Under the pieces are notes generated by a model. That model made no database searches and was not told where the DNA came from. It was given only the letters and a program-made list of their open reading frames with translations. Shown here in pieces: positions 1 through 46,572 of a DNA stretch of 46,572 nucleotides; position 1 is the first letter of the stretch, and each line of letters starts with the position of its first letter. Origin of the DNA: Acidobacteriota bacterium (GTDB lineage: Bacteria; Acidobacteriota; Terriglobia; Bryobacterales; Bryobacteraceae). The stretch covers positions 1 to 46,572 of the forward strand of contig JAPKYX010000271.1 of the NCBI GenBank assembly GCA_026394075.1. The letters are read 5' to 3'. The position numbers were made by a program, and so were the translations under genes.

Positions 1-69
1 CTATACTGTCCCGGCATCAGCATGTAGCCGCTGGCTAGGGCTGGTCGGAAATCCCCGCTTTGATACACT
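1..69 (+). CRISPR. End of a type II-C CRISPR array: terminal repeat with adjoining spacer sequence
   Basis: A 36-base repeat unit is read at 34-69, beginning GCTAGGGC and ending GATACACT. Its limits come from complementarity to the anti-repeat at 4448-4485, because only one copy is visible. Bases 1-33 would be the last spacer, or part of it. No second repeat follows before cas2, so this is the array end nearest cas2, and the leader and other spacers lie left of the window. The orientation (repeat sense on the plus strand) follows from the 5' end of the repeat pairing with the 3' end of the anti-repeat, as in known type II systems. The exact repeat ends could shift by a base or two, and terminal repeats are often degenerate. 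Confidence 0.8.
61..69 (+). promoter_or_regulatory. Extended -10 promoter motif inside the CRISPR repeat
   Basis: The repeat ends in TG-A-TACACT, an extended -10 pattern (TGn followed by a 4/6 match to TATAAT). In Neisseria meningitidis II-C arrays each repeat ends in a comparable TGnTACAAT box that drives transcription of individual crRNAs from inside the spacers. The closely similar TGATACAAT sits just upstream of two genes in this window (4612-4620 and 30129-30137), which suggests the local sigma factor uses it. Promoter activity is inferred. Confidence 0.45.
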
Positions 70-72
70 TAC

Positions 73-110
73 CTCCCCCGTAACCCACTCAGGCTGGGGG
101 AGTTTTCTTT
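73..110 (+). terminator. Rho-independent terminator downstream of the CRISPR array
   Basis: CTCCCCC (73-79) pairs with GGGGGAG (96-102), followed directly by TTTTCTTT. The T-run is on the plus strand only, so the hairpin terminates plus-strand transcription. It fits the end of the array transcript, just before the convergent cas2 stop codon. Confidence 0.65.
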
Positions 111-121
111 GCGCCACGCCC

Positions 122-451
122 TTAAAACAAGCTGATCTGCATGGGCGGCTCTTCCGCCGCACGCCGCTTCCGTCCAAAGAAGACATCCATCTTGCCAAAC
201 TGATGGTCCGTCACCGCCAGCAGTCTCACCTGGCCGTGCGGCGGAAGAGCCGCCCGAACTTGCGCTCTCAAACTGTCGCCCGCCTCCTCGCTGGGCAGGT
301 GCTTGGCGTAAACCGAATACTGCAACATCGTAAACCCCGCCCCCAGCAACTTCTTGCGGAACTGCGCATACTCCCGGCGGTGCTCCTTGGTCTCCACCGG
401 CAAATCGAACATGGCAAACAGCCACATCACGCGGTACCCCGAAAGTGGCAT
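122..451 (-). CDS. cas2: CRISPR-associated endoribonuclease/integration factor Cas2
   Basis: This 109-residue protein has the Cas2 ferredoxin-like start, with the beta-1 motif WLFAMFDLP and the conserved Asp at residue 16. The length is normal for Cas2. With Cas1 it forms the spacer-integration complex that inserts new spacers at the leader end of the array. It is the last gene of the cas9-cas1-cas2 operon, 17 bases after the cas1 stop codon. The stop codon faces the array terminator at 73-110. The order cas9-cas1-cas2 with no csn2 or cas4 defines subtype II-C. Identification is firm from motif and context. Confidence 0.95.
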   Translation of the reverse strand: MPLSGYRVMWLFAMFDLPVETKEHRREYAQFRKKLLGAGFTMLQYSVYAKHLPSEEAGDSLRAQVRAALPPHGQVRLLAVTDHQFGKMDVFFGRKRRAAEEPPMQISLF

Positions 452-468
452 TCAAGCGACTTCCCTCT

Positions 469-1362
469 TCAATCCAAAAACTCCCACGCCCCCGGCTTCC
501 ACCCCGGATCGGCCGCCATCACCGCTGCCGCCAGCCCCTGCGCCGTCCGGGTGAACAAATCGAACAGCGTCCGCTGCTCGCCCTCCATCCGGTAACGCGC
601 CGTCACCGCACCGATCAGTGCGCGCTTCACGGCGGGCGTCAATTCCGACTCCGGTGTGTCCAGTTGCGCCACCACCCGGTCCACCATGGGGCGGAACGGC
701 TCCATCAGGTCATCGGCCAGTACAAACGGGTTCAACCTGTTGCGGTGGTGCAGCCCGAACGACGGATGCAACCCGCTGGCGCACAACGCCCGCGCCGCCG
801 CGGCGCGCAGGATGGCGTAGCCGTAGTTCAGGCGCGCATTGCGCGGGTCGGATTCTTCACCGCGCCGGAACTCACTATCGCCAAAGATCAGCATCCAGTA
901 GCGCCGGGCCGCCTGTGCCTCCACATTCTGCGGATCTCCACTGGCCACCCGGCGCGCCATGCCGGCCAAGCCGTAATCCAGGCCGCGCAACCGCTCCAGC
1001 GTCATCGCCTGCGCGTTGATCTTGGCCCGCACAATCGCCTGCCACCACCGCTTCTTGCGTGGCTCCGGCAGCGCCGCCTGCCGCGCAAACCGCTCCCCTT
1101 GCGCATAGTGCCCGGCCAGCGGCAGCAGCATGGAGGCTGGATGGTGCTTCTCATCACAAGTGATCAGCGTCGCCCCCGCTTCGGCCAGCCCGGTTAGCAC
1201 CGATTGCGTAAACACCACCTGCCGGTTGGAGACCACCACCGCCGCCAAGTCCGCAAAGGGAATCGCCTCCCGCTCCACCCCCTCGACATCCACCACCAGC
1301 AGCCCATGCCGGGTATGGAGGGAAGCGGCGGTGGCGGTGATGTCAAGGATGCGGTCAGTCAT
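469..1362 (-). CDS. cas1: CRISPR-associated integrase Cas1 (type II)
   Basis: A 297-residue Cas1, the metal-dependent integrase of spacer acquisition. The N-terminal beta domain covers roughly residues 1-75. The helical catalytic domain carries the family signature: Glu148 in NVEAQAARRYW, the histidine of GLHHRNRLNPF (about 205-206), and the acidic LADDLMEPFRP segment (about 216-225). All the metal-binding positions are present, so the enzyme should be active. The ATG start overlaps the end of cas9 by 8 bases, showing translational coupling. The sequence belongs to the Cas1 branch typical of type II systems. Confidence 0.96.
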   Translation of the reverse strand: MTDRILDITATAASLHTRHGLLVVDVEGVEREAIPFADLAAVVVSNRQVVFTQSVLTGLAEAGATLITCDEKHHPASMLLPLAGHYAQGERFARQAALPEPRKKRWWQAIVRAKINAQAMTLERLRGLDYGLAGMARRVASGDPQNVEAQAARRYWMLIFGDSEFRRGEESDPRNARLNYGYAILRAAAARALCASGLHPSFGLHHRNRLNPFVLADDLMEPFRPMVDRVVAQLDTPESELTPAVKRALIGAVTARYRMEGEQRTLFDLFTRTAQGLAAAVMAADPGWKPGAWEFLD

Positions 1363-4300
1363 GTGCTTCTCGAATGTCGCCGAGTGCGGTCACTCGGACT
1401 TTCTGACCTCCGGTAGAGCAGACCGTGTGGACATTATTCGTCATCAGATCGATCCCCGGCTTAAGCTCCCGCTTCATGCGCGCATCACTCGCCTCGCTCA
1501 TCGTCAGCCGCCCACCACTCTGATCTGCTATTCCTCTCACCCTCCACAACTTGCCTTTCCAAACCACCATATCCGCCTCACTCAGCGTGAATAGAAACTC
1601 CGTATCCGGCCCATGCTCTTTCCTGACCACAGGCTCCCCCGCTGCATGCCGCCGCGTCGCTTCCAGGCGTGAAACCACATGGCCGACATAGGCCGTCTTT
1701 CCCTTCTTCTGCACGGCCACCACTTCCATGTGATGGTTGTCACCCGGGATCACATTGCGCTGCCGGGGCCCCTGGCCAATCACGCGCGTTTGCGCCACCA
1801 GCCGGATACGGACCCGCTTAATGGGGATGCGGCGCCCGTCGGCCGTCTCCAGCGTCGCCGGCTCCCGCTCCAGTTTCTTCATGTCGCCACCCAGCAGGCC
1901 CACCTGTAGCCGCACCCGCTCCCGGATGGTGGGGTCGACAATTTGTTCAATATCCTTCTCCTTCAGCAGATGGACCGGCTTCCGGATGTGCACCCAGTTC
2001 TTGCCCGCCGCATCCTGCTTGGGCCGCCCATAAAGCGTCTCCTCATGCAGCGCTCCCGAAAGCTTTCGCTCCGGCTTGTGCGAAACCGTCGTCGAATCCA
2101 GAATCGCCACTCGCAACTGCTCCCCAAATCCCGGCCACGGCTCTTCAAACGACTTCACCCGCCTCTGCCCCGCCGCCTCTGCCTGGCCCGCTGCCGTCGC
2201 CAGCAACTGGATCATCCGCCGTGACGCCACCGCCACCGTCGCCGCATCCACCGCATGATGCCGGTGGTCCTCACGGCTTTTGCCCGGCGCATCCACATTC
2301 AAGATCCGGTCCAGACCCCACATCCGCCGCAACATCGCCGTCACGCCACCCGCACAGGCAAACACTCTCTGCGTGCCCGTCACATCCACGGTTCCGCCAT
2401 ACAACAAGCCCAGATACTTACCCGCCAGCTTCGACATGTACCGCGTATCGTTCAACTGGTTGGACGAAAACTGCTCCAACAGCTCCGCCGTCTCCGTCTC
2501 CCGCATCTCAAACCGTTTCAACTTGTTCTTGTTGCCAAACTTCTTCACCCGCGCGACCATCGGCTCCCATTCTTCCGGGTTGCCGCCAAACGCCTCCCAC
2601 GGCGTCCGGTTGTGCTTGCGGTGGTTGTACTCCCGCAAACACAGGGTCTTGTTCTGGAACGAATCATCCAGTGATCGCGAGTGCGGAATGATGTGCTCAA
2701 TGTCAAACTGCGGCTCCTGGTAAAGCGCATGCAGGCTGATCGGCCGGCCGGAATACGGGCACATCCGCGCACACTCTTCCCACAAGATGTACTTCTCAAT
2801 GTCGCGCCGGGAGGGCTGCGTTAATCCGAAGGTCAATAGCTCCGCCCGCGCCTTCTCCCGCTTCTTCTCGTTCTCCCGGTTCTGGTCGGTCAGCGCCTGC
2901 CGGTCCTTCTTGTTGCGCTTCAAGTCGCGGGCGAGCTCGATTTGAATGGTGCCCGGCTTGCCGTAGCGCCGCACCAGCTCATTGACGGCTTTCCGCAATT
3001 CAGTCAGCGTCCGCGTCACGGCTGGATTTCGCAACTCGGGCAGGGCATCCAGCACGGGTGGCAACCGGTCCTGAGGCTCCGCCGCGGCAAAGCTTTCCGG
3101 AAAGACCTCCTTGCGCGCCTGGCCCGTCGTCAGCCCCTCCTCCAGCTTGGGTAACAACTGCCGGATCGCCGCCAGCGAGAACCCGCCGTAGTCATCCGGC
3201 AGCCGGACCGTCAACAGCCCGGCAATCTCCTCCGGCGAATACGCCCCGGTCTCCTCAAGCCGCGCCTGAAAGCTCTCATCATCCGGTGCCGCCGCCCACA
3301 GAGCCACCAGCGCATCCTGTTCGCCCCGCACCATCTGGTCCCACCGCAAGTTCAACGCCTCCGCAAACCGGGCATTCGTCACATTGCCGAGAATCTTCTT
3401 TTCCCCACCCGCCTCAATCGAGAATTTGGCACTCTTGGGTAGCCCCAGCAACTCCCGCACCTTGGCATAGGTCAAGCTCTCCTGAATAGATAGCGCCGCC
3501 ACCAGCTTCTGCCGTTCCTCAGGCGTCAAATACCGCTCGGAGTCCGCCAACCGCAGATTGTTCACCTTGTCCAGCAACCGGAACCGCTGGAAGTCCAAGT
3601 GATAGAGCGGTGCCCGCTTCTCTGTCGGGATCAGCGTGCAGGCCCCAATCAGGTGGCTCTGGTCCTTCAAGGGCCGCTGGTGGAAGATCGCCTGCTTCAG
3701 CTCCGCCCGAAACTCCGGTGTCAGCGTCTGGGGGTGGTGCGGAGCTTGCGCCGCGCAGATCGCATCAAACTCGGTGAGATACATCTTCCGGTCCGTGTAA
3801 CGGGTCCGGATGCGAGAATCATGCGGGTCCACTTGGCTGAAGTACTCACCCAACGTCCGCGCCCCCGCCGCGCGCATGGCACTGCTTAATGACTCGATGC
3901 CGAACTTCACCTTGCCCGCATCCTCGTCATCCTTCACGGGCGCCCGGCGGTTGGACAGAAATCCCCGTCGTTGCGCCAAGTGGTACAGTGCCCGGCCCAG
4001 CTCATAGGGTGCCAAGGCGGTATCGAGCGCTTTGGCCCGCAACGTGTACGGTACTCCAGGATGAGGTGGGTAACTTCGTGAAAGGTCCCGATCCAGCGCT
4101 TTTAAGGCGAGATGCGGATCACCCGGGGGCAAGAGTCCGGCACCCTGGAGGAGATAAAAGATCTTTCTTCCGCGCCGCGCCCGCCGCTCAGTTTGCCGCC
4201 GCGCCAGTCGATTCTTCCGCCGATCAGCATTGCGCGACGTCTCTTTCCCAACTTCAAACGCGCTTTCTCCGCCCTCAACCCCCGCTGGGAACACTCTCAC

Positions 4301-4402
4301 GGCGGTGTTTACAAGTTGGCGCCCCTCGGGGTCGATTAACGCCAGACCCACCGAACGGACACCGAGGTCAATTCCCAGCACGTAGTTTGTGATCTCAGGC
4401 AT
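1355..4402 (-). CDS. cas9: Type II-C CRISPR RNA-guided endonuclease Cas9
   Basis: Cas9 cuts DNA guided by a crRNA:tracrRNA duplex. This 1015-residue protein is at the compact end of the family. In order: RuvC-I with Asp12 in VLGIDLG; an Arg-rich bridge helix at about 53-85; a recognition lobe to about 460; RuvC-II with Glu489 in IQIELARD; the HNH domain with His570 in FDIEHIIPHS and Asn584; RuvC-III with HHAVDA (His715, His716, Asp719); then a roughly 290-residue C-terminal PAM-interacting and wedge region. All catalytic residues are intact. The ATG at 4402 is chosen over an in-frame GTG at 4417, because the latter overlaps the tracrRNA -35 box and adds only five residues. There is no strong ribosome site. 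PAM preference cannot be read from sequence. Confidence 0.97.
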   Translation of the reverse strand: MPEITNYVLGIDLGVRSVGLALIDPEGRQLVNTAVRVFPAGVEGGESAFEVGKETSRNADRRKNRLARRQTERRARRGRKIFYLLQGAGLLPPGDPHLALKALDRDLSRSYPPHPGVPYTLRAKALDTALAPYELGRALYHLAQRRGFLSNRRAPVKDDEDAGKVKFGIESLSSAMRAAGARTLGEYFSQVDPHDSRIRTRYTDRKMYLTEFDAICAAQAPHHPQTLTPEFRAELKQAIFHQRPLKDQSHLIGACTLIPTEKRAPLYHLDFQRFRLLDKVNNLRLADSERYLTPEERQKLVAALSIQESLTYAKVRELLGLPKSAKFSIEAGGEKKILGNVTNARFAEALNLRWDQMVRGEQDALVALWAAAPDDESFQARLEETGAYSPEEIAGLLTVRLPDDYGGFSLAAIRQLLPKLEEGLTTGQARKEVFPESFAAAEPQDRLPPVLDALPELRNPAVTRTLTELRKAVNELVRRYGKPGTIQIELARDLKRNKKDRQALTDQNRENEKKREKARAELLTFGLTQPSRRDIEKYILWEECARMCPYSGRPISLHALYQEPQFDIEHIIPHSRSLDDSFQNKTLCLREYNHRKHNRTPWEAFGGNPEEWEPMVARVKKFGNKNKLKRFEMRETETAELLEQFSSNQLNDTRYMSKLAGKYLGLLYGGTVDVTGTQRVFACAGGVTAMLRRMWGLDRILNVDAPGKSREDHRHHAVDAATVAVASRRMIQLLATAAGQAEAAGQRRVKSFEEPWPGFGEQLRVAILDSTTVSHKPERKLSGALHEETLYGRPKQDAAGKNWVHIRKPVHLLKEKDIEQIVDPTIRERVRLQVGLLGGDMKKLEREPATLETADGRRIPIKRVRIRLVAQTRVIGQGPRQRNVIPGDNHHMEVVAVQKKGKTAYVGHVVSRLEATRRHAAGEPVVRKEHGPDTEFLFTLSEADMVVWKGKLWRVRGIADQSGGRLTMSEASDARMKRELKPGIDLMTNNVHTVCSTGGQKVRVTALGDIREAHD

Positions 4403-4411
4403 AAGAAATTC

Positions 4412-4441
4412 TTGCACGAGATCGTCACGTTAGCGTATAGT
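4412..4441 (+). promoter_or_regulatory. tracrRNA promoter
   Basis: TTGCAC (4412-4417) is followed after 18 bases by TATAGT (4436-4441), a good sigma-70 type pair. Transcription would start about 7 bases downstream, at 4448-4449, which is where the anti-repeat begins. The -35 box lies in the 5' leader of the divergent cas9 gene. Confidence 0.7.
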
Positions 4442-4447
4442 TTTCGT

Positions 4448-4576
4448 AGTGTATCAAAGCGGTGATTGGCCGGCCGTGTCCTAGTAAGGCACTGAAAGGT
4501 GACTTTCACATGCCGCAAGACCCTACTGATCTCAGTATTCTTGCTGAAGCGCTCCTTTCGGGGCGCTTTTCCTTTT
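4448..4576 (+). ncRNA. tracrRNA of the II-C CRISPR-Cas9 system
   Basis: This RNA pairs with the crRNA repeat and loads Cas9. The anti-repeat (4448-4485) pairs with the repeat at 34-69 in three blocks: 19 of 20 bases at the repeat 3' half, 6 bases in the middle and 8 at the repeat 5' end, separated by two small 1x2 internal loops (33 of 36 repeat bases, counting G-U pairs). Next comes TAAGGC, then a hairpin with GGCA (4488-4491) closing on TGCC (4511-4514), enclosing TGAAAG/CTTTCA (4493-4508). GCAAGACCC follows. This closely parallels the TAAGGC...GCCGCAA core of the Neisseria II-C tracrRNA. A small ACTG/CAGT hairpin (4525-4536) precedes the terminator. The predicted length is about 125-130 nt; ends are not measured. 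Confidence 0.88.
4546..4576 (+). terminator. Rho-independent terminator of the tracrRNA
   Basis: AAGCGCTCC (4547-4555) pairs with GGGGCGCTT (4560-4568) across a 4-base TTTC loop, with one G-U pair. The T-rich tail TTTTCCTTTT follows. In this RNA class the terminator hairpin usually remains as the last stem of the tracrRNA. Confidence 0.85.
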
Positions 4577-4611
4577 GGTGCCGCCCCAGTACTCCGCCCG
4601 CCCGCCAGGAT

Positions 4612-4620
4612 TGATACAAT
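4612..4620 (+). promoter_or_regulatory. Extended -10 box of the Gfo/Idh/MocA gene
   Basis: TGATACAAT reads as an extended -10 (TGn plus TACAAT) 18 bases before the start codon at 4639. No clear -35 is seen. The same nonamer recurs at 30129-30137. Confidence 0.4.
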
Positions 4621-4638
4621 CAGTTCGGTTTTCACCGT

Positions 4639-5967
4639 ATGAACCTCAATCCTGGCTCTCCTTCCCGCCGCCGCTTCGTGCAGGCGTCTGCTGCTTTGGC
4701 CACTGCGGCGCGTCCCATTTTGGGCGCTAATGATCGCGTCGGCGTTGCTGTCACCGGCCTGGGTGGCCGTGGCAACAACCACATGGACTACTACCTGAAC
4801 ATCCCTGGCGCCCAGATTGTGGCGCTGTGCGATGTCAATCAGGCCGCGCTGGAACGGGGCCAGACCAAAGTGGCCAAAGGCGGCGCCAACCCCACGCCCA
4901 AGGGCTACGGCGACATGCGCAAGCTGTTTGAGGATAAGGAAGTCCAGGCCGTCAGCTTTGCCACGCCCAACCACTGGCACGCGCTCGGCTCCATCTGGGC
5001 CATGCAGGCCGGCAAGGATGTTTACTGCGAAAAGCCCGCCAGCCACAACATGTTTGAGGGTTACCAGATGGTGGCCGCGGCGCGTAAGTATGGCCGCATG
5101 GTGCAGATTGGTTCACAGTCGCGTTCCACACCGCACAAGATGAAGGCGATGCAGTTACTGCGTGAAGGCGTTATCGGTAAGGTCTATATGGCCAAAGGCC
5201 TCTGCTTTAAGCGCCGTAAGTCGATCGGACACAAGGCGGATGAGCCGACGCCGCCGGGCGTGAACTGGGATCTGTTCCTGGGCCCCGCCCCGATGCGCGC
5301 TTACAATGAGCTCCGCTTCCGCTATAACTGGCACTGGTTCTGGGATACCGGCAATGGCGACATCGGCAACCAGGGCGTGCACGAAATGGACATCGTCATG
5401 TGGGGCTTGGGCAAAACCACGCTGCCCAAGTCCATCGTCTCCACCGGCGGCAAGCTGGCTTACGAGGACGATCAGGAAACGCCCAACACCCAAATGGCCA
5501 CCTTTGATTGGGGCGACGGCGTCCAGGCTCAGTTTGAGGTCCGCGGACTTCTCACCAATGGTGAAGCGGGCATGACCCACGCGGGCGACCCCAACTGCAT
5601 CGGCGACGTTTTCTACGGCTCTGATGGCTGGATGGCCGTCGATCACCGCGGCTTCCAGGTCTACAAGGGCGAGAAGAGCGAGAAGGTGATGGACGAACCC
5701 GTCCAGCGCACTCCCTGGGACACCGTGCCGCACATGCAAAACTTCATCGACGGCGTGAAGTCGCGCAAGACGGAAGACCTGCACGCCGAAATCGAGATCG
5801 GTGCCCGCGCCGCCGCCATGTGCCATCTGGCCAACATGGCCTACCGCCTGGGCCGCAAGCTCAACTTCGACGACAAGACCCGGAAGTTCATCAACGACGC
5901 CGAAGCGAACAAAGCGATGACCCGGAATCCTTACCGCGCCCCCTATGTGGTGCCGGAAAAGGTCTAA
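4639..5967 (+). CDS. Tat-exported Gfo/Idh/MocA family oxidoreductase
   Basis: A 442-residue NAD(P)-dependent dehydrogenase-like protein of the Gfo/Idh/MocA family, members of which oxidise or reduce sugars and polyols. Residues 10-25 form a twin-arginine signal (SRRRFVQASAALA), so the protein is probably exported folded with its cofactor. The Rossmann dinucleotide motif is VGVAVTGLGGRGN (34-46). The family EKP motif is at 131-133, and the acid/base region NQGVHEMD lies near residue 250. Exported members are very common in Acidobacteriota and Planctomycetota. It stands alone, facing away from cas9 with the tracrRNA between them. The substrate is unknown; the family assignment is certain. Confidence 0.92.
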   Translation: MNLNPGSPSRRRFVQASAALATAARPILGANDRVGVAVTGLGGRGNNHMDYYLNIPGAQIVALCDVNQAALERGQTKVAKGGANPTPKGYGDMRKLFEDKEVQAVSFATPNHWHALGSIWAMQAGKDVYCEKPASHNMFEGYQMVAAARKYGRMVQIGSQSRSTPHKMKAMQLLREGVIGKVYMAKGLCFKRRKSIGHKADEPTPPGVNWDLFLGPAPMRAYNELRFRYNWHWFWDTGNGDIGNQGVHEMDIVMWGLGKTTLPKSIVSTGGKLAYEDDQETPNTQMATFDWGDGVQAQFEVRGLLTNGEAGMTHAGDPNCIGDVFYGSDGWMAVDHRGFQVYKGEKSEKVMDEPVQRTPWDTVPHMQNFIDGVKSRKTEDLHAEIEIGARAAAMCHLANMAYRLGRKLNFDDKTRKFINDAEANKAMTRNPYRAPYVVPEKV

Positions 5968-5990
5968 CTAACTTCTCCAGTTATTGACGC

Positions 5991-6025
5991 GGCAGATGCG
6001 GGACCCCCCAGATGGTCCCGCTGCC
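5991..6025 (+). terminator. Stable hairpin after the oxidoreductase gene
   Basis: GCGGGACC (5998-6005) pairs perfectly with GGTCCCGC (6014-6021), flanked by GGCAG/CTGCC. No T-run follows, so a terminator role is only likely; it could instead stabilise the 3' end. Confidence 0.4.
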
Positions 6026-6099
6026 CGCCTGAGGTCTGCGCCCAGTAACACCAGGGCGTGGACCGCATCTTGACATACCAGAAAGGCCATAGCAGTCTC

Positions 6100-7116
6100 A
6101 TGTCCGCACCATCCATCAAAACCACCACCGTCGGCAGCTATCCCGTTCCCGAATGGCTGGCCGCGCTCCCCTCAGAGCAGGCCCGCCTGGACGCCACCCG
6201 TGTCGTCTTCGACATCCAGCGCCAGTTCGGCATTGACCTGCCCACCGACGGCGAGCTCTACCGCTTCGACATCAACCACCCCGACACCAACGGGATGATC
6301 GACTACTTCATCCGCCCCATGGGCGGCATCCGCGCCCAGTTGGGCCGCAGCGATCATGAGCATTTCGCCCGCAAGCAGACCATGCAGTTCCGCCGCAAAG
6401 CTGCTGGCGTCGTCGAAGGCCCCATCACCGAAGGGTCACTGAACCTGCTGGCCGATTGCGAAACCGCCGCCAGCGCCGCCAGTGTCCCCTTCAAGTTCAC
6501 CGTCACCAGCCCCTACATGCTGGCCCGCACTCTCGATGACCGCCACTACAACGACTTTGAGCAGATGCTGATGGCCATCGCCGAAGTGCTGGCCTGGCAG
6601 GTTCGCGAGCTTCCTTGCGCCAGCAGCCAGGTGGACGAAGCCAACATCCCCGTCAACCCCGCCGATGCGCCGATCGCGGCCGCGGCCATGAATGTCGTGC
6701 TGGACGCCATCTCCCCCGGCACGGAGCGCGCCGTGCACTTCTGCTTCGGCAACTACGGCGGCCAGACCATCCAGAAAGGCAGCTGGATCCGGCTGATCGA
6801 GTTCCTCAGCTCTCTGCACTGCGACCACTTGGTGCTGGAACTTGCGCACCGGCCAGCGCCCGACCTTGATCTCGATGCGCTCAAGGACATCAACCCCAAG
6901 CTGGTCCTGGGGCTGGGCGTAGTGGACGTCAAGGTGAACCACATCGAGACCCCTGAAGAGATCGCCCGCTCCATCGGCAAGATCGAAAAGCAGCTCGGAC
7001 CCGGCCGCCTCGGTTGGATCCACCCCGATTGCGGCTTCTGGATGCTGAAGCGCAGCGTCGCCGACCGCAAAATGGCCGCTCTGGTGAAAGGCCGTGACCT
7101 CTACCTCGGCCGCTAA
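6100..7116 (+). CDS. MetE C-terminal-like (cobalamin-independent methionine synthase family) methyltransferase
   Basis: This 338-residue protein has the TIM-barrel fold of the catalytic half of cobalamin-independent methionine synthase. It starts with the conserved TTTVGSYP segment. The zinc ligands of the family are all recognisable: His213 and Cys215 in HFCFG, Glu247 in LELAH, and Cys311 in HPDCGF. At about half the length of MetE it lacks the N-terminal domain. Such stand-alone proteins transfer methyl groups to a thiol from a donor that is often not methyl-folate. An upstream in-frame GTG at 6058 is less likely than this ATG, since the conserved region begins right after it. The gene stands alone, with a terminator downstream, and gives no operon hint to the substrate. 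Confidence 0.85.
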   Translation: MSAPSIKTTTVGSYPVPEWLAALPSEQARLDATRVVFDIQRQFGIDLPTDGELYRFDINHPDTNGMIDYFIRPMGGIRAQLGRSDHEHFARKQTMQFRRKAAGVVEGPITEGSLNLLADCETAASAASVPFKFTVTSPYMLARTLDDRHYNDFEQMLMAIAEVLAWQVRELPCASSQVDEANIPVNPADAPIAAAAMNVVLDAISPGTERAVHFCFGNYGGQTIQKGSWIRLIEFLSSLHCDHLVLELAHRPAPDLDLDALKDINPKLVLGLGVVDVKVNHIETPEEIARSIGKIEKQLGPGRLGWIHPDCGFWMLKRSVADRKMAALVKGRDLYLGR

Positions 7117-7187
7117 CTCGCTGCCGCCCTCAAGCCGCCAACCGGGCCGCGACGGCCATGCAGCGGTCCCCCACCCCCACAAACCTC

Positions 7188-7224
7188 AACGAGGGAGCTC
7201 CTACCGCTCCCTCGTTGGCTTTTG
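7188..7224 (+). terminator. Rho-independent terminator after the MetE-like gene
   Basis: AACGAGGGAGC (7188-7198) pairs perfectly over 11 bases with GCTCCCTCGTT (7206-7216). GGCTTTT follows. Confidence 0.7.
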
Positions 7225-7603
7225 GGCTTCCCCCACGTTACCGGCGTTCCGGGTTGCCCCTGCACTTCTCAAGGCCGGAGGCACAAATCTTAGTCGTCAC
7301 TTGTCAACTATTCAGCGTGCCCCAATGAAGGTCATATTCTAAAGCATCGTTAACCAACAAATATTCCCCTTAGATTCAACTATATACAGCCTGATCTTGT
7401 CACTCGCCGCGTTTTTGTGCTAAAACTAAGGGCGGGAAGTGCCACTGTGACGCTTCCTGCTGGGGGCAGCTTGTTTCGGCTACCGGAGCCCGTGAGAGTT
7501 CCGGGGCGGGGCTGGTCCCAAGAGGTTTTCTCGTTATCTCAAGGGTTTTTTCAAGCAGTACAAACTCTACACACAACCAACGTTAGGAGAGGGTAGAAGG
7601 ACT
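7225..7603 (+). other. Long intergenic leader upstream of groES
   Basis: This stretch, part of a 487-base gene-free interval, has no convincing coding frame. It is locally AT-rich around 7300-7430, unlike its surroundings. It contains the CIRCE-like operator with overlapping promoter (7397-7426). A GC-rich leader follows, and the groES ribosome site AGAAGGA sits just before 7604. I see no RNA gene or other element in it. Confidence 0.5.
7397..7426 (+). promoter_or_regulatory. Degenerate CIRCE operator overlapping the groESL promoter
   Basis: TTGTCACTC, 9 bases, TTGTGCTAA (7397-7423) matches the CIRCE consensus TTAGCACTC-N9-GAGTGCTAA at 7 of 9 positions in each arm with the exact spacer length. 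It overlaps a candidate promoter, TTGTCA (7397-7402), 18 bases, TAAAAC (7421-7426), the usual place for HrcA repression. No hrcA gene is in the window. Confidence 0.6.
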
Positions 7604-7894
7604 ATGAATATTCGTCCGCTTTACGACCGCATTGTGGTCAAACGGGTAGAAGAGCAAGAGAGTGTCATCAACGGCATCATCATCCCGGACGCGGCCAAGG
7701 AAAAGCCGCAAGAGGGTGAAGTGGTCGCCGTCGGCAAGGGCAAGCGCCTGGAAGATGGCAAAGTGATCGCGCTGGACGTGGTGGCGGGTGACCGCATCCT
7801 GTTCGGCAAGTATTCCGGCAGCGAGATCAAGCTGGACGGAAAAGAATTCCTCATCATGCGCGAGGACGAAGTCCTGGGCGTGCTGAACAAGTAG
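7604..7894 (+). CDS. groES: Co-chaperonin GroES
   Basis: A 96-residue GroES (Cpn10), the heptameric lid of the GroEL folding chamber in the cytoplasm. It begins [14 protein letters not shown] and carries the mobile loop at about residues 17-34, with the GIIIPDAA hydrophobic tripeptide that docks on GroEL. It ends in the usual EVLGVLNK. Length is standard. The ATG is preceded by AGAAGGA at good spacing. groEL starts 30 bases downstream, so the two are co-transcribed. The degenerate CIRCE site upstream suggests heat-shock control by HrcA. Confidence 0.98.
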
Positions 7895-7912
7895 TCAGGC
7901 GAGAATTTTTAA

Positions 7913-9562
<1,650 letters not shown>

Positions 9563-9585
9563 AGCCTAACCGGCTCGGGCAACCG

Positions 9586-9675
9586 GCCGGGCTCGTTGGC
9601 CCGGCTCTGGGAGCCTGAAAGAGTAGTTCGCAGCTAGCAAAGACGGCTCGTCCCCCTCGGGGGCGAGCCGTTTTT
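9586..9675 (+). terminator. Two-hairpin terminator of groESL
   Basis: GCCGGGC/GCCCGGC (9586-9592 and 9599-9605) forms a first hairpin without a T-run. ACGGCTCG/CGAGCCGT (9643-9650 and 9664-9671) forms a second stem followed by TTTTGCGTTT, a convincing intrinsic terminator. No gene is supported between 9676 and 9822. Confidence 0.8.
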
Positions 9676-9822
9676 GCGTTTCTGCACTCGCGCCGTCCGA
9701 GCTCGGACCGAGCCCCGACCAGCAGGAGGGGGCCCGCCCACTCGTCCACGTAAGTCCCGTAACTCAAGGGCATCTTCAAAGCCGCGACTGTAACGGAGCT
9801 GTCCGCTTGAGGCTTCGCGACG

Positions 9823-10578
9823 TCACCGAACATTCTTCTTCGCCACGATACAGATGCCGTCCATTACCTGATCAAACAACCGCGCCGTCCGCTCATCCGC
9901 ATCCCGATAGATGGCAACCTCCCCCACAGTTCCCAGAACGCGCCACCGCAATCCCTGCTTATCCACCCCCCTGGCTGCCAAGACCTCAATCCCGCCCACA
10001 GCGTGAATCCTCTCTTTGAAGTCAACGGAATCCCACACCCACGCCGCATCGGGCTTGCCACGCAACCACGACATGCCGACCCCGTGGGAGATAGCGAGTG
10101 TACCTTTTGGAGATTCCATTGTGTGCATTCGCTCCACGTAGTCGATGTCCCACCGCTCAGGTCCAACGCTTACCCCACCCACTTGAGGCAAGAGAAAGCG
10201 CTGACCGTGCCACTGCACAAACTTCACGTATCGCGTGGGGTCCGAGCAAATAGGTAGGAGAGGCACCGATGCATTCAAAAGCACGAATGTCCATTCCCGA
10301 ATGGAGCGCGTCCGGACGAACTTACTCTCAAACCCAGCCTTCCGGATGACAAAGCCCACTGTTCCAACAGGAACGACAAAGCGGCCATCAGGCCCAGTGG
10401 TGGTGCTGTCAAAAAGCTCAACCTGTGCACCCGCCACCGGCTTGTTCGACTGGTCCACCACCCGTCCACGCATCGCGCGCCCCGTGGCCGCAAGTCCCGC
10501 CCCGCCGGCATGAGTGGTCAGTCCCAAGGCCACACCGAGCACCACAACCAACTTTAGCCACAAGCGTCCAAAGTGCAT
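9823..10578 (-). CDS. Exported protein with carboxypeptidase-regulatory-like domain
   Basis: This 251-residue protein has a signal peptide (residues 1-30, LWLKLVVVLGVALGL). A short beta-sandwich regulatory-like domain of about 60 residues follows (RGRVVDQSNKPVAGAQVELFD), the fold found on many Acidobacteriota surface proteins. The remaining 150 or so residues are not recognised. The start is placed at the ATG at 10578, in front of the signal peptide; the upstream part of the open frame has no coding character. Its partner and function are unknown. It lies on the minus strand 52 bases after the metallophosphoesterase gene and may share its transcript. Confidence 0.7.
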   Translation of the reverse strand: MHFGRLWLKLVVVLGVALGLTTHAGGAGLAATGRAMRGRVVDQSNKPVAGAQVELFDSTTTGPDGRFVVPVGTVGFVIRKAGFESKFVRTRSIREWTFVLLNASVPLLPICSDPTRYVKFVQWHGQRFLLPQVGGVSVGPERWDIDYVERMHTMESPKGTLAISHGVGMSWLRGKPDAAWVWDSVDFKERIHAVGGIEVLAARGVDKQGLRWRVLGTVGEVAIYRDADERTARLFDQVMDGICIVAKKNVR

Positions 10579-10630
10579 TGTTCCCCCTTCCCCCTGCGCT
10601 ACCGGTTTGCAGACCAACATCCGCCACGGC

Positions 10631-11227
10631 TTACAGCTCAAGCAAGAAACCCTTCTTGCCCAAATTCCGAGCCTGTGTCCGGCCCAGCGTGGCTGAGACG
10701 CCGGCGGACTCGTGAATGTGGCCGCAGAAGAAATGCTCCGGCTGGTGCTGCGCAATGAATCGCGCGACGGCGGGGCTGCCGAAGTGTTTGCCGGGGCCTG
10801 CGGCGTCCAGCGGCGTCGCATGGGGCGGACAGTGGCAGACCAGCACCAGGGGCTTCAAGTCGGCAAACACGGCCAGCCGCCGTTCCAGCTCCGGCTCGCT
10901 GTACTCGCCTGGCGTGTCGAAGGGCGTGATGTTGGAATAGCCCAGCGCCGCCACCTGATGGCCGCCGATCTGGTACGACTGCCCGTGTGCCGCGATGAAA
11001 CCATGCTGTCGGCAGAAGGCCGCGATGTCGCCTTCGGATTCGTGATTGCCGGGGATCACAAACATGCGCTCCGCGCGCGGCTTCATGATGGCACCCACTT
11101 TGTCGAGGCCCTTGGCCCAGTTCACCAGATCGCCCGCGGCGAAGTAGTAATCGGCCTCAATCGCCATCAGAGCTTCCAGCGCCTTCAGGTCAGAGTGGAT
11201 GTCGGAGAACAACAGAATGGACGGCAT
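10631..11227 (-). CDS. Calcineurin-like metallophosphoesterase
   Basis: A 198-residue cytoplasmic phosphoesterase with the complete dimetal motif set: Asp9 and His11 in FSDIHSD, Asp33 in AGDLVN, Asn61-His62 in GNHE, His132 in VCHCPPH, and His170/His172 in GHIH. Length and layout match the small YfcE-type members that hydrolyse phosphodiesters or phosphomonoesters. There is no signal peptide. Substrate cannot be assigned from sequence. Neighbouring genes on the same strand encode exported proteins with no obvious link. Confidence 0.9.
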   Translation of the reverse strand: MPSILLFSDIHSDLKALEALMAIEADYYFAAGDLVNWAKGLDKVGAIMKPRAERMFVIPGNHESEGDIAAFCRQHGFIAAHGQSYQIGGHQVAALGYSNITPFDTPGEYSEPELERRLAVFADLKPLVLVCHCPPHATPLDAAGPGKHFGSPAVARFIAQHQPEHFFCGHIHESAGVSATLGRTQARNLGKKGFLLEL

Positions 11228-11277
11228 GCGGCTTCTCTCGCATTGTCAGGCATTGGAGACCGGCGACGCTGGAGCCG

Positions 11278-11763
11278 CTATTCGATCCGGGCCGTGAAGG
11301 TGACGGGCCGTTCGGCATCCTCCGGACCCATGTTCTTCGCGTCCGGCACCAGGGGCGGAGCGGAGAAGACTTCGATGTAGACCGGCTGGGGCCGGTTGGC
11401 GGCAAAGAACGGATTCACGTAGCTGCCGCCCGCCAGGGCGAAGCCGAAGCCATGGGTGGTCAACTGACGCCCCGGTGTGGTGGAGATCAGATTGTCCAGT
11501 GCCCAGGGCTCATTGCCTGGGATCGCCTGACCGGTGGGGTGAAGGCCCGTGATCACCTCCCCGTTGCGATTGCCCCGGATTGCGAGGATCCGGTAGAAGC
11601 CCGCGCTATCGGGCGTGCGTTCGGTCAACAGGGTGCCGCTGGCGGTTATGCCGGGGGCGGTGTAGCTCCAGCTCCACTCGCGGGCCGTGGGGCCGCAGGA
11701 GGCGAGCGACAGCAACGCCGCCCAGCAGCCCACCAGCACCATCCGGCGACGGGACCGCCGCAC
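11278..11763 (-). CDS. Putative lipoprotein of unknown function
   Basis: A 161-residue protein with a lipoprotein signal: basic N-terminus, hydrophobic core, lipobox LASC with Cys23, then GPT. The mature part is about 138 residues with predicted beta character and several Gly/Pro turns, and is not recognised. The GTG at 11763 is preferred over the ATG at 11742 because GGAGGG lies about 8 bases before it, inside the end of the upstream gene. This tight spacing suggests translation coupled to the frameshifted gene at 11765-12222. Confidence 0.65.
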   Translation of the reverse strand: MRRSRRRMVLVGCWAALLSLASCGPTAREWSWSYTAPGITASGTLLTERTPDSAGFYRILAIRGNRNGEVITGLHPTGQAIPGNEPWALDNLISTTPGRQLTTHGFGFALAGGSYVNPFFAANRPQPVYIEVFSAPPLVPDAKNMGPEDAERPVTFTARIE

Positions 11764-11764
11764 T

Positions 11765-12222
11765 CTACCGCCCTCCCTTGACCCGCGTATAGACCAACAC
11801 GTTGCGGAACTTCTTGCCGTCGGGGTTGGTGCCGGTGGCGATGATGGTCATCTGGTTGCCGTCGGCGGAGATGGTGCGGGTGGCGCGAACGGTCACTTCG
11901 CCCTTCAGCCGGAACGTCTGCTCCACCACGCTGGGGTTCACCAACTTCAACGCCACCCGGTCATAGCGGCGGTAAACTCGGTGCGCCCGGGCTGGCCTTG
12001 CGCGCTCACGGTGGTGTGAAGAAAGTGCACCATCGGCACGCCGGCTTGATCTCCCGCCGCTTCCCAGAGGCGCGTCGATTCACGCGGCGCCGGAGACGAT
12101 TCATAAGTGGAGGCCTGGGCGTTGAAACTCCATTGCCCCAACCCCCGGTCCAGCGGGGGAGCGGCCGTTGCCGGGAACAGCATCGCGGAGCCACAAAGCA
12201 ACAACAGACAGCGTAGTCTCAT
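11765..12222 (-). pseudogene. Exported small beta protein of unknown function, split by a one-base frameshift
   Basis: Two overlapping frames, 12222-11947 (signal peptide MRLRCLLLLCGSAMLFPATAA, then LGQWSFNAQASTYESSPAP) and 11956-11765 (ALKLVNPSVV to NVLVYTRVK), read as the two halves of one protein of about 152 residues. The joined product matches a family common in Solibacter-like genomes: a signal peptide, an LGxWxLNxxxSxY opening, TEFTAxYDR in the middle and a TISADGNQMTI end. Adding one base near 11961 restores FTAAYDRVALKL exactly. So this is either a recent one-base deletion or a sequencing error. The second half has no ribosome site of its own. Confidence 0.7.
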
Positions 12223-12242
12223 TGCGATAGTCTATCTCCGGC

Positions 12243-14048
12243 ATGAGTCTTTCAACTGACCTCAACCGGCGGCAACTCCTCCAGGCAGCCGTCGCCCTTC
12301 CGGCGGCCTACCGGCTGGCCCTCTCGCAGACCAGTGAACCGGACTCACCGGCGGTGATGAACCTGGTGGCCGGGCCGGTGACGCTGGAGTTTGAGCCGGG
12401 GTTGGGCTTTGTGCGCTACGTGCGCTGGGGTGACCGCGAGATTCTGCGCGGCATCTATGCGGCGGTGAGGGATTCCACTTGGCTGACCGTGCTGCCCAAG
12501 GTGAGCCAAGTGCGTCTGGAGACGGCCGATGGCGGCTTTAAGCTCACCTTCACCGCCAATTGCACGCAAGGGCCGATCAGCTTTTTTTGGCAAGGCACTA
12601 TCACCGGCGATGCCCAGGGGACCATCCGGTTTGAGATGGCGGGAGAAGCCAAAACATCCTTCCGGCGTAACCGGATTGGCTTCTGTGTCCTCCACCCGCT
12701 GACGGAATGCGTGGGGCAGGAATACGTGGCGGAAAAATCTGATGGCTCCACTGTACGGGCCCAGTTCCCCCAGTTGATCGCGCCCAACCAGCCCGTGCAG
12801 GACCTGCGCGCGATTACGCATCGCGTGGCCAATGGCCTGGATGCCGAGGTCCGCTTCGAGGGCGAGACCTTCGAGATGGAAGATCACCGCAACTGGACCG
12901 ATGGCAACTTCAAGACCTACTGCACGCCGCTCGCCAAGCCGTGGCCGGTGGAGGTGCCACAAGGCACCCGGGTGCGGCAGGTGGTGACGGTAACGCTGAA
13001 AGGGAGACCGGTGGCGGCCCGCTCCGTCCGGTCCACTGAGGTACTGATCGAGCCGGTCCCGGCGGCCCGCGAGACTCCGCTGCCCGCCATTGGTCTCGGC
13101 TACGCGCCCGGGCCTCTTTCCGGCTTAAGGCCGGCCCACCTGCGGGTGGACTGGCGCCCCGGGAATCCCCTGCCCGCTACGCCCGTGCCGCTGGAGATCG
13201 CGGCGCTGGTGGCCCAGGAAGCCGATCTGGCGAAGCTGGCCGAACTGGCCCAGGGGCGCGCCATCGCACGCTGGTTGGTGCTGCCTCAGGGTGAAACCTC
13301 CACTTCGCAGAAATGGCTCGATCTCGGCCGCAAGTATTTGAAAGGCGCACCTGTGGGCGGGGGCACCAACGAATACTTCACTGAGCTGAACCGCCAGCGG
13401 CCGGACCCGAAGTGGCTGGATGTGGCCTGTTACTCGCTGAACCCCCAGGTGCATGCCTTTGACAACCGTTCGCTGGTCGAGAATCTGGAACCTCAAGGGG
13501 CAACGGTCCGTTCGGCGCGCGCGTTCCTCGGGGCGGCGCCCATTGCGGTCACTCCGGTGACGCTGGGTCCGCGCTTCAACCCGCAAGCCAAGGTCTACAC
13601 GCCCAACCCACCGGATCCGCGCCAGTCGAGTTTGTTCTGCGCCGCCTGGACCGTGGGCAGCCTGAAGTATCTTGCGGAGGCCGCTGCGTCCAGCGTCACC
13701 TACTACGAACTGGCCGGACCCGGTGGCCTCAGCCAGAACGGGCAACCCTTCCCCGTGCGACACGTCCTGGCGGCGGTGATGGAGTTTGCCGGGGCCACGG
13801 CGGTGCCGATGGGCTCCTCGGCACCGCTCAAGGCCATCGCCCTCAGCCTCAAACGCGCCGGGCGGCGCAGGCTGCTGGTGGCCAACTTGACCGCCGAACC
13901 ACAACTGATTCGAGTGGCTGGCGTGGGGCCGGGTACGCGTTCGGTTAAGATTCGTGAATCTATGGGGGAGACGACGAAACAAGAGACCGGGGGTGACCGT
14001 CTAACCTTAGGACTCAACCCCTATGCGATTGCTTTTGTGGACAGCTAG
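12243..14048 (+). CDS. Tat-exported protein related to D-apionate lactonase
   Basis: A 601-residue protein. Residues 8-27 resemble a Tat signal (NRRQLLQAAVALPAAYRLA). The region 45-250 contains segments I recall from D-apionate lactonase family proteins: GDREILRGIYAAVRDSTW, RNRIGFCVLHPLTEC, and FEGETFEMEDHRNWTDGNFKTY. Those enzymes open the lactone of D-apionate in catabolism of the plant cell-wall sugar apiose and are about 600 residues long, as here. Known members are mostly cytoplasmic, so the export signal is unusual. No other apiose gene (kinase, decarboxylase, isomerase) is adjacent. The name rests on motif memory rather than a search, so read it as a family-level call. Confidence 0.6.
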   Translation: MSLSTDLNRRQLLQAAVALPAAYRLALSQTSEPDSPAVMNLVAGPVTLEFEPGLGFVRYVRWGDREILRGIYAAVRDSTWLTVLPKVSQVRLETADGGFKLTFTANCTQGPISFFWQGTITGDAQGTIRFEMAGEAKTSFRRNRIGFCVLHPLTECVGQEYVAEKSDGSTVRAQFPQLIAPNQPVQDLRAITHRVANGLDAEVRFEGETFEMEDHRNWTDGNFKTYCTPLAKPWPVEVPQGTRVRQVVTVTLKGRPVAARSVRSTEVLIEPVPAARETPLPAIGLGYAPGPLSGLRPAHLRVDWRPGNPLPATPVPLEIAALVAQEADLAKLAELAQGRAIARWLVLPQGETSTSQKWLDLGRKYLKGAPVGGGTNEYFTELNRQRPDPKWLDVACYSLNPQVHAFDNRSLVENLEPQGATVRSARAFLGAAPIAVTPVTLGPRFNPQAKVYTPNPPDPRQSSLFCAAWTVGSLKYLAEAAASSVTYYELAGPGGLSQNGQPFPVRHVLAAVMEFAGATAVPMGSSAPLKAIALSLKRAGRRRLLVANLTAEPQLIRVAGVGPGTRSVKIRESMGETTKQETGGDRLTLGLNPYAIAFVDS

Positions 14049-15714
14049 TTTCTTCATCCTCCTGGTGGCCGACGCTGCCGGTCAGGCATCCAGCACGGCC
14101 AATCAACCCAAGCGCGCCACGCTGGAAGGCACCGTCATCAACGCCCAAACTAAGGAACCGTTGCGCCGCGCCGAAGTGACGCTGCTTCCCAATGGCGGCG
14201 GTGGCGGGCGCGGTGGGGGTGGATTTGGAGGCCCCGGCGGGCCGGGTGGCGGCGGGGGCCGCAAAGTCTCCACGGATGCGGCGGGCAAGTACAGCTTCGC
14301 CGATGTCGACCCCGGTCAGTACACACTGGCGGCCCAACGCAACGGGTTCGTCAATGGCCGCTACGGGGCCAAGCGTCCCAACCAACCCGCGACGCCGGTG
14401 AAGGTGGCCGAAGGCGATGACCTGCGGAACCTGAAGATTGAGTTGCTACCGCAGGCCGTGATCGCGGGGCGGGTGTTTGACGATGAAGGTGCCCCGCTGC
14501 AAGGGGCGTTTGTGATGCTGGTCAGCGGCGGCGCGGGAGGGCGCGGCGGACGAGGCGGCCCGCAACGCAGCACGGCCACTGATGACCGCGGCGAGTTCCG
14601 GCTGGTCAACGTCCCTCCCGGCGAAGTGGTCGTGCAGGTTAGCCCGAACCAGCAGTTCGGACCGGCGGGCGGCGGCCTGGCCGAGAACGCTGATTCGAGC
14701 ATGGTGACCACCTACTTTCCCGGCGTCACCGAACTCAGCCGCGCCCAGAAGATCGCCGTGACGGCGGGAGCCGAACTGACCGGGTTCGACGTTCGTTTGC
14801 AGAAAACGCGCGTCTACACCGTACGCGGGCGGCTGATCGATTCCGCCAGCGGCCAACCCCCGGCCGGGGCGGCGGTGATGCTGATGCCGCGCGACGCTCC
14901 CTTTTCGGGCGTCGTGATGAGTGGTTCCGGTGGCCGCCAACCCGAAGGCCGCTTTGAACTGCGGGGCGTCCCGGCGGGCAGCTACAACCTGATGGTGCGC
15001 GGTGCCGGCGGAGCTGTCAGCCGTGGCGGAACGGCGCACCGGGAGAGGCTGGACGTCACCGGCAACATCGACAACCTCACCATCCGGGTGATGCCAGCAA
15101 TGAACCTGACCGGCCAAGTGGTGGCGCGTGACCCGGAGAAGAGTGATGTGAAAAGTGTGCGGGTCACGTTGGCCGACGTCGAAGGCATGATGAATGCCGG
15201 ATCTCGTGGCGGCAACAAACCAGACGGGTCTTTTGTGGTGGAAGGCGTGGCCGCTGGCCGTTACCGCATCACGGCCTCCACGGGCGCGGGCGGCTACATC
15301 GAGTCCATCAAGTACGGCGAGATGGAGGTGCTGGGGCAGGAGGTGGAGATCGCTGCCGGTAGCGCCGCACCTTTGCGGGTGACCGTCAATCACGAAGTGG
15401 CTTCGCTCAACGTCACCGTGACGCGCGATGAGGCGGTGACGCAGGGAGCCACGGTGGTGCTATTCCCCGCTGACCGCAGCCGCTGGTCGGACCCTGGCGT
15501 CGTGCGCACGGCCGCGGCTGACCGGTCGAGCGCCGTGTCGCTGAGCAATCTCGCCCCCGGCAACTACCTGCTCCTGGCCGTGGAGGAGTTTGAGTCCGGC
15601 TTCTGGGAAGACCCTGAAGTGATGCGCAAGATTGAGGGGCGCCTGGAGAAGGTGACGCTCGAGAAGAACGCCGCCCTCAGCGTCACGCTCAAGCTCGCCG
15701 CGCTCGCCAACTAG
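14023..15714 (+). CDS. Exported multi-domain protein with carboxypeptidase-regulatory-like repeats
   Basis: A 563-residue protein with a signal peptide (1-20, ending DAAGQ). Four or five beta-sandwich domains of the carboxypeptidase-regulatory type follow, recognisable by repeated (D)GRF/KYSF-x(4)-PGxY turns (near residues 88, 190, 310, 405 and 505). A glycine-rich loop of alternating Gly, Arg and Pro lies at 58-82. Such proteins are abundant in Acidobacteriota and are presumed cell-surface or periplasmic carbohydrate-associated scaffolds; the exact role is unknown. The ATG overlaps the end of the preceding gene by 26 bases and has AGGA ten bases upstream, so the two genes are probably one operon. 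Confidence 0.75.
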   Translation: MRLLLWTASFFILLVADAAGQASSTANQPKRATLEGTVINAQTKEPLRRAEVTLLPNGGGGGRGGGGFGGPGGPGGGGGRKVSTDAAGKYSFADVDPGQYTLAAQRNGFVNGRYGAKRPNQPATPVKVAEGDDLRNLKIELLPQAVIAGRVFDDEGAPLQGAFVMLVSGGAGGRGGRGGPQRSTATDDRGEFRLVNVPPGEVVVQVSPNQQFGPAGGGLAENADSSMVTTYFPGVTELSRAQKIAVTAGAELTGFDVRLQKTRVYTVRGRLIDSASGQPPAGAAVMLMPRDAPFSGVVMSGSGGRQPEGRFELRGVPAGSYNLMVRGAGGAVSRGGTAHRERLDVTGNIDNLTIRVMPAMNLTGQVVARDPEKSDVKSVRVTLADVEGMMNAGSRGGNKPDGSFVVEGVAAGRYRITASTGAGGYIESIKYGEMEVLGQEVEIAAGSAAPLRVTVNHEVASLNVTVTRDEAVTQGATVVLFPADRSRWSDPGVVRTAAADRSSAVSLSNLAPGNYLLLAVEEFESGFWEDPEVMRKIEGRLEKVTLEKNAALSVTLKLAALAN

Positions 15715-15748
15715 GCTCCCTTGTTCCCGCGGACCTACAATAGTAGCC

Positions 15749-16678
15749 ATGCAGGATCGTAGAGCATTCTTGACGTCGCTGGTGGGTACGGCGGCATTCG
15801 CCCAAGGTAGCAAGCAAGCGCCTAAGCTGGTGCCGCAGGATCAGAGCGGCACCATCACGCTCGATGTGACGCGCGTCAATTTTCTGTATACCGTCACCGA
15901 CAAAAAGGGCCGCTTCGTCACCAACCTGGCGCAGGAAGATTTCGAAATCATCGAAAGCAAGAAGCCGCAGAACATTCTCGAGTTTGTGGCGGAAACGAAT
16001 TTGCCCCTCCGGTTGGGCGTGCTGGTGGATACCTCCAACTCCATCCGCGACCGGTTCCGGTTCCAGCAGGAAGCCGCCGTTGAGTTTCTGCGTAGTGTGA
16101 TGCGGCAGCAGGACAAAGCGATCGTCGTGGGCTTTGATACCTCCGCCGAGTTGATCGCCGACATGACCACGGACGTCGACAAACTCGAAAAGGCCGTGCG
16201 CGGCATGCGGCCCGGTGGCGGTACGTCGCTCTACGACGCGGTGTTCTTCGCCTGCCGCGACAAAATGATGCAGGACCAGCCGATGCACAAGTTCCGGCGC
16301 GCGCTGGTGGTGCTCTCCGATGGCGACGACAACCAGAGCCGCTATACCCGCGACCAGGCGCTGGAGATGGCGCAGAAGGCCGACACCGTGCTCTACACCA
16401 TCTCGACCAACATCACGCGCATGCCTTCGGATGGCGACAAGGTGCTGAAGTACTTCTCCGACCAGACCGGCGGCACCTACTTTTCGCCCTTCAAGGTGAA
16501 CGACCTGACGCAGAGCTTCGAAAACATCGCCAACGAGTTGCGCAGCCAATACAACGTTCTCTACCGGCCGGAGCCGCTGAAGACCGACGGCCTCTTCCAT
16601 CCGGTTGATATCCGGGTGAAGGGCCGCAAGGAGCTTCAGGTGAGGGCCCGCAAGGGCTACTACGCTCCTCGGATGTAG
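15749..16678 (+). CDS. Tat-exported VWA-domain (VWFA-related) protein
   Basis: A 309-residue protein of the VWFA-related family typical of Acidobacteriota. It starts with a Tat-like signal (RRAFLTSLVGTAAFAQ). A short beta region contains FLYTVTDKKGRFVTNL, followed by a von Willebrand A domain from about residue 88. The MIDAS metal site is intact, with DTSNS at 94-98, a threonine in GGGTSLYDA and the aspartates of SDGDDN. Members bind protein or carbohydrate partners in a metal-dependent way outside the cytoplasm. A TACAAT box lies 7 bases before the ATG, suggesting a very short leader. It may form a unit with the surface protein upstream. Confidence 0.85.
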   Translation: MQDRRAFLTSLVGTAAFAQGSKQAPKLVPQDQSGTITLDVTRVNFLYTVTDKKGRFVTNLAQEDFEIIESKKPQNILEFVAETNLPLRLGVLVDTSNSIRDRFRFQQEAAVEFLRSVMRQQDKAIVVGFDTSAELIADMTTDVDKLEKAVRGMRPGGGTSLYDAVFFACRDKMMQDQPMHKFRRALVVLSDGDDNQSRYTRDQALEMAQKADTVLYTISTNITRMPSDGDKVLKYFSDQTGGTYFSPFKVNDLTQSFENIANELRSQYNVLYRPEPLKTDGLFHPVDIRVKGRKELQVRARKGYYAPRM

Positions 16679-16836
16679 CGCCCAGTTACGCCGATTGCCG
16701 GGCACTCATCCGGCCCGCACGCTACTTGTTTACCGATCATCAATCTTGCCCTCACGCTCCTGAAGCCAGCGTCGATATGGTTTCACGAGGATCGCGCTAG
16801 CCCAGCGTGGCCAGATTATTGAAAGGTACGTGTGTT

Positions 16837-17208
16837 ATGGCACTCGACGTGATGATTGTTGACGACTCGGCGGCGATCCGCAAGATCCTCCACCGGGTAC
16901 TGGTGCAGGCGGAGGTTCCGCTAGGCCAAGTCCACGAGGCTTGCGATGGCAAGGACGCGCTGGAGAAGCTGAAGTCCGCCAAAGTAGGTCTAATTCTTTC
17001 AGACATCAACATGCCGAACATGGACGGCATTGAGCTGCTGAACCGGCTGAAGGCCGACGAGAATTTCAAGTCGGTTCCCATTGTCATGGTCACCACTGAA
17101 GGTAGCCAGGCGAAGGTGCTGCAGGCGTTGGAACTGGGTGCCGCCGGCTATGTCCGCAAGCCCTTCACGGCGGAACAGATCCAGGAAAAGCTCGCAGGCA
17201 TCATATGA
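16837..17208 (+). CDS. CheY-like single-domain response regulator
   Basis: A 123-residue stand-alone receiver domain. The phospho-acceptor is Asp56 in ILSDINMPNMDG. The acidic pair is Asp9/Asp10, the switch Thr is in MVTTEG (86-87), and the conserved Lys is Lys108 in VRKPF, so it is fully competent. The start is the ATG at 16837, directly before the beta-1 strand; an upstream in-frame start at 16807 adds ten unconserved residues. Its stop overlaps the CheX-like gene start by four bases (ATGA), so the pair is co-translated. It probably takes phosphate from the hybrid kinase downstream, or from a distant CheA. Confidence 0.9.
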   Translation: MALDVMIVDDSAAIRKILHRVLVQAEVPLGQVHEACDGKDALEKLKSAKVGLILSDINMPNMDGIELLNRLKADENFKSVPIVMVTTEGSQAKVLQALELGAAGYVRKPFTAEQIQEKLAGII

Positions 17209-17735
17209 GCGGCACCGTATCACCCGAGGACATCGTCGCGGCGGTCACACAGGCCACTGAAGACGTGTTCTCCACCATGCTTAACTTGCCGCTCGAAAAG
17301 TTGGAGCCGCAGACCGCCACGTCTGAACCTCCGGGCTCAGACGGTGTGGTGGCGCTGGTGGGTATCGGCGGCAGCTGGACCGGCAGCGGCCGGATCGGTT
17401 GCAATAAGCAAACCGCCTGCAAGCTCGCCGGCGCACTCCTGATGTCCTCCTACCCCGAGGTGGATGAAGAGGTGCTGGACGCCATGGCGGAGGTGGCCAA
17501 CATGATCATCGGCAACGTCAAAACCAACTTCGAGAGCCAGTTGGGACCGTTGGGGTTGAGCGTGCCGACGGTGGTGTTTGGCCGCAACTATCACACCCGT
17601 TCCGCGGGCGTTCAGAACTGGATGGTGATCCCCTTCCGGACCGGGGAAGACCATATCGAGATCCGCTTCTGCCTGATGCCCTCGCAAACCTCTCAGTCGC
17701 GCATTGAGCGGCTGCGTCCCCAAATAGCAGCCTAG
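17205..17735 (+). CDS. CheX-like chemotaxis phosphatase-family protein
   Basis: A 176-residue protein of the CheC/CheX/FliY phosphatase fold. The family catalytic motif E-x-x-N is present as Glu96-Val-Ala-Asn99 inside DAMAEVANMIIGN, and it occurs once, as in CheX. CheX dephosphorylates phospho-CheY, so its four-base overlap with a CheY-like gene is functionally coherent: the two form a regulator and phosphatase pair. It is cytoplasmic. No chemoreceptor, CheA or flagellar gene is in the window, so the pair may serve gene expression or surface motility rather than flagellar chemotaxis. Confidence 0.85.
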   Translation: MSGTVSPEDIVAAVTQATEDVFSTMLNLPLEKLEPQTATSEPPGSDGVVALVGIGGSWTGSGRIGCNKQTACKLAGALLMSSYPEVDEEVLDAMAEVANMIIGNVKTNFESQLGPLGLSVPTVVFGRNYHTRSAGVQNWMVIPFRTGEDHIEIRFCLMPSQTSQSRIERLRPQIAA

Positions 17736-17778
17736 TGCCGCCCCGCAGGGCACTCAACGCTACTTCTCGACACTCAAT

Positions 17779-20466
17779 ATGGCCACTACGCCCGGCAGCC
17801 GCTCCCTGATCACTTGGGTGGCGGCTGCGCGAACGTACGGTGGCCATTTCGCCCATTGGTTAGAGGGGCGGATCGGCACCTTGCTCGGAGTGGCTGGCGT
17901 CGCCCTATTGCTCCTTGAGTTTGCCCACTTGGAGGCTATCCGGGCCTGTGAGGCGATTGAGCAACAGTTAGGAAGCCGCCACCGCCTGGTCTCGGCACTT
18001 GGTGGGGCGCAAGTGAGTGTGCTTCACCGCGCCGCGCTGACCCAAGCGGCGGTATCCTCCGGTATGGTTGCCTCAGCGGAGTTGCGGGCCGCGCACCAGA
18101 ATTCACGCGATGCCTGGGAACGCCTCAGGCTCGCCTCTCTCCCCGAGTTTTCCGGTGAGCTGGCCGAGCTGGAATCACTGTTCAGCGAGCAGACGCTACA
18201 GCTGAAGCGAAGCGCCGCGCAAGCTTCCGCCCGCCCGCCCATTCCGGCCGATCCCGCGGACACCCAGCTCACCGTTCAACTGTCCCGCCGCTTGCAAGCT
18301 GCCGCGCACGCCGAGCGCCAACTCCTGGCCCAAGCCCGTCAGCATCTGGACGCCTACCGCGCCCGGCACAGCGGGATCGAGTGGTGGAAGGCGGTGGACG
18401 TCTCGCTTCTGCTGATCCTGGGCGCATTTGCCTTGGCGACCGGCTGGCGTCGGGCACGGTCGGCCAAGGATCAACTGCAACTGAAAACCGCGGAGCTACT
18501 GGACGCCCAGCGCCTGGCACGCGTGGGAAGCTGGCATTGGCAGATTGGTCCCGATCACGTTGACTGGTCACCGGAGCTCTATTCCATCGCCCAATGGGAT
18601 CCGCGGCTGGCCCCGCCCAACTACGCTCAACACCCGCAGCTTTACACGCCCGAAAGCTGGGCGCGTTTGTCGTCCGCGGTGCAGGGTGCCCTCGAACAAG
18701 GCATCGCCTACGAGCTGGATCTGGAGATGGTCCGTCAGACGGGCGAACATCTGCGGGTCGTCGCCCGCGGAGAGGCTCAGCGTGATGCGCACGGCCGCAT
18801 CGCCCGCCTGCGCGGCACACTGCAGGACGTAACGGCGCGCTGGGAGGTGGAGGAAGCACTCCGCCGGGCTCGCGACACGGCTGAAACGGCGGTTAAGTCC
18901 AAGAGCGAGTTTCTGGCCACGATGAGCCATGAGATCCGCACACCCATGAACGGCGTCATCGGCATGACATCGCTGTTGATGGAGACCCCACTGACCGTCG
19001 AGCAGCGTGAGTATCTGGAGATCGTCCGGTCGTCGGGTGAATCCCTGCTGGCCATCATCAACGACATCCTGGACTTCTCCAAGATCGAGGCCGGGATGCT
19101 GGTGCTCGAAAAAGTTCCGTTCGATCCCCGTCAGATTGTGGAAGAGGCGATTGGTGTCGTCGCGGATCTGGCCTCGGTCAAGGGCCTCAAGCTCAGCTAT
19201 TGGGTTAGCAGTGATGTGGCGCTCTCCTGTCTCGGCGATCCGGTGCGCCTCCGCCAAGTAGTGTTGAACCTGCTCTCGAACGCCATCAAGTTCACCCCCC
19301 AGGGCACCGTCTCCTTGATGGTTGACCTGCCGGAGATGACCGGCCAACTGCCGCCCCCGGTGCGTTTTTCGGTCGTGGACACAGGCATCGGGCTCTCGGA
19401 CCAGCAACAGGCAAGGCTGTTCCAGAGCTTCTCTCAAGCGGATGGCTCCACGACGCGGAAGTACGGTGGCACTGGCTTGGGCCTCAGTATCTCGCGGCGC
19501 ATGGTCGAACTGATGGGCGGCGAAATCGGCGTGATCAGTCAATTGGGCGAAGGCAGCACGTTTTGGTTCACGGCTGACCTGCCCGCCGTCAACCAGGCCG
19601 CGCCCATCGCGCCCACCGAACAAGCACTGCGCGGTGAAGTAGTCCTGTTGGTCACCGCGGACCCGGTGTTCTCCTTGATGGCGCGCGAGTTGATGGAATC
19701 GGTGGGGCTCCAGGTGGTGGTGGCCGGACTGGACGACGCAGTGGCGGCGAAGCCTCCGGCTGGACGCCACTGGGCGGTGGCCGCGCTGGATCTGGGGAGC
19801 TTGGGCCCGGACCTGGAAGGCCTGGCCCGTCAGCTCCGGGCGCGGGCTGCGTCCTTGCCGCTGCTGTTGATTGGCGGACCCGGCAGCCATCCGCATGATG
19901 TGGGCCGGCTCGGACTGGACCATGCCGCGCTGCTGGCGCTGCCACTTCGCAAGGGCAGTCTAGTGCGCGTCTTAGGCCGTCTCCTGGAGTTGGCGGACCC
20001 CGCGCCGGCGGGGCCGGCACCCGAGCTCATCGGAACCACGGTGCTGCTGGCGGAAGACAATGTCACTAACCAGATCCTCGCCACCGCCATGCTGGAACGG
20101 CTGGGCTGTGTCGTGGAGCTAGCGGTGAATGGCCGAGAAGCCGTCCGCGCGGCCACCGAGCATCCATTCGGACTGATCTTCATGGATTGCCAGATGCCCG
20201 AAATGGATGGCTGGGAGGCGGCCCGGCTGATCCGGCAGAACCTCCCCCACCACATCCCGATCATCGCTCTCACAGCCAACGCGCTGACCGGCGACCGCGA
20301 GCGGTGCCTGGAAGCCGGCATGGACGACTACCTCACCAAACCCATCAGCCTGGACGCCCTCCGCACCCAGCTCAACAAGTGGGCTCGTGGCCGGCAGCCG
20401 GATGAGCTGGCCCCGGGCGAGCCTGTCACAGTGGCCCAACCGCCCTCCGCACCCTCGTTGAGCTAA
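17779..20466 (+). CDS. Membrane hybrid histidine kinase with two receiver domains
   Basis: An 895-residue sensor kinase. Transmembrane segments at about 33-50 and 207-223 flank a helical extracytoplasmic sensor of about 150 residues. A PAS domain lies at roughly 245-355. The HisKA domain has phospho-accepting His384 in SHEIRTPMNG. The ATPase domain has N (NLLSNAIKF), G1 (DTGIGLS) and G2 (GTGLGLSI) boxes. A receiver-like domain at about 620-735 appears degenerate. A complete C-terminal receiver follows, with Asp803 in FMDCQMPEMDG, Asp760, Thr832 and Lys854. It lies 43 bases after the CheX-like gene, on the same strand, and probably signals with that pair. The ligand is unknown. Confidence 0.92.
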   Translation: MATTPGSRSLITWVAAARTYGGHFAHWLEGRIGTLLGVAGVALLLLEFAHLEAIRACEAIEQQLGSRHRLVSALGGAQVSVLHRAALTQAAVSSGMVASAELRAAHQNSRDAWERLRLASLPEFSGELAELESLFSEQTLQLKRSAAQASARPPIPADPADTQLTVQLSRRLQAAAHAERQLLAQARQHLDAYRARHSGIEWWKAVDVSLLLILGAFALATGWRRARSAKDQLQLKTAELLDAQRLARVGSWHWQIGPDHVDWSPELYSIAQWDPRLAPPNYAQHPQLYTPESWARLSSAVQGALEQGIAYELDLEMVRQTGEHLRVVARGEAQRDAHGRIARLRGTLQDVTARWEVEEALRRARDTAETAVKSKSEFLATMSHEIRTPMNGVIGMTSLLMETPLTVEQREYLEIVRSSGESLLAIINDILDFSKIEAGMLVLEKVPFDPRQIVEEAIGVVADLASVKGLKLSYWVSSDVALSCLGDPVRLRQVVLNLLSNAIKFTPQGTVSLMVDLPEMTGQLPPPVRFSVVDTGIGLSDQQQARLFQSFSQADGSTTRKYGGTGLGLSISRRMVELMGGEIGVISQLGEGSTFWFTADLPAVNQAAPIAPTEQALRGEVVLLVTADPVFSLMARELMESVGLQVVVAGLDDAVAAKPPAGRHWAVAALDLGSLGPDLEGLARQLRARAASLPLLLIGGPGSHPHDVGRLGLDHAALLALPLRKGSLVRVLGRLLELADPAPAGPAPELIGTTVLLAEDNVTNQILATAMLERLGCVVELAVNGREAVRAATEHPFGLIFMDCQMPEMDGWEAARLIRQNLPHHIPIIALTANALTGDRERCLEAGMDDYLTKPISLDALRTQLNKWARGRQPDELAPGEPVTVAQPPSAPSLS

Positions 20467-20528
20467 CTGAAGTCCGCACTCGCCCAAATGGTTCAATGGA
20501 AGTTGACCACGGGAATGGAGAGGACTCT

Positions 20529-21602
20529 ATGCTGCTGATTACCTTGTTATCCTTGGCCGCGGCCATTCAACCCGCCGGCGCGCCGGCCCCGGCCCGTCAG
20601 CCCCAGTTGGCGATTGGCGCAGGCCAAGTGGCGATCACCTTTGGCGCTGGATCACACATCTATTTCGCCGCGTCTCCCGATGGCGGCCAAACCTTTGGCG
20701 CTCCCGTCAAAGTGGCGGAAGTGGGAGCACTCGCCCTCGGGCGTCATCGCGGACCCCGTTTGGCGATCTTGAAAGACGCTCTGGTCATCAGCGCCATCGC
20801 CGGGCAAGCGGTCGCTACCGGGCCACACGCCCATGGCTTGCCGGATCAGGGTGACTTGTTGGTTTGGCGCTCCACTGACCAGGGCCGAACCTGGACCCGC
20901 ACCGGCAAAATCAACGACGTGCCCGGCGCCGCCCGCGAGGGGCTTCATGCCATGGCGGTGGCTCCGGATGGCACGCTTTCCGCGGCTTGGCTCGATTTGC
21001 GGTCCAAGGGCACGCTGCTTTATGGCGCGCGTTCGGTGGACGGGGGCCGCAGCTGGTCCAAGAATGAACTGATCTATTCCTCACCCGACGGCACTATCTG
21101 CCAGTGCTGCCATCCGGCGCTGGCTGCTGACCAGGCGGCGGGCAGCCTGTGGGTGATGTGGCGCAATGTCGTGGAAGGCTCCCGCGATCTTTACGCCGCC
21201 CGCTCCGGGGATGGCCTGCATTTCGGCACCGCGCAGAAACTGGGCACCGGCACCTGGAAGTTAAATGCCTGCCCGATGGACGGTGGCGGACTGGCCGTAG
21301 CCGACGGCAAAGTTACTTCCGCCTGGCGTCGCGATAGCGACGTCTTTTTGAGCGCCGCCGGGGAACCGGACCAGAAAGTGGGCACCGGCAAGGATGTCGC
21401 CCTCGCGCTCACGCGGCAGGGTCCGGTGGTGGCCTGGACCGCGGATGGCGGCATTCAGGCCCGCTTGCCCGGCGCTGTCGCGCCTGTCGAGCTGGCCAAG
21501 CCCGGCGCATTTGTGAATCTGCTGACACTGCCCGACGGCACCGTTCTGGCCGCATGGGAAACCGGCGCCTCCATCGAGACCAAAGTGTTGGCCGCCCGGT
21601 AG
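20529..21602 (+). CDS. Exported sialidase-like BNR-repeat protein
   Basis: A 357-residue protein with a signal peptide (LLITLLSLAAAIQPA). It has a six-bladed beta-propeller pattern with three clear Asp-box motifs: SPDGGQTF (49-56), STDQGRTW (115-122) and SVDGGRSW (169-176). The canonical sialidase arginine triad is not obvious, so glycosidase activity is uncertain. A Cys cluster, Cys191-x-Cys193-Cys194-His195, together with Cys248, could bind metal or form disulfides. The start at 20529 is supported by GGAGAGGA upstream; an earlier in-frame start at 20496 lies before this site. The transcript ends at the strong hairpin at 21623-21658. Confidence 0.75.
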   Translation: MLLITLLSLAAAIQPAGAPAPARQPQLAIGAGQVAITFGAGSHIYFAASPDGGQTFGAPVKVAEVGALALGRHRGPRLAILKDALVISAIAGQAVATGPHAHGLPDQGDLLVWRSTDQGRTWTRTGKINDVPGAAREGLHAMAVAPDGTLSAAWLDLRSKGTLLYGARSVDGGRSWSKNELIYSSPDGTICQCCHPALAADQAAGSLWVMWRNVVEGSRDLYAARSGDGLHFGTAQKLGTGTWKLNACPMDGGGLAVADGKVTSAWRRDSDVFLSAAGEPDQKVGTGKDVALALTRQGPVVAWTADGGIQARLPGAVAPVELAKPGAFVNLLTLPDGTVLAAWETGASIETKVLAAR

Positions 21603-21622
21603 TCTTGTTTCCCAAAAACTTG

Positions 21623-21658
21623 AACGGCGCCCAGGCTTGCAGGAAGCCGGGCGCCGTT
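21623..21658. terminator. Bidirectional terminator between convergent genes
   Basis: AACGGCGCCC (21623-21632) pairs perfectly with GGGCGCCGTT (21649-21658), with an inner GGCTT/AAGCC stem. On the minus strand a T-run (GTTTTTGGG) follows a few bases later. It lies between the convergent sialidase-like and PEP-CTERM genes and can serve both. Confidence 0.75.
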
Positions 21659-21698
21659 CTGTTTAGTCGGTAGCGGGCCTGGCCCGCCCTTGCTGTGG

Positions 21699-22409
21699 CT
21701 AGCTGCGCCGCCGGGCCAGCATGCCCAGCGCCACCAGTGCGGAGCCAATCAGAGCGTAGCTGGCCGGTTCCGGAGTGGCGTATTCCACCAGGAAGGTCTG
21801 GCGACTGTCGCTCTGTACGACGCCCTTGGCGTTCACCACACCGCTGACGATCGCCCACTTGTTGTGGCCGAAGGTGGTGGCGGCGGAGGTGCCCAGGAAG
21901 GCGACCGCGGCGTTGTACTGCGCATTCGCTGCCGGAGCCGAGCCGCCGTTGCTGACCGCGTGGGTCATGCGCCAGATGGCATTCTGCAGGTTGTTGTCAT
22001 TGCCGGTGCCGGTGGGGCCATTGGGGAAGCCGGAGTACTGTTCCACCAGCCAGGCGGCCGCTTTGTAGCGCTGCTCCGGGGTGAAGGTGTTGCCGTCGCT
22101 CCAAACTGTTTCCGTGCCCTTGCGCACCAGCGTGTTCATTCCCAGCGGCCAGGTATCGATCGGGGTGACATTGGCCAGATAGTTCGCCGAGCCGGAGCCC
22201 GGGCTGATGAAGTTCTGCAGGTCAACACACCAGACCGTGGTGGCATAGCCATCGACAGTGGCCGCAAAGCCGCCGCCGCCACTGGCATTGTAAGGGTGGC
22301 TGGTCACGTTTACCTGTTTAGCCACGCCCAGCGCGGTCCACGGAATAGGCGCGGCGGCAGCCGGAATCATGGCGGCGAGGGCGAGTGTGATCGAGAAAAT
22401 GGGCTTCAT
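21699..22409 (-). CDS. PEP-CTERM sorting-signal protein, possibly with a thioester-type site
   Basis: A 236-residue exported protein. The signal peptide is residues 1-19. The C-terminus is a textbook PEP-CTERM tag: TPEPASYALIGSALVAL followed by the basic RRRS end, so exosortase/archaeosortase-type processing at the membrane is expected. The central part has WCVDLQN (Cys61) and LQNAIWRMTHA (Gln142), the spacing and context in which thioester domains form a Cys-Gln bond; that part is my inference. The ATG at 22409 has AGGAG six bases upstream; an upstream in-frame start is rejected. No exosortase gene is in the window. Confidence 0.8.
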   Translation of the reverse strand: MKPIFSITLALAAMIPAAAAPIPWTALGVAKQVNVTSHPYNASGGGGFAATVDGYATTVWCVDLQNFISPGSGSANYLANVTPIDTWPLGMNTLVRKGTETVWSDGNTFTPEQRYKAAAWLVEQYSGFPNGPTGTGNDNNLQNAIWRMTHAVSNGGSAPAANAQYNAAVAFLGTSAATTFGHNKWAIVSGVVNAKGVVQSDSRQTFLVEYATPEPASYALIGSALVALGMLARRRS

Positions 22410-22605
22410 ATAGGTCTCCTTGGTGCCGCCAGCTTTACCGTCTGCCTGGCGGGTATGAATCAAGAATGGGCCCCCAACCTCAACGGCGCCGATGGGGTGA
22501 ATGTACTGGCCAGTAATGGACCTGGTACTGGACTCCCTCAGTCGGATCACCGCTTCGCCGTCGCCCGGAAGCAGCACTCAGCCACCGCCGTCTACACTGG
22601 TGGAC

Positions 22606-23133
22606 ATGGAACTAACCGGGAAAAAGATCGCCCTGCTGGTGGACCAGCTGTATCAGGAGATGGAGGTCTGGTATCCGCTCTACCGGCTGCGGGAAGCCGG
22701 CGCGGAAGTGATTACGGTGGGCGCGCGGGCGTCCACTACCTATCCCAGCAAGCTCGGTTATCCGTGCGTCGCGGAGCGCTCCTATGACGAAGTCAGCGCC
22801 AGTGACTTTGATGGTGTCGTCGTGCCCGGCGGCTTTGCCCCGGACCATATCCGGCGGCATGCCAAGGCCAACCAGCTGGTGGCCGACATCAACGCCCAAG
22901 GCAAGCTGGTAGCCGCCATCTGCCACGGCCCCTGGGTGCTGTGTTCCGCCCACGGCATGCTGAAGGGCCGCCACGCCACCAGCTTCATGGCGATCAAGGA
23001 CGATGTCGTCAACGCCGGTGCCATCTGGTCCGATGCCGAAGTGGTGGTGGACCGCAACCTCGTCACCTCACGCAAGCCGGAAGACCTGCCCGCCTTCTGC
23101 CGCGCCATGATCGCGGTTGTCCAGGCGCAATAG
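22606..23133 (+). CDS. DJ-1/PfpI family protein (PfpI/YhbO-like)
   Basis: A 175-residue cytoplasmic protein of the DJ-1/PfpI superfamily. The nucleophile elbow is AICHGPW, with Cys106 and His107. The supporting acidic residue is near Glu18, and DGVVVPGGFAPD (about 69-80) is the family glycine turn. Members have been described as cysteine peptidases, glyoxalases or deglycases that protect against carbonyl stress; the exact activity is disputed. Length and motifs fit the PfpI/YhbO branch. The ATG at 22606 is chosen because homologous sequence begins there; the upstream 35 codons of the open frame are divergent promoter region shared with the PEP-CTERM gene. Confidence 0.88.
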   Translation: MELTGKKIALLVDQLYQEMEVWYPLYRLREAGAEVITVGARASTTYPSKLGYPCVAERSYDEVSASDFDGVVVPGGFAPDHIRRHAKANQLVADINAQGKLVAAICHGPWVLCSAHGMLKGRHATSFMAIKDDVVNAGAIWSDAEVVVDRNLVTSRKPEDLPAFCRAMIAVVQAQ

Positions 23134-23137
23134 CGAT

Positions 23138-23842
23138 CTAGTTCGCCGCCGCCGGTGGGGCATCCAGCTTGTAGTCACCATACTCGATGCTGGTGATGCT
23201 GTGGCCGAACATGCGGACTTCGCTATCGGAATGGTTCGATTCGGCCAGCCAGAACTGGCCCACCCGCTGGTAGCGGTGCACGAACTTGGTTTTCTTCACC
23301 CAGAACGAGGGGCTCTGCGCGGGCGACCCTTCAATCCGGGCAATGGCGCGATCCTCTTCGTCTATCCAAATCTTGCCGCGAAACAGGAACTGATTCTTCG
23401 TTCTCGGCTCAGCCTCCAGCACAAACATCCGGCGGCCATCGATCACTTCGATGCCCGTCAGCTTGAACTCGTAGTTACGGCTGGTGATCTGCGTGGCCTC
23501 ACGTTCGCCATCGCGGGCGGTCGCCTTTTCTGATTCCAGCATCCGCTTAAACACCTGTTTCCGCACCGGCGCCGGTCCGGATTCTTCGAGAATGCGGAAC
23601 GTCTTCTCGTTGGGCGCGCGATAGGTGATCTCCACCTTCATGGTGGCCTTGACGCCGAACCGCTTGTTCTCCACCCGGTATTGGCGGACGGACGTGTAGC
23701 CCGTCAGCTTGGGCGCGCGGGCCAGGTCGGCTTGGGTCAGGCTGGTCACCACTTCCTCGGTCGAGGGTAAGGGGCCTGGCAGGTCAGCGCCATTCAGCAG
23801 GCTGGCGCTACCGGTGGAAACCAGGACGAGAAGCTTAAGCAT
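23138..23842 (-). CDS. LolA/RseB-like periplasmic protein
   Basis: A 234-residue protein with a signal peptide (MLKLLVLVSTGSASLLNGA). The following beta-rich body has the pattern of the LolA/MucB half-barrel superfamily: VRQYRVENKRFGVKATMKVEITY, then GIEVIDGRRMFVLEAEP and GKIWIDEEDRAIARIEG. Such proteins bind lipoproteins or lipids in the periplasm, but the call is at fold level only. The start at 23842 overlaps the end of the PAP2 gene by 8 bases, so the two are translationally coupled, hinting at a shared lipid-related role. Its stop nearly meets that of the PfpI-like gene. Confidence 0.65.
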   Translation of the reverse strand: MLKLLVLVSTGSASLLNGADLPGPLPSTEEVVTSLTQADLARAPKLTGYTSVRQYRVENKRFGVKATMKVEITYRAPNEKTFRILEESGPAPVRKQVFKRMLESEKATARDGEREATQITSRNYEFKLTGIEVIDGRRMFVLEAEPRTKNQFLFRGKIWIDEEDRAIARIEGSPAQSPSFWVKKTKFVHRYQRVGQFWLAESNHSDSEVRMFGHSITSIEYGDYKLDAPPAAAN

Positions 23843-24737
23843 GCACCTCAAGCATCTCATGGAGGCCCCAGACGCAAGCCACAATGGCCATGCTGGCCAG
23901 GCCATCGGCCGCGTAGTGATAGCGTCCGTAGACGGTGGCCACAAACACCAGCAACGCGGCGGCAAAGGCCGCCCGGGACAAACCCGGCCGCTCCGGAAGC
24001 GCCCGGCGCAGCCCGAAAGCGGAGGAGAACGCCACCGCGACGTGGCCGCTGGGGAAGACGCTGGTGGCAATGTCGAGATGATCGAGCACCCAGAGATTGA
24101 TCTTCCGGAAGATACCGGCGTACAGCGGCATGTTCTCCGCCGGAAACGCCAGTCGCGGCGGCAGACTTGGGAAATGCGGCAACAGCGCGTAAGCCAACAA
24201 CGTCCCGCCCAGCAGAATCTGATAGAACCGGTCCACCCGCTGCCGCCGACCGGTCAGGTGCAGTGCGGCCAGGCACATGAACGGGATAACGTAAAGCATC
24301 AGGTAGCAGAACTCCAGCACAGCCGGGATCACCGGCCCCAGAGATTCCACCGCCGCATGCAGCCCAAACTGGTGTAGGATCACCCGGTCCCAGGCCACCC
24401 ACTGCAACTGCCGTGCTACCAGGGGTGCGCTGTCAAACCAGTTCACCTGCCAGTAGGCAATCAGCACCAGCGGCAACGGCACCCAGTCCCGCAAGAATGA
24501 GCTCCACTTTTGGCCGTGCCGCGTCTCAGCTACCGCCAAAGCTGATACCAGCAACGGCATGCCTGTCGCGGCTAGCCGGTACCCCAGCGCGCGATGTTCC
24601 GCCATCGCCAAAACAGCCACGTAGGTAAAGTAGCCCAGCAACAGCAGCTCACCCGCCCGGAACGCCGTCCCCCAGCGAGCCACAACGGCCGGCTGTGAGG
24701 CGGTGCTCAGCGGAATTGATTTTCCAAATCGTGACAT
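23835..24737 (-). CDS. PAP2-superfamily membrane phosphatase
   Basis: A 300-residue integral membrane protein with about six hydrophobic segments. The C-terminal PAP2 motifs are PSGHVAVAF (His232 donor) and GRYHYAADG (His274 nucleophile with Arg272), the second and third of the three canonical PAP2 motifs. The first motif (KxxxxxxRP) is not clear, as in the Aur1/Ipt1-like branch that handles inositol- or phospho-lipids. The active site faces the periplasm in this family. The ATG at 24737 is preferred over an upstream in-frame start at 24770. It is followed by the LolA-like gene with an 8-base overlap. Confidence 0.8.
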   Translation of the reverse strand: MSRFGKSIPLSTASQPAVVARWGTAFRAGELLLLGYFTYVAVLAMAEHRALGYRLAATGMPLLVSALAVAETRHGQKWSSFLRDWVPLPLVLIAYWQVNWFDSAPLVARQLQWVAWDRVILHQFGLHAAVESLGPVIPAVLEFCYLMLYVIPFMCLAALHLTGRRQRVDRFYQILLGGTLLAYALLPHFPSLPPRLAFPAENMPLYAGIFRKINLWVLDHLDIATSVFPSGHVAVAFSSAFGLRRALPERPGLSRAAFAAALLVFVATVYGRYHYAADGLASMAIVACVWGLHEMLEVHA

Positions 24738-24864
24738 AACAGCAACCGTATTTAAACACGTTATCGGCACCTCCGTGCAGCACTTAGCGCTCGCTGAACG
24801 ACCTTGGTGCTCGACTCTTGGGCGGGCCGTGAGATGATCTCGTCATATACGCCGCGTGCGTAAG

Positions 24865-24889
24865 CCGGACACGACCTCTGCGTGTCCGG
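24865..24889 (+). other. Hairpin upstream of the DUF4256 gene
   Basis: CCGGACAC (24865-24872) pairs perfectly with GTGTCCGG (24882-24889) across a 9-base loop. If translation starts at 24922 this is a 5'-leader hairpin. No T-run follows. Confidence 0.4.
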
Positions 24890-24921
24890 TCTCGCTCCGC
24901 GCGGGACCGGAAGGTGGGTGC

Positions 24922-25524
24922 TTGAAGACCGCAAAAACGCAAAGCGACAGCCAGAGCCACAGCGATAGTGGGACGAACCCGCCATCGGCCCAGGCGGAAC
25001 AACTGCTCAGCGCTCTCCGGCTCCGTTTCGAGAGACACCCGAACCGCCATCAATGTCTGGCATGGGCAAAAGTGCAGACCCGGCTGAACGCCCACCCGGA
25101 AAAGTTGCAGTCGCTGCATGAAATGGAGCAAACCGGGGGTGAACCGGACGTCGTCGGGTACGACCCCCAGACGGGCGAGTACATCTTCTACGATTGCTCC
25201 GCCGAGAGCCCAGCCGGCCGCCGCAGCCTCTGTTTTGACCAGCAGGCACTGAATGCGCGCAAGCAAAATAAGCCCGCCGGCAGCGCGCTAGGGTTGGCGT
25301 TGACCATGGGCATCAAGCTCCCGACCGAAGGCGAGTATCGGGAACTGCAAACGCTGGGCGAGTTCGACACCAAAACATCCAGCTGGATCGACACGCCCGC
25401 GCGCATCCGCGAATTAGGCGGCGCCCTCTTCTGCGACCGCCGCTACGACACGATTTTCGTTTATCACAACGGCGCAGAATCCTACTACGCCGCCCGCGGC
25501 TTTCGTGGCTCGCTCCGAGTTTGA
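24922..25524 (+). CDS. DUF4256 family protein
   Basis: A 200-residue soluble protein. From residue 28 onward it matches the DUF4256 family pattern closely: HPNRHQCLAWAKVQ, EMEQTGGEPDVVGYD, YIFYDCSAESPAGRRS, LGEFDTKTSSWI, ELGGALFCDRRYD and a fixed C-terminus, AESYYAARGFRGSLRV. Function is unknown for the family. The N-terminal 25 residues are low-complexity (Ser/Gln/His-rich). The start is uncertain: a TTG at 24922 has GGAAGG seven bases before it, while an in-frame GTG at 24856 lies before the hairpin at 24865-24889. I favour the TTG. Promoter elements are shared with the divergent PAP2 gene region. Confidence 0.85.
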   Translation: MKTAKTQSDSQSHSDSGTNPPSAQAEQLLSALRLRFERHPNRHQCLAWAKVQTRLNAHPEKLQSLHEMEQTGGEPDVVGYDPQTGEYIFYDCSAESPAGRRSLCFDQQALNARKQNKPAGSALGLALTMGIKLPTEGEYRELQTLGEFDTKTSSWIDTPARIRELGGALFCDRRYDTIFVYHNGAESYYAARGFRGSLRV

Positions 25525-25590
25525 GTTAACTGGCGCTAATCGGCGCGTAGCCGCAAGAACGTCGCGGATGGCCGTTCAACCAGCCGCCAG

Positions 25591-25878
25591 CTAGAACAAT
25601 CCTTTGCCCTCGTTGCCCAGACGCTTGTTGACCGCCGCTACGCCAACCACGGCCGCGCCGGCTACCGCCGCAATGACGATCCACTTCGTCTTGCCGCTGC
25701 CCTTCTTCATTGTCTTTTGCGACTTCTGAGCCGTTGCCGGCTGATCCGATGGCGCTTGCCACTTGAACGTTTCCGACCGAACCGGCACCGGATCGGGAGC
25801 CGGGGCAGGCGTGGGCAACTGCTGAGCGAACATCGCGGAGGCCAGCCAAAGGGCCAGCGCAGATTTAAAGAGTTTCAT
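25591..25878 (-). CDS. Small exported membrane-anchored protein of unknown function
   Basis: A 95-residue protein with a signal peptide (ending AMFAQQ) and a Pro-rich stretch (PTPAPAPDPVPV). A lysine-rich linker (KSQKTMKKGSGKTK) leads into one transmembrane segment (WIVIAAVAGAAVVGVAAV, about 66-83) and a short tail. Its composition is that of a real small exported protein rather than a chance frame. It has no recognisable domain. It is monocistronic, convergent with the DUF4256 gene. Confidence 0.6.
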   Translation of the reverse strand: MKLFKSALALWLASAMFAQQLPTPAPAPDPVPVRSETFKWQAPSDQPATAQKSQKTMKKGSGKTKWIVIAAVAGAAVVGVAAVNKRLGNEGKGLF

Positions 25879-26060
25879 GGATTTGATCTACCTCTAGCCG
25901 ATACGCGAGCTGCGTCGGCGATTCGTATCAGGAGACACTCTACTATTTTTGCGGCAGGATGGAACAGCCGGTCGCCAGCTGGTTGACCATTCATCCGCCA
26001 GATTCGCCACTCATCGGAAACATCAGCGCTTCATCCGGGATCACCGCTAGACTAGTGCCG

Positions 26061-26987
26061 ATGAGTGCACCTGTCCTTGAGGTATCCAATCTCCGGAAAA
26101 GCTACGGTGATTTTGAGGCCGTCCGCGGCGTCAGCTTCCACGTCGAACCCGGGGAAGTGTTCGGATTGCTGGGGCCCAATGGTGCCGGGAAGACGACAAC
26201 GGTTGAGATTTTGGAAGGCATCCGCCCGGCCACTTCGGGCCAAGTCCGCGTGCTGGGTTACGACCCCAACGTGCAGACCATGGCGCTGAAGCAGCGCATC
26301 GGCGTGGCCCTGCAATCCACCAAGCTGCCCGACAAGATGAAAGTGATCGAAGCGCTGGAGCTATTTGCTTCGTTCTACGACCGCACCGCGGACCTCAATA
26401 AACTGCTCGACCGGCTGCAACTCAGCGAAAAGCGCAACGCCTTCTATTCCACCCTTTCCGGCGGCCAGAAGCAGCGGGTCGCCATTGCCCTGGCGCTGGT
26501 GAATGATCCGCAAGTGGTCTTCTTTGATGAGCCCACCACCGGGCTTGACCCGCAGGTGCGCCTGGAGATCCATTCGCTGATCCAGCAGTTGCGCGAAGGC
26601 AAACGGTCCATCCTGCTCACCACGCACTACATCGAAGAAGCGGAACGCCTCTGCGACCGCGTCGCCATCATCGACCAAGGCCAGATCATCGCCATCGGCA
26701 CTCCCAAGGAGATCCAGGCCAAGGCGCAAAACATGTCACGGATCGACATCCAGACGGAGGCACCGCTCCATGACCTGCCCACCCCGGCCGCCTTGGTCGA
26801 GGAGAAGTTCAGCTTCAGCGAGGACCGCCTGACCCTGACGGTGCTCTCGCCCAAGCCCGCCCGCGCCATTGTCGAACTGGTGAAGTGGATCGACGGCATG
26901 GGCGTCAGCTTGGCCGACATCCACCTGAAGCGGCCCACGCTCGAAGACGTGTTCATCGAAATGACCGGCAAGAAACTGCGCGACTAA
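26061..26987 (+). CDS. ABC transporter ATP-binding subunit (ABC-2 exporter type)
   Basis: A 308-residue ATPase of an ABC-2 type exporter. Walker A is GPNGAGKT (38-45), the signature is LSGGQKQR (132-139), Walker B is [13 protein letters not shown] (152-164), and the H-loop follows in [11 protein letters not shown]. The C-terminal 80 residues are the extra domain seen in drug/lipid/polysaccharide exporters of this class. The start at 26061 sits right before the first beta strand ([14 protein letters not shown]); upstream in-frame sequence is not conserved. The permease starts 11 bases after the stop, so the two form one operon. Confidence 0.93.
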
Positions 26988-26998
26988 CCGGACTCCCC

Positions 26999-29140
26999 AT
27001 GAAGCCCTATATCGCTTACATCCTCATCACGCTGAAGTTGACCTGGCGCGACCGCATGGTCGTCTTCTTCAACTACATGTTCCCGATGGTCTTCTTCTTC
27101 CTGTTTGCCTACCTCAACAAGGCGGAACAGGGCGGGGCGATCAACACTGTCTATGCCAGCGTGCTGGTGATCGGCATTCTGGGCAACGGCTTCTTTGGTG
27201 GTGGAATCCGCGCCGTGGTGGAGCGGGAACAGAACATCCTGCGCCGCTTCAAAGTGGCGCCCATTACGCCCGCGCCGATTCTGGTGTCCGCCATCGTGGT
27301 CGGACTGATCAATTTTCTGCCCTCGGCGCTGATCATGTTTGCCATCGCGCACTTTCAATACGGCATGCGCGTGCCCACGCACTGGTTGTCGGCCCTGGTG
27401 CTGACCATCATCGCCACCGTCGCCTTCCGGGCCTTGGGGCAGATCATCGCCTCGGTGGCCAATTCGATGGCCGAAAGCCAGATCATCATCCAGACGCTCT
27501 ATTTCCCGATGATGTTCCTGTCCGGCGCCACCTTCCCGATCAGCATGTTCCCGGACTGGCTCCAGATTGTCACGCAGTTCATCCCGGCCACGCACCTCTA
27601 CAACGGCATGCAGGACATCCTCATCCGCGGCAGTTCGCTGGGCGACGTCTGGCAGTCGGCTGTGGCGCTGATTCTCACCACCGCGCTGGGCATGTTCATC
27701 TCGATGAAGCTGTTCCGTTGGGAGAAGGACGAGAAGTTGCAGGGCAGCGCCAAGCTGTGGATTCTGGCCGTGATGGCACCGTTCTTCCTGGTGGGCATGT
27801 GGCAGGCCTATAGCAAAGACAATCTGGTGAAATCGAAGGAAGCCAACCGCCTGCTGCGCCGTAGCCGCTCCCTGCTGATTGAGCATGCCCGCCTGTTTGT
27901 GGGCGACGGCAAGATCATCGAATCGGGCGCGGTGCTGATCCGCGATGGCAAAATCGCGCAGGTCTTTTCCGGAGCAGTGCCCGATTCCAAACTGCTGCGG
28001 GCCGAAGTGATTGAGGGCCAGGGCAAGACGCTGCTGCCCGGCTTGATCGACAGCCAAGTCTTTCTCTCCGCCCCGGGCGGCATCTACGAGAAGCGGGAAG
28101 ACTTCATGAAGAAGGACTCGATCTCCCGCCCGCTGGCCGCCTACCTGTTCGCCGGCGTCACGTCCGTGCTGAGCGGTGGCGAGGCAATGGACTCGATCGA
28201 GCGGGAATCGCAAAAGATCACCCGTGGTGAGCGTCTGGGCACCGAAGTTCACTACACCGGTCCCTTGTTCACCACCAAGGACGGCCCCGGCACCGAAGGT
28301 TTCCGCTTCCTGCCCGCGAACGTTCGCGAGACGATGCTGGCCCAGTTCACCCGCACTCCCTCGAGCGCTGCCGAGGCCAAGCAGATGGTGCGGGCGCTGA
28401 AAGCCGCCGGCGTAGTCGCCATCAAGGCCGCGGTGCTCGACACGGGGTATCTCAGCGCCATCGCGGAAGAAGCGCGAGCTCAGAAGCTGCCGCTGATGGT
28501 GATGACCAGCGATTCGACGCAGGTGCTGGAAGCCGTCAATGCCGGGGCGGCGGTAATTTTGAGTGGGTCGGGCAAGGATCGCATTCCGGATGAGACCTGG
28601 AAGAAGATGGTCGACAAGAAGATCGCCTACATGCCGCTGCTGGCAGTGCGTGAAGGGCAGAGTGGCAACCTGGAACTGCTGGACCGCTCACTCGTCCAGC
28701 AGATTGGCCCGCCCGATCTGATCGCCGCCACCAAGAAGCGGCTGGGGCCCCTGGGCAGCTCCGCCGCCGCTGAAAAGCTGCTGGCTATCCCGGCCGACAA
28801 CCTCCGCCGGGCCTATGGAGCGGGCGTCCAGGTGCTGGCTGGTTCGGGCGCGGGCAGCTTGCTCGTTTTCCATGGCGCCGGCATCCAGCGCGAACTGCAA
28901 CTTTGGGTAAACGCTGGCCTGCCCACGCATGCCGCACTCCAGGCCGCCACCTCAGACGCCGCCGCTCTGTTGGGTATCGCCAACCGGACGGGTGCCATCC
29001 GCGCCAACCTGGAAGCATCGCTCCTGCTGGTCAATGGCAACCCTCTGCAACGCATCGAGGCGCTGGAGGAGATTTCGCTGATCATCCTAAAAGGCGAACG
29101 CGTCGTCCGTGGTGACCTGCTGAACCCCGAAGAGAACTAG
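26999..29140 (+). CDS. ABC-2 permease fused to a degenerate amidohydrolase-like domain
   Basis: A 713-residue fusion. Residues 1-240 are an ABC-2 permease with about six membrane segments and the conserved FPMMFLSGATFPISMFPDWLQ stretch (169-189). A seventh segment at 253-270 follows, which would place the C-terminal part in the periplasm. Residues 290-713 follow the amidohydrolase superfamily layout (RDGKIAQV, KTLLPGLID, ALQAATSDAAALLGI, NPLQRIEAL). However, the HxH metal motif is QVF (353-355), the usual GSDAG is GSGAG (Gly617), and the two later histidines are replaced. Only Lys476 remains. It is probably a non-catalytic binding domain serving the exporter. The ATG at 26999 follows the ATPase stop by 11 bases. 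Confidence 0.85.
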   Translation: MKPYIAYILITLKLTWRDRMVVFFNYMFPMVFFFLFAYLNKAEQGGAINTVYASVLVIGILGNGFFGGGIRAVVEREQNILRRFKVAPITPAPILVSAIVVGLINFLPSALIMFAIAHFQYGMRVPTHWLSALVLTIIATVAFRALGQIIASVANSMAESQIIIQTLYFPMMFLSGATFPISMFPDWLQIVTQFIPATHLYNGMQDILIRGSSLGDVWQSAVALILTTALGMFISMKLFRWEKDEKLQGSAKLWILAVMAPFFLVGMWQAYSKDNLVKSKEANRLLRRSRSLLIEHARLFVGDGKIIESGAVLIRDGKIAQVFSGAVPDSKLLRAEVIEGQGKTLLPGLIDSQVFLSAPGGIYEKREDFMKKDSISRPLAAYLFAGVTSVLSGGEAMDSIERESQKITRGERLGTEVHYTGPLFTTKDGPGTEGFRFLPANVRETMLAQFTRTPSSAAEAKQMVRALKAAGVVAIKAAVLDTGYLSAIAEEARAQKLPLMVMTSDSTQVLEAVNAGAAVILSGSGKDRIPDETWKKMVDKKIAYMPLLAVREGQSGNLELLDRSLVQQIGPPDLIAATKKRLGPLGSSAAAEKLLAIPADNLRRAYGAGVQVLAGSGAGSLLVFHGAGIQRELQLWVNAGLPTHAALQAATSDAAALLGIANRTGAIRANLEASLLLVNGNPLQRIEALEEISLIILKGERVVRGDLLNPEEN

Positions 29141-29164
29141 GACCCTGAGCGGATGATTTTCGCC

Positions 29165-29194
29165 CCAGCCCCATGCGTCAGCTTGGGGCTTTTT
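29165..29194 (+). terminator. Terminator of the ABC operon, left arm of a perfect inverted repeat
   Basis: AGCCCC (29167-29172) pairs with GGGGCT (29185-29190), followed by TTTT. The whole 27-base unit 29165-29191 recurs in perfect reverse complement at 29252-29278. Confidence 0.75.
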
Positions 29195-29251
29195 CGGGCG
29201 GCTGAAGAAGCCTCAAGTTGAGGTACGGAGCGGATATCCGGGGCCCAAAAG

Positions 29252-29278
29252 AAGCCCCAAGCTGACGCATGGGGCTGG
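29252..29278 (-). terminator. Terminator-like copy facing the rhomboid gene, right arm of the inverted repeat
   Basis: It is the exact reverse complement of 29165-29191. On the minus strand it forms the same hairpin, ending CTTCTTTTGGG, so it would stop transcription coming from the rhomboid gene. The two copies are separated by 60 bases. Confidence 0.65.
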
Positions 29279-29289
29279 TGGGCCGTGGC

Positions 29290-30096
29290 CTAGGACGAGA
29301 TCGCCAGAAACTTCAGGAACATCCGGCCGAACGCCAGCAGCGTGATGGCCAGGCAGATCCCCGCGGCGACGCGCCACAGTGTATCGCGGCGGTCGACAAA
29401 AGCACTCGGGAAGCCCGCCAGGTACGACGCGCCAAACCCCGCCGCCAAGCCGCCCAAGTGGGCTGCCATGTCGATGCCGGGGAGCACGCTCATGACCAGG
29501 CCGAACACGGCCCAACGCGTGTACATGCCGCGGATCTGCTCGCCCAGGCTGCTGCGATCGTGGACGCCCAGCGCGATCATCACCCCAATCAGTCCAAAAA
29601 TGCCAGCCGAGGAGCCGACCGATGGATGATTGCTCCACACGCCGCTCAGCAGGAAGCCGCCAATGGTGGACACGAAGTAGAAGAAGATCAATTTGTGGGT
29701 GCCGTACAGCTCCTCCACCTGTGCGCCCAGGTCAAACAGCGCCCATGAATTCATCATGATGTGGAAGACGTCACCGTGGAAGAAACCGGCCGTGATGGGA
29801 CGCCACCATTCCCCCATCCGGAACACCACCGGTCCATACATCGCTCCGGCCATCGACAACGCCCGCCCGGCCTCCGTCAGGCTCGAGGCCAGAAGCAGCG
29901 CCATGTTCACGAACAAAATCATGGCGGTGGTGAAGCGGGCTTGCGGGATAAATCCGGCAATCGTGCCGCCGATATCCGGCCGGCGGGAGACCGCGCGGGG
30001 CCCGATCTCGGCCTCACAATAAGGGCAAACGCGATCCGCCGTGCTGACGAAAGCACGGCAACTGGGGCACATCCGGCGGGATTCCACTTCCTTCAT
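29290..30096 (-). CDS. Rhomboid intramembrane serine protease with N-terminal zinc ribbon
   Basis: A 268-residue membrane protease that cleaves transmembrane substrates. Residues 10-27 form a zinc ribbon with two CxxC pairs (CPSC, CPYC). Six or seven membrane helices follow. The catalytic serine is Ser162 in GSSAG and the histidine is His211 in AAHLGGL, with the supporting HxxxN motif His111/Asn115, so the Ser-His dyad is complete. The start at 30096 keeps the zinc ribbon near the N-terminus; the open frame extends 8 codons further. It is convergent with the ABC operon, and the twin terminators lie between them. Substrate unknown. Confidence 0.92.
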   Translation of the reverse strand: MKEVESRRMCPSCRAFVSTADRVCPYCEAEIGPRAVSRRPDIGGTIAGFIPQARFTTAMILFVNMALLLASSLTEAGRALSMAGAMYGPVVFRMGEWWRPITAGFFHGDVFHIMMNSWALFDLGAQVEELYGTHKLIFFYFVSTIGGFLLSGVWSNHPSVGSSAGIFGLIGVMIALGVHDRSSLGEQIRGMYTRWAVFGLVMSVLPGIDMAAHLGGLAAGFGASYLAGFPSAFVDRRDTLWRVAAGICLAITLLAFGRMFLKFLAISS

Positions 30097-30128
30097 TCTA
30101 ACCTGCCGGTGGCAGGCCAAAGCCCAAC

Positions 30129-30137
30129 TGATACAAT
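30129..30137 (+). promoter_or_regulatory. Extended -10 box of the class II aldolase gene
   Basis: TGATACAAT lies 8 bases before the start codon at 30146, leaving almost no untranslated leader. It is identical to the box at 4612-4620. Confidence 0.45.
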
Positions 30138-30145
30138 GACATTGG

Positions 30146-30928
30146 ATGATGCGGACACTGGAGGAGTTGAAAAAAGATATCGTCGAAATTGGGCGCCTGG
30201 CCTATCAGAAGGGCTGGGTGGCGGCCAATGACGGCAATTTCTCCGTCCGGTTGGACGACAACACCATTCTCTGTACGCCCACCATGATCTCCAAGGGCAT
30301 GATGACGCCCGACGATCTGATCATCGTGAACATGGACGGCCACAAGGTCTCAGGCCGCGGCGAACGGACCAGTGAGATCGCCATGCACTTGACGATCTAC
30401 AGCATGCGGCCGGATATCGGTGGGGTCGTTCACGTCCATCCGCCGGTGGCCACGGGCTTTGCGGTGGCGGGCAAGCCGCTGAACCGGGCGGTGTTGCCGG
30501 AGGTGATCATCTCGTTGGGGTCGGTGCCGCTGGCCGAATACGGCCTTCCCGGAACGCCCGCCCTGACCGCCGGCATGATTCCGCTGATCCCCGACTACGA
30601 TGCTCTGCTGATGGCCAGCCACGGCGCCGTCTGCTACGGCCGTACGGTGTGGGATGCCTTCTTCAAGATGGAGACCGTGGAGCATTTCGCCCGCATCAAT
30701 CTGGTGGCGGAACTGTTGGGTGGCCCACGCTTGTTGCCGCGCGGCGAAGTGGAAAAGCTGTTTGAGTCCCGCAGCCGCTACGGCATCAGCTCCAACGCCC
30801 GCATGCAGCCGGGCAATCCCATCGTGGCCGAAGATACCGCCGCCGCCCCGGAACTTCCCGCTGGCGTATCCCGCGAGGCGCTGCTGGCGCTGATCGACGA
30901 AGCCCTGATGTCGCGCAGCCGGTCTTAA
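30146..30928 (+). CDS. Class II aldolase/adducin family protein
   Basis: A 260-residue protein of the class II aldolase family, zinc enzymes that cleave sugar phosphates such as L-fuculose 1-phosphate or L-ribulose 5-phosphate derivatives. The metal site is complete: His96 and His98 in HVHPP and His159 in ASHGAV, with Glu77 in SEIAMHL as the catalytic acid. AANDGNFSVR (27-36) and TPTMISKG bind phosphate. The last 50 residues form an extension not required for the fold. Its stop codon overlaps the end of the convergent membrane protein gene by 4 bases. A kinase or isomerase partner is not adjacent, so the sugar is unknown. Confidence 0.9.
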   Translation: MMRTLEELKKDIVEIGRLAYQKGWVAANDGNFSVRLDDNTILCTPTMISKGMMTPDDLIIVNMDGHKVSGRGERTSEIAMHLTIYSMRPDIGGVVHVHPPVATGFAVAGKPLNRAVLPEVIISLGSVPLAEYGLPGTPALTAGMIPLIPDYDALLMASHGAVCYGRTVWDAFFKMETVEHFARINLVAELLGGPRLLPRGEVEKLFESRSRYGISSNARMQPGNPIVAEDTAAAPELPAGVSREALLALIDEALMSRSRS

Positions 30929-31557
30929 TCGGGGTTGCTGCTGGAAGAACGCCGGCGGAGCGCCGGGACGCCCGGCAACTCCAGCTCATCACCGCTGCTT
31001 GAACTCGAGCCACGGCGGCGCTGACGGCTGACCACCAGATTCCCCGCCAACCCCAGTCCGATCAGCAACTTTACGATCTCCAGCGCCGAATACGTGGTGT
31101 GCCATGTCTTCAACTGGTCACGCAGCAGGTTCGGTACGTCACGCGGGACAAAGTCCACTTCCCGGCCCAAACCAATAATTGGCGGCAGGACAAAAAACTG
31201 GGCGGTGGCCACCAGAGCGACCATCGCCAAAGTCATTCCCATGGCCAGCTTGCTTCCCCCTGATCCGAACAGCAGGATCGAGAACAGGATTAACCCCAGG
31301 CCCAGTTGGGCCAAACCCCAATTCTCAAAATAGAAGCGGTTCTGTTCCGCCACGTGATGCCGCAGAAACAGAGATGCCTCGCCCTTGCCGCCCAGCCGCT
31401 TCACCATGTCCTGGGCCATGCTGGAGGTGCTGCGATTCGCGGGCTCTTCCAGAACCGCTTCTACTGACCGGAAGTTGAAGATAGCCACGGCGGTCATAAA
31501 GACTGATCCGCCAAACCAGATTCCTAACAGGATGCAAGCAAGTCGACGAGTATGCAT
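30925..31557 (-). CDS. Integral membrane protein of unknown function (DUF4149-like)
   Basis: A 210-residue protein with four hydrophobic segments (about 7-27, 82-98, 105-125 and 160-175), the arrangement of small DUF4149-type membrane proteins; this likeness is tentative. The C-terminal 35 residues are Arg/Ser-rich and cytoplasmic in the predicted topology. It lies 3 bases downstream of the deacetylase-like gene on the same strand, which implies co-transcription. Function is not recognised. Confidence 0.6.
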   Translation of the reverse strand: MHTRRLACILLGIWFGGSVFMTAVAIFNFRSVEAVLEEPANRSTSSMAQDMVKRLGGKGEASLFLRHHVAEQNRFYFENWGLAQLGLGLILFSILLFGSGGSKLAMGMTLAMVALVATAQFFVLPPIIGLGREVDFVPRDVPNLLRDQLKTWHTTYSALEIVKLLIGLGLAGNLVVSRQRRRGSSSSSGDELELPGVPALRRRSSSSNPD

Positions 31558-31560
31558 TCG

Positions 31561-32961
31561 TTAGCGTGATTGTCTCATTCCGGCGGCCTTCAGCGTGGCC
31601 GGCTTAATGGTCCAGGCCTCCAGCCGGCCCAGATCATACAGCTCCGGCGCGCAGAAGCCTTCCGGATGGATCACCCAATTGTAGTGACGGCAGGCGTCGG
31701 TGGCCACATACTGTTCAAAGGCCAGCACCGCGCGGCGCACCGGCACCGCACCCGCACCATCGGGGGCCTGGGCCATCGTCGCCACGAAGTCACCGATCGA
31801 CAGTGTGTCCGAGTCGACCCACACTTGCGCCGGCAGCTGGCGCTTCTCGCGGATGTGTCGCTTGGCCTGCGCCATGGCGGTTTCCAGTTCCACCCGCGTG
31901 ATCTCGGCGCGCTTCAGCGTCGATTGATGGCGTGCCGCCGGTGAGGCTACTTCACCGGGAACCCCCAGCGCCGCCGCCACCAATTCCGCCGCGGACCACT
32001 TCTCATGCCAGGTCAGGCCAGCCGCCAGAAACGCCCGCGCCTTCTCTGGCGCAAGTGCTGGCGGAGCGGCGGGCTGATAGTGGGTGATCAGCTCGCGAAC
32101 ACTGGTGAAGCGGACGCCAGGCAGCTTCTGGAGCTTCTCCACGTAGGTGTTCAGGATCTGATAGGTCTGCTCGCTGATCTCTTTGTTGCGCAGCTTGGCG
32201 GGCTTCCAATTGGCCCGGGCGGGGTTGGCTCCGCGTGAGAAGTTGACGCCATCCCAAAACTCGGTGGTGACAAACTCATTGGGGTGATACCAGAAGTGCA
32301 GGACGCCGCCGCCTGCTTTCTGCAGTTCCACCACGCGCTCCGCCGCCTTGGCCAGTGTTGGCTCCAGCTTCGCGGGGTCATTGATGTCCACGCGGATGGC
32401 ATTGGGCCCCAGGTTGAACATCCAGAACATTCCGCCGTACCAGAACGGCTGATTGTTCAACCCCACGTGCCGCCCTTCATCCACGTAACTGGGGATACCC
32501 AGTTGCTTCAGCGCGGCATGGGATTGCGGGCCCCAAGAGGACCCTGGCTGTCCGTAGGTGGAAAGCACCTTCACGCCAAAGATGCGCATCACATCGCGCG
32601 CGCCCGGGCCTTCGCGCAACATAAACTCAGTGGCTCCTTCCGCCATGCTGAGCGGCTTCAGATAGACCGCGGGAGTGGGCGGAATGGAGTGGTTGTCGGA
32701 ATGGTAGGCGATGTCATGCCCTTTCAAAGCCTGGATGACATCAAACCGCTTCCGCTGTTCCAACACGCGGGCCTTCTCGCCCACAATCTTGAAGGTGGCC
32801 GTGACGCCGCGCGCCTTCAGGTCTCGCGCCAGGCGCAGGCAGGCATCGTCGTCTTCCGGCGTGATGTAGTCTTCGGTGTCGAACCACAAGACAACGTGTA
32901 CGGTCGGTTCAGCGGCCCACCCGGAGGCGGCCAATCCCAGCAGAAGAAGCAGCAGTGGCAT
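31561..32961 (-). CDS. Exported polysaccharide-deacetylase-like protein
   Basis: A 466-residue protein with a signal peptide (MPLLLLLLGLAASGWAA). Residues 20-300 follow the NodB/carbohydrate esterase 4 TIM-barrel: the acidic cluster WFDTED (Asp28, Glu30, Asp31) and the metal histidines in YHSDNHS (His87, His91). The C-terminal 150 residues look like a separate helical module common in Acidobacteriota homologues. It would act on an extracytoplasmic glycan; no substrate can be named. The ATG at 32961 places the signal peptide at the start and lies only 10 bases from the divergent oxidoreductase start. Confidence 0.75.
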   Translation of the reverse strand: MPLLLLLLGLAASGWAAEPTVHVVLWFDTEDYITPEDDDACLRLARDLKARGVTATFKIVGEKARVLEQRKRFDVIQALKGHDIAYHSDNHSIPPTPAVYLKPLSMAEGATEFMLREGPGARDVMRIFGVKVLSTYGQPGSSWGPQSHAALKQLGIPSYVDEGRHVGLNNQPFWYGGMFWMFNLGPNAIRVDINDPAKLEPTLAKAAERVVELQKAGGGVLHFWYHPNEFVTTEFWDGVNFSRGANPARANWKPAKLRNKEISEQTYQILNTYVEKLQKLPGVRFTSVRELITHYQPAAPPALAPEKARAFLAAGLTWHEKWSAAELVAAALGVPGEVASPAARHQSTLKRAEITRVELETAMAQAKRHIREKRQLPAQVWVDSDTLSIGDFVATMAQAPDGAGAVPVRRAVLAFEQYVATDACRHYNWVIHPEGFCAPELYDLGRLEAWTIKPATLKAAGMRQSR

Positions 32962-32971
32962 AATCCGAAGG

Positions 32972-33997
32972 ATGCCACGAATTGACCTCACCCGGCGGCA
33001 ACTGCTGGGCGCCGCACTCGCGATCCGCCTTCCGCGCAAGATCCGCGTGGCGATTATCGGCGCCGATGGCCACACGGCGGAAGTCACCGATCACCTGCGC
33101 GATCTGCCCGATGTCGAGTTTGCCTGCTATGCGCTCTCCAAGCCCAACCCCAAGTGGAGCGGTGCCAAGCACTACACCGACCACCGCCAAATGCTCGATC
33201 AGGAGAAGCTGGACGTAGTAGCCGTCACCACCGATGATGGCGCGCGCGCAGCGGCGGTGCTGGACTGCGTTTCCCGCAAGCTGAACTTTGTGGCCGAAAA
33301 GCCGCTGGCCCGCACGCGCGAGGACTATGTGCGGATCAAGAAAGCCGTGCTGTCAAGCGGCGTCAAGATGGGCCTGATGCTGCCGCTCCGCTACCGCCCG
33401 CACTTCCTGGCCATGCGCGCCGTGGTCGATTCCGGCGAGATCGGCGAAGTAGTCCAGTTGCAGGGGCAGAAGTCCTACAAGGCGGGTGCCGATTCGGGCT
33501 GGAAGAACCGGGCGGAAAGCTATTCGGGCACCATCCCGTGGGTGGGCATCCACATGATCGACACGATGATGTTTGCCAGCCGCCGCAAGCTGGTGGAGTG
33601 CGCCGCCTTCCAAACGCGCATTGGCTGGCCGGAACTGGGTGTCCGTGAGAACACCGCCTCCGTGCTCTACCGGCTGGACAACCACGGCACCGCGACGCTG
33701 AACTGCGACTATCTGCGCCCGGATAAAGCACCCACGCATGACGACGACCGGCTCCGCGTTGCGGGCACCAAAGGCGTGGTCGAATACCAGGGCTCCACCG
33801 GAGTGATGCTGATGACCGGTACCGCCCCACCGCGCGCGGTCCCGCTGCCGCCGGCCGGGTCACTGTTTGTCGACTACCTGAACGCCACCTACAACAACGC
33901 CACGCCCACGCTTTCGCACGACGAAATCTGGGCGGCCAGTGAAGCGGCCTACGCAGCTCGTGAAGCGGCGCAAAAGGGCGGCTTCGTCAAAATCTAG
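32972..33997 (+). CDS. Gfo/Idh/MocA family oxidoreductase with Tat-like N-terminus
   Basis: A 341-residue member of the same family as the gene at 4639, but only distantly similar. The N-terminus reads LTRRQLLGAALAI, a short Tat-like signal. The dinucleotide fold follows immediately (RVAIIGADGHTAEV), and the EKP motif is in FVAEKPLA. The glycine motif is GADGH rather than the usual GxGxxG, so cofactor binding may be altered. It is divergent from the deacetylase-like gene by 10 bases, so each promoter must lie inside the other coding region. A role in sugar modification next to the deacetylase is plausible but inferred. Confidence 0.85.
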   Translation: MPRIDLTRRQLLGAALAIRLPRKIRVAIIGADGHTAEVTDHLRDLPDVEFACYALSKPNPKWSGAKHYTDHRQMLDQEKLDVVAVTTDDGARAAAVLDCVSRKLNFVAEKPLARTREDYVRIKKAVLSSGVKMGLMLPLRYRPHFLAMRAVVDSGEIGEVVQLQGQKSYKAGADSGWKNRAESYSGTIPWVGIHMIDTMMFASRRKLVECAAFQTRIGWPELGVRENTASVLYRLDNHGTATLNCDYLRPDKAPTHDDDRLRVAGTKGVVEYQGSTGVMLMTGTAPPRAVPLPPAGSLFVDYLNATYNNATPTLSHDEIWAASEAAYAAREAAQKGGFVKI

Positions 33998-34014
33998 CGG
34001 TCAAGATCTAGCCG

Positions 34015-34557
34015 CTAGCGGAACGTCTTGTCGTCGACACGGCTCAGGTCGATGCCGTCGCTCAAGACGCCCAGGGTCACGATGGCGAACGTGAAGACGT
34101 TGGTGCCCGGCTCAATGTGGCCGCCAAACGCTTTGGTCGCATCGGTCATCGTCATGTGCGCGTGTACCTTGCCGTCGATCACGTAGCCATTGATCGAAAC
34201 GATGTCGGCTGGAGTGCTCGAGTCCTTGGTGAAGACATTCTTTGAGGGGAACGTGCGGTTCGACACGGAGTGCACGTGGTAGTTCCTGACCGATCCGATG
34301 CCGGACAGGAACACGGCATTTTTCACCTTCTCCTTTTTCACCATCTCCTCGATCCCGGCCAGCAGGTCGGCCTGATACTTGAACCGCATAATCACGACAC
34401 GCTCAATCTTGCCGGAGACGGCGTAGACGTCGGGCACGTCGGCGCTGACGCCCTTGGCATCCAGTTCCGGCGTGGTGGCCTTTGTCACTTCAGTGCGGAC
34501 AATCTGCGCGGCCGCGGGAAGCGCCAGCAGGGCCGTGAGCAATAGCAGTGCTTGCAT
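34015..34557 (-). CDS. Exported PPC (DUF296) domain protein
   Basis: A 180-residue protein with a signal peptide (MQALLLLTALLALPAAAQ). One PPC/DUF296 domain occupies residues about 45-175. The conserved histidines of the fold are present: His94 and His96 in RNYHVHS, and His132, His134 and His147 in VHAHMTMTD...FGGHI, arranged as in trimeric bacterial PPC proteins that bind zinc. In plants this domain accompanies AT-hook DNA-binding proteins; bacterial forms stand alone. An exported version is unusual. The function is unknown. Confidence 0.82.
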   Translation of the reverse strand: MQALLLLTALLALPAAAQIVRTEVTKATTPELDAKGVSADVPDVYAVSGKIERVVIMRFKYQADLLAGIEEMVKKEKVKNAVFLSGIGSVRNYHVHSVSNRTFPSKNVFTKDSSTPADIVSINGYVIDGKVHAHMTMTDATKAFGGHIEPGTNVFTFAIVTLGVLSDGIDLSRVDDKTFR

Positions 34558-34584
34558 TCAGACACCATATCGCGCCCGGCCCGG

Positions 34585-34623
34585 AAAAGAAAAAGGCCGG
34601 CTACCCGCGAACGGGGCCGGCCT
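34585..34623 (-). terminator. Terminator of the TonB-dependent receptor gene
   Basis: AGGCCGGC (34594-34601) pairs with GCCGGCCT (34616-34623). On the minus strand TTTTTCTTTT follows directly, so it ends the receptor transcript before the PPC-domain gene. Confidence 0.8.
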
Positions 34624-34650
34624 GTTTCACTAACGATGCGAGGTTCCGCG

Positions 34651-37600
34651 TTAGAACACGAACCGCAAGCCTACCTGCGCCCGGCGCGCGTTGGTGCCAT
34701 CCGGGAAGCCTTGTGACTGTGAACCTTCACCCAGACGCGGAGTCGGCGAAAGCACGCCGTTGGTGGCCGTAAAGGCCTGCGTGTTCACGGCCGTGTCGGA
34801 GACGTGGTTGAAGACGTTGAACGCTTCAAAGTTCAGTTGCAGGCTGAAGCGGTCATTGAACGCCAGCACCTTCGTCAGGCGCGAATCCAGGCGATAGATC
34901 TGATCGATCGGCATGCTGGCCGCCGGAATGAACGGCACGCGAGAGCTGCCGCCAAAGCCGTTCAACGAACCCGTAAAGGCCGCGCCCGCAAACGGGTTGC
35001 CGGAGACGAAGATGGTGGGCGTGGCGGGCTGCGTGGAAGCCAACGTCAGAATGCCCGAAAGCTGCCAGCCGTTCAACAGGTACCGGCCCGCAAACCCATC
35101 CATCTTGCCGAACGTCGGCGCATAGACAAACGAGCTGACCATGCGGTGCCGTTGGTCGAGCACCGAACTGGACTTGTCCAGCTTGTAGTCCCCATTCATC
35201 AACCCGTTGGGGCCGCCCGAGAAGAAGATCACGTTGTTGCCGCCGCCCTGGTTGAAATCGATGGCATGGGACCAGGTATAGGCCACCGACGCCTGCAGGC
35301 CCTTCGACATGCGTTTGTTCACCTGCACGACCAGACCGTCGTAGTATTGCAGGCCACCATTCTCCACTTGGTTGACGCGGCGCCACCGCGGGTCCACGCG
35401 ATTGGCCAGGCGATAGGTAGGCGTCGAGTAGCTGCCCACTTGTGCGCCGGAGGCATCGTTGATGCGGTAGGTGACATCCGGGCCCAGGGCGCCCACGTTC
35501 ATGTCGCGCACCGTATAGAGCTGCTTGCCGCGGCTCCACAGGTAGCTGACCGTTAGCCCGACAGTGCGGGTGATCTCGCGTTCCACCGTCACATCGCCCT
35601 GCTGGGTGTATGGATTGCGGAAGTCGCGCGAGGGGAAGGTCAGGTCAATGGTGCCGGCGGGGGGATCGCGGTCAATGCCCGCCAGGCGGTTCGGAAACAC
35701 GGGCCCGATCCCCAGGTCGGCCGGGATCGCGGCATTCAGCGAAATCTGTTTCTGGTAGAGGCCGTTGCTGACAAAGAAGGTGTTCAGAATGCCGGTCTGG
35801 AAGCGGGCGAAGAAGATGCCGTAACCGGCGCGGATGACGGTCTTCGAGTTGAGCTGATAGGCCAGCCCCAGGCGCGGTGCCCAGTTGTTGGCGGGCTGCG
35901 GAATCGATCCGGTCAAGGGGTAGTTGGGCGTCGCCTGCGTGGGCTGCGAGAACTGCGAATACTCGTAACGCACACCATAGTTGAGCGTCAGCTTCCGGTT
36001 CAGCCGGAACTGATCCTGCACGTAGAAGTTGTAATCGCGCACCCGGTTATCCACCACCGGATTGCCGAACCGCTGGGAGAACGTCTGCCAGCGCTTGGCC
36101 CCGCTATTGTTGCCCGTCAGGTCCTGGGCAAAGGCGGTAAAGGTGGCATAGGAGTAGGTGCCGAACTGGTTGGCCAAGCTGACGGCGTAATCCTGCGTGT
36201 AGCCAAAATCAAAGCCGGTCTTGATGGTGTGGCGTCCCAGGGTCCAGGTAAGGTTGTCGGCGATCTGGTAGCGGTTCTCGCTAGGGTTCAACCGCGGATA
36301 GGCCGTGGCGACGCCCGCGTTGCCCTGGCTGTTGACGCTGAGACCCACGGGGCCAATGCTGGGCACCAGTGACGGATTGAAGTCATCGTAGAGCCGGTCC
36401 TTGAACCAGCCGAAGCGCACTTCATTGACGATCGTGTTGGTGGGAATGGCCGTCCAGGAAAGGCGCCCGTAGCGCGTGCGAACCGTGGAATCGGCGTTGT
36501 TGCCCACGCCTTCGCCATTGTTCAGCACGGCCTGCGTCTGGATGCCCAGCGGCGAAATCCAACGCAGATAGTTGAAGCTGGCGCTGATGGCATTGTGTTC
36601 ATTGGGGCGCCAATCCAGCTTCAGGAAGAACAGCTCGGAATTGGCCGTGCGCGGCAAGGTGCCGAACTGGCGGCCAAAGAAATCACGCGCGGCCTGGCAC
36701 TGCGCCACCGTGGCCGTGCAGCCCGAAGTGGCCGGACCGGGGGTCGCCCAGCTGCCATCAGAGTTGAACAGCGGCGGGCGCGTCATCGACGACACCAGCG
36801 GGAAGTCGCGGCGCGTCGTTTCACCATTGAAGAAGTAGAACAGCTTGTCCTTCTTGATCGGTCCGCCAATTGAACCACCTGTCTGATGACGCGATTCCGG
36901 CGGGTTCACCATCGAGTACGGGTCCCGCGCGTTCAGCGAGCGGTTGCGGAAAAACCAGTAGCCCGTGCCATGCACGTTGTTGCCGCCGGACCGTGTCACG
37001 GTGTTGATCACGCCGCCCGAGGCGCGGCCAAACTCGGCCGAGTAGCCGGTGGTCTTTACCTCAAACTCCTGCACCGCGTCCTGTGAGATCTGCGTCGTGA
37101 TGCGCGTGCGGCCGGCGTTCTCGTTGTAGAAGTTATTCGTCGTGTCGTTGCCGTCGGTGAGGAACGAATTGCCGCCCGCGATGCCCCGGAAACTCACCAG
37201 GCCGAACGTGCCATCGGAGACGACGGCCGGGCTCAGCAAGACGAAGCTATCAACGCGGCGACCATTGATCGGCAGGTTGACGATCTGCGTCGAATCCACC
37301 ACCTGCGACGATCCCGTCCGGGTTGAATCCACCACCGCCTGCACATCCGTCACCTGCACTTCCGAAGCGGATGAGGCGACGTTCAACGTCACGGCCAAGT
37401 CCACCTGCTGGCCTACCTGCAGGGTGATGTTCTGGTTGTCAAACGGAGCAAAGCCCGGTGCCGTCACCTGGACCCGGTAGCCGCCGGCCGGAATCAGCGC
37501 CGGGGCGGTAAACACACCGGCAGCATTGCTGGTCAGCGTGCGCCGGATGCCTTTGGATTCGTTCGAAACAGTCACTGCGGCATTCGGGACAATGGCGGTG

Positions 37601-37704
37601 GAGGCGTCGCGCACCACGCCGGAAATGCCACCAAAACCCGCCACGGCCTGGGCGTAGGCCGCCGCGCCGATGAGAAGAAAAGCACCCACCACCTTGTATC
37701 GCAT
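34651..37704 (-). CDS. Oar-like TonB-dependent receptor with N-terminal regulatory domain
   Basis: A 1017-residue outer-membrane protein. The signal peptide ends near residue 20 (AYAQA). A carboxypeptidase-regulatory-like domain is at about 27-110 (GISGVVRDASTAIVPNAAV). The plug domain is at about 125-240 with QVVDSTQIVNLPINGR, DGNDTTNNFYN and EFEVKTTGYSAEFGRASGG. The rest is a long beta-barrel ending in the terminal aromatic GLRFVF needed for outer-membrane insertion. These receptors are the SusC-like/Oar type expanded in Acidobacteriota and presumed to import plant-derived oligomers with TonB. The start ATG is at 37704, and the gene is divergent from the isomerase. Confidence 0.93.
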   Translation of the reverse strand: MRYKVVGAFLLIGAAAYAQAVAGFGGISGVVRDASTAIVPNAAVTVSNESKGIRRTLTSNAAGVFTAPALIPAGGYRVQVTAPGFAPFDNQNITLQVGQQVDLAVTLNVASSASEVQVTDVQAVVDSTRTGSSQVVDSTQIVNLPINGRRVDSFVLLSPAVVSDGTFGLVSFRGIAGGNSFLTDGNDTTNNFYNENAGRTRITTQISQDAVQEFEVKTTGYSAEFGRASGGVINTVTRSGGNNVHGTGYWFFRNRSLNARDPYSMVNPPESRHQTGGSIGGPIKKDKLFYFFNGETTRRDFPLVSSMTRPPLFNSDGSWATPGPATSGCTATVAQCQAARDFFGRQFGTLPRTANSELFFLKLDWRPNEHNAISASFNYLRWISPLGIQTQAVLNNGEGVGNNADSTVRTRYGRLSWTAIPTNTIVNEVRFGWFKDRLYDDFNPSLVPSIGPVGLSVNSQGNAGVATAYPRLNPSENRYQIADNLTWTLGRHTIKTGFDFGYTQDYAVSLANQFGTYSYATFTAFAQDLTGNNSGAKRWQTFSQRFGNPVVDNRVRDYNFYVQDQFRLNRKLTLNYGVRYEYSQFSQPTQATPNYPLTGSIPQPANNWAPRLGLAYQLNSKTVIRAGYGIFFARFQTGILNTFFVSNGLYQKQISLNAAIPADLGIGPVFPNRLAGIDRDPPAGTIDLTFPSRDFRNPYTQQGDVTVEREITRTVGLTVSYLWSRGKQLYTVRDMNVGALGPDVTYRINDASGAQVGSYSTPTYRLANRVDPRWRRVNQVENGGLQYYDGLVVQVNKRMSKGLQASVAYTWSHAIDFNQGGGNNVIFFSGGPNGLMNGDYKLDKSSSVLDQRHRMVSSFVYAPTFGKMDGFAGRYLLNGWQLSGILTLASTQPATPTIFVSGNPFAGAAFTGSLNGFGGSSRVPFIPAASMPIDQIYRLDSRLTKVLAFNDRFSLQLNFEAFNVFNHVSDTAVNTQAFTATNGVLSPTPRLGEGSQSQGFPDGTNARRAQVGLRFVF

Positions 37705-37808
37705 ACCCTATTTTACGTTTTCCAGGGTTGCAGACACATGACAGCCTCCGGACGAACTTTTCCCGCCCTGCCGCACCCCAGAGGAATCTGAAACAATAGA
37801 GGCAGGCA

Positions 37809-38663
37809 ATGCCGAAGTTCTCCATGGGGAGTTGGGCCTTCTCGTTTGGCCCCTATGCCGCGAATCCCGTGCCCTTGGGGCGCGTCGCGGAGCATTTATC
37901 CCAAGCCGGTTACGATGGCATTGAGCTGTGCGGCTTCCCGCCGCATGCCTCTCCCGACGAACTGCCCACCGCCGCCTCCCGCCGTGACCTGCAAGCCCGC
38001 TTAAGCGGCCTAGGCCTGGGCGTCTCCGGCTTCGCCGCGGACTTCACCGGCGTCAACCCCACCGCCGCCGGCAACAAAGCCCGCTATCTGGAGCTCTTCA
38101 AGCAGACGCTCGACGTGTGCGCCGGAGTGGGCAGCCCCGCCATCCGCGTCGATTCCGTCGCCGCCCCGGTCTCCATTCCGGCCGCTGAAATGGGCGACGC
38201 GATGGAACGCCTGGCGGACTGCTGGCACACCATTGCCAACTATGCCGAAAAGGCCGGCATCAAGGTGGTGTGGGAGTTTGAGCCGGGCTTCGCCTTCAAC
38301 ACCTCGCGCCAAATTGGCGAGCTCTACGAACGCGTCGCCCACCCCAACTTCTATCTCCTGTTCGACACCGCCCACGCCCACATGTGCGGCGTCAGCCTGG
38401 ACGAATGCGCCGGCCGCATCGGTGCCCTCCACCTGGTCGATTCCGACGACACGCTCTACGCCGACGAAACCTCGACGCACTGCGCCGTCGGCAAAGGCGT
38501 GGTGGACTTTGCGAGCATGGTGCCCGATCTGCGCGCCATGAAGCTCGATTGGTGGACCGTGGACCTGAGCTTCCGCGAAGACTCCTGGGATCTGGTGGGG
38601 CCCAGTCTGGAATGCGTCAAGAAGCTGGCTAAGGGTGAGCCGGTGCTGGACCCGCTACCGTAG
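37809..38663 (+). CDS. Sugar phosphate isomerase/epimerase-like TIM-barrel protein
   Basis: A 284-residue xylose-isomerase-like TIM barrel. The metal ligands typical of the family appear in order: Glu156 or Glu158 in VVWEFEPG, Asp186 and His189 in LLFDTAHAH, and His208 in ALHLVDSD. It is cytoplasmic and monomeric-sized. Such proteins isomerise or epimerise keto-sugars, and often sit beside Gfo/Idh/MocA enzymes. Here it lies between two TonB receptors, suggesting a role in using the imported sugar. The last codons overlap the convergent glycerophosphodiesterase gene by 9 bases. Confidence 0.85.
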   Translation: MPKFSMGSWAFSFGPYAANPVPLGRVAEHLSQAGYDGIELCGFPPHASPDELPTAASRRDLQARLSGLGLGVSGFAADFTGVNPTAAGNKARYLELFKQTLDVCAGVGSPAIRVDSVAAPVSIPAAEMGDAMERLADCWHTIANYAEKAGIKVVWEFEPGFAFNTSRQIGELYERVAHPNFYLLFDTAHAHMCGVSLDECAGRIGALHLVDSDDTLYADETSTHCAVGKGVVDFASMVPDLRAMKLDWWTVDLSFREDSWDLVGPSLECVKKLAKGEPVLDPLP

Positions 38664-39518
38664 GCCCTTCGCCTTCAGCCAAGCAATCAACGCTGCTGGG
38701 TCGTCAGAAATAATCGCATCGGAACCGGCGTCCACCAGTGCCTGCCACTGAGCCGGTTCGTTGGCCGTCCACGGCACCACCGTCAATCCCGCCCGGTGCG
38801 CCTGCTCCACGCGCTCCTTGGTGACCGTGCGGAAGTGCGGCGAGGCGATGGAGGCTCCGGCGGCTTTGGTCGTGTCCACCCAGTTCTTGGCGGCGTCGGC
38901 CATGCCTGTGGGCGTCAGCATCGACAGGCGGATCTTCGGTGACAGCGGCTTCATCGCGATCAGCGTGCGGTCGTCAAAGCTCTGCAGGATCACGCGTGCT
39001 TCGAGGTTATGCTTCTTCACCACGGCCAGCACCAGCTTGGAGAACTCCTCCGGTGTCGGTGTCAGCTCCGGCTTGTTCTTGAAGATCTTGGTTTCGATGT
39101 TGTACTCAACGCGCGACCCCTTGGTGGCCGTGAACACTTCATCCAGCGTAGGCACCCGGGTGCCCGGAATCTTGCTCTGCGTGGGGAACTCCGGGTTGCC
39201 CAACGCGCCGCAATCCCACTGCCTCAGTTGCTTCAGCGGCATCTGCCGGATCACCCGCTGCGCGGCCAGTTCGGGGGTCGGGGCTTGGCAGAACACTTTG
39301 CTCATCTCCGGGTCGTGCGACACCACTAGCACGTTGTCCTGCGTGACGGCCAAGTCCAGCTCCAGGACATCCGCGCCCTGGGCGATGGCGTACTCAAACG
39401 CCGGCAGCGAATTCTCGGGCATGGCGGCGCGCGCCCCCCGGTGTCCGTGTACTTGAATCTTCCCGGCCGCCGCCATCGTCATCGCACTCATCATGATCGC
39501 CAACAAAACCCGACGCAT
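38655..39518 (-). CDS. Exported glycerophosphodiester phosphodiesterase
   Basis: A 287-residue GDPD-family enzyme, which hydrolyses glycerophosphodiesters to glycerol 3-phosphate and an alcohol. The signal peptide is residues 1-19 (RRVLLAIMMSAMTMAAA). Catalytic motifs are complete: HGHRGARAAMPENS with the HR pair and the Glu-Asn, LELDLAVT with Glu and Asp, and SHDP. The mature enzyme should be periplasmic. The ATG at 39518 is chosen over an upstream in-frame start at 39560 because it starts the signal peptide. Its promoter region is shared with the divergent receptor gene. Confidence 0.92.
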   Translation of the reverse strand: MRRVLLAIMMSAMTMAAAGKIQVHGHRGARAAMPENSLPAFEYAIAQGADVLELDLAVTQDNVLVVSHDPEMSKVFCQAPTPELAAQRVIRQMPLKQLRQWDCGALGNPEFPTQSKIPGTRVPTLDEVFTATKGSRVEYNIETKIFKNKPELTPTPEEFSKLVLAVVKKHNLEARVILQSFDDRTLIAMKPLSPKIRLSMLTPTGMADAAKNWVDTTKAAGASIASPHFRTVTKERVEQAHRAGLTVVPWTANEPAQWQALVDAGSDAIISDDPAALIAWLKAKGLR

Positions 39519-39662
39519 GCCCAACAGCATAGCGGGCGGGCGTTTCAGTCCGGTGAACATGCATGAGGTCCGGACTCATCCGGCACACGGAAACGCAATG
39601 TCTATCGTGGCGTAACTGTCAATTCATGCATCAACGATCCGGTTTCTGGCCTCCTGGAAGAG

Positions 39663-42600
39663 ATGCACTTTTTCCGGAATTTCCTCCTCTTCGCCGCCGC
39701 CGCGCCGGTGTTTGCGCAGTTCGACACGGCTGCGGTGCTGGGCACTGTGACGGACGCCTCAGGCGCCGCCGTGGCCCGCGCCACGTTGACCCTCAAGAAC
39801 ACGGACAAGGGCGTGTCTCTATCCACCAAGTCGCTGGACAACGGCAACTTTGAGTTTCCGACGGTGCCCATTGGCAGCTACACGCTGGCGGTGGAACAGG
39901 CTGGATTTCAACCGCAGATCTCGCGGAACTTCGGCTTGGCTATTGGTGCCCGCCAGCGCGTCGATTTCCGCTTGGCCGTGGCCACCGCCCAGACGACGGT
40001 GGAAGTAGTGGCGGATGTAAACCTGCTGGAGACCGACAGCTCCGACCGGGGCCAGCGCATCGAATCGAAACAGATCCGGGAACTGCCGCTCAATGGCCGC
40101 GCCTACTCCGAACTGGTCTACTTAAGCGCCGGCGTGGTCCGCAGCCCATCGGCCAATCAAGGCTTTACGACGCGTGAAGGTTCCTTCGTCGCCAACGGCC
40201 TCCGCAGCACCTTCAACAACTTTCTGCTTGACGGCTTGGACAACAACTACTTTGGTACCTCCAACCAGGGCTTCTCCAACCAAGTGGTGCAGGTCTCGCC
40301 CGATGCGGTGGAGGAGTTCCGCGTGATCACCAACAACATGTCGGCGGAGTACGGCCGCTCTGGTGGAGCCACGATTAACGCCAGCTTGAAGTCCGGCGGC
40401 AACAGCTTCCACGGCGCCGCCTGGAACTTCCTGCGCAACACGGAACTGAATGCCATTGGCTTCTTCCGTCCCGTTACCGGGCAGCCGCGGCTGAACCGGA
40501 ACCAGTTCGGCTTCGTCTTCGGCGGCCCGATCATCAAGAACAAGACCTTCTTTTTCCTCGACTACGAAGGCTACCGCGAAGTGAACACCAGCAATGCCTT
40601 TGCCACCGTGCCTTCACTGGCTTTGCGGGGCGGCAACGTCGGACTGCCGGTGCGCAATCCGTTCTCGGGTGCGCTCTACCCCAACAACGTGATTCCGGCC
40701 TCCGACATCATTCCGTTTGCGCGCACCGTCGCCGGGCAGATTCCGGCCCCCACCAATGCTGGGGCGGCCAACAATTTCCAGACGCTCTACCGCATCACTG
40801 ACTATCGCGACAAAGGCGATGCCAAGCTGGACCACTACTTCTCTGAGAAGCTGCGCGGCTTCTTCCGCTACTCGCAATCGCGTCTGGACGTCTTCGACCC
40901 CGGCATCCTGGGCGGACCCACCGGCGGCGAAGGCAATGGCTTCACCAAAGTGCCGATCAAGTCGTTTGCGGGTGGTGCCACCTGGGCCGTCGACACGAAC
41001 ACGATTCTGGAAGCGCGCCTCGGCTACTCAACTTCACAGGCGGGCAAGGATCCGCCGCTGATCGGTGGTCCGTCGATGCTGGAAGCCTATGGCATCACCG
41101 GCCTGCCGACGGAGAAGCGCTACACCGGCGGGCTGACCGTACAGTCGTTTGTCGGCTTCACCGGCCTCGGCCGGCAGGCCACCAATCCGCAGTATCAACA
41201 TCCCACCACCTGGAACCCAAAATTCAACTTCACCCGGATCCTGGGCCGCCAGACGCTGAAGGCCGGTGTCGAGTATCAGCACTTGGCGGTGGAGGCCTTG
41301 GACGTTAACCCGGTGATTGGCCGCGACATCTATTCGGGCCTGTTCACGCTGGGCGCGCCCACCACCCAGACCAGCCTGTTCAGCTTTGCCGACTTCCTGC
41401 TGGGCGCGCGCAGCCAGTACCAGCTGGTGAACCCGGATATCGTCAACCACCGGCAACAGTCGCTGTTCTTCTACGTGCAGGACGACATCCGCCTCACCCG
41501 CAAGCTGACCCTCAATCTGGGCCTTCGCTATGAACTGGTGACGCCCTTCTATGAGCGCGACAACCGGCTGACCAACTGGGACGCCACCAGTAACTCCATC
41601 ATCCCGGCCAAGGACGGCAGCTTCGCTGAGCGGGGCCTCGTCAACCTGGACAAGAACAACTTCGCCCCTCGCCTCGGCTTGGCGTACACCGTGACGCCCA
41701 AAACTGTTCTGCGCGCCGGCTACGGCGTCAGCTACGTCCACTTCAACCGCACCGGCACCAGCTATCTGGCCTACAACGCGCCCAACTTCATCCTGGCCAG
41801 CGTCTCGCAGTCGCCCGCCCTGCCCGGGTTCCGCAACACCCAACAGGGTTACCCGGCGGGCTTCACCGATGGCCGGAACTTCAATCCGTTGAACTCGACC
41901 GTCCAGTACATCGACCCGAAGTCGCCCTCCGGCTCAGTGCAGAGCTACTTCGTTTCCCTCCAGCGCGAGCTACCGAAAGGCTGGCTGGTGGATCTGGGCT
42001 ATGTGGGCAACCGGGCCAACGACCTGATCATCATCAACGACCTGAACCAGGCCCGGCCCAACCGCGTCGGAGAGAACATCTCCACCCAGCTCCGCCGTCC
42101 CAATCAGCGCTTCTCCAGCATCTCCGCCACCCTGCCCTGGGCCTGGTCCAGCTACCACGGCCTGCAGATCAAGGTGGAAAAGCGGAGCTCCGCCGGATTC
42201 TACTTCCTCAACTCCTTTACCTGGTCCAAGGCCATGGATCTGGCCGGGCAGGCACTGGACACCAACAACGGCAACGGCCCGTCGGTGCAGAACATCTTTG
42301 ATCTGAACGCCGATAAGGGCCCCTCCAACTACGACCGCAAGTTCAACAACGTCACCAGCTTTGTCTACGAGCTGCCCTTCGGCCGCGGTCGAAAGTTCCT
42401 GTCCAGCCTGAACCGTGCGGCCGACCTGCTGCTGGGCGGCTGGCAGGTCAACTCGATCATCAACGTCCGCTCCGGCGCGCCGCTGACGCTGAGCTACACG
42501 CCCAGCGCTGCCCAGGAAGTGGTGCCGGTGATCGCGGTGTTTGGCCGCAACACCTACCGGCCCGATGTCTCGCGCAGCCCCCTGACGCCCGAAGGTTCGC

Positions 42601-42902
42601 GCACCATTAGCAACTATCTGGACCGCTCCGCCGTCAGCATCCCGGCCGCCGGGCAGACCTTCGGCAACTCTGGCCGCAACATCGTTCGCGGCTTCAACTT
42701 CTACCAGACCGACCTGACGCTGGGCAAGACGTTCACGCTGACCGAGCAGCTCCGCCTGCAGTTCCGCGCCGAAGCCTTCAACCTGCTGAACGAAACCAAC
42801 TTCCGGGAGCCGGACGGCAACATCTCCAACCCCGGCTTTGGCCAGATCCGCTCCAGCTTTGACCCGCGGCAATTGCAGTTTGCGTTGAAGCTGATCTTCT
42901 AA
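39663..42902 (+). CDS. Oar-like TonB-dependent receptor with N-terminal regulatory domain
   Basis: A 1079-residue outer-membrane receptor, a paralogue of the one at 34651-37704. The signal peptide ends at VFAQ (about residue 19). The regulatory domain is at about 21-105 (VLGTVTDASGAAVARATL). The plug domain is at about 120-240 (QRIESKQIRELPLNGRAYSE, DGLDNNYFGTSNQ, EYGRSGGA). The barrel ends in FALKLIF, the required terminal aromatic. It would import a TonB-dependent ligand; the substrate cannot be inferred. It is convergent with the CobW-family gene; 72 bases separate them, with no clear terminator. Confidence 0.93.
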   Translation: MHFFRNFLLFAAAAPVFAQFDTAAVLGTVTDASGAAVARATLTLKNTDKGVSLSTKSLDNGNFEFPTVPIGSYTLAVEQAGFQPQISRNFGLAIGARQRVDFRLAVATAQTTVEVVADVNLLETDSSDRGQRIESKQIRELPLNGRAYSELVYLSAGVVRSPSANQGFTTREGSFVANGLRSTFNNFLLDGLDNNYFGTSNQGFSNQVVQVSPDAVEEFRVITNNMSAEYGRSGGATINASLKSGGNSFHGAAWNFLRNTELNAIGFFRPVTGQPRLNRNQFGFVFGGPIIKNKTFFFLDYEGYREVNTSNAFATVPSLALRGGNVGLPVRNPFSGALYPNNVIPASDIIPFARTVAGQIPAPTNAGAANNFQTLYRITDYRDKGDAKLDHYFSEKLRGFFRYSQSRLDVFDPGILGGPTGGEGNGFTKVPIKSFAGGATWAVDTNTILEARLGYSTSQAGKDPPLIGGPSMLEAYGITGLPTEKRYTGGLTVQSFVGFTGLGRQATNPQYQHPTTWNPKFNFTRILGRQTLKAGVEYQHLAVEALDVNPVIGRDIYSGLFTLGAPTTQTSLFSFADFLLGARSQYQLVNPDIVNHRQQSLFFYVQDDIRLTRKLTLNLGLRYELVTPFYERDNRLTNWDATSNSIIPAKDGSFAERGLVNLDKNNFAPRLGLAYTVTPKTVLRAGYGVSYVHFNRTGTSYLAYNAPNFILASVSQSPALPGFRNTQQGYPAGFTDGRNFNPLNSTVQYIDPKSPSGSVQSYFVSLQRELPKGWLVDLGYVGNRANDLIIINDLNQARPNRVGENISTQLRRPNQRFSSISATLPWAWSSYHGLQIKVEKRSSAGFYFLNSFTWSKAMDLAGQALDTNNGNGPSVQNIFDLNADKGPSNYDRKFNNVTSFVYELPFGRGRKFLSSLNRAADLLLGGWQVNSIINVRSGAPLTLSYTPSAAQEVVPVIAVFGRNTYRPDVSRSPLTPEGSRTISNYLDRSAVSIPAAGQTFGNSGRNIVRGFNFYQTDLTLGKTFTLTEQLRLQFRAEAFNLLNETNFREPDGNISNPGFGQIRSSFDPRQLQFALKLIF

Positions 42903-42974
42903 GCGTCCGACGTTAACCTGGGGGGCTGGGCCTGCGGCCGGTCCGGCGGTTCGCGTTGGCCAACCGTACTGGTG

Positions 42975-44213
42975 CTATGCGGCGTCGTGCCCCCAGGCCC
43001 CAAAGGGATCCTCAAACAGGACTTCCCAGGCTTCCAGCGGAATGGCCAGCTCCTCATCGGTGAGCAGGCAGGCGTTCAGCCGCGTCTCGATGTCTGCCCG
43101 GTCCATCTCCGCGCCGATGAAGACCACCTCCTGCATGCGATCCCCATAGGGTTCCTGCCATAGGCGCCGGATCGACTGGATGGACTGTTCATCCTCGGGC
43201 CATTCCTCCTGGGGAACGGCGGCATACCAGGGCCGCTCCGGCTCTAGCGTGACGCAGTTGCCGGCCTGAGAATAGACGCCGATCAGGTCGTGCTTGGTGG
43301 CCAGCCACATAAAGCCCTTGGCCCGCAACACGCCCGCCCAGCCCTCGTCCAGGACATCCCATAGGCGTCGGGGATGGAAGGGCCGCCGGGCGCGGTAGAC
43401 GAAGCTGGAAATGCCATATTCTTCCGACTCCGGCGTATGCTGGCCGAAGCCTTGCAGTTCCTTCAGCCAACCGGCGGCGCTGGACGCCTTGGCCTCATCG
43501 AACAAGCGGGTGTAGAGGATCTCCCGCATGGCCACGCGCCCAAACTCCACCTCCACCTGGCGAGCCTCCGGGTTGAGGCGGCTCAAGATCAAGCGCAGGC
43601 GCGCGCGCTCCTCGTCCGACATCCGGTCGGTTTTGTTGATCACCAGCACGTTGGCGAATTCAATCTGGTCGATCAGCAGGTCGGCGATGTTGCGTTCATC
43701 GTCTTCGCTGAGCTCCATGCGGCGGTCCATCAGCGAGTCCAGCGATTCGTAGTCTTCCAGGAACTTTTCGCCGTCCACCACGGTGACCATCGTGTCCAGT
43801 TGAGCCACGTCAGCCAGTGAGCCGCCCTGTTCGTCCACAAAACTGAAAGTGGCCGCCACGGGCATCGGCTCCGAAATGCCGGTGGATTCAATCAGCAGAT
43901 AGTCAAAGCGGCGCTCCTGGGCCAGCTTCGCCACTTCCAGCAGCAGATCCTCGCGGAGCGTGCAGCAGATGCAGCCGTTGGACATCTCCACCAGTTTTTC
44001 ATCCACGCGGTTGAGGGCAGAGTTTTGCTCCACCAGACGCGAGTCGATGTTCACCTCGCTCATGTCATTCACGATCACCGCGACGCGCAGGCCTTCGCGA
44101 TTGTTCAGAACGTGGTTTAGAAGCGTGCTCTTGCCCGCCCCGAGAAAGCCGGACAGGACGGTGACGGGGAGCTTGGCGGCCAAAGAAGTGGGTTCTTGCA
44201 GCGAGGGCGACAT
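42975..44213 (-). CDS. CobW/COG0523-family GTPase, probable zinc metallochaperone (ZigA-like)
   Basis: A 412-residue G3E GTPase that delivers metal to target proteins. The P-loop is in FLGAGKST (23-30). The metal-binding CxCC is Cys81-Ile-Cys83-Cys84 after EMSNG, the Walker B region is ESTGISEP (109-116), and the base-specificity motif is NKTD (192-195). The C-terminal CobW domain holds the WP-rich [10 protein letters not shown] region. Length matches the zinc-linked ZigA/ZagA branch rather than the cobalamin enzyme CobW. The palindrome 4 bases upstream of the start (44218-44235) fits metal-dependent repression. No cobalamin genes are near. Confidence 0.9.
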
Positions 44214-44217
44214 ATCA

Positions 44218-44235
44218 ATAGTGATAACTCACTAT
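44218..44235. promoter_or_regulatory. Perfect palindromic operator before the CobW-family gene
   Basis: ATAGTGA, 4 bases, TCACTAT: an 18-base perfect inverted repeat whose edge is 4 bases before the start codon at 44213. The region is unusually AT-rich for this genome. Placement and symmetry suggest a Fur/Zur-family or similar repressor site; the regulator is not in the window and the consensus does not exactly match Proteobacterial Zur boxes. Confidence 0.6.
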
Positions 44236-44295
44236 CGACAATAAGGCAAGCTAAACCGCGGCTCGTCGCAAACTGGGGTCAAGAACCGGTGAGAT

Positions 44296-44481
44296 CTAGC
44301 GTCGTTGGTCGTGCTGACGGCACAGGCAGCAGTCGCTGCAGCGGTGGCAACTCTCGCACAGGTGCAGGGCACAAGCGTCCTTGGTGCACCAGACGCAAAT
44401 CTCGCCCGATGGCTCCCGGCAGATGGAGCAGCGGAAACTGAGCACCGGAACGGGCGGCGCGGCAGCAGCCAGGGTGCTCAC
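44296..44481 (-). CDS. Cys-rich mini-protein with clustered zinc-binding motifs
   Basis: A 61-residue protein whose last 45 residues hold ten cysteines and two histidines: CSIC, CVWC, then CALHLCESC and CSDCCLC with a final His. The pattern resembles a B-box or treble-clef zinc fold; this is a fold-level inference. The GTG at 44481 is chosen because it forms a GTGA overlap with the stop codon of the preceding gene; a longer frame from 44553 would overlap that gene by 76 bases. It is the last gene of the FecR operon. Function unknown. Confidence 0.7.
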   Translation of the reverse strand: MSTLAAAAPPVPVLSFRCSICREPSGEICVWCTKDACALHLCESCHRCSDCCLCRQHDQRR

Positions 44482-45029
44482 GGTGTCTTCCGCGGCGTCG
44501 GGGCGGTCAACTGGGTCCGGCACCGCTGGGCCTCGCTCTCCATCACTTTCCATTCTGCCTCCCGTTGAGCCGCCACTTCGGCGACATACTGCTGCAAGCC
44601 TACCTTGACGCTCAAATGTTCCGCCGTCAAGGACTGCAGCAGATCGGCCAGCGCCGGGTTCTGATACTTACGTACCGCTTCCACCAGGTTCCCCATCCGC
44701 GTTTCAATGGCCTGCAGGCGGAAGAACGTTTCCAGGGCCAGCGTCAGGCGCTCCGGTTGTCGCTCCAACGTCTGAGCGGACTGCTCCAGGTAGCCCACTT
44801 CCTTCTGGACGGACTCCCACTGCTGGAGGTAGATCTCCGAGGCCCCTTTGGCGATCCATTCCTTGGGGTTCAACTGCTTCAGCAATGGCAGCAGCTGCTT
44901 GACTTGCGCGGGTAATCGAGGAAGATCGCGCCGGAGATCCCATTCCCCCTGCGCACCCGGCGCGGGAGTGGAAGCCGCCGGATTTGAGGCCGCTTGGGCG
45001 AGGAGCAGAACCACCGCTAGGGACAGCAT
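44478..45029 (-). CDS. Exported helical protein of unknown function
   Basis: A 183-residue protein with a signal peptide (MLSLAVVLLLAQAAS), followed by a Pro/Ala linker. About 140 residues of charged alpha-helix with heptad-like leucines follow (LPAQVKQLLPLLKQL, YLEQSAQTLERQPERL), probably a coiled coil. No domain is recognised. It starts 17 bases after the FecR-domain gene and is coupled by a four-base overlap to the Cys-rich mini-protein, so the three genes form an operon. Confidence 0.7.
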   Translation of the reverse strand: MLSLAVVLLLAQAASNPAASTPAPGAQGEWDLRRDLPRLPAQVKQLLPLLKQLNPKEWIAKGASEIYLQQWESVQKEVGYLEQSAQTLERQPERLTLALETFFRLQAIETRMGNLVEAVRKYQNPALADLLQSLTAEHLSVKVGLQQYVAEVAAQREAEWKVMESEAQRCRTQLTAPTPRKTP

Positions 45030-45046
45030 GCGCAGCCCCTCAAGCT

Positions 45047-45823
45047 CTAATTGCCACCCGGTGGGGGAGGAGGCGGTGGAGGCGGAGGTGTGGTGGACGC
45101 CGTATCGCCGGGAAGCCCGACGCTTCCGCCAGCCGAACCGGCACCGCCAGCGGAGCCGCCCGTACCCAGACGCGGGCCGCGCATCACCAGAACATCGGAG
45201 AGCACCCGCAGACTGCGTTGCAACACCAATCCGCGATCGACGCGGCGCACTGCCAGCGGAGCGTTCTTGTAGACCCGCAGGTATTCGCCTGCGTTCAGCA
45301 GCTTCGATTCGGTATAGGGCAGGATGGCGTGTTGCACCGCCACTTGGCCTTCTTCCACGTACACCAGGGTGACGTCGCCATCATCTTCAACCGTGACGTC
45401 GAAAATGGTGCCGCGCACCGAGATCACCGCGGTTGGCGTCCGAACCCGGTTGGGATTCGGTTGGCCGTTCATTTTCTGGATGTGCACCTTGACGCGGCCA
45501 ATCCAGAGATCCAGCAGCTCCCGCAACGACCCGGCATTCTGCCGGAAAACGAAGCGGCTGTTCGGGAAAACTTCAAACTGGCTGCCGTCAGCAACCTGCA
45601 GCAGCGCGTAGCCGTCTGCCCCGGTGATGACTTCCTGTCGCGGCTGCAACGTCATTCCCGGCATCACGGCCCAGGCCTGTGTGTCGCGGACCACTGAGAC
45701 ATTGCCTTGCACTGTCAATACTTTGGCCGCTTCAAGAGAGTCCAGCTGCGCCAGACACAAAACGGGCGCTGTAACCATTACCAGTAGCGCCGCCGATAAG
45801 TGTTTATGAAGCCGACTCATCAT
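45047..45823 (-). CDS. Exported FecR-domain protein with poly-proline C-terminus
   Basis: A 258-residue protein with a signal peptide (ending LCLAQ). The FecR domain is at about 30-150: GADGYALLQVADGSQFEVFPNSRFVF, then TPTAVISVRGTIFDVTVE, the strand pattern shared by FecR periplasmic regions. The C-terminal part is Gly/Ala-rich and ends in a run of ten prolines before GGN. FecR domains sense or transmit extracellular signals, but no FecI-type sigma factor or receptor is adjacent, so it may be a stand-alone surface protein. The start is one of two adjacent ATG codons at 45823/45820. Confidence 0.82.
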   Translation of the reverse strand: MMSRLHKHLSAALLVMVTAPVLCLAQLDSLEAAKVLTVQGNVSVVRDTQAWAVMPGMTLQPRQEVITGADGYALLQVADGSQFEVFPNSRFVFRQNAGSLRELLDLWIGRVKVHIQKMNGQPNPNRVRTPTAVISVRGTIFDVTVEDDGDVTLVYVEEGQVAVQHAILPYTESKLLNAGEYLRVYKNAPLAVRRVDRGLVLQRSLRVLSDVLVMRGPRLGTGGSAGGAGSAGGSVGLPGDTASTTPPPPPPPPPPGGN

Positions 45824-45964
45824 CTTAAGGCCAGTACAACTCTTCAAGCCCGTCCAACCGCCACCACTCCGGCGGAAACCAGAGTGTACCCCAAATTGCA
45901 AAGCAAGTCAGGGGCCCTCCGCCAAGTGCTGGATCCGGCGTCAGGACTACTACACCTACCAGGA

Positions 45965-45970
45965 TACAAT
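45965..45970 (+). promoter_or_regulatory. Candidate -10 box of the exported BNR-type protein gene
   Basis: TACAAT lies 11 bases before the start codon at 45982. It resembles the boxes at 4612-4620 and 30129-30137 but lacks the TG extension. Confidence 0.35.
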
Positions 45971-45981
45971 GGACGCTAGCG

Positions 45982-46572
45982 ATGTGTCGCACTGCCACAA
46001 TCCGCTTGGTTCTTGCCGCCACCGCCGTTGCTGCCGTGGCGCAGTCCATCGCCCTGGCGCAGGACGTTCCGCTCGACTGGCGGCGCATCGGCAATGCCGC
46101 TATCCGAACTCGCGCGGGCGAATTGGCCACCGGGCCGGTGGATCGGGTCTGGTTTCAAGGCGAGGCGCTGGCCGTGCAGACGGCCTCCGGCAATGTCTTC
46201 CTCACTACGGACTTTGAGAACTGGCAGCCCACCCGCGTAAAAGCCCCGCTCAGTGCCACAGGCACCACTTTGCGCGGTGAGCAGGAACTGGTGGAAGTGG
46301 ACCAGGACGGTGTCTGGCGCTCGCTCGATGGCGGCCGGACCTGGGCGGGCTTGAACTCGACGCTCCCCAATCTGCCCGCCGAACGAATTGTCGGCACCCG
46401 CCCGCTGCGCATCGCTTCGCGCCAAACCATTTTTGAATGGCAGCGGGACGGCTGGGCGCGGGTGGCTGACGCCGCTCCTGCCGCTACCCGGCGGTGGAGC
46501 GAGGCCACCGACCTGCTGACGACGCTGGAAATCCGGGACGGTAAACTTTTCCGGACCGTCGACGGCGGCGGA
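45982..46572 (+). CDS. Exported BNR/sialidase-like protein, cut by the window end
   Basis: An open frame of 197 codons running off the right edge. It begins MCRTATIRLVLAATAVAAVA, a signal peptide cleaved near LAQD. The mature part shows propeller-like repeats: VWFQGEALAVQTASGNVFLTT, then an Asp-box SLDGGRTW near residue 120. Codon use and the GC-rich third position agree with the neighbours. Competing short frames at 45969-46217 and 46013-46240 do not have this. A glycan-binding or hydrolytic role is possible, but the available part is too short to decide. Confidence 0.8.
   Translation, partial: MCRTATIRLVLAATAVAAVAQSIALAQDVPLDWRRIGNAAIRTRAGELATGPVDRVWFQGEALAVQTASGNVFLTTDFENWQPTRVKAPLSATGTTLRGEQELVEVDQDGVWRSLDGGRTWAGLNSTLPNLPAERIVGTRPLRIASRQTIFEWQRDGWARVADAAPAATRRWSEATDLLTTLEIRDGKLFRTVDGGG

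Follow-up and report, generated by a model that had tools for sequence, protein, structure and literature searches.

The window, by which we mean the whole stretch of 46,572 nucleotides analysed here, carries at 4448 to about 4573 of the plus strand what we hold, with a probability of about 95%, to be the tracrRNA gene of a type II-C CRISPR-Cas9 system (Table 1). A sequence-only reading of the same DNA had described a complete tracrRNA beside Cas9, and this description is borne out by the match of a covariance model from which the window was held out, by the duplex with the repeat and by the 3' hairpins. As the gene order, the -10-like repeat ends and the mutated first repeat fit published biology, we consider the system a new member of the known type II-C, with a tracrRNA tail specific to its clade.

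Table 1. Features of the CRISPR-Cas9 locus in the window
Feature	Position	Strand	Basis
Last spacer, 31 bases if the preceding repeat ends, as we infer, at 2	3..33	+	Sequence; sister spacers of 29-31 bases
Last CRISPR repeat, ending in the extended -10-like TGATACACT	34..69	+	Equals three repeats on contig C193
Terminator-like hairpin CTCCCCC...GGGGGAG and T tract	73..107	+	Sequence; fold of -17.2 kcal/mol
cas2	122..451	-	TIGR01573, 59 bits (cut-off 24.5)
cas1, type II	469..1362	-	TIGR03639, 260 bits (cut-off 120)
cas9, 1015 aa from ATG 4402 (GTG 4417 possible), stop included	1355..4402	-	TIGR01865, 666 bits
Sigma70-like promoter: TTGCAC 4412-4417, 18 bases, TATAGT 4436-4441	4412..4441	+	Sequence; box scoring at 22 loci
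Predicted tracrRNA gene	4448..4573	+	End-to-end match of a model built without the window sequence, 78 bits, E 7.5e-17
Anti-repeat, pairing along the whole CRISPR repeat	4448..4485	+	Duplex fold; changes with the repeat over 14 loci
Nexus stem-loop GGCA...TGCC	4488..4514	+	RNA fold; conserved AGTAAG-type junction preceding it
Middle hairpin GCAAGA...TCTTGC	4515..4544	+	RNA fold; both-side changes in relatives
Intrinsic terminator hairpin 4546-4569 and T-rich tail	4546..4576	+	RNA fold; model match ends at 4573

The window is contig C163 of a genome of 5.77 Mb in 302 contigs (96.9% complete; G000). The host is a member of the Bryobacteraceae, a family of Acidobacteriota, and the acidobacterial origin named earlier is supported. 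The cas9, cas1 and cas2 genes had been called intact, and indeed all three frames are open and score above their family cut-offs. Cas9 shows HNH_4 and RuvC_III domains over cut-off, and its nuclease motifs, RuvC-I (GIDLG), HNH (IEHIIP...DDSFQNK) and RuvC-III (HHAVDA), align to 8ja0_A. The best PDB matches are chains of 8ja0, 6kc8 and 6jdq (1082-1092 residues), which we take to be entries of Neisseria meningitidis Cas9 (NmeCas9). Within the cas2 frame lies a perfect 20-base inverted repeat (143-162 and 236-255), which has no further copy in the genome even when one mismatch is allowed. The locus holds cas9, cas1 and cas2 only, csn2 and cas4 being absent; the two genes past the tracrRNA and the two nearest beyond the far end of the array belong to other families or to none. 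The tracrRNA is adjoined by Gfo/Idh-type and methionine-synthase-type genes. The set of cas9, cas1 and cas2 is the minimal one described for type II-C, in which the array is transcribed opposite to the cas operon (PMC3936727).

The CRISPR array is severed by the left end of the window and is found further at the end of contig C193 (locus L007), which holds five repeats 66 bases apart. The sequence-only reading would have been refuted by array repeats upstream of the window that are unlike the one at 34-69; of these five, three are identical to it and two differ by one substitution each. By eye the ends of the two contigs do not overlap, which makes it probable that the gap hides at least one repeat; about six spacers are visible, two of them at contig edges. 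As to the direction of the array, the hairpin after the last repeat and the strand of the anti-repeat both fit transcription opposite to the cas operon, and judged from these cues the array is probably transcribed toward cas2. This hairpin begins three bases past the last repeat and is convergent with cas2. A strong hairpin (at least 10 pairs in the first arm) follows the last repeat by 0-5 bases in 11 of 14 arrays, namely in the window, L054, L056-L063 and L066, and is absent in L073, L076 and L009; it could serve termination, adaptation or both.

In Campylobacter jejuni an extended -10-like box at the 3' end of the repeats is reported to start each crRNA (PMC3656092), and repeat-borne promoters are described also for C. 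cellulolyticum in a paper that cites N. meningitidis for the same (PMC7038990). All 14 family repeats end in boxes similar to TGATACACT, with the T of the TG kept in half of them (7/14). Type II-C spacers are reported to be acquired at the last repeat, while mutations accumulate in the first, "extra" repeat, where they are expected to disrupt a crRNA that has no use (PMC12080349), and R. anatipestifer likewise inserts its spacers beside cas2 (PMC6008519). The array described here fits this picture: the repeat beside cas2 is the consensus, and the first repeat at the far end (C193:3895) is substituted at position 3, within the segment whose pairing lies next to the nexus. First repeats are substituted also in L058 and L063 and in none of the other arrays, and some repeats inside arrays vary too. 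No protospacer was found for two array stretches among phages or for three spacers among viral contigs, the search beyond the own array covering one sister stretch only, and as the array stretches and spacers tried gave no target, they yield no PAM.

The promoter of the tracrRNA is present as previously described, TTGCAC and TATAGT at a spacing of 18 bases, with a good -10 and a weak -35 box that together score 8 of 12. At each of 22 loci, that of the window among them, we scored the best-matching pair of boxes with a -10 ending 4-9 bases ahead of the anti-repeat; the average was 9.3 of 12 compared to 6.0 for shuffled sequences, the highest mean of any shuffled set being 6.7 (n=500). A score of at least 8 was reached at 21 of the 22 loci, the exception being L071 with 7.

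Downstream of these boxes, and outside the array, the anti-repeat pairs with the repeat of its own locus: RNAduplex predicts 34 pairs between 34-69 and 4448-4485, at -53.3 kcal/mol. The pairing is predicted to be interrupted by a 1x1 loop, a 1x2 loop and a bulge, which comes near to the 33 of 36 bases with two 1x2 loops counted earlier. Across the 46.6 kb, 45-base windows average -21.2 kcal/mol (sd 4.3); among sites that have no relation to the repeat or the anti-repeat, the strongest reaches -40.2 kcal/mol (minus strand, near 25687). Of 2,000 shuffled repeats none pairs more strongly than -33.8 kcal/mol.

Repeat and anti-repeat moreover change together. Over 14 loci the cognate duplexes average -53.4 kcal/mol compared to -34.0 for mismatched combinations, and none of 20,000 permutations was as good as the cognate pairing. 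The permutation treats the loci as independent although they are related, and its count should not be read as a strict probability. For L067 and L074 we used repeats that lie elsewhere in the respective genome, on other contigs. Eleven of the 14 repeats pair best with their cognate anti-repeat; those of L063, L067 and L010 pair better with the anti-repeat of another locus. The window's own duplex ranks first both for its repeat and for its anti-repeat.

Beyond the anti-repeat the RNA is predicted to fold strongly and to close with an intrinsic terminator. The region 4486-4572 folds at -40.2 kcal/mol (z -6.5, none of 200 shuffles as good), whereas the fold of the whole 4448-4572 with the anti-repeat is weaker (z -2.5, 2 of 200 as good). 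The sequence-only reading had proposed a nexus and a terminator here; both fold as proposed, but a conserved third hairpin between them had been missed. Folded singly, 20 of the 22 family RNAs form three simple hairpins, the exceptions being L061 and L010. The outer stem of the middle hairpin has six pairs, of which the two outermost were not counted in alignment A3, as relatives bulge there. The inner four are paired in 91.7% of its cells, each of them with changes on both sides.

Over the whole structure the covariation score was 0.265 compared to 0.180 for shuffled alignments (0 of 500 as good), in a test whose structure is that of the window's own fold and whose terminator columns slip. 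The number of further pair types was not in excess of that of the shuffles (28 compared to 27.4; 239 of 500), and a control slid by -1 scored 0.243, nearly as high as the true register. Given the lack of an excess of pair types and the high score of the slid control, covariation backs the structure in a way that is supportive rather than decisive. RNAalifold on a MAFFT alignment gave 11 pairs only, as nexus lengths differ too much for sequence alignment, and since the nexus varies, a scan with the fixed motif AAGGC...GCCGCA skipped most relatives.

Cas9 matches were found in 21 of 237 family genomes, the window's own counted, four of which hold fragments only; a genome of the same genus (G070) encodes a Cas9 94% identical to that of the window, which is matched by two planctomycete records as well. 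Twenty-four cas9 stretches were listed (the fragment L076 lies outside these), 22 of which include the region upstream of cas9, and all 22 carry there a tracrRNA-type RNA. These 22 RNAs were delimited by eye before model building, and to avoid circularity the covariance model was built from 20 relatives, the window and its sister species excluded. In the 5.77-Mb genome the model matched exactly the element (Table 1); its six other matches were array repeats at no more than 22.1 bits (E up to 1; 150 of 1,207 candidates scored), and no second such element outside the array was among them.

These results bear also on another kind of RNA. scaRNAs, which likewise combine a repeat-like segment with a promoter and a terminator of their own, have been predicted next to type II loci on signals of this sort (PMC6199352), and the element could in principle be such an RNA, or another regulatory RNA, and not a tracrRNA. 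We regard this as scarcely credible. With the array read toward cas2, which the post-repeat hairpin suggests, the element is the complement of the crRNA; junction, nexus and terminator recur in the stretches of 22 of 22 relatives; and outside the array the model found no other element of this kind in the genome, within the scope just given.

Across the family the model matched 23 of the 237 genomes. Twenty of these belong to the 21 Cas9 carriers, and the remaining three have no Cas9. Most of these matches are the model's own training sequences: 18 of the genomes were training sources, two (the window's and the sister's) were held out and three are new. The unmatched Cas9 carrier, G180, has only 69 bases past the extrapolated cas9 start. 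In a phylum sample of 396 genomes there were eight matches at E up to 1e-4, the own included; cas9 lies alongside in five of five examined of the other seven, and the two weakest scored 37 and 33.9 bits. No Rfam family reached its gathering score over the whole window, and at E up to 1 positions 1-4700 matched only a microRNA model (E 0.2), away from the tracrRNA. A DNA search with the tracrRNA in 150 family genomes gave strong E-values only for the own and the sister genome, next to array repeats and many weak rows that we treated as chance.

The three RNAs without Cas9, L105 (G076:C183:16689-16802), L106 (G086:C86:223-336) and L107 (G085:C202:10352-10470), score 67-87 bits with the model. 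No Cas9 match was found on the stretches fetched around them, nor any over the family cut-off in G076, G085 or G086; relics or repurposed RNAs are the reading we suggest. By eye the neighbours of L107 resemble HTH and ThiF-type proteins. L071 (G041:C14) is a decaying locus, in which a well kept tracrRNA (84.5 bits) adjoins a cas9 fragment that covers query residues 6-290 and contains two stop codons. L068 (G143:C1:2190000-2204000) has Cas9 and tracrRNA in a single-contig, 100% complete genome, and on its 14-kb stretch no array was seen; the repeat pattern searched had no match at up to two mismatches either.

As RNA copies without Cas9 occur in three relatives and one beside a broken cas9 in G041, the locus in the window might itself be decayed or inactive, its tracrRNA a relic that no longer works with the array. 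This is very unlikely: its cas9, cas1 and cas2 are open and above their cut-offs, its repeats are identical or one base off, and its cognate duplex holds first rank on either side. The working system with an RNA specificity of its own that the sequence-only reading saw here remains a proposal.

Among known type II-C systems, the closest are those of the Neisseria/Pasteurella type (NmeCas9 group). In Pasteurella multocida the tracrRNA also lies upstream of cas9 in divergent orientation and its anti-repeat runs along the whole repeat. The window Cas9 shares about 31% identity with the P. multocida relative across 68% of its length (the comparator has no annotated cas9 under this match). In C. 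jejuni the location and direction of the tracrRNA are described as unlike those in N. meningitidis and P. multocida (PMC3936727). The P. multocida nexus follows right after the AATAAGGC junction and is followed by GTAACGCTCTGC, resembling GCAAGGCTCTGC of the Bryobacteraceae family. The extent of the pairing, formerly held to exceed the usual, turned out to be ordinary: 32 of 36 repeat bases pair in P. multocida, 31 in Pigmentibacter and 33 in Limnohabitans, and 31-35 in the family (n=14). The three distant comparator loci lie on plasmids; a Nitrobacter comparator was dropped because the array was absent from its stretch. What distinguishes the family is the middle hairpin, since P. multocida has two folds past the anti-repeat and so has Limnohabitans, whereas Pigmentibacter has a marginal 3-bp middle fold. 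A nexus, further hairpins and a poly-U end are shared with tracrRNA clusters of a catalogue of Cas9 orthologs, which describes two hairpins past the nexus for the Spy-like clade (PMC7606464). The string "acidobacter" is absent from the main text of that catalogue, and a similar RNA may sit in its supplementary sequences (PMC7606464). In the open-licence full texts searched we found no study of the Cas9 or tracrRNA of this clade.

The anti-repeat may be two-faced, forming part of the tracrRNA on the plus strand and providing on the opposite strand the extended -10 of the repeat, which would fire toward cas9. The complement of its start is TGATACACT, the same box as in the repeats, and is oriented at cas9; the chosen cas9 ATG lies 28-73 bases from it in 22 of 22 loci (other in-frame starts up to 100). 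The bases -12T, -11A and -9A of the box (T3, T5 and A6 of the anti-repeat were tested) are invariant in all 22 loci, and -7T (A1) is kept in 18 and lost in four. In favour of this reading, P. multocida and Limnohabitans, two of the three comparators, have an anti-repeat whose box is broken at the first T; the loss of -7T in four loci and the mediocre -10 sequence TACACT count against it. A two-box search for a cas9 promoter scored 8.2 of 12 compared to 7.7 for shuffled sequences, equal to the top of 100 shuffled set means, and at 8 of the 22 loci its best -10-like box, TTTGAT or a sequence close to it, fell within the anti-repeat, 5 bases in. As pairing with the repeat explains much of the same conservation, we consider a cas9 promoter in the anti-repeat a tentative and rather doubtful proposal. 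If true, cas9 would have a short leader and the starts of tracrRNA and cas9 would lie about 7 bases apart with overlapping polymerase footprints, so that transcription of the two would be mutually exclusive and kept in balance.

Based on these data we propose that the tracrRNA would be read rightward from its sigma70-like promoter, in the short gap upstream of the divergent cas9-cas1-cas2 operon. Each crRNA probably begins a little way into its spacer, from the extended -10-like box at the repeat end, as the cases of C. jejuni and N. meningitidis suggest. Folding and co-variation show that the anti-repeat pairs over the full repeat, and RNase III presumably trims this duplex. Cas9 may hold the paired crRNA and tracrRNA by way of the AGTAAG junction, the nexus and the hairpins that follow, and the guide would bring the HNH and RuvC sites of the enzyme to matching DNA, to be cut next to a PAM.

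With this locus a compact Cas9 from an acidobacterial clade has a defined crRNA:tracrRNA pair, and the covariance model together with the 14 repeat/anti-repeat pairs makes guide design for this clade straightforward. The middle hairpin of the tracrRNA and the possible cas9 promoter in the anti-repeat are small, testable additions to the biology of type II-C systems.
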